Below are positions 1 to 64,000 of a stretch of DNA of 64,000 bases, piece by piece (the stretch's first letter is position 1; the number at the start of each line of letters is the position of its first letter). The translations under genes were made by a program, and so were the position numbers. The notes beneath the pieces are model-generated. The model did not search any database, was not told where the DNA came from, and saw only the letters and a list, made by a program, of their open reading frames with translations. Source of the DNA: Streptococcus sp. oral taxon 431 (GTDB lineage Bacteria > Bacillota > Bacilli > Lactobacillales > Streptococcaceae); contig NZ_CP014264.1 of assembly GCF_001553685.1 (NCBI RefSeq), positions 566,001-630,000 of the forward strand, written 5' to 3'.

Positions 1-1368
1 AGGACCAATCAATTGCAGTCCTACTGGTAGGCCTTGAGCAAATCCTGCAGGAATTGAAATTCCTGGGAGGCCTGCCAAGTTGACTGGGATTGTCAAGAGG
101 TCAGCCAAGTACATGGCAACTGGATCGTGGTTGAGTGAATCCAAGTCAAAGGCTACGCTTGGAGCTGTTGGACCAAGGATGAGATCGTAATCTGCAAAGA
201 CTTTTTCAAAATCTTGGATGATGAGAGTACGAACTTGACCAGCTTTTTTGTAGTAGGCATCGTAGTAACCTGATGAAAGACTAAAAGTACCAAGCATGAT
301 CCGACGTTTTACTTCGTCACCGAAGCCTTGGCTACGAGTGTTAACGTAAATCTCGTCCAAGTTTTTAGCGTCCTCAGCACGGAAACCATAGCGGATACCG
401 TCAAATCGTTGCAAGTTTGATGATGCTTCTGATGAAGCGATGATGTAGTATACAGCAACCCCATATTTTGAGTGTGGAAGGCTAACTTCTTCCACGATAG
501 CACCTAGTTTTTCAAAGTGTTTGGCTGCGTTGAGGATAGTTTCTTTAACTTCTGGGTCAATCCCTTCACCAAGGTATTCCTTAGGCAAAGCAATTTTCAT
601 GCCCTTGATGTCTTGTCCGATTTTTGAAGTAAAGTCGGCAATGCGGACAGGAGCAGAAGTAGAGTCTTTAGCATCTTGGCTGGCAATAGCATTGAGCAAG
701 AGCGCATTTTCTTTAACGGTTGGTGCGAAAGGTCCAATCTGGTCTAATGAACTACCAAAGGCAATCAGACCGAAACGTGAAACTGTTCCGTAGGTTGGTT
801 TGAGACCGACAATCCCGTTGAAGGCAGCCGGTTGGCGGATGGATCCACCTGTATCAGAACCAAGAGACAAACGGACTTGTCCTGAAGCTACAGAAGCTGC
901 GGAACCACTAGATGATCCACCGGGAACCTTGCTGTAGTCCCAGGCATTTTTAGTTGCACCGTAGTAAGATGTTTCACCAGAACCACCCATGGCAAACTCG
1001 TCCATGTTGGTTTTCCCAACAACGATCATGCCCTTAGATTTTGCATTGGCAACAGCTGTCGCATCAAAGATTGGTTCGTAGTTGTAGAGCATTTTTGAGG
1101 CAGCAGTTGTGAGGATACCGTCTGTAGAGATGTTATCCTTAACAGCAAGTGGAATTCCTGAAAGGACATTGTCAGCGTCAATTCCAGTTTCGTCAATAGC
1201 TTTAGCTTGAGCAAGAGCTTGATCTTCAGCGATAGTGACAAAGGCATTGATAGCTTCTTCACGCGCCTTGATATCTTCAAGCGTTGCTTGCGTTAGTTCG
1301 GTTGCAGAAATTTCCTTAGATACAAGGAGGTTGTGCAACTCTTCAATGGTTTTATTGTTAAAAGTCAT
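1..1368 (-). CDS. gatA: Glu-tRNA(Gln) amidotransferase subunit A, partial (3' end outside window)
   Basis: The frame is open from the ATG at 1368 to the left edge and encodes the first 456 residues of a protein that is usually about 488. GatA is the amidase subunit of GatCAB, which converts Glu-tRNA(Gln) to Gln-tRNA(Gln) in bacteria lacking glutaminyl-tRNA synthetase. The amidase-signature Ser-cisSer-Lys triad is visible: Lys77 in GIPLAVKDN, the serines of GGSSSGSAA near 152, and Ser176 in [10 protein letters not shown]. The start overlaps the gatC stop by one base (TAATG), so the two are translationally coupled in one leftward operon. gatB presumably follows outside the window. Confidence 0.97.
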
Positions 1369-1670
1369 TAGGCATCTCCTCCATCATCCAGGATAGCTGG
1401 TACCTTGATATAGTAATTGTCTTTTTCAGGTACATTTTTAAATAAGCGATCACGGTCAGTTCCTTCTTCGGCTATGTCTGGGCGAAGAACGGTCTTGCGA
1501 TCTGCCATGGTAGTCGTTGGTTCAACACCAGTAGTGTCGACTTCGCCGAGCAATTCGACCATATCAACAATCTTAGACAAGGTTGTCGCAAACTCAGCAG
1601 TTTCTTCTTCTGAGAATTTTAATTTTGAAAGATTGGCAACGTGTGTTACCTCTTCTTGCGTAATTTTCAT
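1368..1670 (-). CDS. gatC: Glu-tRNA(Gln) amidotransferase subunit C
   Basis: This 100-residue protein has the usual GatC length and the family start [17 protein letters not shown]. GatC is the small linker subunit that wraps around GatA and stabilises the GatCAB amidotransferase. It is the first gene of the leftward gatC-gatA operon. On the minus strand an AAAGGAT ribosome-binding site precedes the ATG, and a TAAAAT-like -10 element lies about 50 bases upstream. The start is fixed by this ribosome-binding site and by homology of the N-terminus. Confidence 0.97.
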
Positions 1671-1764
1671 CTTGCATCCTTTCGTGAAATGATGATTATT
1701 TATCTGTTCTATTTTACCATATTTTCCTATAAATAAGGTAAGCCAAGTTGAAAAGAAGCAGAAA

Positions 1765-1793
1765 TTGAAAAAAGGATTTTAATTCGATATAAT
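1765..1793 (+). promoter_or_regulatory. Sigma-A promoter of the first YwaF-like gene
   Basis: TTGAAA at 1765-1770 and TATAAT at 1788-1793 are separated by 17 bases. They lie about 90 bases before the ATG at 1883. Both hexamers match the housekeeping consensus well. Confidence 0.75.
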
Positions 1794-1882
1794 GGTTGAA
1801 ATTAGAGGAAAGACTAAGAGTCGTTTTAAGTTGGAAAACGAGTTGGATGATTGATCAAATGAAAACACATTAGGGGTGAAAC

Positions 1883-2557
1883 ATGACACTTTGGGATTTA
1901 CTTTTTACCAGTAAAAAAACGGTGCCTCCAGACTTGGGGATATGGTACATTTTATTACCGACTTCTTTGCTAGTCATAGCTGCTCTATCAATTCGCTATG
2001 CCTCCTTTAAACCTTATCGAGATTTTTGGTATTGGGGTCAATTGATTCAATTACTGATTATCAACGCTTGGTATATTGCTGCACGCCTGCCCTTGTCTGA
2101 GGCTCTCCCTTTTTACCATAGTCGCATGGCTATGTGGATGATTCTTTTTGCCCCTAATAAGACCTTTTTCAAACAATATTTTGCCTTGGTTGGAGTATTT
2201 GGTTCTATTATGGCTTTAGTTTACCCTGTCTTTTATCCGTTTCCTTTCCCTCATGTTTCCTCGGTCAACAATGTTTTCGGACACTGGGCCCTCTTGGCTA
2301 ACTGCTTGATTTATCTTATTAGATATTATAAAGTTGAAAAAGGGGATGCTTGGAAAATATGTCAGATGACCTTTGGTGTCAATGCTATTATCTTTCTAGC
2401 CAACCTCTTGACAGGAGGGAATTATGGCTTTATGAGTAATCCCCCTGTGATTGGGGATCATGGTAGTTTGCTTAACTATTTGATAGTGACTAGTTTGATG
2501 ACAGGTATTCTCATCCTTATCAATCAACTCGTTAAATATAAACATAAGAATAGTTAA
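1883..2557 (+). CDS. YwaF/TIGR02206-type integral membrane protein, copy 1
   Basis: This 224-residue protein has about six hydrophobic helices. It carries the PFYHSRMAMW motif near residue 75 and a GGNYGFM motif near residue 177. These match the family called TIGR02206 or YwaF, which has no established function. The gene directly downstream (2592-3284) encodes a paralogue with the same motifs at the same positions, so the pair looks like a tandem duplication. The gap is 34 bases with a ribosome-binding site and no terminator, so they are probably co-transcribed. Function is unknown, and the family assignment rests on motif recollection. Confidence 0.85.
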   Translation: MTLWDLLFTSKKTVPPDLGIWYILLPTSLLVIAALSIRYASFKPYRDFWYWGQLIQLLIINAWYIAARLPLSEALPFYHSRMAMWMILFAPNKTFFKQYFALVGVFGSIMALVYPVFYPFPFPHVSSVNNVFGHWALLANCLIYLIRYYKVEKGDAWKICQMTFGVNAIIFLANLLTGGNYGFMSNPPVIGDHGSLLNYLIVTSLMTGILILINQLVKYKHKNS

Positions 2558-2591
2558 TATACAACTGAAATCGTTACATTAAGGAGACTTT

Positions 2592-3284
2592 ATGCATCAT
2601 TTTATTACAAGAACCCAAACGACGCCACCGCCTATTCCGATTTTTTGGTACGGTGTCATGATAGGTCTTCTTGCCTTGTCTATTTATGCTTCTTTTACTT
2701 ACTACAAAAATCCCAAATTTGTTCGATTATTTAAGTGGATTCAAATAGCGCAACTGCTAGCTCTTTACACTTGGTATATTGGTTTTAGCATTCCATTTTC
2801 GAACAGTCTGCCTCTTTACCATTGCCGCTTGGCCATGCTTGCAGTAGTTTTCTTGCCAGATAAATGGAAAACCAAGCAGTATTTTGCCCTTATGGGAGCT
2901 AGTGGGGCAGTATTTGCTTTGGGCTATCCGGTTTTTGATCCATATGATTTCCCACATATTACCAGTTTTTCATTCCTGATTGGGCATTATGCTCTCTTGG
3001 TTAATTCCTTGGTCTATCTCATGAACCACTACGATAAAAACCTACTTAAAAAGTATCGCATTATCGCCTACACTTTTGTCCTCAACCTTTTCCTAGTTGG
3101 AGTTAATCAAGTCACAGGTGGGAATTACGGGCTTTTGAATACCACACCTTTTATCCCAGATGCTCCTATATGGATAAAATATCTTCTGGTTTCAATCATT
3201 CTATCTGCAGCTCTAGTGCTCTTTGATATTTTGTTTAAAAAACGTTGGCAAAAGAAAATTGCTCTAGAAACGATTCATCTGTGA
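2592..3284 (+). CDS. YwaF/TIGR02206-type integral membrane protein, copy 2
   Basis: This 230-residue polytopic membrane protein is a paralogue of the preceding gene. It has LPLYHCRLAM where copy 1 has LPFYHSRMAM, a shared F-x-YPVF-P segment, and GGNYGLL where copy 1 has GGNYGFM. An AAGGAG ribosome-binding site precedes the ATG. A Rho-independent terminator follows at 3334-3364. The conserved His and Arg inside a membrane-facing motif suggest a functional site, but no substrate or reaction can be inferred. Confidence 0.85.
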   Translation: MHHFITRTQTTPPPIPIFWYGVMIGLLALSIYASFTYYKNPKFVRLFKWIQIAQLLALYTWYIGFSIPFSNSLPLYHCRLAMLAVVFLPDKWKTKQYFALMGASGAVFALGYPVFDPYDFPHITSFSFLIGHYALLVNSLVYLMNHYDKNLLKKYRIIAYTFVLNLFLVGVNQVTGGNYGLLNTTPFIPDAPIWIKYLLVSIILSAALVLFDILFKKRWQKKIALETIHL

Positions 3285-3333
3285 AGCGATATTAAGAGTG
3301 ATAGATATAAATAATCAACAAATGAATCTGAAG

Positions 3334-3364
3334 AGCAGGTCTACTATCTTGACCTGCTTTTTCT
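3334..3364 (+). terminator. Rho-independent terminator of the YwaF pair
   Basis: An 8-bp stem, AGCAGGTC (3334-3341) with GACCTGCT (3351-3358), is followed by a T-rich run. It closes the two-gene unit before the prfC promoter. Confidence 0.85.
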
Positions 3365-3375
3365 TGTGTAAGCAA

Positions 3376-3404
3376 TTGAAAAACTCCCTAAAATCCGATA
3401 TAAT
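3376..3404 (+). promoter_or_regulatory. Sigma-A promoter of prfC
   Basis: TTGAAA at 3376-3381 and TATAAT at 3399-3404 are spaced by 17 bases. This leaves a leader of about 80 bases before the prfC ATG. Confidence 0.75.
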
Positions 3405-3491
3405 GGAGTGTTGAAAGGAATGTTAGGGTCCGATGTAATAAAGAGTGATTATAAATTGAAATAATTAAAAAAGTAGAAAGAAAGAGAACTT

Positions 3492-5036
3492 ATGAACATT
3501 CAAGAAGAAATTAAAAAACGCCGTACCTTTGCCATTATCTCCCACCCGGATGCTGGTAAAACGACGATTACAGAGCAGTTGCTCTACTTTGGGGGAGAGA
3601 TTCGTGAGGCAGGTACTGTCAAAGGGAAGAAAACAGGTAACTTTGCCAAATCTGACTGGATGGATATCGAGAAACAACGTGGGATTTCGGTAACGTCATC
3701 TGTTATGCAATTTGACTACGATGGCAAACGCGTGAACATCCTAGATACTCCAGGGCACGAGGATTTCTCAGAAGATACCTATCGTACATTGATGGCGGTG
3801 GATGCGGCTGTCATGGTTGTGGACTCTGCCAAGGGTATCGAGGCCCAAACCAAAAAGTTATTTGAGGTTGTCAAACACCGTGGGATTCCAGTCTTTACCT
3901 TTATGAACAAGTTAGACCGTGACGGTCGTGAGCCACTGGATCTCTTGCAAGAATTGGAAGAAGTCTTGGGTATTGCAAGTTATCCAATGAACTGGCCAAT
4001 CGGGATGGGGAAAGCCTTTGAAGGCTTGTATGACCTCTATAACCAACGCTTGGAACTTTACAAAGGGGATGAACGCTTTGCTAGTCTGGAAGATGGGGAC
4101 AAGCTATTTGCCAGCAACCCTTTCTATGAGCAAGTGAAGGATGACATCGAGCTCTTGCAAGAAGCTGGGAATGAATTCTCAGAAGAAGCCATTCTTGCGG
4201 GTGAATTGACTCCGGTATTCTTTGGATCAGCCTTGACTAATTTTGGTGTGCAGACTTTCTTAGAAACCTTCCTCAAGTTTGCTCCAGAACCTCATGGACA
4301 CAAGAAAACAGACGGAGAAATTGTTGATCCTTATAACAAAGACTTCTCAGGATTTGTCTTTAAAATTCAAGCCAACATGGATCCTCGTCACCGTGACCGT
4401 ATCGCCTTTGTCCGTATCGTATCGGGTGAATTCGAGCGTGGTATGAGTGTTAATCTCCCTCGTACTGGTAAGGGAGCTAAGCTGTCAAATGTTACTCAGT
4501 TTATGGCAGAAAGTCGTGAGAATGTCACTAATGCCGTAGCTGGAGATATCATCGGGGTTTACGATACCGGTACTTATCAGGTTGGGGATACACTAACTGT
4601 TGGAAAAAATAAGTTTGAGTTTGAACCACTGCCAACCTTTACACCTGAGATTTTCATGAAAGTTTCTGCTAAGAACGTCATGAAACAAAAATCTTTCCAC
4701 AAGGGAATTGAGCAATTGGTGCAAGAAGGAGCTATTCAGCTTTATACCAACTACCAAACAGGTGAATATATGTTGGGTGCCGTTGGTCAATTGCAGTTTG
4801 AAGTCTTCAAACACCGTATGGAAAATGAGTACAATGCAGAAGTGGTTATGAGCCCAATGGGTAAAAAGACGGTTCGCTGGATCAAACCTGAAGATCTGGA
4901 TGAGCGTATGTCTTCAAGCCGAAACATCCTTGCCAAAGACCGCTTTGACCAGCCTGTATTCCTTTTTGAAAACGACTTTGCCCTCCGATGGTTTGCAGAT
5001 AAGTATCCGGATGTAGAGTTAGAGGAAAAGATGTAG
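3492..5036 (+). CDS. prfC: Peptide chain release factor 3 (RF3)
   Basis: This 514-residue translational GTPase recycles RF1 and RF2 from the ribosome after termination. The G-domain motifs are complete: the P-loop SHPDAGKTT near residues 17-25, DTPGHEDF near 87, and NKLD near 141. Domains II and III follow with the family-typical [13 protein letters not shown]. Length matches streptococcal RF3. The start is set by the ribosome-binding site AGAAAGAGAAC and the conserved [20 protein letters not shown]. The gene is monocistronic in appearance. No terminator is seen directly after the stop; the next strong one is at 5436-5466, beyond the hairpin repeat tract. Confidence 0.98.
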
Positions 5037-5075
5037 ATCGCCAAAGTTACTTGATTGTGTAACAATCTTAGTAAC

Positions 5076-5248
5076 TAACGCCAAGTTTCTATGGAACTTG
5101 GCTAGGCGCTCCACTAGTATAGTTTTACGAATATTATCGATTCGTAAAACTTTACGTCGTAACAGAAAGGAAGAGAACTAGCTAACTGTCTTACTAACTT
5201 CGTTTGGCAAATAGAATCGATTTGCCAAACTCCGTGTCGTAATCTAAT
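5076..5248. repeat. Hairpin repeat unit I (two or three stem-loops), unknown family
   Basis: This gene-free unit holds three stem-loops. The first pairs GCCAAGTT (5080-5087) with AACTTGGC (5095-5102) around a loop containing CTATGG. The second has an 11-bp perfect stem, 5122-5132 with 5140-5150, around the 7-base loop ATTATCG. The third has another 11-bp perfect stem, 5202-5212 with 5220-5230, around the loop AGAATCG. Stems two and three differ in sequence but stay fully paired. Each is followed by a tail ending GTCGTAA (5156-5162 and 5236-5242). The unit is repeated with changes at 5249-5420. No known streptococcal repeat (BOX, RUP, SPRITE) was recognised. Confidence 0.75.
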
Positions 5249-5420
5249 AAACGGTAACCGCTATGGCAGTTCACCTAAACGCTTCACTAGGAAAAGCCCA
5301 CGAATGGTATCGATTCGTGGACTTTTTCGTCGTAATAGTTAGAAAGTGGTCTAGCTGCCTGCCATTGGAATACTAATTGCGTTTTGTAGCGGAAAATGAG
5401 TACCTTAGTTGGTCCCATAC
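5249..5420. repeat. Hairpin repeat unit II (diverged copy of unit I)
   Basis: This unit aligns with unit I at an offset of about 173 bases. It begins with a weaker hairpin around CTATGG (5253-5275), followed by CGCTTCACTAG (5280-5290), where unit I has CGCTCCACTAG. Next comes a hairpin with arms 5296-5305 and 5313-5322, one mismatch, and the loop GGTATCG. Its tail ends CGTCGTAA (5329-5336), followed by a diverged segment containing CTAGCTG and TACTAATTGCG. The third hairpin of unit I has decayed here. The stem bases differ from unit I while pairing is kept, which points to selection for structure rather than sequence. Confidence 0.7.
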
Positions 5421-5435
5421 CTCAAATCTATTGAA

Positions 5436-5470
5436 AAAAGCCAAGAAAAATATCTTCTTGGCTTTTCTTG
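5436..5470. terminator. Strong terminator after the hairpin tract
   Basis: A 12-bp stem, AAAAGCCAAGAA (5436-5447) with TTCTTGGCTTTT (5455-5466), has a 7-base loop and T and A runs on either side, so it could act in both directions. It is the first clear terminator downstream of prfC, which suggests that prfC transcripts may include the repeat tract. Confidence 0.85.
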
Positions 5471-5486
5471 TAGGCTGGTGTTAACA

Positions 5487-5528
5487 AAATTCCTAAAACT
5501 CCGCCCTGGTGAGGGACGGAGTTTAGGA
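5487..5528 (-). terminator. Terminator of the arginine deiminase locus
   Basis: Arms CGGAGTTTAGG (5517-5527) and CCTAAAACTCCG (5492-5503) form an 11-bp stem with one bulged base. It lies directly after the arcT stop on the minus strand. The following T run is modest. Confidence 0.65.
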
Positions 5529-5536
5529 GGTCTTTT

Positions 5537-6865
5537 TTAGGTCGCTAATCGGTAAACAGCTTCAGCATAGATATCCATAGCATGATAGAGATCATCTAGG
5601 ATTGCATATTCATTTGCTTGGTGTTCCGTTTGCTCTCTTCCTGGGAAGAGGGCACCAAAAGCGACACAGTTTGGCATGGTACGTGCAAAGGTTGCACCGC
5701 CAGATGATAGAGCGGGACTATTGTCACCAGTTTTTTCTTCATAAACCTGCATGAGTGTTGTGACGAGCATACTATCTCTTGCCACGTAAAGTGGTGCTAG
5801 GTAGTCAAATTCTTGGTAGCTAAGTTGGTAAGATTTTGCACACTCTATCAGCTGATTGACAAGTTCATCCTTGTCAGTAAGGACTGGGATTCGGATATCA
5901 ATTCGAATCTCAGAACTTTCGGGAGTAATGATTAAGGCGGCCACATTAAAGGATAAATGTCCAGAAGGCTGGTCACTGATATCACCAAAGATTCCTTTTC
6001 CTTGACCCTCTTGACCAACTTCTTTGGCAAGAAATGTAAGTGCAGGATGGGATTGAATGGAATCAAGGACGGTGGCTAGTCGAATGACTGCATTAATCCC
6101 TTGACTGGCATCCTTGGCATGCTTAGATAGTCCTAGAACAGTAAGGGACTGATCATTTTGTTGATAATCGTAGCCAGCAGCTATTAGAGCTTCTTGGAGT
6201 TGTTCCATAAGTGGTCCTAGATAAGTTGCCTTATCAGGTACGACATTAAAGGCTCCACCTATATCTAAGGCGAGTTGTTCTGATCCAGGTCCATGAAGTT
6301 TGACCTGAAGGAGCCCTTTTTCTGCATAGGTTAATGGGAATGATGAGTCAGGAGCAAATCCCATGCTGGCCTGTTCTTCAAGGGCATTATATCTTGCCAT
6401 GCAACGCCAAAGAGTTTCCTCATCAGTACCAAATATGAAACGAACCCGTTTTTTGAATTGAATTCCTTGGTCAAGTAAGCTTTTGACTGCGTAAAGTGCT
6501 GCAAGAGAAGGTCCTTTATCATCCTGCGAGCCCCGACCATAAATCCGCCCATCTCTGATACTAGCTTCAAATGGAGGAGTTTCCCACTCTGTCAAATCGC
6601 CTGCAGGAACTACATCTAGGTGGCAGAGGATGGCAAGGAGATCCCCCTCACCAACTTCTGCATACCCATAATATCCTTGAGTATCAAGATAGGTTTTAAA
6701 ACCAAGATCTTGACACAAGTCTAGCGTTTTTTTCAGGACATCTTGAATGGCTTGACCAAAGGGAGTGCCATTTTCACCTTCATTGAGAACAGAAGGATAA
6801 GAGATGATTGTTTTCAAACTTTGAAGAAAATCCTCTTTGATTGATTCTGTAATATAGGATTTCAT
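5537..6865 (-). CDS. arcT: M20-family dipeptidase of the arginine deiminase locus
   Basis: This 442-residue metallopeptidase resembles PepV and Sapep dipeptidases. Metal-ligand motifs are visible: CHLDVVP with His82, GRGSQDDKGP with Asp115, the Glu pair of GTDEET near 149-150, and a C-terminal EHQANE. The family hydrolyses dipeptides in the cytoplasm. As the last gene of arcABCD it could release arginine from small peptides for the pathway. The 18-base gap to arcD indicates co-transcription. I infer the name arcT from its position; the biochemical substrate cannot be read from sequence. Confidence 0.88.
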   Translation of the reverse strand: MKSYITESIKEDFLQSLKTIISYPSVLNEGENGTPFGQAIQDVLKKTLDLCQDLGFKTYLDTQGYYGYAEVGEGDLLAILCHLDVVPAGDLTEWETPPFEASIRDGRIYGRGSQDDKGPSLAALYAVKSLLDQGIQFKKRVRFIFGTDEETLWRCMARYNALEEQASMGFAPDSSFPLTYAEKGLLQVKLHGPGSEQLALDIGGAFNVVPDKATYLGPLMEQLQEALIAAGYDYQQNDQSLTVLGLSKHAKDASQGINAVIRLATVLDSIQSHPALTFLAKEVGQEGQGKGIFGDISDQPSGHLSFNVAALIITPESSEIRIDIRIPVLTDKDELVNQLIECAKSYQLSYQEFDYLAPLYVARDSMLVTTLMQVYEEKTGDNSPALSSGGATFARTMPNCVAFGALFPGREQTEHQANEYAILDDLYHAMDIYAEAVYRLAT

Positions 6866-6883
6866 CCGTATTTCCCCTTTTGA

Positions 6884-8392
6884 CTATAAGAATGGCACTA
6901 GGGTACCCAAGATAAGAAGTAGAATACTTGCAATGACAATTGAGATGACAAGTTTTCCGACAAATTTCCACCAAGTTCCAAGGCTGACACGACCGAGAGC
7001 AAGAGCTCCCATGACAATACCTGAAGTAGGAGTCACTAGGTTAAGGACACCAGATGCAGATTGGTAGGCAGTAACAATCAGGCTGGCTTTGACATTGACA
7101 AATTCTCCAAGAGGAGCCATGATCCCCATGGTTGCACTAGCCAGACCAGATGAAGAAGGAATGAGGAAGGACATAGGTAGGTAGAAGATATAGGTTAATA
7201 CGATGAAGATTTGAGGAGAGAGACCTTGAAGGCCAACTTCACCCCAATGTAGAATGGTTGCAGTAATCATACCATCGTTCATGATAACTTGGATACCACG
7301 AGCAACCGCACAAATCAAGGCTACTGAAAGCAAATCTGCAGCACCAGTTAAGAAGGTAGAGACGATTTTTCCTTCTTTAAGACCATAGACAACACCAATC
7401 AAGATCCCCATGACGGCAAAGAGCATAGCGCCTTCTGGGAAGTACCAGCTACCGAATGGTTGAGCAGATGAACCGATGATGCCTCCGATTACAGGAAAAC
7501 CGATTAACCAATTTTTGAAGTCTTCAAAGATAGTAACATGCAAATCAACCCAAGGGATGAAACTTGCAATCATAATGATAAAGGTTACTACAAATAAAGC
7601 GAGAACATGTTTTTGTTTCTTGCTCAAGGTAGACGGTGTATCCTCATTGTCAGAAACATTGAAGTGTTTAATATCTTCTTCGCGTTGAGCGTAAACGAGT
7701 GATTTAGTCGGATCTTTCTGAATCTTTTCTGCATAACGATAGACGAAGTAGGTGCTGAGTCCAGTCATTACAAACCAGAAGATAACACGGAGAATAACAC
7801 CATCCATGGATGAAATGCCTGCAGTATCAGAAGCAATAACAGTAGCAAATGGATTCAATGTAGATGCCAAACAACCAACTTGAGAACCTAGTAAGATGAT
7901 GGCTACGGCAGTAATACTATCAAAACCAACTGCCATCATCACAGGAATAAGAAGGGGATAGAAGGCCATAGTTTCTTCTCCCATACCATAAGTAGTTCCT
8001 CCAAGTGCGAAGAGGGGCATGAGGATGAGAATCAACATTTTTTCGTGGCCCTTATATTTTTTAACGATGGAGGCAATTCCTACATCGAGTGTACCAGTAG
8101 CATTTACGACACCAAGGAAACCTCCGACCATAAGGATAAAGAAGGCAACGTCGATAGCAGCGCTGGTTGGTTTGTGACCGAGCATGGCACGAATTGGTGC
8201 CATGAGGACATCGTAAATCCCTTGAGGATTTGAGTCAACAGTTTGATAGGTACCTGCGATGAGGTTACCTGCTTCATTGGTATCATACTTACCTGCTGGA
8301 ATGATCCAGGTTAAAACTGCCATGATGGTAATGATGATAATCAAAACAGTGTATGCTGAAGGCATTTGAAACCTTTTTTTATTTTCACTCAT
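6884..8392 (-). CDS. arcD: Arginine/ornithine antiporter, YfcC family
   Basis: This 502-residue polytopic membrane protein belongs to the YfcC/DcuC-like anion carrier superfamily. It shows about twelve hydrophobic segments and a conserved GGTTYGMGEETMAFYPLL stretch near residue 130. In the arginine deiminase pathway it exchanges external arginine for internal ornithine across the cytoplasmic membrane without ATP cost. It sits between arcC and the dipeptidase on the same strand. Streptococcal ArcD proteins belong to this family and not to the Pseudomonas ArcD family. The ribosome-binding site AGGAGG on the minus strand supports the start at 8392. Confidence 0.92.
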   Translation of the reverse strand: MSENKKRFQMPSAYTVLIIIITIMAVLTWIIPAGKYDTNEAGNLIAGTYQTVDSNPQGIYDVLMAPIRAMLGHKPTSAAIDVAFFILMVGGFLGVVNATGTLDVGIASIVKKYKGHEKMLILILMPLFALGGTTYGMGEETMAFYPLLIPVMMAVGFDSITAVAIILLGSQVGCLASTLNPFATVIASDTAGISSMDGVILRVIFWFVMTGLSTYFVYRYAEKIQKDPTKSLVYAQREEDIKHFNVSDNEDTPSTLSKKQKHVLALFVVTFIIMIASFIPWVDLHVTIFEDFKNWLIGFPVIGGIIGSSAQPFGSWYFPEGAMLFAVMGILIGVVYGLKEGKIVSTFLTGAADLLSVALICAVARGIQVIMNDGMITATILHWGEVGLQGLSPQIFIVLTYIFYLPMSFLIPSSSGLASATMGIMAPLGEFVNVKASLIVTAYQSASGVLNLVTPTSGIVMGALALGRVSLGTWWKFVGKLVISIVIASILLLILGTLVPFL

Positions 8393-8482
8393 TTGTTTTT
8401 CCTCCTAAACTATGTCACACAGTATAAAAACGAATGATGTGGCAAGAGTGCTGACTAAACTTTCTTGAAAGGTATGACTAAA

Positions 8483-9433
8483 CTATTCATCTTTCACGAT
8501 GATTGTTCCACTTTCAGATTCAATCAAAGCTCCTAGATTGATAAGAGAAGTGATAACTGCTTTTCCTGCTGGACGATTAGTCACAAAATCAATGGCAGCT
8601 TGGATTTTTGGTAGCATACTACCAGGAGCAAATTGCCCCTCTTGAATGTATTTTTGAAGTTGACTTACAGTTACCCGTTCCAACTTTTCTTGATTTGGTT
8701 TGTTATAGTTGATATAGGCATAATCGACGCCAGTTAAAATGATGAAGAGATCTGCTTCGACTAGCTCTGCCAAGCATTGCGATGCAAAATCCTTATCGAT
8801 GACAGCTTCTACTCCTGAGAAGTAACCGTTTTTATTTTTGGTGATAGGAATACCTCCACCGCCTGCTGCGATGACAATTTGTCCCTTGTCCAAGAGTGTG
8901 CGTATACTATCGATTTCTTTGATATAAACAGGTTTTGGAGAAGCCACTACCTTACGCCAACCACGACCTGCATCTTCTTTAAAGTTAGCCCCAGTTTTTT
9001 CGCTTTCTGCTTTAGCCTCTTCTTCTGAGTAGAATGGACCAATGGGTTTACTTGGATTGAGAAAGGCAGGATCATTCTTGTCCACGACAACTTGTGTGAC
9101 AACAGAAACGACAGTTTTATCAAGATGAATATCCTGTAAAGCATTTTCCAGAGCATTCTGGAGCCAAAAACCGATGCTACCCTCTGTCATAGCAACAAGT
9201 GAATCGAGAGGAAAGGCAGGGTTTTTTTCGGAATTCGCTGCTAGGTGTTGGAGGAGGAGGTTACCGACTTGCGGTCCATTGCCATGGGTGATAATCAATT
9301 CATCGCCATTTTGGATGAGTTTCACCAGATGGCGTGCTGTTTCTGCCAGAGCGGCTTCTTGAGCTTGAGCAGATGGATCTGTGGAAAGAATGGCATTTCC
9401 TCCAAGAGCGACAACGATTTTACGATGAGACAT
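8483..9433 (-). CDS. arcC: Carbamate kinase
   Basis: Carbamate kinase transfers phosphate from carbamoyl phosphate to ADP, giving ATP, CO2 and ammonia. This is the energy-yielding last step of the arginine deiminase pathway. The protein is 316 residues, the family length, and begins [16 protein letters not shown], the phosphate-binding amino-acid-kinase motif. An AAAGGAG ribosome-binding site seven bases before the ATG at 9433 sets the start. The frame is open a further 87 codons upstream, but that part has no similarity to the family and covers the arcB terminator. [11 protein letters not shown] and the AAGGGGIP motif are present. Confidence 0.97.
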
Positions 9434-9632
9434 GAGCGCTCCTTTCTTTTGGATGAACAAAAGCCAATTTTGGTTAAAAGCTTGGATTTGGAAATTGAGA
9501 AGAAAGACTTTTGACAGACGAGTTGAGTTGAAATTGCGAATAACTGGAAGACAGTTAATTGTTATTGTTATGAGGTTTTTGCTTGAATGGTGACTATCAG
9601 CAAACTCCAACTCAGAGCTCGTTACTACTACA

Positions 9633-9668
9633 AAAAGGGACCGGACTAAAACACTAGTCTCAGTCCCT
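9633..9668 (-). terminator. Terminator-like hairpin between arcB and arcC
   Basis: Read on the minus strand, AGGGAC ... GTCCCT form the outer stem (9663-9668 with 9636-9641), with an inner ACTAG-type stem, and five T follow (9631-9635). It stands 22 bases after the arcB stop, inside a 257-base gap, and would reduce readthrough from arcAB into arcCDT. Confidence 0.75.
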
Positions 9669-9690
9669 AAGCTGTTTCTTATAGTTTGTA

Positions 9691-10707
9691 TCACACTTTA
9701 GGAATGTAGAGATTTCCTAGTGTAGCAGCCATAACGGCTTTAATGGTGTGCATACGATTTTCTGCTTGATCAAACTGACGAGCATATTTGCTATGGAAGA
9801 CCTCATCAGTTACTTCCATTTCTTTAACGCCAAATTTCTCAGCTACTTGTCTGCCATAGATTGTGTTTGTATCATGAAAGGCTGGTAAGCAGTGGAGGAA
9901 GATTAAGTTTTCATTGCCTGCTTTCTTAACAAGATCCATATTGACTTGGTAAGGTTTTAGCAAAGCGACGCGTTCTGCAAACTTATCTTCTTCGCCCATA
10001 GATACCCAAACATCAGTGTAAAGGACATCAGCCCCTTTTACAGCTTCGTCAGCATCTTCTGTGATGAGAATGTGAGCCCCACTTTCTTTGGCATATCCCT
10101 CAGCCAGAGCAACAACTGCTTGATCTGGGAAAAGTTCTTTTGGTGAAAAGACATGAACGTTCACCCCAAGGATGGCTCCTGTTACTAGAAGGCTATTGGC
10201 AACATTATTACGGCCGTCACCACAGTAAACCAAAGTCAAACCTTCAAGATGTCCGAAATTTTCTAGTACTGTCAAATAGTCTGCAAGCATTTGAGTTGGG
10301 TGCCATTTATCCGTCAAGCCATTCCAAACAGGAACACCAGAGAATTTAGCTAATTCCTCAACCATATCTTGACTAAAACCACGGAATTCAATACCATCAA
10401 ACATACGTCCCAAAACTTTTGCGGTATCTTCAGTAGTTTCTTTTTTACCTAGTTGAATATCGTTGGCCCCTAGGTATTCTGGATGTGCACCAAGATCAAT
10501 TGCTGCAGTAGTGAAGGCTGCGCGTGTACGTGTAGAAGTTTTTTCAAATAAAAGAGCAATATTTTTACCAGCTAGATAGCGGTGTTCGATGTTTCGTTTT
10601 TTAAGATCCTTCAAGTGAGCTGAAAGTCCAATCAAATATTCGAGCTCTGCACGGGTAAAATCTTTTTCAGCTAGAAAACTTCTTCCTTGAAATACTGAAT
10701 GTATCAT
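9691..10707 (-). CDS. arcB: Ornithine carbamoyltransferase, catabolic
   Basis: This enzyme splits citrulline with phosphate into ornithine and carbamoyl phosphate, the second step of arginine deiminase catabolism. The protein is 338 residues. The carbamoyl-phosphate motif STRTR is at 58-62, [12 protein letters not shown] lies near 137, and the ornithine-side motif HCLPAF is near 274. It lies 64 bases after arcA with no promoter evident. A small hairpin with TAGC arms, lacking a T run, occupies that gap and may be an mRNA processing or stability element. The catabolic role is inferred from the arc context. Confidence 0.97.
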
Positions 10708-10771
10708 TCTATATATCCTTTTCTAACAAGCATGATTCTGCTAGCAGATGCTAGGCAGAAATAGGAAGAAT

Positions 10772-12001
10772 CTAAATGTCTTCGCGTTCAAACGGCATTG
10801 ACATGCAACGAGGTCCACCACGTCCACGTACCAATTCCCGTCCGCGAATCTTAATGAGACGAAGTCCATATTCTTCAAGTTTCTTATTTGTCACAGTGTT
10901 GCGTTCATAAACGACTACGACACCTGGTGCAATAGCGAGTGTGTTAGAGCCATCATTCCATTGTTCACGAGCAGCTGCAACGATATTCCCATCACCACAA
11001 GGAATGAGTGTAACTTTTTCTAAACCAAGGTTTTGAGCAAGGAGTTCTGCCAAATCTCCTTTTTCTTCAACAATCTTGAGTTCTTCATTTTCGTAAGTAA
11101 CGGAATAAACACGAAGGTTGCCTTGGATTTCAGGGTGGATTGTAAATTTGTCATAGTCTACCATGGTGAAGACGGTATCCAAGTGCATGAACTTACGGCT
11201 GTTTGAAAATTCAAAAGCCAAAACTTTCTTGAAGCCAACATTTTTTTTGAAGATATTAACCAAGAGTTTTTCGATAGAAGCGGCATCGGTCCGTTGAGAA
11301 ATCCCAACTGCTAGGACATCTCTTGAAAGAACAAGTTCATCTCCACCTTCGATACGAGTGGTTTCTTCACGATTATAGATGAGCTCTACCTTACCACCAT
11401 AGATTGGGTGATGCTTGAAGATGTACTTACCATAAAGTGTTTCGCGATTGCGTGTATCGGCGTACATGTGATTGAGTGATACTGCATTCCCGATAGTCGC
11501 AAATGGGTCGCGAGTGAAGTAAAGATTTGGCATTGGATCGATGGCAAACGGATAGTTAGATTCAACCAAGTCAGTTAATCCTTTGCCTTCTTCAGGGATG
11601 TCAGGTAATTCAACTTTTTGAACACCTGACATTGTTTTCTTAATCAGTTCAAGGTTGTCGTCAATATCATGAAGCAGTTTTCGGATGGCATTTTTAGTTT
11701 GTCGACCACGAATATTTGCTTCGTTGAGGTATTCTTCGATGAACTGGTCACGTATTTCAGGAGAAGTTAATGATTCAGCAGCCAATTGTTCAAGATAGAG
11801 CACTTCGATTCCTTCGTCACGGAGTGCCTGAGCAAAGGCGTCGTGTTCACTTTGGGCATCTGCTAAGAATGGGATGTCATCAAAGAGCAACCTCTCAAGG
11901 TGATCTGGCATCAAGTTTTCTAATTCTTGACCCGGACGGTGCAACATAACTTTTTTCAGTTTTCCAATTTCTGAGAAAACATGAATTGGATGTGAAGACA
12001 T
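10772..12001 (-). CDS. arcA: Arginine deiminase
   Basis: Arginine deiminase converts arginine to citrulline and ammonia in the cytoplasm, which yields ATP downstream and raises pH. The 409-residue protein has the family start [24 protein letters not shown], the FTRDPFA motif near 165, and the catalytic Cys399 in [15 protein letters not shown] at the C-terminus. An AAGGAGG ribosome-binding site supports the start. It is the first gene of the arcABCDT locus. Its promoter carries a catabolite-response-like site, which fits repression by preferred sugars. Confidence 0.98.
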
Positions 12002-12032
12002 GTGAATCCTCCTTTTTTCTCGTGTGTACCAA

Positions 12033-12053
12033 ATTATATTGGTATCGCTTACA
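12033..12053 (-). promoter_or_regulatory. arcA promoter with an overlapping cre (CcpA) site
   Basis: On the minus strand a TATAAT -10 lies at 12038-12033. Directly upstream, TGTAAGCGATACCA (12053-12040) matches 13 of 14 positions of the cre consensus TGWAANCGNTNWCA. The site sits between -10 and -35, a repressing position. CcpA control of arginine deiminase operons is established in streptococci; binding here is inferred. Confidence 0.7.
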
Positions 12054-12297
12054 AATTAATAGTATCACAAATTAATATGCATTACAAGAGATATGATAAG
12101 GCCTAAAAGGCTTAAAAATGCCTATTTTAAAGGATTTCTTACATTTTTTTATAAGAATATTCACAAATATACATGTTGAATTAACTTATTTTTATATTCT
12201 ATAAAATTTATGCATAAAAATATTTTTAAAATATTTAAAAAAATTTTTTTAAGATGGTAGAAAAAATGAATTTTTCCGAGATAAAGTGCTGCTTGAA
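12054..12297. other. AT-rich upstream region of arcA, possible ArgR-type sites
   Basis: This stretch is without a gene and is strongly AT-rich. TTATGCATAAAAATAT at 12208-12223 resembles an ARG box half-palindrome, and ATTCACAAATATACATG near 12160-12176 is a weaker candidate. ArgR-family regulators commonly control arc operons, but these matches are loose and AT-richness alone could give them. Confidence 0.3.
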
Positions 12298-12341
12298 ACA
12301 AAAAAATCCCTTAGACCAGGACGATTGATCTAGCCTAAAGG
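12298..12341 (-). terminator. Terminator after the CPBP protease gene
   Basis: Read on the minus strand, CCTTTAGG-CTAG pairs with the CTAAGGG segment (12330-12341 with 12308-12316) and is followed by seven T at 12300-12306. It ends the leftward unit 13742-12358. Confidence 0.75.
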
Positions 12342-12357
12342 AATGAATAGTTGGGTA

Positions 12358-13050
12358 TTAGATACCGAAATTTTTCATAAAAATTGTGAAGAGTGCCAGT
12401 AAGATGAAGCTGATACTATTAAGTAGCATATGGACCGAGATAGACATTTCCAAACGTCTGGTACGATAAGCAGTCCAAGTGAGGACGGCTGACATCCAAC
12501 CATAAATCAAGAAGGAAGGGAGATTAGAAGGCATATGTGCAAGGAGGAAGATTAGCCAACCAATGACATAGCCAAACTTTTCGTAGCCTTGGAAGAGTTT
12601 GGTAGGAATAATCCCGCGACAAATGATTTCTTCACAAATAGGTGCGATTAAAACGATGAGGAAGAAACTGCTAATCAGAGAGCTTTCAGAAACAAGGTTG
12701 TTAATTACTTGTTGATTAGCAGTTGTTGTTTGTTTCACGAGTTGTAACCAGATTCCACCCACAAGATTTCCAACATAAATAGCTAGATAGCTTAAGACAA
12801 TGCGAGGAAGATCGTTAATGGTGAGAAGTTTAGATTTTAAATCCAGCAACTTGCTCTTATGGGCTCCGTATAAAAAGATAGCAAGTACAAGAATCGAAAT
12901 AAGGGACACAAGAATTGTTGACCAGATTGGATTAAACTGAATTTTAGTTAGTATAGCTAGAGTTAGCATAGGAGTCTGAGATAGAAAGATAGCTACTAAC
13001 AAAATCCCAAACCAAGCGAGTCGTTTACGAAAATCTTTAAAAAAGTTCAT
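12358..13050 (-). CDS. CPBP family intramembrane glutamic endopeptidase (Abi/CAAX-type)
   Basis: This 230-residue membrane protein has about six to eight helices. The CPBP signature is visible as the EEIICRG motif (EExxxR type) near residue 135 and a His in the downstream FLLAHMPSN segment, the presumed active site of type II CAAX-like proteases. In streptococci such proteins are often linked with bacteriocin immunity or regulated proteolysis, but there is no bacteriocin gene here. It follows the unknown membrane protein gene by 59 bases on the same strand. The biological substrate is unknown. Confidence 0.88.
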   Translation of the reverse strand: MNFFKDFRKRLAWFGILLVAIFLSQTPMLTLAILTKIQFNPIWSTILVSLISILVLAIFLYGAHKSKLLDLKSKLLTINDLPRIVLSYLAIYVGNLVGGIWLQLVKQTTTANQQVINNLVSESSLISSFFLIVLIAPICEEIICRGIIPTKLFQGYEKFGYVIGWLIFLLAHMPSNLPSFLIYGWMSAVLTWTAYRTRRLEMSISVHMLLNSISFILLALFTIFMKNFGI

Positions 13051-13109
13051 TGATGTATCTCCTAAAATTTTTTTTAATTATAACATAATTATTGCAAGGA
13101 TTCTATTTG

Positions 13110-13742
13110 TTACCATAAGAGGAAGGTACAGACGACAAATAGAATATCCCGAATCAAATGACTGTAGAATGACACCTCTTCTCTTAAGTTTTTTGGGAAT
13201 AAAAAACTGAGAAATAAAGCGCCAAGGCCAATATAAAAAGCGATGGATAAAATGGTGATTGGATTACGTAGGAAGATTAAAATGGAAATAATGATGATGG
13301 AAAATCTCACTTCCTTGCTACTGGAATTTTTTTGCAACCTTTTCCATTTTTTCAAGGGGAGAAAGGTAATAAGATCAACTCCAAAGAGAAAAAAGAAGGA
13401 GGGGAGGATGAGTTCTACAGCTTTTTTTTGAAGTAAGTTGACAGTAACGATAGTATCTGATAGAACCAGTCCAACCCCGCAGAGGTTGACCACAATCATC
13501 ATACTATAAAATAAAAAGATAAAGCGACTCCTATCAATCAGTCTATCTCTTTTCAGGTTGTGACTAGATAAATAATGCATAAAGGCACAAGACCCAGATA
13601 AGCCCAATAAAGCCAGTAGAAAATAAAAACAGGATTGTTTGAGGGCTAGAGAGGTTCCAGACCAAAAGATACAACTACAAAATGCCAGTTGGATTAAGGC
13701 AAAGAACAAGAGTAGTCGAATTGATTTTATGACTTTTTCCAT
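13110..13742 (-). CDS. Uncharacterised integral membrane protein
   Basis: The 210-residue product is almost entirely hydrophobic, with about six predicted helices separated by short basic loops (KKWKRLQKNSSSKE near residue 120). I do not recognise the family. An AGGGGAT ribosome-binding site precedes the ATG at 13742 and a TATAAT -10 element lies at 13773-13768, so it looks expressed. It is followed on the same strand by the CPBP protease gene, and the two may form a small accessory unit beside the IS element. No function is proposed. Confidence 0.7.
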   Translation of the reverse strand: MEKVIKSIRLLLFFALIQLAFCSCIFWSGTSLALKQSCFYFLLALLGLSGSCAFMHYLSSHNLKRDRLIDRSRFIFLFYSMMIVVNLCGVGLVLSDTIVTVNLLQKKAVELILPSFFFLFGVDLITFLPLKKWKRLQKNSSSKEVRFSIIIISILIFLRNPITILSIAFYIGLGALFLSFLFPKNLREEVSFYSHLIRDILFVVCTFLLW

Positions 13743-13767
13743 AAAGTATCCCCTATATTTTTTTCTT

Positions 13768-13773
13768 ATTATA
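13768..13773 (-). promoter_or_regulatory. -10 element of the 13110-13742 gene
   Basis: TATAAT is read on the minus strand 25 bases before the ATG. No convincing -35 hexamer is seen, so this is a partial promoter call. Confidence 0.5.
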
Positions 13774-13845
13774 GCTAAAAGATAGGAGAGAAAAATCCTT
13801 AAATTCCCAATTGTCGATTTTTAGAGCTGTCTTGTCTTTTGAAAC

Positions 13846-13876
13846 TAAAAAATCCCCCTTCAAGGGTTCCTTGAAG
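13846..13876 (-). terminator. Original trkAH terminator, now displaced by the IS
   Basis: On the minus strand, CTTCAAGG (13876-13869) pairs with CCTTGAAG (13865-13858) around a 3-base loop. A GC step and six T follow. Removing the IS and one target copy places this hairpin about 30 bases after the trkH stop, the normal position for its terminator. Confidence 0.75.
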
Positions 13877-13898
13877 AGGAGAGATAGGGTGTAAAGTT

Positions 13899-13906
13899 GA
13901 TTGTTC
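13899..13906. repeat. Target site duplication, left copy
   Basis: GATTGTTC flanks the IS on the left and is repeated exactly at 15320-15327. Eight bases is the duplication length typical of the ISL3 family. Confidence 0.95.
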
Positions 13907-15319
13907 GGCTCTATAATATTTGTAGTGGGTAAATCCCCTATAGATATTATGGAGCCTATTTTGTGTAGAAAAAAAGTCCCATAAGATCTATAATGAAAAG
14001 CGACTAAACCATCATTAGAAAGAATCATATGGAACAATTACATTTTATCACAAAACTACTCGATATTAAAGACCCTAATATCCAGATTCTAGATGTTATC
14101 AATAGGGATACACACAAGGAAATCATCGCTAAACTGGACTATGACGCCCCATCTTGCCTTGAGTGCGGAGGTCAAATGAAGAAATATGATTTTCAAAAAC
14201 CGTCGAAAATTCCTTACCTCGAGACGACTGGTATGCCTACCAGAATTCTTCTTAAAAAGCGTCGTTTTAAGTGCTATCATTGCTCGAAAATGATAGTCGC
14301 TGAAACTTCTATCGTTAAGAAGAATCATCAAATTCCTCATATTATCAACCAAAAGATTGCTCAAAAGTTGATTGAAAAGACTTCTATGACTGATATTGCA
14401 CATCAGCTATCCATTTCAACTTCAACTGTCATTCGTAAGCTCAATGACTTTCACTTTAAGCATGATTTTTCTCGTCTTCCAGAGATTATGTCTTGGGACG
14501 AGTATGCCTTTACCAAGGGAAAGATGAGTTTTATCGCACAAGATTTTGATCAGCTCAATATCATTACTGTTCTTGAGGGAAGAACACAAGCTATCATCCG
14601 CAATCACTTTCTGCGCTACGATAGAGCGGTCCGATGTCGAGTGAAAATCATTACTATGGATATGTTTAATCCTTACTATAACTTGGCTAAACAGCTTTTT
14701 CCTAATGCAAAAATTGTACTTGATCGTTTCCACATTGTTCAGCACTTAAGCCGAGCTATAAGTCGAGTTCGTGTTCAAATTATGAACCAATTCGATAGAA
14801 AATCCCATCAATACAAGGCTATCAAGCGCTACTGGAAGCTCATCCAACAAGATAGCCGTAAATTGAGTGATAAGCGATTTTATCGCCCTACTTTTCGTAT
14901 GCACTTGACGAATAAAGAGATTCTAGACAAGCTTTTAAGCTATTCCGAAGACTTGAAACACCACTATGATCTCTATCAACTATTGCTTTTTCACTTTCAG
15001 AATAAAGAGCCTAAGAAATTTTTCGGACTTATTGAAGACAATCTAAAAAAGGTTCATCCTCTTTTTCAGACTGTCTTTAAGACATTTCTAAAGGACAAGG
15101 AGAAAATCGTCAACGCCCTTCAATTACCTTATTCCAACGCTAAATTGGAAGCGACTAATAATCTCATTAAACTCATCAAACGAAATGCTTTTGGTTTTAG
15201 GAACTTTGACAACTTTAAGAAACGAATTTTCATCGCTCTGAATATAAAAATGGAGAGGACAACGATTGTCCTCTCCAGATGTTAGCTTTTATTCAACCCA
15301 CTACAGTTGACAAAGAGCC
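13907..15319 (+). mobile_element. IS1167-like insertion sequence (ISL3 family), intact
   Basis: This 1413-bp element is bounded by imperfect 24-bp inverted repeats, 13907-13930 and 15296-15319, which match at about 18 of 24 positions. Both begin GGCTCT and share TGTAGTGGGT internally. It carries one full-length transposase gene and is flanked by an exact 8-bp target duplication, GATTGTTC. The insertion is at the last base of the trkH stop codon, which the duplication preserves. Intact ends, target copies and ORF indicate a recent insertion that is probably still mobile. Confidence 0.95.
14029..15285 (+). CDS. ISL3 family transposase (IS1167-like)
   Basis: This 418-residue transposase has the usual full length for IS1167. 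Its N-terminal zinc-finger-like region has CLECGGQ (near 41) and CYHCSKM (near 82). An HTH segment, TDIAHQLSISTSTVIRKL, lies near residue 120. The DDE-type catalytic core includes WDEYAFTKGK near 155, ITMDMFNPY near 210 and a C-terminal AKLEATNNLIKLIKRNAFGFRNF with the Glu. No stop or frameshift interrupts it. It runs convergent to trkH, so its transcript would read toward the trkH 3' end. Confidence 0.97.
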   Translation: MEQLHFITKLLDIKDPNIQILDVINRDTHKEIIAKLDYDAPSCLECGGQMKKYDFQKPSKIPYLETTGMPTRILLKKRRFKCYHCSKMIVAETSIVKKNHQIPHIINQKIAQKLIEKTSMTDIAHQLSISTSTVIRKLNDFHFKHDFSRLPEIMSWDEYAFTKGKMSFIAQDFDQLNIITVLEGRTQAIIRNHFLRYDRAVRCRVKIITMDMFNPYYNLAKQLFPNAKIVLDRFHIVQHLSRAISRVRVQIMNQFDRKSHQYKAIKRYWKLIQQDSRKLSDKRFYRPTFRMHLTNKEILDKLLSYSEDLKHHYDLYQLLLFHFQNKEPKKFFGLIEDNLKKVHPLFQTVFKTFLKDKEKIVNALQLPYSNAKLEATNNLIKLIKRNAFGFRNFDNFKKRIFIALNIKMERTTIVLSRC

Positions 15320-15327
15320 GATTGTTC
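15320..15327. repeat. Target site duplication, right copy
   Basis: GATTGTTC is an exact copy of 13899-13906. Its last base is the first base of the trkH stop-codon complement, so the coding frame of trkH is intact. Confidence 0.95.
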
Positions 15328-16766
15328 TAACGTTTAGACCAAGTTCGCTTCATAAAGAGCAGTATGATTGGATAGATTTCAAGACGTCCTGCAATCATTG
15401 CAAAGGATAGTAGAAGTTTTGAAAATGGACTAAAAATTGAGAAACTTGCAGTTGTTCCTAAAATAGGACCGATATTGTTAAAACAACTGAAAACAGCACT
15501 CGTGACAACCATTAAATTATTGGTATCTAAACTGACGATGAAAATCAAACTGAGTAGAATCATGATATAAACCACAAAATACTTCAGGATCTTGTGCTGG
15601 GTATCCTTATCAATAACCGTTTGATTAACCTGAAGGGTTAACACACGGTGAGGTGATATGGTAGACAAGACTTGATTTTTAGCAATTTTAGACAGGATGA
15701 CTCCACGGATGATCTTGAGACCACCAGCGGTAGAACCAGCAGAACCACCGATTGCCATCAGCATTAGCAAGATGTATTGAGAGAACAAAGGCCAGTTCGT
15801 GATATCTCCATATCCAAAACCGGTAGTGGTAATGATGTTAGATACTTGGAAGAAGGCCATCTCAAAACTTTGAGAAACTCCGCTATAGAGGTGAAGCGTG
15901 TTGAGTGTGATTAGACCAGTAGATATGGCTACAATCAAGAGATATGCTCGGAGTTCTTCATCAAAAAAGAATTCCTTGATACGACGGAGCATGAGGTAGT
16001 AGTAGAGATTGAAATTGACACCAAACATCAAAACCCCGACACTTGTCAGATAGGTGATGAGAGAACTGTGATAGTGGGCAATTCCGTCATTATAAACAGT
16101 AAATCCACCAGTACCAGCAGTACCCATAGCGATAACAAAACTATCGTAGAGTGGCATACCAGCAAGGTAATAAATAACCACAAAGAGGGCAAACATAGCC
16201 AGGTAGAGGATGTAAAGGATTTGGGCTGTATTTTTTAGCTTAGATACAACCTTGCCAAATACTGGTCCTGGGACCTCAGCCTTCATAACTTCTAGGTGAC
16301 TATTTTTAGCATTGTCCATAATAGCTAGGGCAAAAACCAGTACCCCCATTCCTCCGATGAGGTGGGTAAAACTCCTCCAAAATAGAAGAGAACGACTTAA
16401 GACAGAAACATCATTTAAAATGGTTGCTCCCGTTGTTGTGAAGCCAGAACTAATCTCAAAGAAGGCGTCTATCATATTGGGAATTTGCCCTGAAAAGACA
16501 AAGGGAAGGGCACCAAAGAATGACCAGAGGATCCAACAGAGGGCTACAATTAAGACCCCTTCTTTTGCATAGATTCGCTGTTTTTTAGGCTTGCTGATGA
16601 TTCCAAGAAGACCTAGAACAACAAGGATCCCGATGGTAGAGAAAAGAGCTGTAAAAACTTGACTCGATTCTCGATAATAAAGAGCAATGCTAACTGGAAC
16701 TAAAAGTAGACCAGCCTCGATCAAGAGTAGCTTTGCAAGAAGAAATCGTACCATACTTCTATTCAT
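15327..16766 (-). CDS. trkH: Potassium uptake protein, TrkH/KtrB family
   Basis: This 479-residue membrane protein has the four-fold M1-P-M2 architecture of Trk/Ktr channels. Filter-like glycines are visible in SSGFTTTGATIL near 108, GTAGTGGFTVYN near 216, TTTGFGYGDI near 312 and a final FNNIGPIL. It forms the K+-conducting subunit regulated by TrkA. The start overlaps nothing; trkA ends three bases upstream, so they are co-transcribed. The IS at 13907-15319 abuts the stop codon and removes the native terminator from this position without altering the protein. Confidence 0.95.
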   Translation of the reverse strand: MNRSMVRFLLAKLLLIEAGLLLVPVSIALYYRESSQVFTALFSTIGILVVLGLLGIISKPKKQRIYAKEGVLIVALCWILWSFFGALPFVFSGQIPNMIDAFFEISSGFTTTGATILNDVSVLSRSLLFWRSFTHLIGGMGVLVFALAIMDNAKNSHLEVMKAEVPGPVFGKVVSKLKNTAQILYILYLAMFALFVVIYYLAGMPLYDSFVIAMGTAGTGGFTVYNDGIAHYHSSLITYLTSVGVLMFGVNFNLYYYLMLRRIKEFFFDEELRAYLLIVAISTGLITLNTLHLYSGVSQSFEMAFFQVSNIITTTGFGYGDITNWPLFSQYILLMLMAIGGSAGSTAGGLKIIRGVILSKIAKNQVLSTISPHRVLTLQVNQTVIDKDTQHKILKYFVVYIMILLSLIFIVSLDTNNLMVVTSAVFSCFNNIGPILGTTASFSIFSPFSKLLLSFAMIAGRLEIYPIILLFMKRTWSKR

Positions 16767-16769
16767 AGC

Positions 16770-18119
16770 TTACCTCTCTAACAGATCATAAATCTTGGTG
16801 ATATTTGATAGTAGTGTGATGACAACTAACTTATCACCGACTTGAAGGCTATCTTCACCTGTTGGGAAGATTGTTTTCCCATTACGAATAATAGCAGCGA
16901 TCAACAAATCTTTTTTGAATTTAAGTTGAGACAAGGGTTTGCCAGTCATTTTGTTAGCTTCCTTGATAAGGAATTGAAGAGTCTCAACCTGTCCATTTGC
17001 TAGGTGGTGCATCGCTTGAAGATCTGAATATTGGGCATTGGCACGACCATGGATAAAGTGCATGATAGTATCTACAGCAATGGTTTTCGGTGTGATGATA
17101 CTAGAAAACTCAGGTGCATGGATAATCTCTAAGAGACTAGTTCGATTGACCTTAGTGATGTTTTTCTGAACACCAACACTATCCAAGAACATAGATGTAA
17201 TAATGTTTTCTTCGTCAACTCCAGTAAGGGTTGCGACAGCATCGTAGTGTTGGGCACTTTCTTCTAGGAGAATATCTTTTGCAGTTCCATCTCCTTGTAC
17301 AATATAGAGTTTTGGATATTTTTGACTGAAAAATGCTGCGCGATCTGGATTGAGCTCAATGACCTTGGTATCAATACGGCTATCTTTTAAAATACCAACG
17401 AGGTAGTAGGCGATTTTCCCAGCTCCGATAATGAGTAAACTTTTAACGACACGAGATTTGACATAGTTATGAAAAAGCATCATGTCTACACGATTGCCAG
17501 TAACAAAAATCCGATCCTTGTCTTGGAGGACCATGTCTCCACTTGGAATCATGAGCTTATGATCTCGCTCAATAGCACAGACGATTACATTACCAAACTT
17601 TTTCCGGAAGTCTGCGATAGACATCTGACAGATGTTGCTATCCTTACGGACAACAAATTCCATCAAACTAACCAAACCACCTGCAAAACGCTCAACAGAA
17701 AGAGCATTTGGGAAATCGATGATATTAGCAATGGCACGAGCTGCAAGGAGTTCAGGATTGACAATGAGAGAGAATCCGAGAATATTTTTTTCTTTGAAAT
17801 AGGGGTTGGAATACTCAGGATTGCGGACACGGACGATGGTTTCTTTAGCCCCCATCTTTTTAGCTAAGACAGCAGAGACCATATTGACTTCGTCATATTG
17901 AGTCATAGCAATGAAAATATCGCAGTCTTGAACATTGGCAGCTTCTAGCATGGCAAAGTCAGCCCCATTACCTGCAATTCCAATAATATCAAAACGGCTT
18001 GTCATGTAGTTAAGAACTGTTTCGTTCTGTTCAATTAAGACAACATCATGATTGTCAGCGACAAGTGAACGACAAAGGGCAGAACCAACTTTCCCCCCTC
18101 CGACAAGAATAATCTTCAT
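16770..18119 (-). CDS. trkA: Trk potassium uptake regulatory protein (NAD-binding)
   Basis: This 449-residue cytoplasmic protein gates the TrkH channel. It has two RCK units in tandem, each a Rossmann NAD-binding fold followed by a TrkA_C domain. The nucleotide motifs are GGGKVG near residues 7-12 and GAGKIA near 232. Length and domain order match bacterial TrkA with a duplicated RCK. It is the first gene of the leftward trkA-trkH unit. A TATGAT-like -10 lies about 35 bases upstream of the start on the minus strand. Confidence 0.95.
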   Translation of the reverse strand: MKIILVGGGKVGSALCRSLVADNHDVVLIEQNETVLNYMTSRFDIIGIAGNGADFAMLEAANVQDCDIFIAMTQYDEVNMVSAVLAKKMGAKETIVRVRNPEYSNPYFKEKNILGFSLIVNPELLAARAIANIIDFPNALSVERFAGGLVSLMEFVVRKDSNICQMSIADFRKKFGNVIVCAIERDHKLMIPSGDMVLQDKDRIFVTGNRVDMMLFHNYVKSRVVKSLLIIGAGKIAYYLVGILKDSRIDTKVIELNPDRAAFFSQKYPKLYIVQGDGTAKDILLEESAQHYDAVATLTGVDEENIITSMFLDSVGVQKNITKVNRTSLLEIIHAPEFSSIITPKTIAVDTIMHFIHGRANAQYSDLQAMHHLANGQVETLQFLIKEANKMTGKPLSQLKFKKDLLIAAIIRNGKTIFPTGEDSLQVGDKLVVITLLSNITKIYDLLER

Positions 18120-18353
18120 GTTATATAACCTACTTTTTCAATATGTATCTATCATACTCTTTTTTAGAATAAAATGCACTCGGCAACCGACTCTTTTCAT
18201 TATTAGGGTGGAAAATTGTCTCATTAATAATCTTACTTGTTCAAAATTTAAGATATAAATCAGCTATTTTCGTCTAATTCTAATGAATATAGAAGCATTT
18301 TTAACTAATGTAAATATGTTTGTAAAAAAATTGAAAAAATCAAGTCATTTCTA
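18120..18353. other. AT-rich divergent spacer between trkA and the trmL leader
   Basis: No gene is seen in this stretch. It holds the trkA upstream signals on the minus strand and AT-rich DNA leading to the trmL promoter. A c-di-AMP riboswitch, sometimes found at potassium genes, was looked for and not recognised. Confidence 0.6.
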
Positions 18354-18381
18354 TTGACAATCAAGCTGAAAGTGATATACT
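18354..18381 (+). promoter_or_regulatory. Sigma-A promoter of the trmL leader RNA
   Basis: A consensus TTGACA at 18354-18359 and TATACT at 18376-18381 are separated by 16 bases. It would start transcription near 18388, about 125 bases before the trmL ATG. Confidence 0.8.
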
Positions 18382-18387
18382 AAAACA

Positions 18388-18490
18388 GTAGTTTCGCTGA
18401 TTTACTTCAAACCTGTTGTGAGGTAAGTTAACGACGCCTTAACCACGCTGTTTGCTGAGCTTGACTCCGGGCAGTGTGGCTATTTTTTTG
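18388..18490 (+). ncRNA. Structured leader or small RNA ending in a terminator, upstream of trmL
   Basis: The roughly 100-base segment between a strong promoter and trmL folds into several hairpins: ACCT-AGGT (18411-18424), GTTAA-TTAAC (18427-18443), and a terminator with CCACGCTG (18443-18450) paired to CAGTGTGG (18472-18479), followed by TATTTTTTT. Transcription would mostly stop before trmL, so this is either an attenuator controlling trmL or an independent small RNA. I do not recognise a named family; it lacks T-box and FMN or preQ1 riboswitch motifs. Confidence 0.6.
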
Positions 18491-18512
18491 CACTAGTGAG
18501 AGGAAACAAGGC

Positions 18513-19016
18513 ATGACAAATCATATTGTATTATTTGAACCCCAGATTCCACAAAATACGGGTAATATTGCTCGTACTTGCGCAGCAACGAATGCGCCCC
18601 TTCATATTATCAAACCGATGGGTTTTCCTATTGATGATCGTAAGATGAAGCGGGCAGGTCTAGATTATTGGGACAAGCTTGAGATTCATTTTTATGATAG
18701 CTTGGCTGGTTTTATGGGAAAAATGGATGGTCAGCTCTACCTGATTTCCAAGTTTGCAGAAAAAGTCTATTCAGATGCAGATTTCACGACAGAAGGAGAT
18801 CACTATTTTCTCTTTGGACGTGAAGATAAGGGCTTGCCTGAGGAATTTATGCGTGAGCATCCAGAAAAGGCTCTCAGAATTCCGATGAATGATGAACATG
18901 TTCGTAGCCTGAATGTATCTAATACAGTATGTATGATTGTCTATGAGGCTCTCCGACAACAAAACTTTGTGGGCCTCGAACTGGTTCATACTTATGAAAC
19001 AGATAAATTGAAATAA
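18513..19016 (+). CDS. trmL: tRNA (cytidine(34)-2'-O)-methyltransferase, TrmL/CspR type
   Basis: TrmL methylates the ribose of the wobble base in tRNA-Leu isoacceptors, using S-adenosylmethionine. The 167-residue protein is a minimal SPOUT enzyme: the [19 protein letters not shown] motif lies near residues 13-31, and the knot-forming [19 protein letters not shown] lies near the C-terminus. The ATG at 18513 is preferred because AGAGGAAAC precedes it and the protein then begins [14 protein letters not shown] as in the family. An in-frame upstream ATG at 18474 lies inside the leader terminator. A terminator follows at 19028. Confidence 0.95.
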
Positions 19017-19027
19017 ACACTTAGATA

Positions 19028-19054
19028 AAATGCTTGCGCTTGCAAGCTTTTCTT
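19028..19054 (+). terminator. Terminator of trmL
   Basis: GCTTGC (19032-19037) and GCAAGC (19042-19047) form a compact stem flanked by an A run and TTTTCTT. It is 16 bases after the trmL stop codon. The downstream half may also contribute to the promoter of the FMN riboswitch transcript. Confidence 0.8.
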
Positions 19055-19068
19055 GTTATCATAAAGGG

Positions 19069-19296
19069 GTCTTCAGGGCTGGGTGTAATTCCCGACCGGC
19101 GGTGACTTTTACTCGGAAATGTTCTTTTCCTTTTATACTTTGTTGCCAAGCTTTGCCTAACCAAAAGTTATGCCTACAGCTTGTCGCCTAGTCTAAAAGA
19201 AAAATCTCCATTTCCTTACTCTAAAAGAAGTCCGCGAGCGCAAGCTGATGTGGTGAGATTCCACAACCGACAGTATAGTCTGGATGGGAGAAGACG
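19069..19296 (+). promoter_or_regulatory. FMN riboswitch (RFN element)
   Basis: The conserved RFN blocks are all present: CTTCAGGGCTGGGTG at the 5' side, TTCCCGACCGGCGGTGA near 19089-19105, AGTCCGCGAGCG near 19229, and GGTGAGATTCCACAACCGAC followed by AGTCTGGATGGGAGAAGA near 19252-19295. The variable arm between blocks is long, about 120 bases. It binds flavin mononucleotide. A hairpin at about 19292-19313 followed by a T run at 19325-19331 is a possible expression platform for termination. The element precedes ribU, consistent with repression of riboflavin uptake when FMN is plentiful. Confidence 0.97.
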
Positions 19297-19457
19297 AAAG
19301 AATGACTTTGTCTATTCTAATTGATTTTTTTATAGGTAAATTGCAACCGCTTGCTTAAACAGAGTGAGGGGAAACTTTTGGAATATAAAAATAGAGGGTA
19401 GATAGAGGAATCCTTTCCAACTTCTTCTGATTTTATAGAAAATTGGAGGAACCTGTT

Positions 19458-20021
19458 ATGACAAACACACGTCGACTTTCGACCATTGCAATTCTATCAG
19501 CGCTTTCATTTGTGTTGATGTACTTTGACTTTCCGCTTTTGCCAGCGGCATCCTTCTTGAGGGTTGAGTTCAGTATTTTACCGGTCCTTGTGGGCTTGGT
19601 AGTCTTGGATTTACCAGCAGCTTTTGGAGTGCTTTTCCTTCGGTCCTTGTTGAAAATCCTTTTGAACAATCAAGGGGTTAGTACCTATATTGGTTTACCG
19701 ATGAATATTGTTGCCTTGGGAGTCTTTGTGCTTGCTTTTGGTTTGATTTGGAAAAAAGAGCGAACAGCCATGCGTTTCGTCCTAGCTTCACTAGCTGGTA
19801 CGCTTGGTTTGACTCTAGCTATGCTAGTTCTGAACTACGTCTATGCTGTTCCTTTGTACGCTAAGTTTGCTAATTTTGATATTGAGAAAATCTTAGGATT
19901 GAGCAACTACCTGATGACTATGGTCTTGCCTTTTAATCTGATTGAAGGTATTATCTTTGCCATCTCTTTCTGGTTGTTATTTGTCCTTTTGAAACCAACT
20001 TTAAAATACTATGAAAGATAA
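19458..20021 (+). CDS. ribU: Riboflavin ECF transporter S-component
   Basis: RibU is the membrane substrate-binding unit that captures riboflavin and works with the shared EcfAA'T energising module encoded elsewhere. The 187-residue protein has about six helices and the family-typical LSFVLMYFDFPLLPAASFLR near its N-terminus, with downstream segments lining the flavin pocket. The start at 19458 follows TTGGAGGAACC; an in-frame TTG 15 bases earlier overlaps the ribosome-binding site and is rejected. The FMN riboswitch upstream strongly supports the substrate. Confidence 0.96.
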   Translation: MTNTRRLSTIAILSALSFVLMYFDFPLLPAASFLRVEFSILPVLVGLVVLDLPAAFGVLFLRSLLKILLNNQGVSTYIGLPMNIVALGVFVLAFGLIWKKERTAMRFVLASLAGTLGLTLAMLVLNYVYAVPLYAKFANFDIEKILGLSNYLMTMVLPFNLIEGIIFAISFWLLFVLLKPTLKYYER

Positions 20022-20661
20022 ACAAACATATTTGATGAAGGGCTCTTTTGCCCTTTTGCTTTTTGTAATTTTAGGTTATATTGTCAAGTTTTACCCTAAT
20101 ATGCTGATTGGCTTTGATCAACCAATCCAGACTGCTATTCGAGGTGACTTACCTGCTTCCTTGACCTTTCTTTTCAGAACAATCACACATTTAATTGATA
20201 TCCCAGTCATTATCACTTGGGTTCTCATTGTAGCTTTTATTTTTTACCGTAAGCAATGGAAACTGGAAAGTTATCTCATGCTGGGTAATTTGACTCTAGC
20301 TGGAATCTTAATCGTAACTTTTAAAAATATCTACCAACGACCTAGACCAGAAATAGTACATCTAGTAGAGGAAAAAGGTTTTTCTTTTCCTAGTGGACAT
20401 TCTCTAGCTGTGACGCTCATGGTAGGATCTTTGATTGTGATTTTGAGCCAACGGATTAAGAATACAACTTGGAGAAAAGTCGTGCAAATCGGACTTGGCA
20501 TTTACTTAGTCAGTGTATTGGTATCAAGAATTTATCTGGGAGTTCACTACCCATCAGATGTGATTGCCAGCCTTTGTGTAGGCCTAGGAGTTTTGTTTAT
20601 GGAGTTTCCTTTCTACGATAAACTGCGTTTTCAATGGCGCTTCAAAGGAAAGCAGAAGTAG
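20011..20661 (+). CDS. PAP2 superfamily membrane phosphatase
   Basis: This 216-residue polytopic protein carries the three PAP2 motifs in order: KNIYQRPRPE near residue 104, SFPSGHS near 126, and SRIYLGVHYPSDV near 173, with the catalytic His residues. Such enzymes dephosphorylate lipid or isoprenoid phosphates at the outer face of the membrane, for example phosphatidylglycerol phosphate or undecaprenyl pyrophosphate. The start overlaps the ribU end by 11 bases, so it is in the same transcript, though its role has no obvious link to riboflavin. The exact substrate is not predictable. Confidence 0.93.
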   Translation: MKDKQTYLMKGSFALLLFVILGYIVKFYPNMLIGFDQPIQTAIRGDLPASLTFLFRTITHLIDIPVIITWVLIVAFIFYRKQWKLESYLMLGNLTLAGILIVTFKNIYQRPRPEIVHLVEEKGFSFPSGHSLAVTLMVGSLIVILSQRIKNTTWRKVVQIGLGIYLVSVLVSRIYLGVHYPSDVIASLCVGLGVLFMEFPFYDKLRFQWRFKGKQK

Positions 20662-20687
20662 GAATTGCCCCTTCTTGAGGAGATAAA

Positions 20688-21107
20688 ATGGAAGTCAACA
20701 TAAAAGATCTTCATCCAACTCAACTATACTTATCAGAAAAGAAGTTACAAGATATCCAGATGCTTTATCAGTCGAAAGAAAAGCCCAATATCAATCCAAT
20801 TATCGTTCTTGCATTTGGAAATTGCTTCTTGATTACAGATGGCCATCACAGGGCTTATCAGGCTTTGTTGGTAGGCCAGGATACAATTTCTGCTGAGTTT
20901 GATAGAGATGGAGGTGATGAACTATATCATCTCTATGCGCAAGCTTGTGAGAAAAGAAAGATATACTCTGTTCTTGATTTAAAAAATCATATCTTACCTC
21001 AAGATGAGTATGAAGCAAAATGGTATAACTGGTGTGATGGTTTTAATCAAGCAGTGGAGCTAGTATTAGGAGTAGAAAATGATGACAAAAATCATTCAGA
21101 TAGATGA
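20688..21107 (+). CDS. ParB/sulfiredoxin-fold N-terminal domain protein
   Basis: This 139-residue protein has a ParB N-terminal-like fold, suggested by the start V-x-I-x-DLHPTQ (positions 3-12), then PIIVLAFGNCFLITDGHHRAYQALL, where the GHHR box is the family's nucleotide-binding signature. It lacks a ParB helix-turn-helix and the long C-terminal part, so it is not a chromosome-partitioning ParB. Stand-alone proteins of this type have little known function. It lies 26 bases after the PAP2 gene and overlaps the acetyltransferase gene by 29 bases, so it appears co-expressed with both. Confidence 0.8.
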   Translation: MEVNIKDLHPTQLYLSEKKLQDIQMLYQSKEKPNINPIIVLAFGNCFLITDGHHRAYQALLVGQDTISAEFDRDGGDELYHLYAQACEKRKIYSVLDLKNHILPQDEYEAKWYNWCDGFNQAVELVLGVENDDKNHSDR

Positions 21108-21564
21108 TTCCTTACGTTTAGTTCCCTATTTTTTAGCAGATCATCAGGATGCAGCTTTGGCCTGGTATCAAGATGTGGATTTGGTGGAACTTGTAGACGG
21201 TATTAGAATACCTTATAGTTCAGAAAAATTAAATGCTATGTATTCCTATTTAGAGAGTCACGGGCATTTGTTCTGGATTGAGTTTCGAGAAAAGGGAGAG
21301 TGGCTTCCAATTGGGGATGTAACCTTATCTCAGGAGAATCTTCCTATTGTGATTGGCAATCCGACTTATCAACATCAGGGACTTGGACGCAAGGTATTGA
21401 AGACTTTGATTGATCTAGCTCGGCAAAAGGGTTGGAAAAAATTGAACGTTCAAGAAATCTACACTTTCAATCGTATCTCTATAAGATGTTTTGAGTCTCT
21501 TGGATTTGTGGAAAGCGGTGCTACTGAAAAGGGCTTGAGTTTTGTACTGACTTTGAGCGAATGA
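21079..21564 (+). CDS. GNAT family N-acetyltransferase
   Basis: The 161-residue protein shows the GNAT acetyl-CoA motif in YQHQGLGRKVLKTLIDLARQKGWKKLNV near residues 95-122, followed by FNRISIRCFESLGF, the typical beta6-alpha4 segment. It transfers an acetyl group from acetyl-CoA to an unknown amine. The start is at the first of two adjacent ATG codons, behind TAGGAGTAGAAA within the preceding gene; the 29-base overlap indicates translational coupling with the ParB-like protein. A small hairpin at 21601-21621 may end the unit. Confidence 0.9.
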   Translation: MMTKIIQIDDSLRLVPYFLADHQDAALAWYQDVDLVELVDGIRIPYSSEKLNAMYSYLESHGHLFWIEFREKGEWLPIGDVTLSQENLPIVIGNPTYQHQGLGRKVLKTLIDLARQKGWKKLNVQEIYTFNRISIRCFESLGFVESGATEKGLSFVLTLSE

Positions 21565-21652
21565 ATTCTTTCCATCATGGTAGAAGATTTTGAAGATTAA
21601 TTGCACCAAAAAAAGGTGTAACATAAAGAAATATCAAAAATAAAAATTTCTC

Positions 21653-21680
21653 TTGCAATTTTTTAAAAATAGTGTATAAT
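21653..21680 (+). promoter_or_regulatory. Sigma-A promoter of rplK-rplA
   Basis: TTGCAA at 21653-21658 and TATAAT at 21675-21680 have 16-base spacing. Transcription would begin near 21687 and give a leader of about 70 bases. Confidence 0.75.
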
Positions 21681-21685
21681 AGATG

Positions 21686-21746
21686 GGTATGTGTAAAGCA
21701 TACTTGTGGGAGGTAAAAATCTCTAAATTACCGCCAAAACCACAAA
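21686..21746 (+). promoter_or_regulatory. Structured rplK leader, possible L1-binding site
   Basis: The leader contains a hairpin GTATG-CATAC (21687-21703) and a longer interrupted stem, GTGG-GA-GGTAA paired with TTACC-GCCAAAA-CCAC (about 21706-21742), ending just before the ribosome-binding site. L1 autogenously represses L11-L1 operons through an internal-loop stem, and this is a plausible but unproved site. Confidence 0.45.
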
Positions 21747-21759
21747 GGAGGATTTAAAA

Positions 21760-22185
21760 ATGGCTAAAAAAGTCGAAAAACTTGTAAAATTGCAAATCCC
21801 TGCTGGTAAAGCTACACCAGCTCCACCGGTTGGACCTGCTCTTGGTCAAGCTGGTATCAACATCATGGGATTCACAAAAGAGTTCAACGCTCGTACTGCT
21901 GACCAAGCTGGTATGATCATTCCAGTTGTTATCTCAGTATACGAAGACAAATCATTTACTTTCGTTACAAAAACACCACCAGCTGCTGTTCTTTTGAAAA
22001 AAGCTGCAGGTGTTGAAAAAGGATCAGGTACACCTAACAAAACTAAGGTTGCTACAGTTACTCGTGCACAAGTACAAGAAATTGCAGAAACTAAAATGCC
22101 AGATTTGAACGCTGCAAACATTGAGTCTGCAATGCGTATGATCGAAGGTACTGCTCGTTCTATGGGATTCACTGTTGTTGACTAA
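21760..22185 (+). CDS. rplK: 50S ribosomal protein L11
   Basis: L11 forms the GTPase-associated stalk base of the large subunit together with 23S rRNA helices 43-44. The 141-residue protein has the standard length and sequence: an N-terminal [20 protein letters not shown], the proline-rich switch region, and the C-terminal RNA-binding domain with [24 protein letters not shown]. An AAAGGAGG ribosome-binding site precedes it. It forms an operon with rplA, 96 bases downstream. Confidence 0.99.
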
Positions 22186-22205
22186 TCAATAACATCCCTA
22201 TATAA

Positions 22206-22246
22206 CCCGCAAGACTTCATCATTTCGAGAAGTGACGTGGGAGATG
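22206..22246 (+). promoter_or_regulatory. Hairpin between rplK and rplA, possible L1 operator
   Basis: CCCGC at 22206-22210 and GTGGG at 22237-22241 enclose an inner ACTTC/GAAGT stem. GAGATGAAA follows, which resembles the GAUGAAA element of L1-binding sites in rRNA and mRNA. The position before rplA would allow feedback on L1 synthesis. This is an inference from motif resemblance. Confidence 0.4.
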
Positions 22247-22281
22247 AAAATCGATTGAACCACTTACAAGGAGAATAGAAA

Positions 22282-22971
22282 ATGGCTAAAAAAAGCAAAC
22301 AACTTCGTGCTGCTCTTGAGAAGATCGACAGCACAAAAGCATACAGCGTAGAAGAAGCTGTAGCTCTTGCAAAAGAAACTAACTTTGCAAAATTTGATGC
22401 AACTGTAGAAGTTGCTTACAACTTGAACATTGACGTTAAAAAAGCTGACCAACAAATCCGTGGAGCAATGGTATTGCCAAACGGTACTGGTAAAACAGCT
22501 CGCGTTCTTGTATTTGCACGTGGTGCAAAAGCTGAAGAAGCAAAAGCTGCTGGTGCAGACTTTGTTGGTGAAGATGACCTTGTTGCTAAAATCAACGACG
22601 GTTGGTTGGACTTCGACGTAGTTATCGCTACACCTGACATGATGGCTCTTGTTGGACGTCTTGGACGTGTCCTTGGACCTCGTAACTTGATGCCAAACCC
22701 TAAAACTGGCACTGTAACAATGGATGTTGCTAAAGCAGTTGAAGAGTCTAAAGGTGGTAAAATCACTTACCGTGCAGACCGTGCAGGTATCGTACAAGCG
22801 ATCATCGGTAAAGTTTCATTTGAAGCTGACAAGTTGGTTGAAAACTTCAAAGCATTCAACGAAACAATCCAAAAAGCTAAACCAGCTACTGCTAAAGGAA
22901 CTTACGTAACAAGCTTGACAATCACAACTACTCAAGGTGTTGGTATCAAGGTTGACGTTAACTCACTTTAA
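22282..22971 (+). CDS. rplA: 50S ribosomal protein L1
   Basis: L1 forms the mobile L1 stalk that helps E-site tRNA leave the ribosome, and it also acts as translational repressor of its own operon in many bacteria. The 229-residue protein is full length with the signature [23 protein letters not shown] near residues 120-142 and a C-terminal [15 protein letters not shown]. An AAGGAG ribosome-binding site precedes the ATG. A strong terminator follows immediately, so rplK-rplA is a two-gene operon. Confidence 0.99.
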
Positions 22972-22984
22972 TTAGTAAAGAATC

Positions 22985-23019
22985 AAAAGGTTGGGACATT
23001 TTGTCTCAACCTTTTTTCT
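22985..23019 (+). terminator. Terminator of rplK-rplA
   Basis: AAAGGTTGGGACA and TGTCTCAACCTTT form a 13-bp stem with one G-T pair, followed by a run of T, 14 bases after the rplA stop. Confidence 0.9.
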
Positions 23020-23083
23020 ATTCAAAAAATATAAATACGTATAAACTTTCTAATTCATTTAATATTGTAAAGTATCTAGATAG

Positions 23084-23098
23084 AAAATTCAGAAAATT
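23084..23098 (+). promoter_or_regulatory. CodY-box-like site upstream of ilvB
   Basis: AAAATTCAGAAAATT matches 13 of 15 positions of the CodY consensus AATTTTCWGAAAATT. It ends 12 bases before the -35 hexamer of the ilvB promoter. CodY repression of branched-chain amino-acid synthesis is well established in streptococci; binding at this site is inferred. Confidence 0.7.
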
Positions 23099-23110
23099 TG
23101 CTCTTTTCTC

Positions 23111-23138
23111 TTGAAAATTTTTGAAAAAATGGTATTAT
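23111..23138 (+). promoter_or_regulatory. Promoter of ilvBNC
   Basis: TTGAAA at 23111-23116 and TATTAT at 23133-23138 are 16 bases apart and lie 39 bases before the ilvB ATG. The spacer contains an AATTTTTGAAAAAAT tract resembling a second, weaker CodY box. Confidence 0.65.
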
Positions 23139-23176
23139 AGTAACAAGCTATTTTTAAGAGAAGAGAAAGGGGAACG

Positions 23177-24877
23177 ATGGAGAAAATCATTTTAGACTCA
23201 CCTAAGTCGGGATCGGATCTTGTTTTGGAAACACTTCGCGACTTAGGAATCGACACGATTTTTGGTTATCCTGGTGGAGCAGTACTTCCTTTATATGATG
23301 CTATTTATAATTTTAAGGGAATCCGCCATATTCTAGGTCGCCATGAGCAGGGCTGTCTTCACGAAGCTGAAGGTTATGCTAAGTCAACAGGAAAACTGGG
23401 TGTTGCAGTCGTCACAAGCGGACCAGGAGCTACAAATGCCATTACAGGGATCGCAGATGCTATGAGCGATAGTGTTCCCCTTTTGGTCTTCACAGGACAA
23501 GTTGCAAGAGCGGGAATCGGTAAGGATGCTTTTCAAGAAGCTGATATCGTTGGTATAACCATGCCAATCACTAAGTACAATTATCAGGTTCGAGAAACTG
23601 CGGATATTCCGCGAATTATTACAGAAGCTGTGCATATTGCGACTACAGGTCGTCCAGGGCCAGTCGTCATTGACCTACCAAAAGATGTTTCTGCGCTTGA
23701 GACAGACTTCATTTACTCTCCAGAGATAGATTTACCAAGTTATCAGCCAACACTTGAGCCAAATGATATGCAAATCAAGAAAATCTTGAAGCAATTGTCT
23801 AAGGCTAAAAAACCAGTCTTGCTAGCTGGGGGTGGGATTAGTTACGCTGAGGCTGCAGCAGAGTTAAATGAATTTGCAGAGCGTTATCAAATTCCAGTTG
23901 TGACAAGTCTTTTGGGACAGGGAACAATTGCAACTAGCCATCCACTGTTTTTGGGAATGGGTGGAATGCATGGTTCCTTTGCAGCAAATATCGCCATGAC
24001 TGAAGCTGATTTTATGATTTCTATTGGGTGTCGTTTTGATGACCGTTTAACAGGAAATCCTAAGACCTTTGCAAAGAATGCTAAAGTAGCGCATATCGAT
24101 ATCGATCCAGCAGAGATTGGTAAGATTATCGCAGTTGATATTCCAGTTGTCGGTGATGCGAAAAAGGCCTTGCAGCAGTTACTAGCTGAGCCAATCGTTC
24201 GTAACAATACTGAAAAATGGATTGAAAAAGTTACCAAAGATAAGAATCGTGTTCGTTCTTATGATAAGAAAGAACGTGTGGTTCAACCTCAAGCAGTTAT
24301 TGAACGCGTCGGTGAGTTGACCAATGGCGATGCCATTATCGTAACAGACGTTGGACAACACCAAATGTGGACAGCTCAATACTATCCTTACCAAAACGAG
24401 CGTCAATTGGTAACATCAGGTGGTCTAGGAACAATGGGATTCGGAGTTCCAGCAGCTATTGGAGCTAAGATTGCTAATCCAGATAAAGAAGTTGTTCTCT
24501 TTGTCGGAGACGGTGGTTTCCAGATGACTAATCAGGAATTGGCAATCTTGAATATCTACAAGATTCCAATCAAGGTCATCATGCTTAATAACCATTCACT
24601 TGGGATGGTTCGTCAATGGCAAGAAGCCTTCTACGATGGTCGAACATCAGAGTCAGTCTTTGATAGCCTTCCAGATTTCCAATTGATGGCTCAAGCCTAT
24701 GGAATTAAGAATTATAAGTTTGATAATCCTGAAACTCTTGAGAAGGATTTGGAAGTCATCATGGAAGATGAACCAATGTTTATTGAAGTAGACATTTCTC
24801 GGAAAGAACATGTTTTACCGATGGTACCAGCTGGTAAGAGTAATCATGAGATGTTGGGGGTGAAGTTTAATGCGTAG
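23177..24877 (+). CDS. ilvB: Acetolactate synthase, large (catalytic) subunit
   Basis: IlvB condenses two pyruvates, or pyruvate with 2-oxobutyrate, to acetohydroxy acids, the first shared step of valine, leucine and isoleucine synthesis. The 566-residue protein has the three-domain ThDP enzyme layout: the N-terminal PYR domain with FGYPGGAVLPLYDA and GRHEQGCLHEAEGYA (active-site Glu), a central FAD domain, and the C-terminal PP domain with GDGGFQMTNQELA and NNHSLGMVRQWQ. It overlaps ilvN by 8 bases. The AGAAAGGGG ribosome-binding site supports the ATG at 23177. Confidence 0.98.
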   Translation: MEKIILDSPKSGSDLVLETLRDLGIDTIFGYPGGAVLPLYDAIYNFKGIRHILGRHEQGCLHEAEGYAKSTGKLGVAVVTSGPGATNAITGIADAMSDSVPLLVFTGQVARAGIGKDAFQEADIVGITMPITKYNYQVRETADIPRIITEAVHIATTGRPGPVVIDLPKDVSALETDFIYSPEIDLPSYQPTLEPNDMQIKKILKQLSKAKKPVLLAGGGISYAEAAAELNEFAERYQIPVVTSLLGQGTIATSHPLFLGMGGMHGSFAANIAMTEADFMISIGCRFDDRLTGNPKTFAKNAKVAHIDIDPAEIGKIIAVDIPVVGDAKKALQQLLAEPIVRNNTEKWIEKVTKDKNRVRSYDKKERVVQPQAVIERVGELTNGDAIIVTDVGQHQMWTAQYYPYQNERQLVTSGGLGTMGFGVPAAIGAKIANPDKEVVLFVGDGGFQMTNQELAILNIYKIPIKVIMLNNHSLGMVRQWQEAFYDGRTSESVFDSLPDFQLMAQAYGIKNYKFDNPETLEKDLEVIMEDEPMFIEVDISRKEHVLPMVPAGKSNHEMLGVKFNA

Positions 24878-25346
24878 AATGTTAACAGCCAAACTTCAAA
24901 ACCGTTCAGGTGTTCTCAATCGTTTCACAGGAGTCTTATCGAGACGTCAAGTCAATATCGAAAGCATTTCTGTTGGCGCAACGGAAAATCCTAATGTATC
25001 ACGGATTACCATTATCATCGATGTTGCATCACATGATGAGGTGGAGCAAATCATCAAACAACTTAATCGTCAGATTGATGTGATTCGTATTCGTGATATC
25101 ACGGATCAGCCCCACTTAGAACGAGAAGTAATTCTTATAAAGGTTTCAGCGCCTGCTGAAAAACGTGCAGAAATTTTGGCTATTATCCAACCTTTCCGTG
25201 CAACAGTAGTAGATGTAGCTCCAAGTTCCATTACCATTCAGATGACTGGGAATGCAGAAAAGAGTGAAGCTTTGATTCGAGTCATTCGACCTTACGGTAT
25301 AAAGAATATCGCTCGTACGGGTGCAACTGGATTTACCCGCGACTAA
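24870..25346 (+). CDS. ilvN: Acetolactate synthase, small (regulatory) subunit
   Basis: IlvN activates IlvB and confers feedback inhibition by valine. The 158-residue protein has the N-terminal ACT domain (LTAKLQNRSGVLNRFTGVLSRR, with NIESISVGATENPNVSRITI) and the C-terminal ACT-like domain found in ALS small subunits. Its start lies inside the ilvB end, with an 8-base overlap that suggests coupled translation. Length is normal. A 65-base gap leads to ilvC. Confidence 0.97.
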   Translation: MRRMLTAKLQNRSGVLNRFTGVLSRRQVNIESISVGATENPNVSRITIIIDVASHDEVEQIIKQLNRQIDVIRIRDITDQPHLEREVILIKVSAPAEKRAEILAIIQPFRATVVDVAPSSITIQMTGNAEKSEALIRVIRPYGIKNIARTGATGFTRD

Positions 25347-25381
25347 AAATCCAACCTCAATTTGTTAAACTAGCCTAATAG

Positions 25382-26434
<1,053 letters not shown>

Positions 26435-26457
26435 TTTTTAAGAATATAAACAGAAGG

Positions 26458-26487
26458 CGAGTTGGGGGGAACCTAACTCGTTTTTTA
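26458..26487 (+). terminator. Terminator between ilvC and ilvA
   Basis: CGAGTT (26458-26463) pairs with AACTCG (26475-26480) and is followed by six T. It lies 23 bases after ilvC and 28 before ilvA, and would make ilvA expression depend on readthrough, since no clear promoter is seen in the short gap. Confidence 0.8.
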
Positions 26488-26514
26488 TCTTGAAAACTCA
26501 TCTAGGAGGAGATT

Positions 26515-27765
26515 ATGCTAAGTGCAAAAGATGTGGTGAAAGCCCACAAGGTTTTGAGTGGTGTAGTAGCCAATACGCCACTTGACTACGATCATTATTT
26601 ATCCGAAAAATACGGAGCGAAAATTTATCTTAAAAAGGAAAATGCTCAACGTGTCCGTTCTTTTAAAATTCGTGGGGCTTATTACGCAATTTCCCAATTG
26701 ACAAAAGAGGAGCGTGAACGTGGTGTAGTGTGTGCTTCAGCGGGAAATCACGCTCAAGGAGTTGCCTACACATGTAATGAGATGAAGATTCCTGCAACAA
26801 TCTTTATGCCAATTACGACACCTCAACAGAAAATTGGTCAGGTTCGTTTCTTTGGAGGAGACTTTGTTACGATCAAATTAGTAGGGGATACTTTTGATGC
26901 TTCAGCCAAGGCTGCTCAAGACTTTACTGTAGCTGAAAATCGTACTTTTATTGACCCCTTTGATGATCCCTATGTTCAAGCTGGTCAGGGTACGGTAGCC
27001 TATGAAATTTTAGAAGAAGCTCGTAAAGAATCTATTGAATTTGATACTATCTTGGTACCTGTTGGAGGCGGAGGTCTCATTTCAGGTGTTTCTACTTATA
27101 TTAAAGAAACAAATTCTCAGATTGAGGTCATTGGAGTAGAGGCTGAAGGTGCTCGTTCTATGAAGGCTGCCTTTGAAGCTGGAGGACCGGTTAAACTTAA
27201 AGAAATTGATAAGTTTGCGGATGGAATTGCAGTGCAAAAGGTAGGACAGTTGACCTATGAAGCAACACGCAAACATGTAGAAACTCTTATCGGAGTAAAT
27301 GAAGGCTTGATTTCTGAGACCTTAATTGATCTCTACTCTAAACAAGGTATCGTAGCAGAACCTGCGGGTGCTGCTAGTGTTGCAGCTCTAGAAGTATTAT
27401 CCGATTATATTAAAGGCAAGACTATTTGTTGTATCATTTCTGGAGGGAATAATGACATCAACCGTATGCCAGAGATGGAAGAACGTGCCTTGATTTATGA
27501 TGGTATCAAGCATTACTTTGTAGTGAATTTCCCACAACGTCCGGGAGCACTTCGAGAGTTTGTAAATGATATCTTAGGACCTCATGATGATATTACTCGT
27601 TTTGAATATATCAAACGAGCTAGCAAGGGAACTGGTCCAGTACTAATAGGGATTGCACTTGCTGATAAACATGATTATGCTGGATTGATTCACCGGATGG
27701 AAAAATTCGACCCGTCTTATATTAACTTGAATGGGAATGAGACCCTATATAATATGCTTGTTTAA
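26515..27765 (+). CDS. ilvA: Threonine ammonia-lyase (threonine deaminase)
   Basis: IlvA deaminates threonine to 2-oxobutyrate, the committed step of isoleucine synthesis. The 416-residue PLP enzyme has the cofactor Lys51 in RVRSFKIRGAYYA, the GNHAQGVA loop near 82, and the phosphate-binding VPVGGGGLISG near 183. A single C-terminal ACT-like regulatory domain begins near 330 (YFVVNFPQRPGALREFVND), as in the short Gram-positive form. An AGGAGG ribosome-binding site sets the start. It is the last gene of the ilv cluster. Confidence 0.97.
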   Translation: MLSAKDVVKAHKVLSGVVANTPLDYDHYLSEKYGAKIYLKKENAQRVRSFKIRGAYYAISQLTKEERERGVVCASAGNHAQGVAYTCNEMKIPATIFMPITTPQQKIGQVRFFGGDFVTIKLVGDTFDASAKAAQDFTVAENRTFIDPFDDPYVQAGQGTVAYEILEEARKESIEFDTILVPVGGGGLISGVSTYIKETNSQIEVIGVEAEGARSMKAAFEAGGPVKLKEIDKFADGIAVQKVGQLTYEATRKHVETLIGVNEGLISETLIDLYSKQGIVAEPAGAASVAALEVLSDYIKGKTICCIISGGNNDINRMPEMEERALIYDGIKHYFVVNFPQRPGALREFVNDILGPHDDITRFEYIKRASKGTGPVLIGIALADKHDYAGLIHRMEKFDPSYINLNGNETLYNMLV

Positions 27766-27792
27766 TATGCTATGAAATTTTTATCATATTAT

Positions 27793-27821
27793 TTGCCTAA
27801 CCTATTTACTAGTGCTATAAT
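27793..27821 (+). promoter_or_regulatory. Sigma-A promoter of the SPFH protein gene
   Basis: TTGCCT at 27793-27798 and TATAAT at 27816-27821 are separated by 17 bases and lie 26 bases before the ATG. Confidence 0.7.
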
Positions 27822-27847
27822 GTAAGTGAAGAAAGGGGGAGATTCCC

Positions 27848-28744
27848 ATGGTTTTAAAAGTTATACTTGTTCTAATTATTCTAATGCTTATTGTGGGAGC
27901 TATATTAATGAGCTCAATCTATGTTGTTCGACAACAATCAGTAGCTATCATTGAACGATTTGGTAAGTATCAAAAATTGAGCAATAGTGGTATTCACCTA
28001 AGAGCACCATTTGGAATTGATAAAATTGCAGCTCGTGTACAACTGCGTCTCTTGCAAAGTGAAATCGTTGTGGAAACCAAGACTCAAGATAACGTATTTG
28101 TGACGATGAATGTTGCGACACAGTACCGAGTAAATGAACAAAATGTTACAGATGCTTACTATAAACTAATGAGACCTGAGGCTCAAATCAAATCTTATAT
28201 TGAAGACGCATTGCGCTCATCAGTTCCTAAGTTAACTTTGGATGAATTGTTTGAGAAAAAGGATGAAATTGCATTAGAAGTTCAAAAACAAGTAGCGGAA
28301 GAAATGTCAACGTATGGGTACATTATCGTCAAAACGCTCATTACCAAAGTAGAGCCGGATGCGGAAGTCAAGCAATCGATGAATGAAATCAATGCTGCTC
28401 AACGTAAGAGAGTAGCAGCACAAGAATTGGCCGAAGCAGATAAAATTAAGATCGTAACAGCGGCCGAAGCAGAGGCAGAAAAGGATCGCTTACATGGTGT
28501 GGGGATCGCAGAGCAACGAAAAGCAATTGTTGATGGACTTGCTGATTCTATTAAAGAGTTAAAAGGAGCCAATGTTGAATTAACTGAAGAGCAAATCATG
28601 TCAATCTTGTTAACTAACCAGTATTTAGATACATTGAATAATTTTGCAGAAAAACAAGGTAATAATACAATTTTCTTACCAGCAAATCCTAACGGAGTTG
28701 AAGATATACGAACCCATATATTATCGGCTTTGAAAGCTAAGTAA
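27848..28744 (+). CDS. SPFH/band 7 domain protein (stomatin/prohibitin-like)
   Basis: This 298-residue protein has one N-terminal membrane anchor (residues 3-25) followed by a band 7 domain (SVAIIERFGKYQKLSNSGIHLRAPF) and a coiled-coil Ala/Glu-rich stretch near 180-220. Proteins of this kind form oligomers in membrane microdomains and often partner with proteases. No NfeD-like partner gene is adjacent. It has its own promoter, so it stands apart from ilvA. The family is clear; a specific cellular role is not. Confidence 0.92.
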   Translation: MVLKVILVLIILMLIVGAILMSSIYVVRQQSVAIIERFGKYQKLSNSGIHLRAPFGIDKIAARVQLRLLQSEIVVETKTQDNVFVTMNVATQYRVNEQNVTDAYYKLMRPEAQIKSYIEDALRSSVPKLTLDELFEKKDEIALEVQKQVAEEMSTYGYIIVKTLITKVEPDAEVKQSMNEINAAQRKRVAAQELAEADKIKIVTAAEAEAEKDRLHGVGIAEQRKAIVDGLADSIKELKGANVELTEEQIMSILLTNQYLDTLNNFAEKQGNNTIFLPANPNGVEDIRTHILSALKAK

Positions 28745-28787
28745 ATGTAATCTTAACGTCTTATTTGATTGGATATATGTTTTTTTA

Positions 28788-28816
28788 TTGACAAATGCCA
28801 TAAAAACGTATACAAT
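28788..28816 (+). promoter_or_regulatory. Sigma-A promoter of the 71-residue protein gene
   Basis: A perfect TTGACA at 28788-28793 and TACAAT at 28811-28816 are spaced by 17 bases, 33 bases before the ATG. Confidence 0.8.
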
Positions 28817-28849
28817 TAAATATCGTAAAGAATAAAATAGGAGAAAAAC

Positions 28850-29065
28850 ATGGCTAAGACTAACTTTGAAAAAGTAGAATCAGTTGTTAGCTGGGTTCGT
28901 GATAAGAAGATCACTGGTTATCGTATTTCTAAAGAAACGAATGCACGTGAAATGTCTATCATTGCTCTAGCTCAAGGACGTGCAAAAGTTAAAAATATTT
29001 CCTTTGAAACAGCCCTTGGATTAATTGATTTCTATGAAAAAAATCATGAAAAATTTGAAGATTAA
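28850..29065 (+). CDS. Small HTH-like protein of unknown function
   Basis: This 71-residue charged protein has a strong dedicated promoter, an AGGAGA ribosome-binding site and a terminator of its own, so it is very likely real. The segment KITGYRISKETNAREMSIIALAQGRAKVKNISFETALGLIDFYEK resembles an Xre/Cro-type helix-turn-helix: a short recognition-helix region followed by the usual conserved hydrophobic pattern. It lacks other domains. It could be a small DNA-binding regulator; no target or partner is evident. Confidence 0.75.
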   Translation: MAKTNFEKVESVVSWVRDKKITGYRISKETNAREMSIIALAQGRAKVKNISFETALGLIDFYEKNHEKFED

Positions 29066-29077
29066 TCTTTGGATACA

Positions 29078-29107
29078 AGCAGACTCTAATTAGGGTCTGC
29101 TTTTATT
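29078..29107 (+). terminator. Terminator of the 71-residue protein gene
   Basis: AGCAGAC (29078-29084) and GTCTGCT (29095-29101) form the stem, followed by a T-rich run, 13 bases after the stop. Confidence 0.85.
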
Positions 29108-29196
29108 TATGGAATGGAGAAATAGCCATGCTATGACCTACTCAACAAATCTATTTATCAGGATGAACTAGGTTGACAGGGAGCTGAGTGATCTCA

Positions 29197-29300
29197 TACT
29201 CTTCGAAAATCAAATTCAAACCACGTCAGCTTCGCCTTGCCGTACTCAAGTACAGCCTGCGGCTCGCTTCCTAGTTTGCTCTTTGATTTTCATTGAGTAT
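29197..29300. repeat. BOX element (boxA and boxC, no boxB)
   Basis: The 104-base element has the ends ATACTCTTCGAAAATCAAA and TTTGATTTTCATTGAGTAT, with CGTCAGCTTCGCCTTGCCGTA and GCCTGCGGCTCGCTTCCTAG inside. These are the boxA and boxC modules known from S. pneumoniae and relatives. No boxB is present. BOX elements are non-autonomous repeats that can form stable RNA hairpins. The surrounding gene-free stretch (29108-29389) shows no other gene or structure. Confidence 0.92.
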
Positions 29301-29375
29301 CACTCATGAAAATCAAATAAAAGATTAGGAATATAGCTACAAGCAATACTTGCTCAGAAAGCAGAAGATGGCATC

Positions 29376-29425
29376 GAAGATATAAAAATAGGTCGGAATA
29401 AAAAACTCCGACCTTGATTTTTATG
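29376..29425. terminator. Bidirectional terminator beyond the glnQ-like gene
   Basis: AGGTCGGA (29390-29397) pairs with TCCGACCT (29407-29414), with T-rich tails on both strands. It is placed to end the leftward ABC transporter transcript, about 97 bases after its last stop codon. Confidence 0.75.
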
Positions 29426-29510
29426 TTCATGAGCCTTTGACTCAATGTTGATTGGGGATTGAAAAGGAATACAACTCTTAGTTTAAGAGGTTTATCCAAC
29501 CGCTTTTATC

Positions 29511-30251
29511 TTATCCTAAATAGCGTTGTAAAAATTCTCTTGTACGTTTCTCTTTAGGATTTGTAAATAAATCTTCAGGTTTGCCTTCTTCTGCAATCAC
29601 ACCTTTGTCCATAAAGATGACACGGTGTGATACGTCACGAGCAAATTCCATTTCGTGGGTTACAACGATCATTGTCAAGCCTTCTTGAGCTAGTTCTTGC
29701 ATGATTTTTAGAACTTCACCGACCATTTCAGGGTCAAGGGCTGAAGTAGGCTCGTCAAAGAGAATGGCATCAGGATTCATAGAAAGCGCGCGAGCAATGG
29801 CTACACGTTGCTTTTGACCACCAGAAAGTTGTTTTGGTTTAGCTTGCCAGTAGCGCTCTCCCATTCCAACCTTTTCAAGGTTTTCTTTAGCAATTTTCTC
29901 TGCTTCTGATCGTTCACGTTTGAGGACAGTAGTCTGTGCAACAATCGTATTTTCAAGAACGTTGAGATTTTCAAAGAGGTTAAAGGATTGGAAAACCATG
30001 CCTAGTTTTTCACGATAGTGAGTGAGGTTATACCCTTTTTCAAGTACGTTTTCACCGTGATAAAGGATTTCACCTTCAGTTGGTGTTTCGAGAAGGTTGA
30101 TAGAACGTAGGAAAGTTGATTTACCACTACCGGAACTACCGATGATAGAAATCACTTCTCCTTTATGAATAGTTAAAGAGATGTCTTTTAGGACCTCGTT
30201 TTGCCCGTAGGATTTTTTGAGGTGTTTGATTTCAAGGATTGGTTGACTCAT
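29511..30251 (-). CDS. Polar amino-acid ABC transporter, ATP-binding protein (GlnQ type)
   Basis: This 246-residue ATPase powers uptake by the membrane subunit encoded just upstream. It has Walker [10 protein letters not shown] near residues 36-44, the signature [15 protein letters not shown] near 142, Walker [16 protein letters not shown] near 162, and the switch His in [11 protein letters not shown]. The start overlaps the stop of the preceding gene by one base. The family transports glutamine, glutamate or other polar amino acids; the exact substrate cannot be fixed from this subunit. Confidence 0.95.
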
Positions 30252-31816
30252 TATTTCAAATCCTCCGTTTGCATTTGGTTAGCACCTGTTGTATAAGTAT
30301 CCATATCCATACGTTTTTCGATGAAGCGTAGGATACGCGTTACTGTGAAGGTGAGGACAAAGTAGATAACTGCGATGATGGTAAAGGTTTGGAAGTACTG
30401 GTAGGTTTGTGTTGCTACTGTATTTCCTGAGAAGTAAAGTTCTACAACAGAGATAACGTTCAATACAGAAGTATCCTTGATGTTGATGACGAACTCATTA
30501 CCAGTCGCTGGTAGAATATTTCGAACAACTTGAGGCAAAACAATCTTACGCATGGTCTGGTTATGAGTCATGCCAAGTGCAGTTGCCGCTTCAAATTGTC
30601 CCTTATCAACAGCTAGGATACCACCACGGACGATTTCAGTCATGTAGGCACCAGTGTTGATCGAAACGATAAAGATAGCAGCTAGCGTACGGTCTAGATT
30701 GATTCCGAAAGCTTGAGCAGTTCCATAGTAGATAACCATAGATTGTACAATCATAGGTGTCCCACGGAAAATTTCAATATAGATATTGAGAATCCAACCG
30801 ATTAGTTTTTGGATGCCAAAGATAAATTGGTTTTCAGATAGAGGTGCTGTACGGAAGACACCGATAGCAAGACCGATAGCGAGACCAACGATGGTACCGA
30901 TAATGGAAATTAGAAGGGTAATACCAGCACCACGCAAGAGTTGTTGCCAGTTTTCAGTCAGAATTTTAGCGACTTGACCAAAGAAATTACTGTTGCTTTC
31001 TTCTGTCGTTGTAGATTCTGCTGGTTGCTCTTTAATCATACGATCCATGAGTGCAACTTGTTCATCTTTAGAAATGGTTTCAATACTGGCGTTGATTTGG
31101 CTAATACGGTCATCATCTTTACGAAGTCCAATAGCGATAGATGTATCTTCTTCACCAGTTTTAAAACCAGGTTCAGGCTGAATCATTTTGAACTTAGCGT
31201 TTGCTGATTCTGCAGTTAGGGCTTCAGGACGTTCAGAAACATAGGCATCAATGACACCAGCTTCAAGAGCTTGACGCATTTGGGCGAAATCTCCCATGGC
31301 AGTTTCCTTCTGAGCGCCTGAGATTTGTGAAATCAAATCATAAAGGTAAACACCTTGTTGAGAAGTGATTTTTGCTCCGCTAAAGTCCTCTAGCGATTTG
31401 GCGTTTGCATAGGCAGAATCCTTTTTGACCAAAAGTACTGGTTCGCTAGTATAGTAGCTGCTTGAAAATGCAATTTCTTGTTTGCGTTCAGCAGTTGGGC
31501 TCATACCTGCAATGATCATATCAATCTTACCAGAAGTAAGGGCTGGAACAAGTCCTTCCCACTTGGTTTTAACAACCAAGGGCTCTTTGCCTAGGTCCTT
31601 AGCAATCTTTTTAGCTATTTGGACGTCGTAACCATTAGCATATTGGTTGGTTCCATCGATTTTGACAGCGCCGTTACTGTCGTCATCTTGAGTCCAGTTA
31701 AAGGGTGCGTAGGCTGCCTCCATACCGATGCGTAAATATTCATCGGCTTGGACCTGGCTAACTAGTCCTAAAGTAAGGGCCAGGCTAGCAAGGATAGTTA
31801 AGCATAATTTTTTCAT
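30251..31816 (-). CDS. Polar amino-acid ABC transporter, substrate-binding/permease fusion (GlnHP type)
   Basis: The 521-residue protein joins two parts. Residues 1-24 form a signal peptide, residues about 25-255 an SBP_bac_3 binding domain (with [30 protein letters not shown]), and residues about 290-510 a BPD_transp_1 permease with the EAA-type loop [21 protein letters not shown]. Fused binding domains of this type are common in streptococci. The ATG at 31816 follows a GGAGAAAAC site and starts a proper signal peptide; a longer frame upstream adds 22 implausible residues. A promoter lies at 31854-31882. Confidence 0.95.
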
Positions 31817-31853
31817 GTTTTCTCCTATTTCTAGTCTAAAATTGCTTCTCTCT

Positions 31854-31882
31854 ATTGTATCGAAAAAGCGGAACTTTTTCAA
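31854..31882 (-). promoter_or_regulatory. Sigma-A promoter of the amino-acid ABC transporter
   Basis: On the minus strand, TTGAAA (31882-31877) and TACAAT (31859-31854) are separated by 17 bases. It is divergent from the DUF2207 gene, whose -10 TATAAT lies at about 31914-31919 on the plus strand. Confidence 0.75.
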
Positions 31883-31946
31883 TCTTAGTAAACCCTTACT
31901 TGTGAAAAATGATATAATAGTGAAAAAACTTGAAAGGGAGTATACG

Positions 31947-33842
31947 ATGAAAAAAAGATGGCTATTTACTTTGGTGTTTGCCTGTTTGCTGTTGGTGCCG
32001 CGCCTGGTTTTTGCTGTAGACTTTGATATTCTATCTTACAAGGGAGATTTGAATATTCATGCAGATAATACAGCAGTTTTCCAACAAACAATCACCTATC
32101 GTTTTAAAGACGATTTTAATGGTCAATCGGTCGGACTAGGAAAAGCAGGAAAAATGCCAGAAGGCTTTGAGATTGATGATGATCCAACTGTGCTAGTATC
32201 AAAGAATGGGGAAATTATAGAAGATGCCCTTTCCTACACAAAGGAAAATGGAAAAGGCTATCAAGTAATCATTTTAAATCCAGGAAAAGCTGGAGATACT
32301 GTACGTGTAACCATTACCTGGCAATTGAAAAATCTTCTTTTCTTATATCAGGATATTGCTGAGCTGAATTGGCAACCACTGACAGATAGTTCAGGAGACA
32401 TCAAAGACTTAGAATTTCGAGTAACTTCAGATAGTCCGGCAGAGAAAGTTTTTTTTCATACTGGAAAACTCCTCAATGAGGGTAGTGTCGAAAAAGTAAA
32501 TGATATTTATCGGGTGAAGATGAAAAATCTTCCGAGAAAACGTCAAGTTGAGCTACATGCCTATTGGCCCAGGGAGGCTTTCTCGGTAGCTCCAAGCCAA
32601 GGACTGGAAGAAGAGCGTTTAAGAGATTTTAAAAAAATTGAAATAGAAATAAAAGCTAGCAAAGTGCAAGCTAGTCTCATGATACAGTGGATTTTTCCAA
32701 TAATCTTTATCGTGTTATTGATGATGACCATCATGTATTATCGAGCATTCCGTAAACATACGGCTCTCAAAAAGGTATATCCCAAGGAGCATCGAATCTA
32801 CGAACCTCCAATGGACCTACCTCCAATGGTTTTGGCGGAGGCTATTTACTCTACCTCCTTGGAGGAAATCAGTCCCTTGAATAAGAAGAAGTTTGGCAAA
32901 TTCTCTTTTGAACGATTGATTCAGGCGACTTTGCTAGACTTAGTTGATCGAGGGCATTTATCCATTTTTCAGGGTGAAGAAGAACCGTGGATAAAAATCA
33001 ATAGTGAAAAAGGCTTGTCGAATTTTGAAAAAGAATGCTTGCGGATGACTCTCTCAACTAATAAAGAACTAGCTCTTTCAGACCTTTTTCCAGAGTATCA
33101 AGTTTCTTCAGGACTATTCCATGGAGCTAAGGAAGCTGATGAGCAGCATATTCGCGAATTCGGCTTGCATCTCAAGCGTTCCTTCGAGAGACGACTTGAA
33201 CGCATGCAAAGTTGTGTTCGAGACAAGGTAAAAATTCTACGTCTTCCAAGCTATTATCGTCCTTTGACTGATAAAGAAAGTAGTCTTGTGAATGGGATGA
33301 AAGTCTGTTCAGCTGTAACAGGACTTATCGGCCTTCTCATTTTTTACTATAGTCTGCGAACACGTGGTTATTTTTCACTTCCTTTACTTTCCCTAGGTTT
33401 AATAGGCTTACTTGCCAGTGCCTTAGTTTATTTTGTGACTCGAGGTCCATCTCGTGATGGAGTCTTAAACGAAGAAGGGGCAGAAGCCTATTACCTTTGG
33501 ACAAGTTTTGAAAATATGCTTCGTGATATTGCGCATCTTGATAAGGCAGAACTAGAGAGCATTGTACTTTGGAATCGTCTTTTGGTCTATGCAACTCTGT
33601 ATGGATACGCAAAGAAAGTGAATAAGATCATGAAGCTCCACAATATTCAACTTGAAAACGAAACTATGAATCTTTATGTATCTTGTGGATGGGATAAACA
33701 GTTTCATACATCTGCTGCTCACATTAATCAATACACTTCGGTTGCAAATACAGCAAGTACCTTCTCTGTATCATCTGGAAATGGTAGCTCTGGTGGAGGT
33801 TTCTCAGGCGGTGGCGGTGGTGGAAGTATCGGCGCTTTCTAA
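31947..33842 (+). CDS. DUF2207 domain membrane protein with Gly-rich tail
   Basis: The 631-residue protein has a signal peptide (residues 1-24, cleaved near VFA-VDF), an extracellular DUF2207 beta-rich region, a membrane helix near 247-267, a cytoplasmic region, a second hydrophobic pair near 450-495 and a C-terminal tail rich in Gly and Ser ending GGGGGGSIGAF. This arrangement is typical of the family, whose role is unknown. The ATG at 31947 follows GAAAGGGAG and gives a good signal peptide; the frame is open far upstream across the divergent promoter but that part is non-coding. Confidence 0.9.
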   Translation: MKKRWLFTLVFACLLLVPRLVFAVDFDILSYKGDLNIHADNTAVFQQTITYRFKDDFNGQSVGLGKAGKMPEGFEIDDDPTVLVSKNGEIIEDALSYTKENGKGYQVIILNPGKAGDTVRVTITWQLKNLLFLYQDIAELNWQPLTDSSGDIKDLEFRVTSDSPAEKVFFHTGKLLNEGSVEKVNDIYRVKMKNLPRKRQVELHAYWPREAFSVAPSQGLEEERLRDFKKIEIEIKASKVQASLMIQWIFPIIFIVLLMMTIMYYRAFRKHTALKKVYPKEHRIYEPPMDLPPMVLAEAIYSTSLEEISPLNKKKFGKFSFERLIQATLLDLVDRGHLSIFQGEEEPWIKINSEKGLSNFEKECLRMTLSTNKELALSDLFPEYQVSSGLFHGAKEADEQHIREFGLHLKRSFERRLERMQSCVRDKVKILRLPSYYRPLTDKESSLVNGMKVCSAVTGLIGLLIFYYSLRTRGYFSLPLLSLGLIGLLASALVYFVTRGPSRDGVLNEEGAEAYYLWTSFENMLRDIAHLDKAELESIVLWNRLLVYATLYGYAKKVNKIMKLHNIQLENETMNLYVSCGWDKQFHTSAAHINQYTSVANTASTFSVSSGNGSSGGGFSGGGGGGSIGAF

Positions 33843-33904
33843 AGAAAACTAAACACATCCTTTAAAAATATGATATAATGGAGGATAGAAAAAAGGAGTA
33901 ATCT

Positions 33905-34750
33905 ATGTATTTTTTTGAAATTTTAAAAGCTATCTTTTTTGGAATTGTTGAAGGAATCACGGAGTGGCTGCCGATTTCAAGTACTGGCCACTTGATTTTA
34001 GCACAAGAGTTTATCCAGTTTAAAGATCAAAATGAAACTTTTATGTCTATGTTTAATGTCGTCATTCAACTGGGTGCAATCTTAGCAGTTATGGTTATCT
34101 ACTTTAACAAGCTTAATCCCTTCAAACCAGGTAAGGATAAAGTTCAAGTTCGTAGAACGTGGCAATTATGGTCCAAAGTATTTGTGGCTACACTTCCTTT
34201 ATTAGCCGTTTTTAAATTTGATGATTGGTTTGAAACCCATTTCTATAATAAAGTTTCAGTAGCCATCATGTTGATTGTTTATGGGGTTGCCTTTATTTAT
34301 CTTGAAAAACGCAACAAAGCGCAAGCGATTGAGCCAACAGTCACAGAGCTAGACAAGTTGCCTTATAAAACGGCCCTCTATATCGGACTTTTCCAAGTCT
34401 TGGCCCTTTTACCAGGGACTAGCCGTTCGGGCGCCACTATCGTCGGTGGTTTATTAAATGGAACCAGTCGTTCGGTGGTAACTGAGTTTACCTTCTACCT
34501 AGGAATTCCAGTTATGTTTGGAGCCAGTGCTTTGAAGATTTTTAAATTCATCAAGGCAGGAGAAGTCTTGAGCTTTGGTCAATTTTTCTTACTTCTAGTT
34601 GCCATGGTAGTAGCTTTTGCAGTCAGCATGGTTGCCATTCGTTTCTTGACCAACTATGTTAAAAAACACGACTTTACGATGTTTGGTAAATACCGTATTG
34701 TCCTTGGTAGTGTCTTGCTACTTTATAGCTTTGTACGATTATTTGTATAA
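33905..34750 (+). CDS. uppP: Undecaprenyl-diphosphatase (BacA type)
   Basis: UppP dephosphorylates undecaprenyl pyrophosphate on the outer face of the membrane, recycling the lipid carrier for cell-wall synthesis; overproduction gives bacitracin resistance. The 281-residue polytopic protein contains both catalytic motifs: [15 protein letters not shown] near residues 16-30 and [11 protein letters not shown] near 168-178. An AAAGGAG ribosome-binding site and a TATAAT -10 near 33873 precede it. It converges on dinB with a shared terminator. Confidence 0.97.
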
Positions 34751-34751
34751 G

Positions 34752-34788
34752 AAAAAAGCCTTGAGGGAAGCTTCCTTCAAGGTTTTAA
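34752..34788. terminator. Bidirectional terminator between uppP and dinB
   Basis: AAGCCTTGAGGGAAG and CTTCCTTCAAGG form an imperfect stem with A and T tracts on each side. It overlaps the end of dinB by a few bases and serves both converging genes. Confidence 0.85.
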
Positions 34789-35846
34789 AATCCAGTCACA
34801 GTGACACCCAATAAACGGACGCCTTTATCTTTATCACTGAGTGTTTCGTAGAGTTGAATAATGTATTGAGCGATTTGGTCTGAATTTTGTGTTTGCTGAT
34901 CTAGGGTTTTTCGCTTAGTCAAAGTAGAAAAGTCAGCGTAGCGAATTTTTAAGATGACAATCTTACCACTTTTTTCATGTTTTTGAAGACTAAGGGCAAC
35001 TCTTTCTGAAAGCAGAGTTAGCTCTTTTTTGATATCTTCTTCCAGACTAAGAATTTTACTATAGGTTTTTTCTTTACCGATAGACTTACGAATGCGATTG
35101 GATTTGACGGGAGAATTATCAATGCCACGAGCCTTGCGATACAGGTCAAACCCGAGTCGACCAAAACGGTCAATAAGACTAATTTCAGAAATTTTTAAAA
35201 GATCAGCGCCTGTAAATACCCCCATTTGATGCAATTTTTCAACTGTTTTCTTACCTACACCGTGGAATTTAGCAATATCCATTTGTTTGAGAAAATCTTC
35301 AGCTTCATCAGGGAGAATAACTGTCAGACCTCGAGGTTTTTGGTAATCGCTGGCTATTTTAGCTAGGAACTTATTGTAGGAAACACCAGCAGAAGCGGTC
35401 AAATGAAGTTCATTCCAAATATCTTGTTGAATTAGTCGAGCGATTTTAACAGCGGACTTGATGCCGAGTTTGTTTTCAGTCACGTCTAGATAAGCTTCAT
35501 CGATACTCATAGGCTCGATATTATCCGTATAACGTTTGAAAATAGCTCGAATCTGTTGACCTACAGCAGTATATTTTTCGTAGTTCCCAGAAATAAAAAC
35601 AGCTTGAGGGCAACGTTCATAGGCTTCTTTAGAACTCATGGCTGAGTGGATGCCAAAGACTCGCGCTTCATAGCTACAGGTAGAAACAACTCCTCGACCA
35701 CCAGTTTTTCTAGGATCACTACCAATCACAACTGGCTTCCCTTTAAGTTTGGGATTGTCTCGAATTTCAACAGCAGCAAAAAAGGCATCCATGTCAATAT
35801 GGATGATTTTACGAGATAAATCATTCATTAGTGGAAAAATCAACAT
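34785..35846 (-). CDS. dinB: DNA polymerase IV
   Basis: This 353-residue Y-family polymerase carries out error-prone translesion synthesis. The first metal site is in [14 protein letters not shown] (Asp18), the second in MSIDEAYLD near 115. A helix-hairpin-helix, [16 protein letters not shown], lies near 190, and the little-finger domain follows. The start [13 protein letters not shown] is chosen for its AGAGG site eight bases upstream; an alternative ATG seven codons in (MNDLSRK) is possible. The gene is single and faces uppP. Confidence 0.95.
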
Positions 35847-36002
35847 GGAGAAACCTCTCAGTGCTAGTTTGTTTAATTTTATTATACTCTTTTTCTGAAA
35901 AAATGAAAATCAAATAATCTCTTTCAAAAATATAATACAGTTTGCAGCATATTTCGAACTGTATTAGAAAAGAAAGTGTTAAAAAAGTGAGTTTTTAGTT
36001 GT

Positions 36003-36028
36003 TGAAATCGTTTACTGTGTGGTATACT
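36003..36028 (+). promoter_or_regulatory. pflB promoter with a cre (CcpA) site
   Basis: TGAAATCGTTTACT at 36003-36016 matches 13 of 14 positions of the cre consensus TGWAANCGNTNWCA. TATACT at 36023-36028 is the likely -10. The site covers the -35 region, so CcpA binding would affect transcription directly. Known control of streptococcal pfl by sugar and CcpA fits; binding here is inferred. Confidence 0.65.
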
Positions 36029-36082
36029 GAATACATGAATGTAACAGATGACTGTTACTAGAAAGAAAAAAGAGGAATTAAC

Positions 36083-38398
36083 ATGGTTGTTAAGACAGTT
36101 GTTGAAGCACAGGACATTTTTGACAAAGCCTGGGAAGGCTTTAAAGGTGTTGACTGGAAAGAAAAAGCAAGTGTATCACGCTTTGTACAAGCTAACTACA
36201 CACCTTATGATGGAGATGAAAGCTTCCTTGCAGGACCAACAGAGCGTTCACTCCACATCAAAAAAATCGTAGAAGAAACTAAAGCACACTACGAAGAAAC
36301 TCGTTTCCCAATGGACACTCGTCCAACTTCTATTGCTGATATTCCTGCTGGATTTATCGACAAAGAAAACGAATTGATTTATGGTATCCAAAACGATGAA
36401 CTCTTCAAATTGAACTTCATGCCAAAAGGTGGTATCCGTATGGCTGAAACTACTTTGAAAGAAAATGGATACGAACCAGATCCAGCTGTTCACGAAATTT
36501 TCACTAAATACGTAACAACTGTTAACGATGGTATCTTCCGTGCTTACACTTCAAACATCCGTCGTGCTCGTCACGCTCACACTGTAACTGGTCTTCCAGA
36601 TGCATACTCACGTGGACGTATCATCGGTGTTTATGCACGTCTTGCTCTTTACGGTGCAGACTACTTGATGCAAGAAAAAGTAAACGATTGGAACTCAATC
36701 GAAGAAATCGATGAAGAAACAATCCGTCTTCGTGAAGAAATCAACCTTCAATATCAAGCATTGCAACAAGTTGTTCGCTTGGGTGATCTTTACGGAGTTG
36801 ATGTTCGTAAACCAGCAATGAACGTTAAAGAAGCTATCCAATGGGTTAACATTGCCTTTATGGCTGTCTGCCGTGTTATCAACGGTGCGGCTACATCTCT
36901 TGGACGTGTGCCAATCGTATTGGATATCTTTGCAGAACGTGACCTTGCTCGTGGTACATTTACTGAATCAGAAATCCAAGAATTTGTTGATGATTTCGTT
37001 ATGAAACTTCGTACAGTTAAATTTGCTCGTACAAAAGCTTACGACCAATTGTACTCAGGTGACCCAACCTTCATCACAACATCTATGGCTGGTATGGGTA
37101 ACGACGGTCGTCACCGTGTTACTAAGATGGACTACCGTTTCTTGAACACTCTTGACAACATCGGTAACTCTCCAGAACCAAACTTGACAGTTCTTTGGAC
37201 TGACAAATTGCCATACAACTTCCGTCGCTACTGTATGCACATGAGCCACAAACACTCTTCAATCCAATACGAAGGTGTTACAACAATGGCTAAAGACGGA
37301 TACGGTGAAATGAGCTGTATCTCATGTTGTGTATCTCCACTTGACCCAGAAAACGAAGAACAACGTCACAACATCCAGTACTTCGGTGCTCGCGTTAACG
37401 TTCTTAAAGCTCTTCTTACTGGTTTGAATGGTGGTTACGACGATGTTCATAAAGACTACAAAGTATTTGACATCGAACCAATCCGTGACGAAGTCCTTGA
37501 ATTCGAATCAGTTAAAGCTAACTTTGAAAAATCTCTTGACTGGTTGACTGACACTTACGTAGATGCTTTGAACATCATCCACTACATGACTGATAAGTAC
37601 AACTACGAAGCTGTTCAAATGGCCTTCTTGCCAACTAAACAACGTGCTAACATGGGATTCGGTATCTGTGGTTTCGCAAACACTGTTGATACATTGTCAG
37701 CTATCAAGTACGCTACAGTTAAACCAATCCGTGACGAAAATGGCTACATCTACGATTACGAAACAATCGGTGAATACCCACGTTGGGGTGAAGATGACCC
37801 ACGTTCAAACGAATTGGCAGAATGGTTGATCGAAGCTTACACAACTCGTCTACGTAGCCACAAACTTTACAAAGACGCAGAAGCTACTGTATCACTTTTG
37901 ACAATCACATCTAACGTTGCCTACTCTAAACAAACTGGTAACTCACCAGTCCACAAAGGTGTATACCTCAACGAAGATGGTTCAGTGAACTTGTCTAAAC
38001 TTGAATTCTTCTCACCAGGTGCTAACCCATCTAACAAAGCTAAAGGTGGATGGTTGCAAAACTTGAACTCACTTGCTAGCCTTGACTTTGGTTACGCAGC
38101 TGATGGTATCTCATTGACAACTCAAGTTTCACCTCGTGCTCTTGGTAAGACTCGTGACGAACAAGTTGATAACTTGGTAACAATCCTTGATGGTTACTTC
38201 GAAAACGGTGGACAACACGTTAACTTGAACGTTATGGACTTGAACGATGTTTACGAAAAGATCATGTCAGGTGAAGACGTAATCGTACGTATCTCAGGAT
38301 ACTGTGTAAATACTAAGTACCTCACTCCAGAACAAAAAACTGAATTGACACAACGTGTCTTCCACGAAGTTCTTTCAATGGATGATGCATTGAGCTAA
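36083..38398 (+). CDS. pflB: Formate C-acetyltransferase (pyruvate formate-lyase)
   Basis: PflB cleaves pyruvate with CoA into acetyl-CoA and formate in anaerobic mixed-acid fermentation. The 771-residue glycyl-radical enzyme has the catalytic cysteine pair in SCISCCVSP near residue 415 and the radical glycine, about Gly739, in RISGYCVNT near the C-terminus. The activating enzyme is not encoded nearby. Codon use is strongly biased, as expected of a highly expressed gene. An AGAGGAATTAAC site precedes the ATG at 36083; a terminator follows at 38418. Confidence 0.98.
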
Positions 38399-38417
38399 GA
38401 TTCATAAATAGTAAATC

Positions 38418-38447
38418 AAAAACCAGTCACTCTGACTGGTTTTTTTG
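38418..38447 (+). terminator. Terminator of pflB
   Basis: AACCAGTCA (38421-38429) and TGACTGGTT (38433-38441) form a 9-bp perfect stem with a 3-base loop and a run of T. Confidence 0.92.
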
Positions 38448-38472
38448 TTATAAAAATTTTTTTAAAAAAATT

Positions 38473-38522
38473 AGTCAAATTTGGTCAAATCTATTGACTA
38501 ATACTGACCAAAGTGATATACT
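38473..38522 (+). promoter_or_regulatory. CtsR operator and promoter of clpL
   Basis: AGTCAAA-TTT-GGTCAAA at 38473-38489 is a full match to the CtsR tandem heptamer. The promoter follows: TTGACT at 38494-38499 and TATACT at 38517-38522 with 17-base spacing. A degenerate CtsR repeat (GGTCAGT-ATT-AGTCAAT) lies on the opposite strand within the promoter. CtsR represses clp genes in low-GC Gram-positives and is released on heat stress. Confidence 0.92.
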
Positions 38523-38629
38523 AAGAACATAAGGATAAGGAAATCCTTAGAAAACCTTGATTTTAAGGTGATTGTGTAATTTATCTTAAGGTCAAAGTAT
38601 GGGTAAAACCTAGAAAAGAGGTACAACCT

Positions 38630-38722
38630 ATGATGAACATTAGTATTTTTAGAAGTCCAATCACAAAACCTGTATTGGATAAAGAAAAACCTGAAATTAT
38701 ACGTAGAGTAGCAAATAGCTAG
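38630..38722 (+). CDS. Small ORF in the clpL leader (30 residues)
   Basis: This short frame begins MMNISIFRSPITKPVLDKEK and ends with a stop at 38720-38722. It has an AGAGG ribosome-binding site nine bases before the first ATG and lies in the 280-base leader between the CtsR promoter and clpL. Its codon use looks normal and nothing else explains the long leader. It may be a leader peptide or a heat-induced small protein. I do not recognise a family, and chance cannot be excluded for such a short frame. Confidence 0.5.
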   Translation: MMNISIFRSPITKPVLDKEKPEIIRRVANS

Positions 38723-38802
38723 TCTAAATTTTTTAAAACAAAGGTCAGAGAAAGTCAAAATGTTTTGACTAAGTAAATTTGAAAACAAACGAGGTATGAA
38801 AT

Positions 38803-40905
38803 ATGAATAACAACTTTAATAACTTTAATAACATGGATGATTTATTTAACCAATTGATGGGCGGTATGCGTGGATATAGTTCTGAAAATCGTCGTTACTT
38901 GATTAACGGTCGTGAAGTAACACCTGAAGAATTTGCTATTTATCGTCAAACAGGGCAACTTCCAAGTGAAGGAAGTGACCAAGCTCAGTATGTTCAAGGT
39001 AAAGCTATGAAACAAGATGGTATTCTTGCAAAACTTGGACGTAACTTAACAGCTGAAGCTCGTGAAGGGAAGCTGGATCCGGTTATTGGACGTAATAAGG
39101 AAATTCAAGAAACATCTGAAATCCTTTCTCGTCGTACAAAGAATAATCCAGTTCTTGTCGGGGATGCTGGTGTTGGTAAAACGGCAGTAGTTGAAGGATT
39201 GGCTCAAGCTATTGTGAATGGAGACGTTCCAGCAGCAATCAAGAACAAAGAAATCATTTCAATTGATATTTCTGGACTTGAAGCTGGTACTCAATACCGT
39301 GGTAGCTTTGAAGAGAACATTCAAAACCTGGTAAACGAGGTTAAAGAAGCTGGAAATATTATCCTCTTCTTCGATGAAATCCACCAAATCCTTGGTGCAG
39401 GTAGCACAGGGGATGGTCAAGGATCTAAAGGTCTTGCTGATATTTTGAAACCAGCTCTTTCACGTGGTGAATTGACAGTGATTGGGGCAACAACTCAAGA
39501 TGAATATCGCAACACTATTTTGAAAAATGCTGCTCTTGCTCGTCGTTTCAACGAAGTAAAAGTTAATGCACCATCTGCTGAAGATACTTTCAAGATTCTC
39601 CAAGGGATCCGTGATCTTTATCAACAACACCACAATGTTATCTTGCCAGATGAAGTATTGAAAGCGGCTGTTGATTACTCTGTTCAATATATTCCACAAC
39701 GTAGCTTGCCAGATAAGGCTATTGACTTGGTCGATGTGACAGCTGCTCACTTGGCAGCACAACACCCAGTGACAGATGTACATGCTGTGGAACATGAAAT
39801 TGAAGAAGAAAAAGCTAAACAAGAGGCTGCAGCTGCTAAAGAAGATTATGAAGCAGCCTTAAATGCAAAAGTTCGTATCGAAGAACTTGAAAAGCAAATT
39901 GCTAACCATACAGAAGATCACAAGGTTACAGCGACTGTCAATGACGTAGCTGAGTCTGTAGAACGTATGACTGGTATTCCAGTATCACAAATGGGGGCAA
40001 CTGATATTGAACGCTTGAAAGATATGGGTCACCGTTTGCAAACCAAAGTCATCGGTCAAGATAAAGCTGTTGAGGCAGTAGCACGTGCGATCCGCCGTAA
40101 TCGAGCAGGATTTGACGAAGGAAATCGTCCTATCGGTAGCTTCCTCTTTGTAGGACCTACTGGTGTTGGTAAGACTGAGTTGGCTAAACAATTAGCACTT
40201 GATATGTTCGGAACTAAGGATGCTATCATCCGTTTGGATATGTCAGAATACAGCGATCGTACAGCCGTTTCTAAATTGATTGGTACAACAGCTGGTTATG
40301 TTGGTTATGATGACAATAGCAATACTTTGACAGAACGTGTTCGCCGTAACCCTTACTCAATCGTCCTTCTCGACGAAATTGAAAAGGCTGACCCTCAAGT
40401 GATTACTCTTCTTCTTCAAGTATTGGATGATGGTCGTTTGACAGATGGTCAAGGTAACACTGTAAACTTCAAGAATACTGTGATTATCGCAACTTCAAAT
40501 GCTGGCTTTGGTTATGAAGCCAACTTGACAGATGATGCGGATAAACCAGAATTGATGGATCGTTTGAAACCATACTTCCGTCCAGAATTCTTGAACCGCT
40601 TCAACGCTGTGATCGAATTCTCACACTTGAGCAAGGAAGATCTTTCTAAGATTGTCGATTTGATGTTGATTGATGTCAATAAGACACTTGCTAAGAAAGA
40701 AATCGACTTGGCGGTGAGCGAAGCTGCCAAAGAATACATGACTGAAGAAGGTTATGATGAAGTCATGGGTGTTCGTCCACTCCGTCGAGTAGTTGAACAA
40801 CAAATCCGTGACAAAGTAACAGACTTCCACTTGGATAATCTTGATGCTAAACACCTTGAAGCCGACATGGAAGATGGTGTCTTGGTCATTCGTGAAAAAG
40901 CCTAA
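38803..40905 (+). CDS. clpL: ATP-dependent Clp chaperone ClpL
   Basis: ClpL is a Hsp100 disaggregase-type chaperone that acts without ClpP. The 700-residue protein has the ClpL-type short Asn-rich N-terminus ([15 protein letters not shown]) instead of a Clp N domain. Two AAA+ modules follow, with Walker [10 protein letters not shown] near 120 and GPTGVGKTE near 450, and a coiled middle region of [15 protein letters not shown] type between them. Control by CtsR is shown by the operator upstream. It converges with luxS. Confidence 0.97.
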
Positions 40906-40924
40906 ATCAAAGTTTTGCGAATCA

Positions 40925-40957
40925 AAAAAGGAACCAGCTGAAAAGCTGGTTCTTTTG
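40925..40957. terminator. Terminator between clpL and luxS
   Basis: GAACCAGCT (40931-40939) and AGCTGGTTC (40944-40952) form a 9-bp stem with T and A runs on both sides, so it can serve both convergent genes. Confidence 0.9.
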
Positions 40958-40959
40958 TG

Positions 40960-41442
40960 TTAAATGACATGACGCTCAAAGGCATCGTCTGAAATTCCTT
41001 GTTCAAGAATCAATTTTGCCCACTCCTTAGCAGAGAAAAGGCTATGATCCTTGTAGTTACCACAAGACTCAATGGTTGTTCCTGGAACATCTTCCCAAGT
41101 TGTAGTCTCAGCGATTTCCTTTAGTGAATCCTTGATGACAGCAGCGATTTCTGCGCTAGTATGACGTCCCCACATAATCATATGGAAACCTGTACGACAC
41201 CCAAATGGTGAACAATCAATCATCCCGTCAATGCGAGTACGGATGAGTTTGGCTAAGAGGTGCTCGATTGTATGAAGACCAGCAGTAGGGATAGAGTCTT
41301 CATTTGGTTGAACCAAGCGAATATCAAAGTTAGAAATGATATCTCCCTTAGGACCTGTTTCTTCTCCGATTAAACGGACATACGGTGCTTTAACAATGGT
41401 GTGATCCAGTTCAAAACTTTCAACAATAACTTCTTTTGACAT
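40960..41442 (-). CDS. luxS: S-ribosylhomocysteine lyase (autoinducer-2 synthesis)
   Basis: LuxS splits S-ribosylhomocysteine to homocysteine and the autoinducer-2 precursor, recycling the activated methyl cycle. The 160-residue protein has the metal ligands HTIEH (His57, His61) and Cys127, and the catalytic Cys82 in SPFGCRTGF. The ATG at 41442 follows AAAGGAAATACC and matches the family N-terminus [15 protein letters not shown]; an in-frame upstream start adds five residues without support. The gene abuts aliA across 223 bases with no dexB or capsule genes. Confidence 0.97.
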
Positions 41443-41591
41443 GGTATTTCCTTTCAATTTTCTCCTTTCATTATATCATAAAGATTTACTTGAAAACTGC
41501 TAACAAAGAGATTTTTCAAATATGAATGCCAAAAAAGTGACTGACTGTAAAAAATAATTTTAAAATGGCAATTGTTTTCAATTCAATTTGA

Positions 41592-41638
41592 AAAATTCTG
41601 AAAATTGTATTGACACTTAGCAAAAAAGGGACTATAAT
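41592..41638 (+). promoter_or_regulatory. CodY-box-like site and consensus promoter of aliA
   Basis: AAAATTCTGAAAATT at 41592-41606 matches 13 of 15 bases of the CodY consensus and resembles the ilvB site at 23084. It ends three bases before TTGACA (41610-41615), and TATAAT follows at 41633-41638 with a 17-base spacer. The layout suggests CodY repression of oligopeptide uptake during amino-acid plenty. Binding is inferred. Confidence 0.75.
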
Positions 41639-41665
41639 GTATAAAAAGTCATAAAGGAGTTTATT

Positions 41666-43648
41666 ATGAAATTTTCAAAAGTAATGGCCCTAGCAGGAGT
41701 GACTCTGTTAGCGTCAGGTGTTTTGGCAGCTTGTTCAGGTTCAGGCTCTAGTGCAAAAGGTGAGAAAACTTTTTCTTATGTTTATGAAACTGACCCAGAC
41801 AGCCTAAACTATTTGACAACTGGTAAGGCTGCGGTTGCTAATATCACAAGTAATGTTATTGACGGTTTGATGGAGAATGACCGCTACGGTAACTTCGTGC
41901 CATCTTTGGCAGAAGATTGGTCAGTGTCTAAAGACGGGTTAACTTACACTTACACAATCCGTAAGGATGCTAAGTGGTATACTTCTGAAGGCGAAGAGTA
42001 TGCGCCAGTGAAAGCGCAAGACTTTGTAACAGGTCTTAAATATGCGGCTGATAATAAGTCAGAAGCCCTTTATCTTGTTCAAGAATCTATTAAAGGTCTT
42101 GATGCTTATGTAAAAGGTGAAGTTAAAGACTTCTCAGAAGTTGGAATCAAGGCTGTAGATGATCAAACAGTTCAATACACTTTGAACAAACCAGAAAGCT
42201 TCTGGAACTCTAAGACAACCATGGGAATTCTTGCACCAGTCAATGAAGAATTCCTTACTTCTAAAGGAAGTGACTTTGCCAAAGCAACTGATCCAAGCAG
42301 TATCCTTTATAATGGTCCTTTCTTGTTAAAATCATTAGTAGCAAAATCTTCAGTAGAATTTGAAAAGAATCCAAACTACTGGGATAAGGACAATGTTCAT
42401 ATTGATAAAGTAAAACTTTCATTCTGGGATGGTCAAGACAATAACAAACTTGCAGAAACCTTTAAAGATGGTGGTTTCTCAATGGCTCGTCTCTTCCCAA
42501 CAAGTGGAAGCTACTCTGAACTTGAAAAAGAGTTTAAAGACAATATCGTTTATACACCACAAGATTCTGCTACTTTCTTAGTTGGTACAAATATTGACCG
42601 TCAGTCTTACAAATATACTTCTAAGACTACAGATGAGCAAAAGACTTCAACTAAGAAAGCTCTTCTTAACAAAGACTTCCGTCAAGCTATTGCCTTCGGT
42701 TTCGATAGAACAGCATATGCTTCTCAAGTTAATGGAGAAAGTGGAGCAAGCAAACTCCTTCGTAACTTGTTCGTACCACCAACATTTGTTCAAGCAGATG
42801 GTAAAAACTTTGGAGAGTTAGTTAAGGAAAAATTAGTTACCTATGGTGATGAGTGGAAAGATGTTAATCTAGACGACGCTCAAGACGGTCTTTACAATCC
42901 TGAAAAAGCAAAAGCAGAATTTGCTAAGGCTAAGACAGCTCTCCAAGCGGAAGGTGTTCAATTCCCAATCCACTTGGATATGCCTGTTGACCAAACCAAT
43001 ACTACAAAAGTTCAACGTGTTCAATCATTGAAACAATCGCTTGAAGCAACATTAGGAACTGACAATGTCGTTATTGATATCCAACAACTTCAAAAAGATG
43101 AAGTCCTCAATGTTACTTACTTTGCTGAAACGGCTGCCGGTGAAGATTGGGACCTTTCAGATAACGTTGGTTGGTCTCCAGACTACATCGACCCATCTAC
43201 ATACCTTGATATCATCAAACCATCTGTAGGTGAAAATACTAAGACTTACCTAGGATTTGATTCAGGTACAAACAACGCTGCTGCCAAACAAGTTGGTTTG
43301 GAAGATTACGAAAAGATGGTTGTTGAAGCTGGAAATGAAGACACTGACGTTTCAAAACGTTATGATAAATATGCTGCAGCCCAAGCTTGGTTGACAGATA
43401 GTGCATTGATTATTCCAACAACTTCTCAAACTGGACGTCCAATGTTGTCTAAGATGGTACCATTCACACTTCCATTTGCTTACTCAGGTAACAAGGGTAT
43501 GAGTGAAGCCCTCTTGTACAAATACCTTGAACTTCAAGATAAACCAGTAACTGCTGATGAATATCAAAAAGCTCAAGATAAATGGAAGAAAGAAAAAGAA
43601 GAATCTAATAAAAAAGCGCAAGAAGATCTTGCAAATCATGTCAAATAA
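41666..43648 (+). CDS. aliA: Oligopeptide ABC transporter substrate-binding lipoprotein (AliA type)
   Basis: AliA binds oligopeptides outside the cell and delivers them to the AmiCDEF permease encoded elsewhere. The 660-residue lipoprotein has a signal peptide ending LAACSG, where Cys23 receives the lipid, then an SBP_bac_5 domain starting KTFSYVYETDPDSLNYL. The C-terminal region has the repeated Lys/Glu helix (KWKKEKEESNKKAQED). Length and sequence type match pneumococcal AliA closely, more than AmiA or AliB. It lies directly before pbp1A as in pneumococcus. A terminator follows. Confidence 0.94.
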   Translation: MKFSKVMALAGVTLLASGVLAACSGSGSSAKGEKTFSYVYETDPDSLNYLTTGKAAVANITSNVIDGLMENDRYGNFVPSLAEDWSVSKDGLTYTYTIRKDAKWYTSEGEEYAPVKAQDFVTGLKYAADNKSEALYLVQESIKGLDAYVKGEVKDFSEVGIKAVDDQTVQYTLNKPESFWNSKTTMGILAPVNEEFLTSKGSDFAKATDPSSILYNGPFLLKSLVAKSSVEFEKNPNYWDKDNVHIDKVKLSFWDGQDNNKLAETFKDGGFSMARLFPTSGSYSELEKEFKDNIVYTPQDSATFLVGTNIDRQSYKYTSKTTDEQKTSTKKALLNKDFRQAIAFGFDRTAYASQVNGESGASKLLRNLFVPPTFVQADGKNFGELVKEKLVTYGDEWKDVNLDDAQDGLYNPEKAKAEFAKAKTALQAEGVQFPIHLDMPVDQTNTTKVQRVQSLKQSLEATLGTDNVVIDIQQLQKDEVLNVTYFAETAAGEDWDLSDNVGWSPDYIDPSTYLDIIKPSVGENTKTYLGFDSGTNNAAAKQVGLEDYEKMVVEAGNEDTDVSKRYDKYAAAQAWLTDSALIIPTTSQTGRPMLSKMVPFTLPFAYSGNKGMSEALLYKYLELQDKPVTADEYQKAQDKWKKEKEESNKKAQEDLANHVK

Positions 43649-43655
43649 GAAAAAG

Positions 43656-43682
43656 AGGCCGGACAAAAAGTCTGGCCTTTTG
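43656..43682 (+). terminator. Terminator of aliA
   Basis: AGGCCGGAC (43656-43664) and GTCTGGCCT (43670-43678) form a 9-bp stem with one G-T pair, a 5-base loop and a TTTT tail. Confidence 0.9.
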
Positions 43683-43975
43683 ATATCATTCCTGAGACAT
43701 CAGTTTGACATTTTGGTTATTGGTTCAAGCACTGCATTGAAGTAGTAGAACAGACTTTCTAAGTCACGCCCCAGTTCATAGATAAACTACATAAACACAA
43801 GGTAACTTTTATCTATAATTTTAAACAGTTTTCCCGACTATTTAACTTGTGTTTGGGATAAGGTTGCGATTGAGATAACTTTGACAGTTTTTAGTTTGTT
43901 AAGTTGTTTCTCTACATATTTTTAAAAAGTTTGACCTAGTAGAAGTTAAGATTCCACTATAAAAACTACATACAA
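43683..43975. other. Spacer between aliA and pbp1A with a possible decayed coding fragment
   Basis: No intact gene is seen here. On the minus strand, 43786-43700 reads as YELGRDLESLFYYFNAV followed by LEPITKMSN and a stop, which looks like the C-terminal end of a real protein but is preceded by an in-frame stop at about 43791. It could be a remnant of a transposase or other lost gene. In S. pneumoniae TIGR4 this interval holds a surface glycosidase gene, which is absent here. Confidence 0.4.
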
Positions 43976-44005
43976 AAAACTGAGGATTTATTCTCAGTTT
44001 TTCTA
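43976..44005 (-). terminator. Terminator of recU-pbp1A
   Basis: ACTGAG and CTCAGT form the core stem, extended by A5/T5 tracts (43976-43986 with 43995-44005). The stem lies just after the pbp1A stop on the minus strand. Confidence 0.88.
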
Positions 44006-44011
44006 TATATT

Positions 44012-46168
44012 TTATTGTTGTCTTCGTGGATTTTGTTGGGGTTGGTTTTGTTGTTGAGAATTTGCAGATGAGTTTGGTTGCGTTGCATTTGGATTAGTAG
44101 TACCATTCGTAGTTTCGTTTGAAGAGCTTTCACTTTCAGTTGTTGAAGTTGAACTTGAACTCTCTGTTGTCGAACTTGCTTGAGTTGATTGTGGAATCCA
44201 GTTGCTACGTGCACCATTCTTGAAGACGTAATCACCGCTTCTATAAAGTCCTTCTGGCATTGTCCAGTCCCCAGGATGATCTTCCTCTGCTAGATACTGC
44301 ATCATAGAACGATAGATACTAGTGGCAACGGTAAAGCCATCACCAACGATTGGAGTAAGGCGGTTTGAGTAACCAGTCCAGACTGCCATTGAATATTTAC
44401 GGGTATAACCAACAAACATTTCATCCGGAGCAACAAATTGACTTGTTTTAATGTGGTTTTCAATCTCTTCATCAGTGTAGTTTGATGTACCAGTTTTACC
44501 TGCTTGTGGAAGCCATGAAATATAAGCGTCTCGACCTGTACCAGAGTATAATACAGTTTTCATCATTTCTGTCATCATATAGGCGGTTGTTTCTTTCATA
44601 GCACGAGTACCTTGATCAGAAAACTCTTTTGAACTACCGTCGCTAAAGACAACTTTATTGATATACATTGGTTTGTGATAGATACCACCGTTAGCAAATG
44701 CAGCATAGGCGGCAGCCATTTTTTCACTACTTGCACCGTACTGTTTACCTGATTCAGTCGTATTACTTGAAATTGCGTTTGCATATACCATGGTTGGATA
44801 ATCAATGCCAAGTCCGTTTAAGAATTTTTTGGCTTTATCAAGTCCAACTCTATCGAGAGTTTCGACTGCTGGTACGTTACGAGATTGTTGGATAGCAGTT
44901 TGAAGAGTGATGTTACCATAATAGCCACGATCCCAGTTGTAGACTGGAGTGCTAGTACCTGGGAAGTTATATGGTACATCCTTAAGCATATAAGCAGTTG
45001 AGTCATAGATATCGTATTCAAGTGCAGGTGCATAGTCCGTAATTGGTTTCATAGTTGAACCCCAGTCACGGTTTGTTTCCACTGCTTGGTTAGTACCAAA
45101 GGATACATTGCTAGCTTGGTGACGAGATCCGAGTTGGGCAATAACTTTACCATTTGATACATCAACGATAGTAGAAGCTGCTTGGATATCATCATCAGGA
45201 TAGTTTACGTATTGATCAGTGTTATAGACGTCCCAAAGGTGTTTTTGTACCTCTTGGTCGACGTTTGTATAGACTTCCATACCTGTTGTTAATAGATTAT
45301 AACCTGTCTCTTGTTCTACTTGATCAATAACCTCTTTAAGATAGTTATCCATGTACTGTGGATAGCTATTAAGAGATTTTAGACTTTGAAGTCCATCTGT
45401 GATTGGAGTATTGATGGCTGTTTCATATTGTTCGGCTGTAAGGTATCCTTGCCTTTGCATTTCTGACAAAACGAGGTTTCGTCTTTCAAGGGCAGCTTCA
45501 GGATGAGAATAAGGATCGTATTGGTTTGGAGCCTGTGGCATACCTGCTAAGAGTGCTAGCTGTGGAATGGACAAATCTTTGAGATCCTTACCATAGTAGT
45601 TCTCTGCAGCAGTCTGCATACCATAGTTACCATTTGACATGTAGACCTTATTGACGTAATAGGTCAATATTTCTTGTTTAGTTGCAGTTCGCTCTAGCTG
45701 GATAGCTAACCAAGCCTCTTGAACTTTACGGGATAGAGTTTGATCAGCTGTTGATGTTGAGAAGTAGGTCAATTTTATCAACTGCTGAGTCAAAGTCGAT
45801 CCACCTTGAAGACCACTATTGCTTCGAAGGTTACGAAGGAAAGCTCCTGCTATACGAATGCTATCAATTCCTCTATGGTTAAAGAAACGGTGATCCTCGA
45901 TAGAGACAATCGCATTGACAAGATCAGTAGGAATGTCACTACTTTGAGCATTGACACGACGTTCAGCACCTAAATCTGCGATTAGTTCATTTTTGCTATC
46001 ATAAATTTTACTTGATGTAGTTGCAACAAGTTTGCTCTCGGAAAGTTCAGGAGCCTTGTTTGCATAGTAAAGAAAGACACCACCACCAAGCAGGAAAGCT
46101 GCGATAAATAAGCTAATCACACCAATGCCGAGGTATTTAGCGATGCGTAAGATAGTTTGTTTGTTCAT
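44012..46168 (-). CDS. pbp1A: Penicillin-binding protein 1A (class A, bifunctional)
   Basis: PBP1A polymerises and cross-links peptidoglycan outside the membrane. The 718-residue protein has a short cytoplasmic tail, one membrane anchor near 12-34, a GT51 glycosyltransferase ([10 protein letters not shown] with the catalytic Glu, [11 protein letters not shown]), and a transpeptidase with STMK (Ser371), SRN near 429 and KTGT near 557. The C-terminus is rich in Ser, Thr, Asn and Gln. The motifs flanking the active site (STMK, SRNVP, TSQF near 575) have the penicillin-susceptible form. Its start overlaps recU by four bases. Confidence 0.97.
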
Positions 46169-46761
46169 ATTGTTTTACCACCTAGTAAATGTTGTTTGAC
46201 TGTATCAAGGTAAGGAATTTGTGGAAAAGCAGACTGCTCAATCACATAACCGAATTCTTTGATATAGTCAAGCGGCATTGACTTTTTTCCCATATCCTGA
46301 TGATAAAAACGGATGAGGTCAAGTGCCGGCAATAAATACGTTTCTTGATAAGAAGAAAAATGAAGAAGGACAAAGCAAATTCCTTTTTGTTCAAGGACTT
46401 GTTCCATATGCCGAATCTGATGAGGATGGAAGTTCTTCATTGGAATCGCATGTTTTTGCCTGGTTTCCTTGGCTTCGAAATCGATGTAAAACCCTTCATA
46501 AACTCCAGAATAATCGGTAGTCGATGCTTGTCTAAAATAAGCTTCAACAATCTTAGCACGACTACGCTGAGGATAGTCTACGCGGACAATCTGAACAGGA
46601 GTTGGTTTCTTATGGATAACAGCTAAACCGTGTGTCAGATAATAATCGTTTGTAGCATTGATCATCTTCTCAAAGGTCATCCCACGATTTGCGAAATTTT
46701 TAGTTTGTGAGGTGACTTGTTGTTTTTTTTTCGATGAAAGTTTATGAGGATAGTTGACCAT
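46165..46761 (-). CDS. recU: Holliday junction resolvase RecU
   Basis: RecU cleaves Holliday junctions in recombination and chromosome segregation in Firmicutes. The 198-residue protein has the nuclease motif [17 protein letters not shown], which includes the catalytic Asp, Glu and Lys, near residues 92-108, and the family N-terminus [12 protein letters not shown]. The recU-pbp1A pair with overlapping ends is the standard Gram-positive arrangement. It is divergent from the YpsA-like gene, with 67 bases between the starts. Confidence 0.96.
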
Positions 46762-46828
46762 AATTCTCCTTATTGGTACAATAACATCACTCTATTATAC
46801 CATAAAAGTGAACAGAAAGGGTGAAAAA

Positions 46829-47356
46829 ATGCATACAGCCTTGGTTTTAGGCTATTCTAGCTTTGATTTAGGATTGTTTAATGACAAAGATATTCGTTTA
46901 AAAATTATTAAAAAAGCCATTCGTAGAGATTTGGAAAAAATGGCTGACGAAGGGTTGAAATGGTTGGTGTTTACGGGAACACTGGGATTTGAACACTGGG
47001 TTTTGGAGGTGGCCAGAGATATGAAAGAAGACTTTGGTTTCCAACTTGCGACTATCTTTGATTTTGAGACTCATGGGGAAAACTGGAATGAGGGGAATCG
47101 GGTTAAACTTAGTGAATTTAAACAAGTTGATTTTGTTAAATACGCCTATCCGAACTATGAACACAAGGGTCAATTACGAGATTATCAACTTTTCTTACTT
47201 GAAAATACAGATGGAGCCTATCTTTTTTATGATGAAGAAAATGAAACAAAACTGAAGTATTTTTACGAACTGATGAAAAAGAAAGACAACTATATTACAA
47301 AAAGATTAACATTTGAGGAATTAAACGAAGTAGCTGAAAATTTTTCCGAAAATTGA
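46829..47356 (+). CDS. DUF1273/YpsA family protein (SLOG fold)
   Basis: This 175-residue protein has the family length and motifs: [17 protein letters not shown] at the start, [15 protein letters not shown] near residue 50, and [19 protein letters not shown] near 130. YpsA proteins have a SLOG Rossmann-like fold thought to bind a nucleotide-derived ligand, and in Bacillus they influence cell division together with GpsB. It lies next to gpsB here, as in most Firmicutes. The ATG at 46829 follows AGAAAGGGTG; an earlier in-frame start would run into the recU promoter region. Confidence 0.92.
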
Positions 47357-47425
47357 GCCTTTGACCTTGCTTTTTGTTTGCCTTTTTTTATATAATAATA
47401 CTAGCAACTGAGAATGGAGAGAGAC

Positions 47426-47755
47426 ATGGCAAGTATTATTTTTACAGCAAAAGATATTTTTGAGCAGGATTTTGGAAGAGAAGTACGTGGATATAGTAAA
47501 GCAGAGGTTGATGAGTTCTTGGATGATGTCATCAAGGATTATGAAACTTATGCAGCATTAGTAAAGTCACTCCGTTTAGAAATTGCAGAGTTGAAAGAGG
47601 AATTGGCGAAAAAACCTCAAGTAACTCCAGTAGCTTCTGAACCAGCAGAGCTTGGAAGTACAACTTCTATGACAAACTTTGATATTTTGAAACGTTTGAA
47701 TCGTCTTGAAAAAGAAGTATTTGGCAAACAAATCATGGATAATTCTGATTTCTAA
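47426..47755 (+). CDS. gpsB: Cell division protein GpsB
   Basis: GpsB is a DivIVA-like scaffold that coordinates septal and peripheral wall synthesis through PBPs and the kinase StkP. The 109-residue protein starts [39 protein letters not shown], the membrane-binding DivIVA N-domain with coiled coil, then a linker, and ends in the helical [16 protein letters not shown] trimerisation segment. The ATG at 47426 follows GGAGAGAGAC; a frame start four codons earlier is unsupported. It lies just before rnpB. Confidence 0.96.
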
Positions 47756-47767
47756 GAATACTTCTGT

Positions 47768-48165
47768 TGTGCAATTTTTGGATAATCGCGTGAAGAGAGT
47801 TTCTTTTCATGAGGAAAGTCCATGCTAGCACAGGCTGTGATGCCTGTAGTGTTTGTGCTAGGCGAAACCATAAGCCTAGGGACGAGAAATCGTTACGGCA
47901 GTTGAAATGGCTAAGTCTTAGGATATGTCAGAGTAGACTTGAAAGTGCCACAGTGACGGAGTCTCTCTGGAAACAGAGAGAGTGGAACGCGGTAAACCCC
48001 TCAAGCTAGCAACCCAAATTTTGGTCGGGGCATGGAGTGCGCGGAAACGAACGTAGTACTCTGACTGCTAGCAGCTAGAGCTGCTAGTGGTAGACAGATG
48101 ATTATCGAAGGAAGTGGTCCTAGTCACTTCTGGAACAAAACATGGCTTATAGAAAATTGCATATA
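47768..48165 (+). ncRNA. rnpB: RNase P RNA, class B
   Basis: RNase P RNA is the catalytic subunit that matures tRNA 5' ends. The roughly 398-base sequence shows the core: GAGGAAAGTCCATGCTAGCAC (CR-I) near 47811, GTGCCACAGTGACGGAG and GAAACAGAGAGAGTGGAACGCGGTAAACCCC in the middle, and ACAGATGATTATCGAAGGAA near the 3' end (CR-V). The ends pair as GCAATTTT (47771-47778) with AAAATTGC (48153-48160), forming P1. The type is Bacillus-like (B). A terminator follows directly. Confidence 0.97.
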
Positions 48166-48202
48166 GGTTGGGGCTGAGATATATTTCTCAACCTCATTTT
48201 TT
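48165..48202 (+). terminator. Terminator of rnpB
   Basis: GGTTGGGG (48166-48173) pairs with TCTCAACC (48186-48193), allowing G-T pairs, followed by a T-rich run ending about 48200. Confidence 0.8.
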
Positions 48203-48236
48203 AAAGTGAATAAAGAAAGGTCTATAAAAGACTGAA

Positions 48237-49394
48237 ATGAAAACAACATTTAATTTAATTGCGACTGCTGCTGCGGGTTTGGAAGCTGTAGTTGGACGTG
48301 AAGTGAGAGATTTGGGTTATGATTGTCAAGTTGAAAATGGGCGTGTTCGTTTTCAAGGTGATGTTAAAGCGATTATCCAAACCAACCTGTGGCTAAGAGC
48401 TGCGGATAGAATCAAAATTGTTGTGGGAACTTTTCCTGCAAAAACATTTGAAGAACTCTTCCAAGGTGTTTTTGCTCTAGATTGGGAGAACTATCTCCCA
48501 CTTGGAGCCCGTTTCCCAATTGCCAAGGCTAAGTGTGTCAAGTCAAAATTACACAATGAGCCAAGTGTGCAGGCGATTTCTAAGAAGGCAGTTGTTAAGA
48601 AACTACAAAAACACTATGCCCGACCAGAAAGTGTTCCCCTGATGGAGAATGGTCCAGAGTTCAAGATTGAAGTTTCCATTTTGAAAGATATAGCGACTGT
48701 TATGATTGATACGACTGGTTCAAGTCTCTTTAAACGTGGTTATCGTACTGAAAAAGGTGGTGCTCCAATCAAGGAGAATATGGCAGCTGCGATTTTGCAA
48801 CTGTCAAACTGGTACCCTGATAAGCCTTTGATTGATCCAACCTGTGGTTCGGGAACCTTCTGTATTGAGGCGGCTATGATTGCGCGCAAGATGGCACCAG
48901 GTTTGCGTCGTTCATTTGCCTTTGAAGAGTGGAACTGGGTTAGTGACCGCTTGATTCAAGAAGTCAGAACTGAGGCAAGTAAGCAGATAGATCGAGAGAT
49001 TGAACTGGATATTATGGGTTGTGATATCGATGGTCGTATGGTAGAAATTGCCAAGGCCAATGCCCAGGCAGCAGGAGTATCTGGAGATATTCTCTTTAAA
49101 CAGATGCGCGTACAGGATTTGCGTACGGATAAGATTAATGGAGTTATTATTTCTAACCCACCTTATGGGGAACGTCTATCAGATGATGCAGGAGTAACTA
49201 AACTTTATGCTGAAATGGGTGAGGTTTTTGAGCCTCTTAAGACTTGGAGTAAGTTTATTCTGACAAGTGATGAAGCCTTTGAAAGTAAGTATGGTAGTCA
49301 GGCGGATAAAAAACGAAAACTCTATAATGGTACTTTGAAAGTTGATTTGTATCAATATTTTGGTCAACGTGTCAAAAGAAATTTGACAGATTAG
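48237..49394 (+). CDS. THUMP-domain class I RNA methyltransferase (YpsC/RlmL N-like)
   Basis: This 385-residue protein has an N-terminal THUMP RNA-binding domain and a C-terminal Rossmann methyltransferase with the SAM motif DPTCGSGTFCIEAAMIA near residue 200 and the catalytic NPPYGERL near 305, the signature of N2-guanine or N6-adenine methylation. It resembles the N-terminal half of E. coli RlmL, which makes m2G2445 in 23S rRNA. It lies 71 bases after rnpB and 12 before mapZ. The target base in streptococci is not predictable from sequence. Confidence 0.9.
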   Translation: MKTTFNLIATAAAGLEAVVGREVRDLGYDCQVENGRVRFQGDVKAIIQTNLWLRAADRIKIVVGTFPAKTFEELFQGVFALDWENYLPLGARFPIAKAKCVKSKLHNEPSVQAISKKAVVKKLQKHYARPESVPLMENGPEFKIEVSILKDIATVMIDTTGSSLFKRGYRTEKGGAPIKENMAAAILQLSNWYPDKPLIDPTCGSGTFCIEAAMIARKMAPGLRRSFAFEEWNWVSDRLIQEVRTEASKQIDREIELDIMGCDIDGRMVEIAKANAQAAGVSGDILFKQMRVQDLRTDKINGVIISNPPYGERLSDDAGVTKLYAEMGEVFEPLKTWSKFILTSDEAFESKYGSQADKKRKLYNGTLKVDLYQYFGQRVKRNLTD

Positions 49395-49406
49395 AAAGGA
49401 GCTGCC

Positions 49407-50870
49407 ATGGATCAGAAGGATAAAAAAGAAGAATTGTTAGAACCGGAAAAAATCTCCCAAGAACCTCAGTTTGACTTTGAGGAAGCTAAGGATCTAACAG
49501 TTGGACAAGTTATTCGAAAAAATGAAGAAATCGAAGCAGGAGTAACTCCTGATGATACGATTTTGGACAAATACATTAAACAACACCGTGAAGAAATCGA
49601 AGCTGATAAATTTACAAACATTCAGGCGAAGAAAGATGAACTTCAGAGTCTAGATGATTTGATCCAAGATGCTAAAGAAACGATTGAAGAAGAGGTGGAA
49701 CCAGTAGAAGAAATCTCTGAATCAGAAAAGTTTGCTGAAGAAGAGGGAGTAGCAACTGAAGAAGTTCTCCTTTCGCCACTAGAAGAAACTTTAGTTATGG
49801 ACAAAAATCTTGTAGAGGAAGTATTTGAACCTGAACAGGTAGAAAATGAGGAAACTTCACAAGAAGAAACCCCAATTCTAGCTCGCTCTCTTCAAGAAGA
49901 GGATGAGCCACGACGCAAAAAACTGTGGGTCATCTTGTCAGCTATTTTAGCGATTATTGTCTTGATTATTGGAGGTAGCTACTACGTTTATCGTCAAATT
50001 ACTCGTTCTTCACAAGAAATTCAGTCTCAGTCATCTGATGCAGGTTTGGTAAGTAATCAAGCAATTCTCGATCAATTTAACAGTCTCTATGAAACTTTTT
50101 ATACTGATGAGAATAAAACTGCCCTAAAAAATGGTCAGTTTAGTCAACTGAATCAACTCAAAGAACTTTTAGATAAACTTGAGGGAGCTAGAGAGCATAC
50201 TCTTGCTAAATCAAAATACGATAGTCTTGAAACACAAATCAAGGCAGTTCAAGACGTTAATGCTCAATTTGAAACGCCAGCTATTACAGATGGTGTTCTA
50301 GATACAAATGCTAAAGTAAAGGCAGATGCTAAATTTACCGAAGTCAAGACTGGGAATACTGAAATTGATAAACTGCTAGATAAGGCTATTAGTCTCGGTA
50401 AGAGTCAACTTTCAAGTTCTACAAGCTCAAGCAGTAGTCAGTCAAGTTCATCAAGCCAAACAGAGTCAAGCTCAGCAACTGAAAGCAATGCTAGCAGCTC
50501 TGCTAATGCATCAACTTCAGCGGGTGAAACAGCCTCAGCAAATAATATCCTAAATAGTGGACTAGCAAGCAATGGTGTGAACCTACAAAGAAGTGTCAGT
50601 CGAGTACCGTACAATCAAGCCGCTGTAAGTGATAGTAGTAATCCTGCTTGGACTTTTGCAGATGGTGTCCTTGAACGCATTCTTGAGACTTCGCGTGCGC
50701 GTGGCTATATCACGGGTAACCAATACATTTTAGAACCTGTGAATATTGTTAATGGCAATGGTTATTACAACCTTTATAAACCAGATGGTACCTATCTCTT
50801 TACCCTTAATTGTAAGACAGGTTACTTTGTAGGGAATGGTTCTGGACATGCGGATGATTTAGACTACTAG
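49407..50870 (+). CDS. mapZ: Mid-cell-anchored protein Z (division-site marker)
   Basis: MapZ (LocZ) forms a ring at the future division site and positions FtsZ in streptococci. The 487-residue protein has an acidic cytoplasmic N-terminal half with the conserved [18 protein letters not shown] near residues 29-46, a membrane helix near 173-195, an extracellular helical domain, a Ser-rich linker near 334-375, and a C-terminal peptidoglycan-binding domain ([16 protein letters not shown]). It lies downstream of the methyltransferase gene as in pneumococcus. Length is slightly above the pneumococcal protein. Confidence 0.94.
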
Positions 50871-50946
50871 TCAAATTGTTACAAAATTCTTTCTTTTCAC
50901 AGATAAACATGATAAAATAAAACATATTAAACAAGAGGAGTGTCAC

Positions 50947-52371
50947 ATGACAAAAGCTAACTTTGGTGTTGTTGGTATGGCCGTAATGGGTCGTAACCTT
51001 GCCCTTAATATTGAATCTCGTGGTTATACAGTTGCTATTTATAACCGTAGTAAAGAAAAAACTGAAGATGTGATTGCTTGCCACCCTGATAAAAACTTCG
51101 TGCCAAGCTATGATATCGAAAGCTTCGTAAACTCAATTGAAAAACCACGTCGTATCATGCTTATGGTACAAGCAGGACCTGGTACAGATGCGACCATACA
51201 AGCCCTTCTTCCACACTTGGATAAAGGTGATATATTGATCGATGGAGGGAATACTTTCTACAAAGATACCATCCGTCGTAATGAAGAATTGGCGAACTCA
51301 GGTATCAACTTTATCGGTACAGGTGTATCTGGTGGTGAAAAAGGTGCCCTTGAAGGACCATCTATCATGCCTGGTGGACAAAAAGAAGCTTATGACTTGG
51401 TAGCAGATGTTCTTGAAGAAATCTCTGCAAAAGCTCCAGAAGATGGGAAACCATGTGTAACTTACATCGGTCCTGATGGAGCTGGTCACTACGTGAAAAT
51501 GGTCCACAATGGGATCGAGTACGGTGACATGCAATTGATCGCAGAAAGCTACGATCTTATGCAACACTTGCTTGGCCTCTCTGCAGAAGACATGGCTGAA
51601 ATCTTTACTGAGTGGAACAAGGGTGAATTGGACAGCTACTTGATTGAAATCACAGCTGATATTTTGGGCCGTAAAGATGACGAAGGTCAAGACGGACCAA
51701 TCGTAGACTATATCTTGGATGCTGCAGGAAACAAGGGAACTGGTAAATGGACTAGCCAATCAGCGCTTGACCTTGGTGTGCCATTGTCACTCATTACTGA
51801 GTCAGTATTTGCGCGTTACATCTCTACTTACAAAGAAGAACGTGTACATGCTAGCAAGGTGCTTCCAAAACCAGCTGCTTTCAAATTTGAAGGTGATAAG
51901 GCTGAGTTGATTGAAAAAATCCGCCAAGCCCTTTACTTCTCAAAAATCATCTCATACGCACAAGGTTTTGCTCAATTGCGTGTAGCTTCTAAAGAAAACA
52001 ACTGGAACTTGCCATTTGCGGACATCGCATCTATCTGGCGTGATGGATGTATCATCCGTTCACGTTTCTTGCAAAAGATCACAGATGCTTACAACCGTGA
52101 TGCAGATCTTGCTAACCTTCTTTTGGATGAGTACTTCTTGGACGTAACTGCTAAGTACCAACAATCAGTTCGTGATATTGTAGCTCTTGCTGTTCAAGCT
52201 GGAGTACCAGTACCAACATTCTCAGCAGCTATTACTTACTTTGATAGCTACCGTTCAGCTGATCTTCCAGCTAATTTGATCCAAGCACAACGTGACTACT
52301 TTGGTGCCCACACTTACCAACGTAAAGACAAAGAAGGAACTTTCCACTACTCTTGGTATGACGAAAAATAA
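50947..52371 (+). CDS. gnd: 6-phosphogluconate dehydrogenase, decarboxylating
   Basis: Gnd oxidises 6-phosphogluconate to ribulose 5-phosphate with NADP, the second oxidative step of the pentose phosphate pathway. The 474-residue protein has the Rossmann motif [20 protein letters not shown] near residues 8-27, the substrate motif [19 protein letters not shown] near 130, and the C-terminal domain with FAQLRVAS and [11 protein letters not shown]. It is 11 bases upstream of ritR, so the two are co-transcribed, as in pneumococcus. Confidence 0.98.
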
Positions 52372-52382
52372 GTAGGTCAGCC

Positions 52383-53072
52383 ATGGGGAAACGGATTTTA
52401 TTACTTGAGAAAGAAAGAAATCTAGCTCATTTTTTAAGTCTGGAACTCCAAAAAGAGCAATACCGAGTTGATCAGGTAGAAGAGGGACAAAAAGCCCTCT
52501 CCATGGCTCTTCAGACAGACTATGACTTGATTTTACTGAATGCTCATCTAGGGGATATGACAGCCCAGGATTTTGCAGATAAGTTGAGTCGAACCAAGCC
52601 AGCTGCGGTGATCATGGTCTTGGACCATCGAGAAGAATTGCAAGACCAACTTGAAACAATCCAGCGTTTCGCTGTTTCATACATATATAAACCTATTATT
52701 ATTGATGATTTGGTCAGTCGCATTTCAGCTATCTTCCGAGGTCGAGATTTCATCGACCAACACTGTAGTCAGATGAAAGTTCCGACAGCTTATCGTAATC
52801 TGCGTATGGATGTTGAACACCATACAGTCTATCGTGGCGATGAAATGATTGCTCTCACTCGTCGTGAATATGACCTCTTAGCTACACTCATGGGCAGTAA
52901 GAAAGTCTTAACTCGTGAACAATTGCTAGAGAGCGTCTGGAAGTATGAAAGTGCTACAGAGACCAATATCGTAGATGTCTATATCCGATATCTACGGAGC
53001 AAGATTGATGTCAAAGGTCAAAAGAGCTACATCAAAACAGTGCGTGGTGTTGGTTATACCATGCAGGAATAG
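52383..53072 (+). CDS. ritR: Orphan response regulator RitR (redox and iron control)
   Basis: RitR is an OmpR-type regulator without a partner kinase that represses iron uptake in pneumococcus. The 229-residue protein has a receiver domain with Asn53 (LLNAHLG) in place of the phosphorylatable Asp and a winged-helix DNA-binding domain ending GVGYTMQE. Cys128, in the linker (DQHCSQM), is present; in pneumococcal RitR this cysteine is the oxidation switch that drives dimerisation. Both traits fit control by redox state and not phosphorylation. A terminator follows. Confidence 0.95.
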   Translation: MGKRILLLEKERNLAHFLSLELQKEQYRVDQVEEGQKALSMALQTDYDLILLNAHLGDMTAQDFADKLSRTKPAAVIMVLDHREELQDQLETIQRFAVSYIYKPIIIDDLVSRISAIFRGRDFIDQHCSQMKVPTAYRNLRMDVEHHTVYRGDEMIALTRREYDLLATLMGSKKVLTREQLLESVWKYESATETNIVDVYIRYLRSKIDVKGQKSYIKTVRGVGYTMQE

Positions 53073-53105
53073 AAAGCAGTTGCAGTTGTGTAACTGCTTT
53101 TTTTG
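53073..53105 (+). terminator. Terminator of gnd-ritR
   Basis: AAAGCAGTT (53073-53081) and AACTGCTTT (53092-53100) form a 9-bp stem followed by T. Confidence 0.9.
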
Positions 53106-53253
53106 ATCTTTAAATAAACGAACATCTTTATCGAAAATTTCATGAGGCTTGGCTGTGCTGTCTATCAGTTTATTTTTTAAACAAATTGGTCAGTCTTAAC
53201 TTCAAGTTCAAAGTAAACTTTGAATAGATTCTTGTTGGTTTAAATTTGATATA

Positions 53254-53282
53254 TTGACGAAAGTAAAGACATTTGCTATAAT
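53254..53282 (+). promoter_or_regulatory. Sigma-A promoter of the choline-binding protein gene
   Basis: TTGACG at 53254-53259 and TATAAT at 53277-53282 have 17-base spacing and lie 20 bases before the ATG at 53302, so the leader is very short. Confidence 0.8.
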
Positions 53283-53301
53283 CATTTTGGAGGATAAAAG
53301 A

Positions 53302-54219
53302 ATGAAATTTTTGAAAAAAATGATGCAAGTCGCTCTAGCAGTCTTCTTCTTTAGTCTGTTAGCAACTAGTACAGTATTTGCGGACACTACAGGTGGACAG
53401 TTTGTCGATAAGGACAATAGAAAATATTATATAAAAGATGACCATAAAGCAATCTATTGGCATAAAATAGACGGTAAAACTTACTATTTTGGTGATAAAG
53501 GAGAAATGGTAGTTGGCTGGCAATATATAGAAATTCCTGGAACAGGTTATCGTGATGATTTATTAGATAACCAACCAGTTAATGAAATCGGTCTTCAACA
53601 CAAGTGGTACTATTTTGATAAAGATGGCGTACTACAAGAGTTTGTTGGCTGGAAACAATTAGAGGCTAAGGATTCGTTAAATGTTGGTAAAAAACATGGT
53701 GAAGGCTTTGAGGGTCCTGAAGTTCTTAAATTAGCAAACTACTACTTTGACCAAGATCATTCATTAAAAACAGGTTGGCTTTATGATCAATCAAACTGGT
53801 ATTACCTAGCAAAAACAGATTCTTCAGGAAAAGACTACCTTGGTGGAGAAAGACGTGCTGGTTGGATTAACGACAATTCAACTTGGTACTATCTTGATCC
53901 AACAACTGCTGCAATGCAAACAGGTTGGCAGTATCTTGGTAACAAGTGGTACTATCTCCGTTCATCAGGTGCTATGGCGACCGGTTGGTATCTAGATGGT
54001 TCAACTTGGTATTATTTAGATGCTCAAAATGGTGATATGAAAACTGGCTGGATTTATGTCGGTAATACTTGGTATTATCTTCGTTCGTCAGGAGCTATGG
54101 TGACAGGCTGGTTCCAAGTTAATGGTAAATGGTACTATGCCTATAGTTCAGGTGCCTTAGCTGTAAATACAAAAGTAGATGGCTACTACGTCAACTATAA
54201 TGGCGAGTGGGTCCAGTAA
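53302..54219 (+). CDS. Choline-binding surface protein (CbpC/CbpJ-like position)
   Basis: This 305-residue secreted protein has a signal peptide (residues 1-28, cleaved near VFA-DTT), an N-terminal part with divergent repeats (KTYYFGDKGEMVVGWQYIE, HKWYYFDKDGVL), and about six C-terminal choline-binding repeats of GW-xxx-WYYL type from residue 156 on. The repeats bind choline on teichoic acids and hold the protein on the cell wall. No enzyme domain is present. It occupies the ritR-mva interval where pneumococcus has cbpC and cbpJ. The ATG at 53302 follows GGAGGATAAAAGA. Confidence 0.92.
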   Translation: MKFLKKMMQVALAVFFFSLLATSTVFADTTGGQFVDKDNRKYYIKDDHKAIYWHKIDGKTYYFGDKGEMVVGWQYIEIPGTGYRDDLLDNQPVNEIGLQHKWYYFDKDGVLQEFVGWKQLEAKDSLNVGKKHGEGFEGPEVLKLANYYFDQDHSLKTGWLYDQSNWYYLAKTDSSGKDYLGGERRAGWINDNSTWYYLDPTTAAMQTGWQYLGNKWYYLRSSGAMATGWYLDGSTWYYLDAQNGDMKTGWIYVGNTWYYLRSSGAMVTGWFQVNGKWYYAYSSGALAVNTKVDGYYVNYNGEWVQ

Positions 54220-54227
54220 TGAAAACA

Positions 54228-54260
54228 AGCGATTGTGAAAGGAAACAATCGCTTTTTTTG
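54228..54260 (+). terminator. Terminator of the choline-binding protein gene
   Basis: AGCGATTGT (54228-54236) and ACAATCGCT (54245-54253) form a 9-bp stem, followed by seven T. Confidence 0.92.
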
Positions 54261-54342
54261 TGAAAATATAATAAAATAGAAAGGAATAAAGTTCTAAAAT
54301 TTTATCTAGAAAAAGACGAAATTCGTCTGATAGAAGGATTAA

Positions 54343-55221
54343 ATGACAAAAGAAGTTGGTGTCGGTCAGGCACATAGTAAAATTATTTTAATAGGAGAGC
54401 ATGCAGTCGTTTACGGCTATCCAGCTATCTCTTTGCCTCTTTTAGAGGTTGAGGTGACTTGTCGGGTTGTACCGGCAGCGACACCATGGCGTCTGTTTGC
54501 AGAGGACACCTTGTCCATGGCAGTTTATGCTTCCTTAGAGTATCTGAATATCAAAGATGCTTACATCCGTTGCCAAATTGACTCTGCTATTCCAGAAAAA
54601 CGTGGAATGGGTTCTTCGGCTGCCATTAGCATTGCGGCTATTCGCGCTGTATTTGATTATTATCAAGCAGAACTTCCGCGAGATGTTTTAGAGATTTTAG
54701 TCAATCGGGCGGAGATGATTGCCCATATGAATCCTAGCGGATTGGATGCCAAGACTTGTCTAAGTGACCAGCCTATTCGTTTTATCAAGAATGTTGGTTT
54801 TGAAGAACTAGCCATGGACTTGTCGGCTTATCTGGTCATTGCAGATACAGGAGTCTATGGACATACTCGTGAAGCTATCCAAGTTGTTGAGAGCAAGGGC
54901 AAGGATGCCTTACCTTTCTTACATGCGCTAGGAGAGTTGACCAAACAAGCTGAAGAAGCAATAAAAACAAAAGATGCCGTGAAGCTGGGAGAGATTCTAA
55001 CCAAAGCACATGGAAATCTAAAGGAAATTGGAGTTAGTAGCCCTGAGGCAGATACCTTGGTTGAATCTGCTCTTGCACATGGAGCTCTAGGCGCCAAGAT
55101 GAGTGGTGGTGGTCTAGGAGGCTGTATTATCGCCCTGGTTGCTAATGTAAGCCAAGCACAAGAACTAGCTGAAAGATTAGAAGAGAAAGGAGCTGTTCAG
55201 ACATGGATCGAAAGCCTGTAA
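54343..55221 (+). CDS. mvaK1: Mevalonate kinase
   Basis: Mevalonate kinase phosphorylates mevalonate in the isoprenoid route that feeds undecaprenyl phosphate. The 292-residue GHMP kinase has GEHAVVYGYPA near residue 18, the ATP loop PEKRGMGSSAAISIAAIRA near 83, and the C-terminal GAKMSGGGLGGCI. It is the first gene of the mvaK1-mvaD-mvaK2-fni operon; the end overlaps mvaD by 19 bases. A TATAATA -10 lies about 75 bases upstream. Confidence 0.97.
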   Translation: MTKEVGVGQAHSKIILIGEHAVVYGYPAISLPLLEVEVTCRVVPAATPWRLFAEDTLSMAVYASLEYLNIKDAYIRCQIDSAIPEKRGMGSSAAISIAAIRAVFDYYQAELPRDVLEILVNRAEMIAHMNPSGLDAKTCLSDQPIRFIKNVGFEELAMDLSAYLVIADTGVYGHTREAIQVVESKGKDALPFLHALGELTKQAEEAIKTKDAVKLGEILTKAHGNLKEIGVSSPEADTLVESALAHGALGAKMSGGGLGGCIIALVANVSQAQELAERLEEKGAVQTWIESL

Positions 55222-56142
55222 CAGTACGTTCCTATGCCAATATTGCTATTATTAAATATTGGGGAAAGAAAGCAGAAAAAGAGATGGTTCCTGCGACTAG
55301 CAGTATCTCTCTGACTTTAGAAAATATGTATACGGAGACGACACTTTCTCCTTTGCCAGCAGATGCAAAGGCGGATGCCTTTTACATCAATGGTCAGTTG
55401 CAAAACGAAACTGAGCATGCTAAGATGAGTAAAATCATTGACCGCTACCGTCCTGAAGGAGCAGGGTTTGTTCGTATCGATACTAAGAACAATATGCCAA
55501 CAGCAGCAGGACTTTCTTCAAGTTCCAGTGGTTTATCTGCCTTGGTCAAAGCTTGTAACGCATATTTCCAACTTGGGCTGAATCGCAGAGAATTGGCCTT
55601 GGAAGCTAAATTTGCATCGGGTTCTTCATCTCGTAGTTTTTATGGCCCCTTGGCAGCCTGGGACAAGGATAGTGGAGAGATTTATCCTGTCGAAACTGAC
55701 TTGAAACTAGCTATGATTATGTTGGTCTTGGAAGACCAGAAAAAACCAATTTCCAGTCGAGATGGGATGAAGCTCTGTGTCGAAACTTCTACGACTTTTG
55801 ATGAGTGGATTCGTCAATCTGAACAAGATTACAAGGATATGTTAGTCTACCTCAAGGAAAATGACTTTAAGAAAGTTGGAGAATTGACAGAGAAGAACGC
55901 CTTGGCTATGCATGCTACGACCAAGACTGCAAATCCACCTTTCTCTTATCTGACAGATGCTAGTTATGAGGCTATGGATTTCGTCCGTCAGCTTAGGGAA
56001 CAAGGAGAAGCTTGCTACTTTACCATGGATGCGGGTCCTAATGTCAAGGTTCTTTGCTTGGAAGAGGACTTGGAACATTTATCAGAACTTTTAGGTCAAC
56101 GCTATCGCTTAATCGTTTCAAAAACAAAGGATTTGAGCCAAG

Positions 56143-56156
<14 letters not shown>
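55203..56156 (+). CDS. mvaD: Diphosphomevalonate decarboxylase
   Basis: MvaD decarboxylates 5-diphosphomevalonate with ATP to isopentenyl diphosphate. The 317-residue GHMP-family enzyme has the family start SYANIAIIKYWGKK, the NMPTAAGLSSSSSGLSAL phosphate loop near residue 98 and the catalytic Asp in FTMDAGPNVKVL near 280. It overlaps mvaK1 by 19 bases and mvaK2 by 14 bases, which indicates translational coupling through the operon. Confidence 0.97.
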
Positions 56157-58135
<1,979 letters not shown>

Positions 58136-58138
58136 GGA

Positions 58139-58166
58139 GGTCGGGATTTTTATCCCGATCTTTTTA
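58139..58166 (+). terminator. Terminator of the mevalonate operon
   Basis: GGTCGGGAT (58139-58147) and ATCCCGATC (58152-58160) form the stem, followed by TTTTTAT. Confidence 0.88.
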
Positions 58167-58229
58167 TCATTCCTCAGACGGATGTGACTTTTGGGATTTG
58201 TGATACAATTAAATAGAGAGGACGGATAC

Positions 58230-58928
58230 ATGCGAAAATTTCAAATTTTTCTATTTATTGAAGCTTGTTTATTAACAGGAGCTCTGATTATGATGGTATC
58301 AGAGCATTTTTCCCGTTTTCTGTTGATCTTGCTCTTATTTTTACTGCTGATTCGATACTATACTGGAAGACAGGGGAATAACCTTATATTAGTGGCAGTG
58401 AGCATCCTATTTTTCTTTATCATCATGCTCAATCCCTTTGTCATTTTAGCTATCTTTGTGGCTTTGATTTATAGTCTCTTCTTGCTTTATCCCATGATGA
58501 ATCAGGAAAGAGAAGATACCAATCTGTTCTTTGAAGAAGTAGTGACGGTGAAGAGGGAGAAAAATCGCTGGTTTGGGAATCTACACCACTTCTCAAGCTA
58601 CCAGACTTGTCGCTTTGATGATATCAACCTCTTTCGTCTCATGGGGAAGGATACCATTCATCTAGAGCACGTGATTTTGAGCAATCATGATAATGTCATC
58701 ATCTTGAGAAAACTGGTGGGTACGACTAGAATTATTGTACCAGTAGATGTTGAAGTCAGCCTTAGTGTCAATTCTCTGTATGGAGACTTAACCTTTTTTG
58801 ACCATCCTAAACGTGCTTTACGTAATGAGCAATTTCATCAAGAAACCAGAGATTATCTTAAGAGTCCTAAGAGTGTTAAGGTACTTTTAACAACCATGGT
58901 TGGAGATGTTGAGGTGGTGAGAGGATGA
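58230..58928 (+). CDS. liaF: LiaF-type negative regulator of the LiaSR system
   Basis: LiaF is a membrane inhibitor that keeps the LiaS kinase quiet until the envelope is stressed. The 232-residue protein has several N-terminal membrane helices and a C-terminal cytoplasmic DUF2154-type domain (LMGKDTIHLEHVILSNHDNVIILRKLVGTTRIIVP). The ATG at 58230 follows GAGAGGACGGAT. A longer frame upstream overlaps the promoter (TACAAT at 58204). It overlaps liaS by four bases (ATGA), in the order liaF-liaS-liaR. Confidence 0.94.
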   Translation: MRKFQIFLFIEACLLTGALIMMVSEHFSRFLLILLLFLLLIRYYTGRQGNNLILVAVSILFFFIIMLNPFVILAIFVALIYSLFLLYPMMNQEREDTNLFFEEVVTVKREKNRWFGNLHHFSSYQTCRFDDINLFRLMGKDTIHLEHVILSNHDNVIILRKLVGTTRIIVPVDVEVSLSVNSLYGDLTFFDHPKRALRNEQFHQETRDYLKSPKSVKVLLTTMVGDVEVVRG

Positions 58929-59923
58929 AAAAACAACCTTATATTTTAATTGGTCTTACCTCATTTCTCTTTGTTGCTTTTCTATTTCGAAACATTTTTA
59001 AGATTTTGGATTTGGAGTGGACTTCTCTCTTCCAAGATTTAGAAAAGACAGAAAAAGTCGTATTTTTAGGCTTGATGTTTAGTCTTGCCCTTGCTTTTTT
59101 ATTAGTCTTATTCTGGAAAATGGTTGACGAAATTTCAAGAAGAAGAATCCAAGCAAATCTCAAACGTCTACTAGCTGGCAAAGATATTGAAAGTCTGGGA
59201 GATGCTGACCTAGACGCAAGTTTTAGAAATTTGTCAGGAAAGCTCGGTTTGTTGACAGAAGCTATTCAAAAAGCAGACAATCAGGCCTTGGTCAAAGAAG
59301 AAGAAATTGTTGAAAAGGAGCGAAAGCGAATCGCGCGTGACTTGCATGATACAGTTAGCCAAGAAATTTTTGCTGCCCATATGATTTTATCAGGGCTCAG
59401 TCAACAAGCTTTCAAATTAGACAGAGAGAAGATGCAAACACAACTCCAAAGCGTGACTTCCATTTTAGAGACAGCTCAAAGAGACTTGCGCATTCTTCTT
59501 TTGCATTTACGACCAATTGAACTGGAACAAAAAAGCTTGGTAGAGGGTATTCAGCTACTCCTCAAAGAGTTAGAAGAAAAAAGTGAATTGAAGGTAAGCT
59601 TTAAATATCAGGTAACTGCACTACCTAAAAAGATTGAAGAACATATTTTTCGGATTGTACAAGAATTGATTAGTAATACACTTCGTCATGCCCAAGCTTC
59701 ATGTCTAGATGTTTACCTTTATCAAAGGGAAACAGGTTTGCAGTTGAAGGTAGTAGACAATGGTCGTGGTTTTCAGCTAGATGATGTTGATGAACTAAAC
59801 TATGGTCTACGCAATGTCAAAGAACGAGTGGAAGATATGGCTGGGACTATACAATTATTAACAGCTCCCAAGCAAGGTTTGGCAGTGGATATTCGCATTC
59901 CCTTGCTTGATTTGGATAGATAA
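58925..59923 (+). CDS. liaS: Sensor histidine kinase LiaS (VraS type)
   Basis: LiaS senses cell-wall-active stress and phosphorylates LiaR. The 332-residue protein has two N-terminal membrane helices, a short HAMP-like linker, a HisKA_3 domain with phosphoacceptor His141 in RIARDLHDTVSQEIF, and a HATPase_c domain with IVQELISNTLRHAQA and VVDNGRGF motifs. The protein lacks a large extracellular domain, as in intramembrane-sensing kinases. It is between liaF and liaR in one operon. Confidence 0.95.
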   Translation: MKKQPYILIGLTSFLFVAFLFRNIFKILDLEWTSLFQDLEKTEKVVFLGLMFSLALAFLLVLFWKMVDEISRRRIQANLKRLLAGKDIESLGDADLDASFRNLSGKLGLLTEAIQKADNQALVKEEEIVEKERKRIARDLHDTVSQEIFAAHMILSGLSQQAFKLDREKMQTQLQSVTSILETAQRDLRILLLHLRPIELEQKSLVEGIQLLLKELEEKSELKVSFKYQVTALPKKIEEHIFRIVQELISNTLRHAQASCLDVYLYQRETGLQLKVVDNGRGFQLDDVDELNYGLRNVKERVEDMAGTIQLLTAPKQGLAVDIRIPLLDLDR

Positions 59924-59934
59924 GAGGAAGTAAG

Positions 59935-60567
59935 ATGAAACTATTATTGGTAGATGACCACCAAATGGTGCGTCTGGGTTTAAAAAGTTTTTTTGGATTA
60001 CAAGATGATGTAGAGGTTGTAGGAGAAGCAACCAATGGTGCGGAAGGAATTTCCATGGCCTTGGAGCTTCGTCCAGATGTGATTGTCATGGATATTGTCA
60101 TGCCTGAAGTCAATGGGATTGACGCAACTCTAGCTATTCTCAAAGAATGGCCGGAGGCTAAAATTTTGATCGTGACTTCTTATCTAGACAATGAAAAAAT
60201 CATGCCGGTCTTGAATGCTGGAGCTAGAGGTTATATGCTCAAGACGTCCAGTGCAGATGAATTGTTACACGCTGTTCGTAAGGTGGCGGTTGGAGAGCTA
60301 GCCATTGAACAAGAGGTGAGTAAGAAGGTAGAATATAACCGCAATCATATTGAACTACATGAAGAGCTGACAGCTCGTGAACGAGATGTCCTTCAACTAA
60401 TCGCTAAGGGCTATGAAAATCAGCGCATTGCTGATGAGCTTTTTATCTCTCTCAAGACAGTCAAGACCCACGTATCCAATATTTTAGCAAAGCTTCAGGT
60501 TAGTGACCGCACCCAGGCAGCAGTATATGCCTTTCAGCATCACTTAGTAGGGCATGAGGATTTCTAG
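59935..60567 (+). CDS. liaR: Response regulator LiaR (VraR type)
   Basis: LiaR activates envelope-stress genes after phosphorylation by LiaS. The 210-residue NarL/LuxR-type protein has a receiver domain with the phosphorylated Asp53 in VIVMDIVMPEVNG, and a LuxR helix-turn-helix near 146-200 (LTARERDVLQLIAKGYENQRIADEL, LKTVKTHVSNIL). An AGAGGAAGT site precedes the ATG, 11 bases after liaS. It is the last gene of the liaFSR unit. Confidence 0.96.
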   Translation: MKLLLVDDHQMVRLGLKSFFGLQDDVEVVGEATNGAEGISMALELRPDVIVMDIVMPEVNGIDATLAILKEWPEAKILIVTSYLDNEKIMPVLNAGARGYMLKTSSADELLHAVRKVAVGELAIEQEVSKKVEYNRNHIELHEELTARERDVLQLIAKGYENQRIADELFISLKTVKTHVSNILAKLQVSDRTQAAVYAFQHHLVGHEDF

Positions 60568-60797
60568 AGGAATCTTTTGGAGTGAAATCATAATTCTCTG
60601 TTCCAAAGGTAATTTTTTCTTTGAAATAAGTTTTTAATACTTTTTCTTGGTAAATTGGATACATTTAGCCATAAAACAGTGATTTAGAATTAGCAAGTAT
60701 CTCAAGCAGTACTGAAAACTCGGTTCTGACTTGAAAAAAGTTACTAGTATATGATATAATAGACTGTATTTAAAAAATTTTAAGGAGAAATGACAGA

Positions 60798-62081
60798 ATG
60801 TCTGTATCATTTGAAAACAAAGAAACAAACCGTGGTGTCTTGACTTTCACTATCTCTCAAGACCAAATCAAACCAGAATTGGATCGTGTATTTAACTCAG
60901 TAAAGAAATCTCTTAATGTTCCTGGTTTCCGTAAAGGTCATCTTCCACGTCCTATCTTCGACCAAAAATTTGGTGAAGAGTCACTTTACCAAGACGTTAT
61001 GAACGCTCTTTTGCCAAACGCTTATGAAGCAGCTGTAAAAGAAGCTGGTCTTGAAGTAGTTGCACAACCAAAAATTGATGTAACTTCAATGGAAAAAGGT
61101 CAAGATTGGGTTATCACTGCTGAAGTTGTTACAAAACCAGAAGTTAAATTGGGTGACTACAAAAACCTTGAAGTATCAGTTGATGTAGAAAAAGAAGTAA
61201 CAGATGCTGACGTTGAAGAGCGTATCGAACGTGAACGCAACAACTTGGCTGAATTGGTGATCAAAGAAGGTGCTGCTGAAAACGGCGACACTGTTGTGAT
61301 CGACTTCGTTGGTTCTATCGACGGTGTTGAATTTGACGGTGGAAAAGGTGAAAACTTCTCACTTGGACTTGGTTCAGGTCAATTTATCCCTGGTTTCGAA
61401 GATCAATTGGTTGGACACTCAGCTGGTGAAACTGTAGACGTTATCGTAACATTCCCAGAAGATTATCAAGCAGAAGACCTTGCTGGTAAAGAAGCTAAAT
61501 TCGTGACAACTATCCATGAAGTAAAAGCTAAAGAAGTTCCAGCTCTTGACGATGAGCTTGCAAAAGATATTGATGAAGAAGTTGAAACACTTGGTGAATT
61601 GAAAGAAAAATACCGCAACGAATTGGCTGCTGCTAAAGAAGAAGCATACAAGGATGCAGTTGAAGGTGCAGCGATCGATAAAGCAGTTGAAAATGCTGAA
61701 ATCGTAGAACTTCCAGAAGAAATGATCCACGAAGAAGTTCACCGTTCAGTAAATGAATTCCTTGGAAACTTGCAACGTCAAGGTATCAACCCTGACATGT
61801 ACTTCCAAATCACTGGAACTACTCAAGAAGACCTTCACAAACAATACGAAGCAGAAGCTGAGTCACGTACGAAGACTAACCTTGTTATCGAAGCAGTTGC
61901 GAAAGCTGAAGGATTTGACGCTTCAGAAGAAGAAATCCAAAAAGAAATCGAGCAGTTGGCTGCAGACTACAACATGGAAGTTGCGCAAGTACAAAGCTTG
62001 CTTTCAGCTGAAATGTTGAAACACGATATCGCAGTGAAAAAAGCTGTTGAATTGATCACAAGCACTGCAACAGTAAAATAA
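60798..62081 (+). CDS. tig: Trigger factor (ribosome-associated chaperone and prolyl isomerase)
   Basis: Trigger factor binds at the ribosome exit tunnel and helps nascent chains fold. The 427-residue protein has the ribosome-docking loop GFRKGHLP at residues 43-50, a FKBP-type isomerase domain ([25 protein letters not shown]) near 155-245, and the C-terminal chaperone domain. Codon use is that of a highly expressed gene. A TTGAAA/TATAAT promoter near 60731-60760 and an AAGGAGAAATG site precede it. It is convergent with recD2. Confidence 0.98.
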
Positions 62082-62094
62082 TCTATACAAGATA

Positions 62095-62123
62095 AAAGCC
62101 CACCTGATTCGGTGGGTTTTCTT
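62095..62123. terminator. Bidirectional terminator between tig and recD2
   Basis: AAGCCCACC and GGTGGGTTT-type arms form the stem (core CCCACC 62099-62104 with GGTGGG 62111-62116), with A and T tails on both sides. Confidence 0.88.
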
Positions 62124-62128
62124 GTACT

Positions 62129-64000
62129 TTATTTTCCGAAAAATTCCTGCAGGTCTTCTTCAGTAATCCCAATCATGGCTGGAATATTAGACCAGTTGTC
62201 TTCGGTTAGAATATAGGATTGTTCAGTGTCTGTTGAGGTAGCAGTATCGGTTGCAAGTTGGTTTGTTTCCTCGGCATTCTCCATTAGGTCAGCGAAACGT
62301 TCAATTAGATAGGTCTTACGAGCTGTTCCGATATGTTGGGTAGCATAGTCAAAGGCCTGTAATTCACCTAGTAAAATCAGTTTACTTTTGGCCCGAGTAA
62401 TAGCAGTGTAGATGAGATTACGCTCTAACATGCGCTTGCTTGCACTAGTAATAGGTAGAATAACGACGGGAAACTCGCTACCCTGAGACTTGTGGATACT
62501 CATGGCATAGGCTAAACGAATCTTGTACCATTCATTTCGAGGATAGGAAACCTCGTTACCATCAAAATCGATGACAATCTCATCCTGCTTGGACTCGGTG
62601 TATTTTCCTGGAATCAAGTCTGTGATATAGCCTAAGTCTCCGTTAAAGACATTGACCTCTGCATCGTTAACTAGGTGGATAACCTTATCTCCTGTTCGAT
62701 AGTGACACTGAGGAGCTTCAAAGCTAAGCTGGTCTTTTTGTGGAGGATTAAGGAGGTCTTGCATGAGCTGGTTGATGGCATCAATACCTGCAGTTCCACG
62801 GTACATAGGGGCAAGAACCTGAATGTCGCGAGCAGGAATGCCACTTCTGATAGCAGCACCTAGGATTTTTTCAATGCTAGCAGGGATATGGTTACTAGCG
62901 ATTTCAAAGTAGGAGCGGTCTGCTTTTTTCTGGGTAAAATCTGCAGGTAATATTCCCTGGCGAATCTGACTGGCAAGAGTGACGATGGTTGATTCTTCGC
63001 TCTGACGGTAGATTCTTTCCAAACGTGTTTGAGGGATGGTTGGTATCTGGAGTAAATCTGCTAGGACTTGACCAGGACTGACAGAAGGCAGCTGGTCGCT
63101 ATCACCCACGATGAGAATTTTACTGTTTGAAGAGATGTTGGAGAAGAGCTGGTTGGCCAGCCAAGTATCTACCATGGAGAATTCATCTACGATGATAAAG
63201 TCAGCATCCAGATAATCTTCTAGATGGCTGGTGTCATCGTCCCCAGTCATGCCCAGGTGGCGGTGAATGGTAGCGCTTGGTAGACCTGTCAATTCGTTCA
63301 TGCGACGGGCTGCGCGACCAGTTGGAGCAGCTAGGAGAATGGGTAGATTGCTCTTTTTCTTGAGGTCCAGTCCTTCCAAAAGAGCATAGACAGCAATAAT
63401 GCCATTGATAACAGTTGTCTTACCAGTACCAGGTCCACCTGTAAGGATAAAGACCTTGTTTTGGATAGCATCGCAGATGGCCTGTTTTTGAATACTATCA
63501 TACTTAATCCCCAGTTCTTCCTCAACAGTTGTGATATGGTCTTGAATAGTCTCTAGATCCTGTTTTTTACTTTGGCCTTTTTCGAGGATTCTGATGAGAT
63601 GACTGCGAATCCCTTCTTCTGCAAAAAAGAGGCTATTATCAAAGATCTTGGTATCAATCTGCTGGACCTTATCTTCTTCAATCAGATAAGCAAGTTCTTG
63701 GGCAACTTGACTCGGATCTAGTTCGACTGGACGGGAGGATTCTAGAAGATTGAGTGTTTGTTCCAACAAGTCCCTAGCTTCCAGATAGGTATCTCCTGTC
63801 TCCATGCAACCTTGAAAGAGACTATGGACAAGACCCGCACGGAAGCGCTCAGGAGCTTGGCTTTCAATTCCCAGTTCTTGGGCCAATTGGTCAGCGATGG
63901 TAAATCCCAAACCCTTGATATCCTCGACCAGTTGATAGGGATAGTTCTCAACAATCTCTAGCGTTTCTTCCTTGTAAAAGTCTTGGATCTGAAAGGCTAG
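62129..64000 (-). CDS. recD2: ATP-dependent DNA helicase RecD2, partial (5' end outside window)
   Basis: RecD2 is a 5'-3' SF1B helicase of RecBC-independent type, involved in repair and recombination. The frame is open from the stop at 62129 to the right window edge, giving the C-terminal 623 residues of a protein of about 788. Visible motifs are Walker A LTGGPGTGKTTV, the IVDEFSMVD motif II, GDSDQLPSV, and the C-terminal SIHKSQGSEFPVVILP and YTAITRAK motifs. The true start lies outside. An apparent start at 63910 is an internal TTG, not the real N-terminus. Confidence 0.96.
   Translation of the reverse strand, partial: LAFQIQDFYKEETLEIVENYPYQLVEDIKGLGFTIADQLAQELGIESQAPERFRAGLVHSLFQGCMETGDTYLEARDLLEQTLNLLESSRPVELDPSQVAQELAYLIEEDKVQQIDTKIFDNSLFFAEEGIRSHLIRILEKGQSKKQDLETIQDHITTVEEELGIKYDSIQKQAICDAIQNKVFILTGGPGTGKTTVINGIIAVYALLEGLDLKKKSNLPILLAAPTGRAARRMNELTGLPSATIHRHLGMTGDDDTSHLEDYLDADFIIVDEFSMVDTWLANQLFSNISSNSKILIVGDSDQLPSVSPGQVLADLLQIPTIPQTRLERIYRQSEESTIVTLASQIRQGILPADFTQKKADRSYFEIASNHIPASIEKILGAAIRSGIPARDIQVLAPMYRGTAGIDAINQLMQDLLNPPQKDQLSFEAPQCHYRTGDKVIHLVNDAEVNVFNGDLGYITDLIPGKYTESKQDEIVIDFDGNEVSYPRNEWYKIRLAYAMSIHKSQGSEFPVVILPITSASKRMLERNLIYTAITRAKSKLILLGELQAFDYATQHIGTARKTYLIERFADLMENAEETNQLATDTATSTDTEQSYILTEDNWSNIPAMIGITEEDLQEFFGK

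Follow-up and report, generated by a model that had tools for sequence, protein, structure and literature searches.

REP/BIME sequences associated with RAYT (Y1) proteins are palindromes with conserved unpaired foot motifs that occur in inverted pairs and are located after genes, and integron attC sites conserve structure over stem sequence and carry unpaired landmark bases. For streptococci, the consulted sections of PMC3049150 describe BOX, RUP, SPRITE and the BOX-type repeats of Streptococcus suis, which its authors regard as parasitic elements. According to these sections, BOX repeats occur in S. pneumoniae and S. mitis with related types in S. suis and are nearly absent elsewhere, RUP measures ~107 bp at about 27.5% GC, and SPRITE consists of an 18-bp duplex followed by a U-rich tract (PMC3049150). 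We found no account of the stop-abutting repeat family described below in the portions of the open-licence literature consulted, including PMC2267715, PMC3675131 and PMC6212727.

We analyzed a window of 64,000 nucleotides from Streptococcus sp. oral taxon 431 (NZ_CP014264.1, positions 566,001–630,000). Direct reading of the sequence resolves positions 5037–5336 of the window into three copies, one complete and two shortened, of a unit of ~125 nt (127 nt for unit 1), beginning immediately 3′ of the stop codon of an ORF that we take to be prfC, a name adopted from the initial annotation (Table 1). That annotation had reported three hairpins in this tract, which correspond to the hairpins H2 of units 1, 2 and 3. 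Its loops ATTATCG, AGAATCG and GGTATCG read as given, the CTATGG-type hairpin it placed ahead of the first and third is the hairpin H1, and its 173-base spacing corresponds to an 87-nt direct repeat with 70% identity. The stems are real but longer than the 11 bp described, with 16 nt in each arm and 1, 3 and 2 non-Watson-Crick positions in units 1, 2 and 3 (one of the two in the third H2 being G.T). Two of the GTCGTAA motifs said to follow the hairpins stand where they were placed, and the third lies at 5329–5335, one base off. The tract is structured as proposed, but its start directly after the stop codon, its outer stem and the hairpin H0 had been missed.

Table 1. Features of the tract behind prfC, in window coordinates.
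Feature	Position	Strand	Basis
TAG stop codon of upstream ORF (presumed prfC)	5034–5036	+	Sequence; ORF 3492–5036; unit 1 directly after
Unit 1, complete: outer stem, H0, H1, CTCCACTA, H2, GTCGTAA	5037–5163	+	
Three-way junction of unit 1; outer stem CGCC 5039–5042 with GGCG 5105–5108, H0 and H1 inside	5039–5108	+	Minimum-energy fold on both strands; outer-stem matching across the family
H0 hairpin, unit 1	5045–5076	+	Fold; covarying in obg copies
H1 hairpin, unit 1 (CTATGG loop region)	5080–5102	+	Fold
H2, unit 1; arms of 16 nt, loop ATTATCG 5133–5139, CTCCACTA 5109–5116 just before	5117–5155	+	Covariance-model match 5101–5163, 78.6 bits; copy in model seed
GTCGTAA tail, unit 1	5156–5162	+	Sequence
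Unit 2, shortened (without H0 and 5′ part of H1); H2 5197–5235, loop AGAATCG 5213–5219, tail GTCGTAA 5236–5242	5163–5242	+	Covariance-model match 5181–5243, 73.5 bits; in seed
Unit 3, shortened (without H0); H1 5253–5275, H2 5290–5328, loop GGTATCG 5306–5312, tail GTCGTAA 5329–5335	5243–5335	+	Covariance-model match 5274–5336, 77.2 bits; in seed
Probable decayed remnant of a further unit	5336–5420	+	By eye, likeness to units of related arrays
Inverted repeat AAAAGCCAAGAA/TTCTTGGCTTTT, a probable terminator of the convergent genes on either side; outside the family	5436–5466	.	Repeat analysis of the window

The hairpins of the tract are real and exceed chance. As DNA, the + strand of unit 1 folds at −30.4 kcal/mol compared with −10.3 ± 2.4 for 200 dinucleotide shuffles (z −8.5) and the − strand reaches the same z of −8.5; as RNA the z values are −7.1 (+ strand) and −6.0 (− strand), and both chemistries give the three-way junction followed by H2. 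The shortened units 2 and 3 fold less strongly (z −1.5 to −3.9, depending on strand and chemistry). At gathering score, Rfam yields four matches in the window and none at 5037–5336, in agreement with the initial annotation, which assigned the tract to no known family; the four are Srn266 (13907–14016, − strand), the 23S-methyl motif (18391–18486), an FMN riboswitch (19065–19299) and RNase P class B (47774–48154). A degraded IS end or gene remnant was rejected on the grounds that no ORF of ≥60 aa lies inside the tract and that its architecture recurs genus-wide; one antisense ORF overlaps the first 29 bases.

Comparison with the described streptococcal families was made on their descriptions in the consulted sections of PMC3049150, which the tract does not fit for RUP or SPRITE, as had been noted from the sequence: unit 1 is 127 nt long and the H2 regions of the window have 38–44% GC, unlike RUP, and H2 is followed by GTCGTAA with no T tract, unlike SPRITE. 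The unit family resembles BOX of S. pneumoniae and the BOX-type repeats of S. suis (RepSU1; boxA–F), which in the same sections are likewise small, modular, strongly folding intergenic repeats with a variable number of inner modules, a resemblance at the level of description rather than of sequence models that does not establish membership. The stop-abutting arrays are without BOX-like ends, terminal modules with inverted ends around the inner modules were not found there with the motifs given below, and BOX is limited in range in the parts of PMC3049150 consulted, whereas the unit family occurs in 117 of 147 Streptococcus genomes. Using motifs taken in part from the loci and not from a published model, we found GATAYTTTC upstream of none of 46 stop-abutting loci and of 23 of 97 others, and ATACTC upstream of 3 of the 46 and 11 of the 97; ATACTC, GAGTAT, GATACTTTC and GAAAGTATC, motifs of the same origin, were all absent from window positions 4700–5800. 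The GATAYTTTC-like left end and the start of larger unit-bearing elements presumably resemble BOX ends. That the window tract is a copy of BOX, RUP or SPRITE was thus rejected on described features, not on sequence models.

Across the family, the unit reads TRAC-[outer]-A-H0-AC-H1-TA-[outer′]-CYTNACTA-H2-GTCGYAA, with shortened copies frequent, and H2 is a 16-bp hairpin with loop NNNATCG, preceded by CYTNACTA and followed by GTCGYAA. In 120 unique H2s (129 matches from 83 sources) the unpaired CTA, ACTA (or ATTA), loop ATCG and GTCG are almost fixed, a conservation partly favored by the search, as the model prefers copies that keep them. The helices of the family covary and are Watson-Crick. 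Alignment A1 contains 89 double-changed cells compared with 23.7 after shuffling, and the outer stems are diverse across units (GTAGC/GCTAC, TCGAC/GTCGA, AGAGG/CCTCT, GGGGC/GCCCC and others) with arms that match within each unit. The mean outer-stem score is 3.65 versus 1.18 ± 0.14 with arms shuffled among units (n = 88 of the 120 units, those with H0 and H1 passing filters) and 3.40 versus 1.09 ± 0.15 for 71 distinct units; the outer-stem claim rests on this arm shuffling, alignment A5 being out of register there (45% paired) and the stem being nearly invariant in alignment A4. In the first units behind obg in eight genomes, 25 of 43 pairs are changed on both sides, compared with 10.4 after shuffling and ≤5 in slid controls; this set came from 30 obg 3′ ends, ten of which start with a TTGG-like or CTGGAT motif, with two omitted (one nearly identical to another and damaged in its tail, the other laid out differently). 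A short foot helix, YTNAC/GYAA, received no support from column counts and was rejected.

Units of the same architecture are also found inside larger elements elsewhere. Those with TGATACTTTC..GAAAGTATC-like ends at loci L081, L082, L101, L107 and in genomes G036 and G098 combine a unit with more hairpin modules, and several of them carry a second, inverted unit nearby; inverted unit pairs occur in both G036 and G098. A second hairpin module beside units gives sub-gathering matches on either strand to the S. pyogenes sRNA SSRC8_2 (Rfam RF02616) at L108 2171–2274, L090 1441–1514 and L081 1574–1637, with the unit itself unmatched.

A covariance model, R1, seeded with 21 H2s with flanks picked from 58 distinct ones (window array, argS array and related loci), matches at E ≤ 0.001 in 117 of 147 Streptococcus genomes, and the covarying copies at other loci for which the initial annotation had proposed such a search are thus found at many loci. 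Among 198 genomes sampled across the order, R1 matches 22, all Streptococcus, one of 54 genera, with no match in the 53 other genera sampled. The genome of origin has 10 matches at five places: three behind prfC, four in the argS array, and single matches between grpE and dnaK, behind dnaK and at 750956. Genome G098 has 73 matches at E ≤ 0.01. An exact motif pattern run over genomes of 84,980 species found at least 115 stretches, and the 80 among the matches listed are all in Streptococcus. The same pattern was not found in viral contigs, and searches of phages and plasmids with the window array, and likewise with an embedded unit copy, gave no match; carriage as phage or plasmid cargo was rejected on these results.

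The window tract is probably a short tandem array of genus-wide, non-autonomous, palindromic mobile DNA repeats, and the family looks less like a new RNA gene than like an unlabeled group of small mobile DNA elements. This reading is based on the conserved covarying architecture, the many copies in some genomes, the stop-abutting arrays at unrelated genes and the recurrence of the unit within larger elements.

The pattern of mismatches bears on whether the fold is kept as RNA or as DNA. RNA helices evolve via G-U pairs and do not tolerate A.C. On the sense strand of the 120 unique H2s, 26 of 1909 cells are G.T and 62 are A.C, compared with 356 G.T and 4 A.C of 2990 cells on the sense strand of Streptococcus RNase P (30 distinct sequences), a control somewhat biased to G.T because the structure-predicting program permits G-U. 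The antisense RNase P control gives 142 G.T and 44 A.C of 2420 cells, and 22 and 44 among varying pairs. Counted once per cluster and column, 253 H2s give 28 G.T versus 53 A.C (p = 0.007), with equal numbers in singleton H2s (15 and 14), and the other helices lean the same way (G.T/A.C 3/19 in H0, 8/47 in H1, where a bulge inflates the count, and 9/13 in the outer stem). The excess of A.C over G.T in H2 is the opposite of RNase P, and the sense strand therefore seems not to be maintained as RNA; a sense-strand RNA with compensatory pairs was rejected as the main reading on this test. Of the folded RNA or single-stranded DNA structure first suggested for the tract, the DNA hairpin or palindrome remains. 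The slight A.C excess would be wobble on the complementary strand, both kinds of mismatch are rare, and pairing is almost exclusively Watson-Crick, which is what a DNA palindrome would show.

Such clean pairing could also have a passive origin. If the repeats were inert palindromes left by a one-time spread, template-switch correction rather than selection would keep their arms perfect, and the 48 double Watson-Crick changes within near-identical hairpin clusters, together with few wobble steps, fit correction in one event; decayed remnants at array ends agree with such debris. We nevertheless consider this account improbable: the unpaired CTA, ACTA, ATCG and GTCG are conserved to the same degree as the pairs, if partly through a model search that favors such copies, and correction of arms alone therefore does not explain them.

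Arrays of the family keep a near-constant distance from stop codons. The covariance-model match starts 54–67 nt past the stop in 143 of 180 arrays and in 16 of 28 gene families, so that in these 143 no more than a few bases separate the start of the unit from the stop codon. The 180 arrays are those with a same-strand ORF of ≥100 aa ending ≤300 nt upstream, arrays without one being excluded, and they include many orthologues (prfC 65, argS 46); among 160 groups of an overlapping set, 73 have no ORF (60 aa) within 190 nt, and many arrays without a nearby upstream ORF sit, as judged by eye, in larger elements or behind other modules. Where the outer stem is clear (31 stop-abutting units), its start lies from 8 nt upstream to 4 nt downstream of where the stop codon ends, within an examined range of −8 to +6. 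The upstream genes include pheS, obg, nrdE, ruvA and a PTS IIAB gene by NCBIfam and, presumably, argS, ftsX, parE, groEL, infB, grpE and dnaK, which we named from their C-termini. Of 106 named arrays with an upstream ORF among the matches listed, nearly all at prfC or argS, 105 share the strand of that ORF.

This spacing and orientation, the maintenance of obg units with compensatory changes and the strong sense-strand RNA fold (z −7.1) are what one would expect of a functional 3′UTR element that guards the 3′ end of the mRNA, sets the pace of terminating ribosomes or insulates neighboring genes and is selected at prfC, argS, obg, pheS and other genes. We regard such an element as unlikely overall, as G.T is rarer than A.C, unlike in RNase P, and units away from stops have no preferred orientation (of 52 with a nearest upstream ORF, 24 have it on their own strand and 28 on the opposite one; 47 have no 100-aa ORF). 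Furthermore, the unit content of arrays differs among strains and the array is missing behind prfC and obg in several species, where empty ends exist.

The stop codon itself appears tied to the repeat. Many units that do not lie next to genes also have TRAC ahead of the outer stem, and the stop codon therefore looks like part of the element; TRAC at left ends may reflect insertion by TAA duplication at each unit. In prfC and argS first units, TTCAG/TTCAA types carry TGA in 36 of 36 cases and ATCG-like types in 0 of 46, with mixed results for CTCAG (7 TAA, 4 TGA) and TTCGTT (3 TAA, 2 TGA), a linkage that, given the similarity of the two gene ends, could also arise by recombination between them. 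A bolder reading, which we advance tentatively, is that the units belong to an undescribed class of folded single-strand DNA that captures stop codons, in which an enzyme would read the three-way junction and the ATCG-loop hairpin and insert the element at gene 3′ ends. Under stop capture, the element's first bases would become the gene's stop, which would account at once for the orientation, for the spacing close to zero and for stop codons that mostly go with the unit type; from the weak strand asymmetry (A.C over G.T, 53 to 28), the strand that folds would be the complementary one.

Insertion is most directly indicated at pheS in locus L391, a single case within one group of relatives. Among 30 genomes searched, pheS is followed by an array in 13 and by an array remnant in one (G121); all 14 genes end ...SEQF* and encode PheS proteins 98–100% identical to the query, whereas of the 16 others 11 end ...QFK*, three end otherwise and two, arrayless, also end in F. 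At L391, the distal end of the array, just ahead of the following gene, carries AGTTCAAATAG, and AGTT flanks the array on either side; AGTTCAAATAG looks like the displaced native pheS end, as expected of ...AG-TTC-AAA-TAG. The 14 cases may represent a single event, and no clean pair of empty and occupied sites was found among near-identical strains. Units behind obg keep their position and fold across Obg proteins 84–100% identical, which can equally mean host function. Mobile palindromic DNA is the best-supported reading and a 3′UTR role adopted by the host its main rival, and both could hold, one after the other.

As mobile repeats, the elements would move as DNA, with a folded single strand or cruciform recognized by a recombinase or transposase encoded elsewhere. 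The left end, TRAC with the outer stem, would take the place of the entered gene's stop codon or overlap it, so that insertions at the very 3′ end of genes would survive; arrays may then grow, shrink and swap units through recombination. The units share with REP/BIME their palindromes, conserved unpaired motifs, inverted pairs and position behind genes, and differ from them in having a three-way junction rather than a single hairpin, near-constant spacing from the stop codon and, among the units listed, no linked Y1 gene. The genome of origin has no Y1 transposase (PF01797) match, and in the five of six genomes with PF01797 matches none is adjacent to a unit among the units listed, the nearest being ~2 kb away; Y1/RAYT linkage was accordingly rejected, and we identified no transposase or other mobilizing enzyme for the units.

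Chimeric H2s, whose left and right arms are of different types, occur in mitis-type arrays and suggest exchange around the ATCGAT centre. Exchange of this kind, variable downstream genes and the combination of conserved structure, free stem sequence and small unpaired landmark motifs, shared with attC, recall integron-like sites, where a recombinase acting on folded single-stranded DNA would insert and shuffle cassettes with exchange near TAAC/GTCGYAAC. We think it improbable that the units work this way, as the motif search returns one array per named locus (115 among the matches listed, most of 8 kb) with no gene between units, no cassettes were seen, attC boxes were not recognized by eye, and ordinary recombination also gives chimeras.

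The units form an unlabeled genus-wide repeat family set against the stop codons of housekeeping genes, argS, obg, pheS, dnaK and groEL among them, which may redraw gene 3′ ends and serve as recombination points, and which offers a test bed for how small gene-less folded repeats move and choose gene ends.

Other, simple hairpins likewise start at or contain a stop codon (TAGAAAAGGTCC..GGACCTTTTCTA, TAACAACAGTCC..GGACTGTTGTTA and TGATACAGTC..GACTGTATCA), at the prfC 3′ ends of L252, L253, L254 and L255 and the obg 3′ ends of L423–L427 and L434, and overlap with stop codons is therefore not confined to the unit family. Behind the arrays, the first ORF of ≥110 aa varies among strains (loci L110–L224, by crude ORF calling): 37 prfC loci fall into 14 similarity groups, six of them single, and 27 argS loci into six, and as these downstream ORFs differ between strains, the prfC and argS arrays sit at synteny breakpoints.
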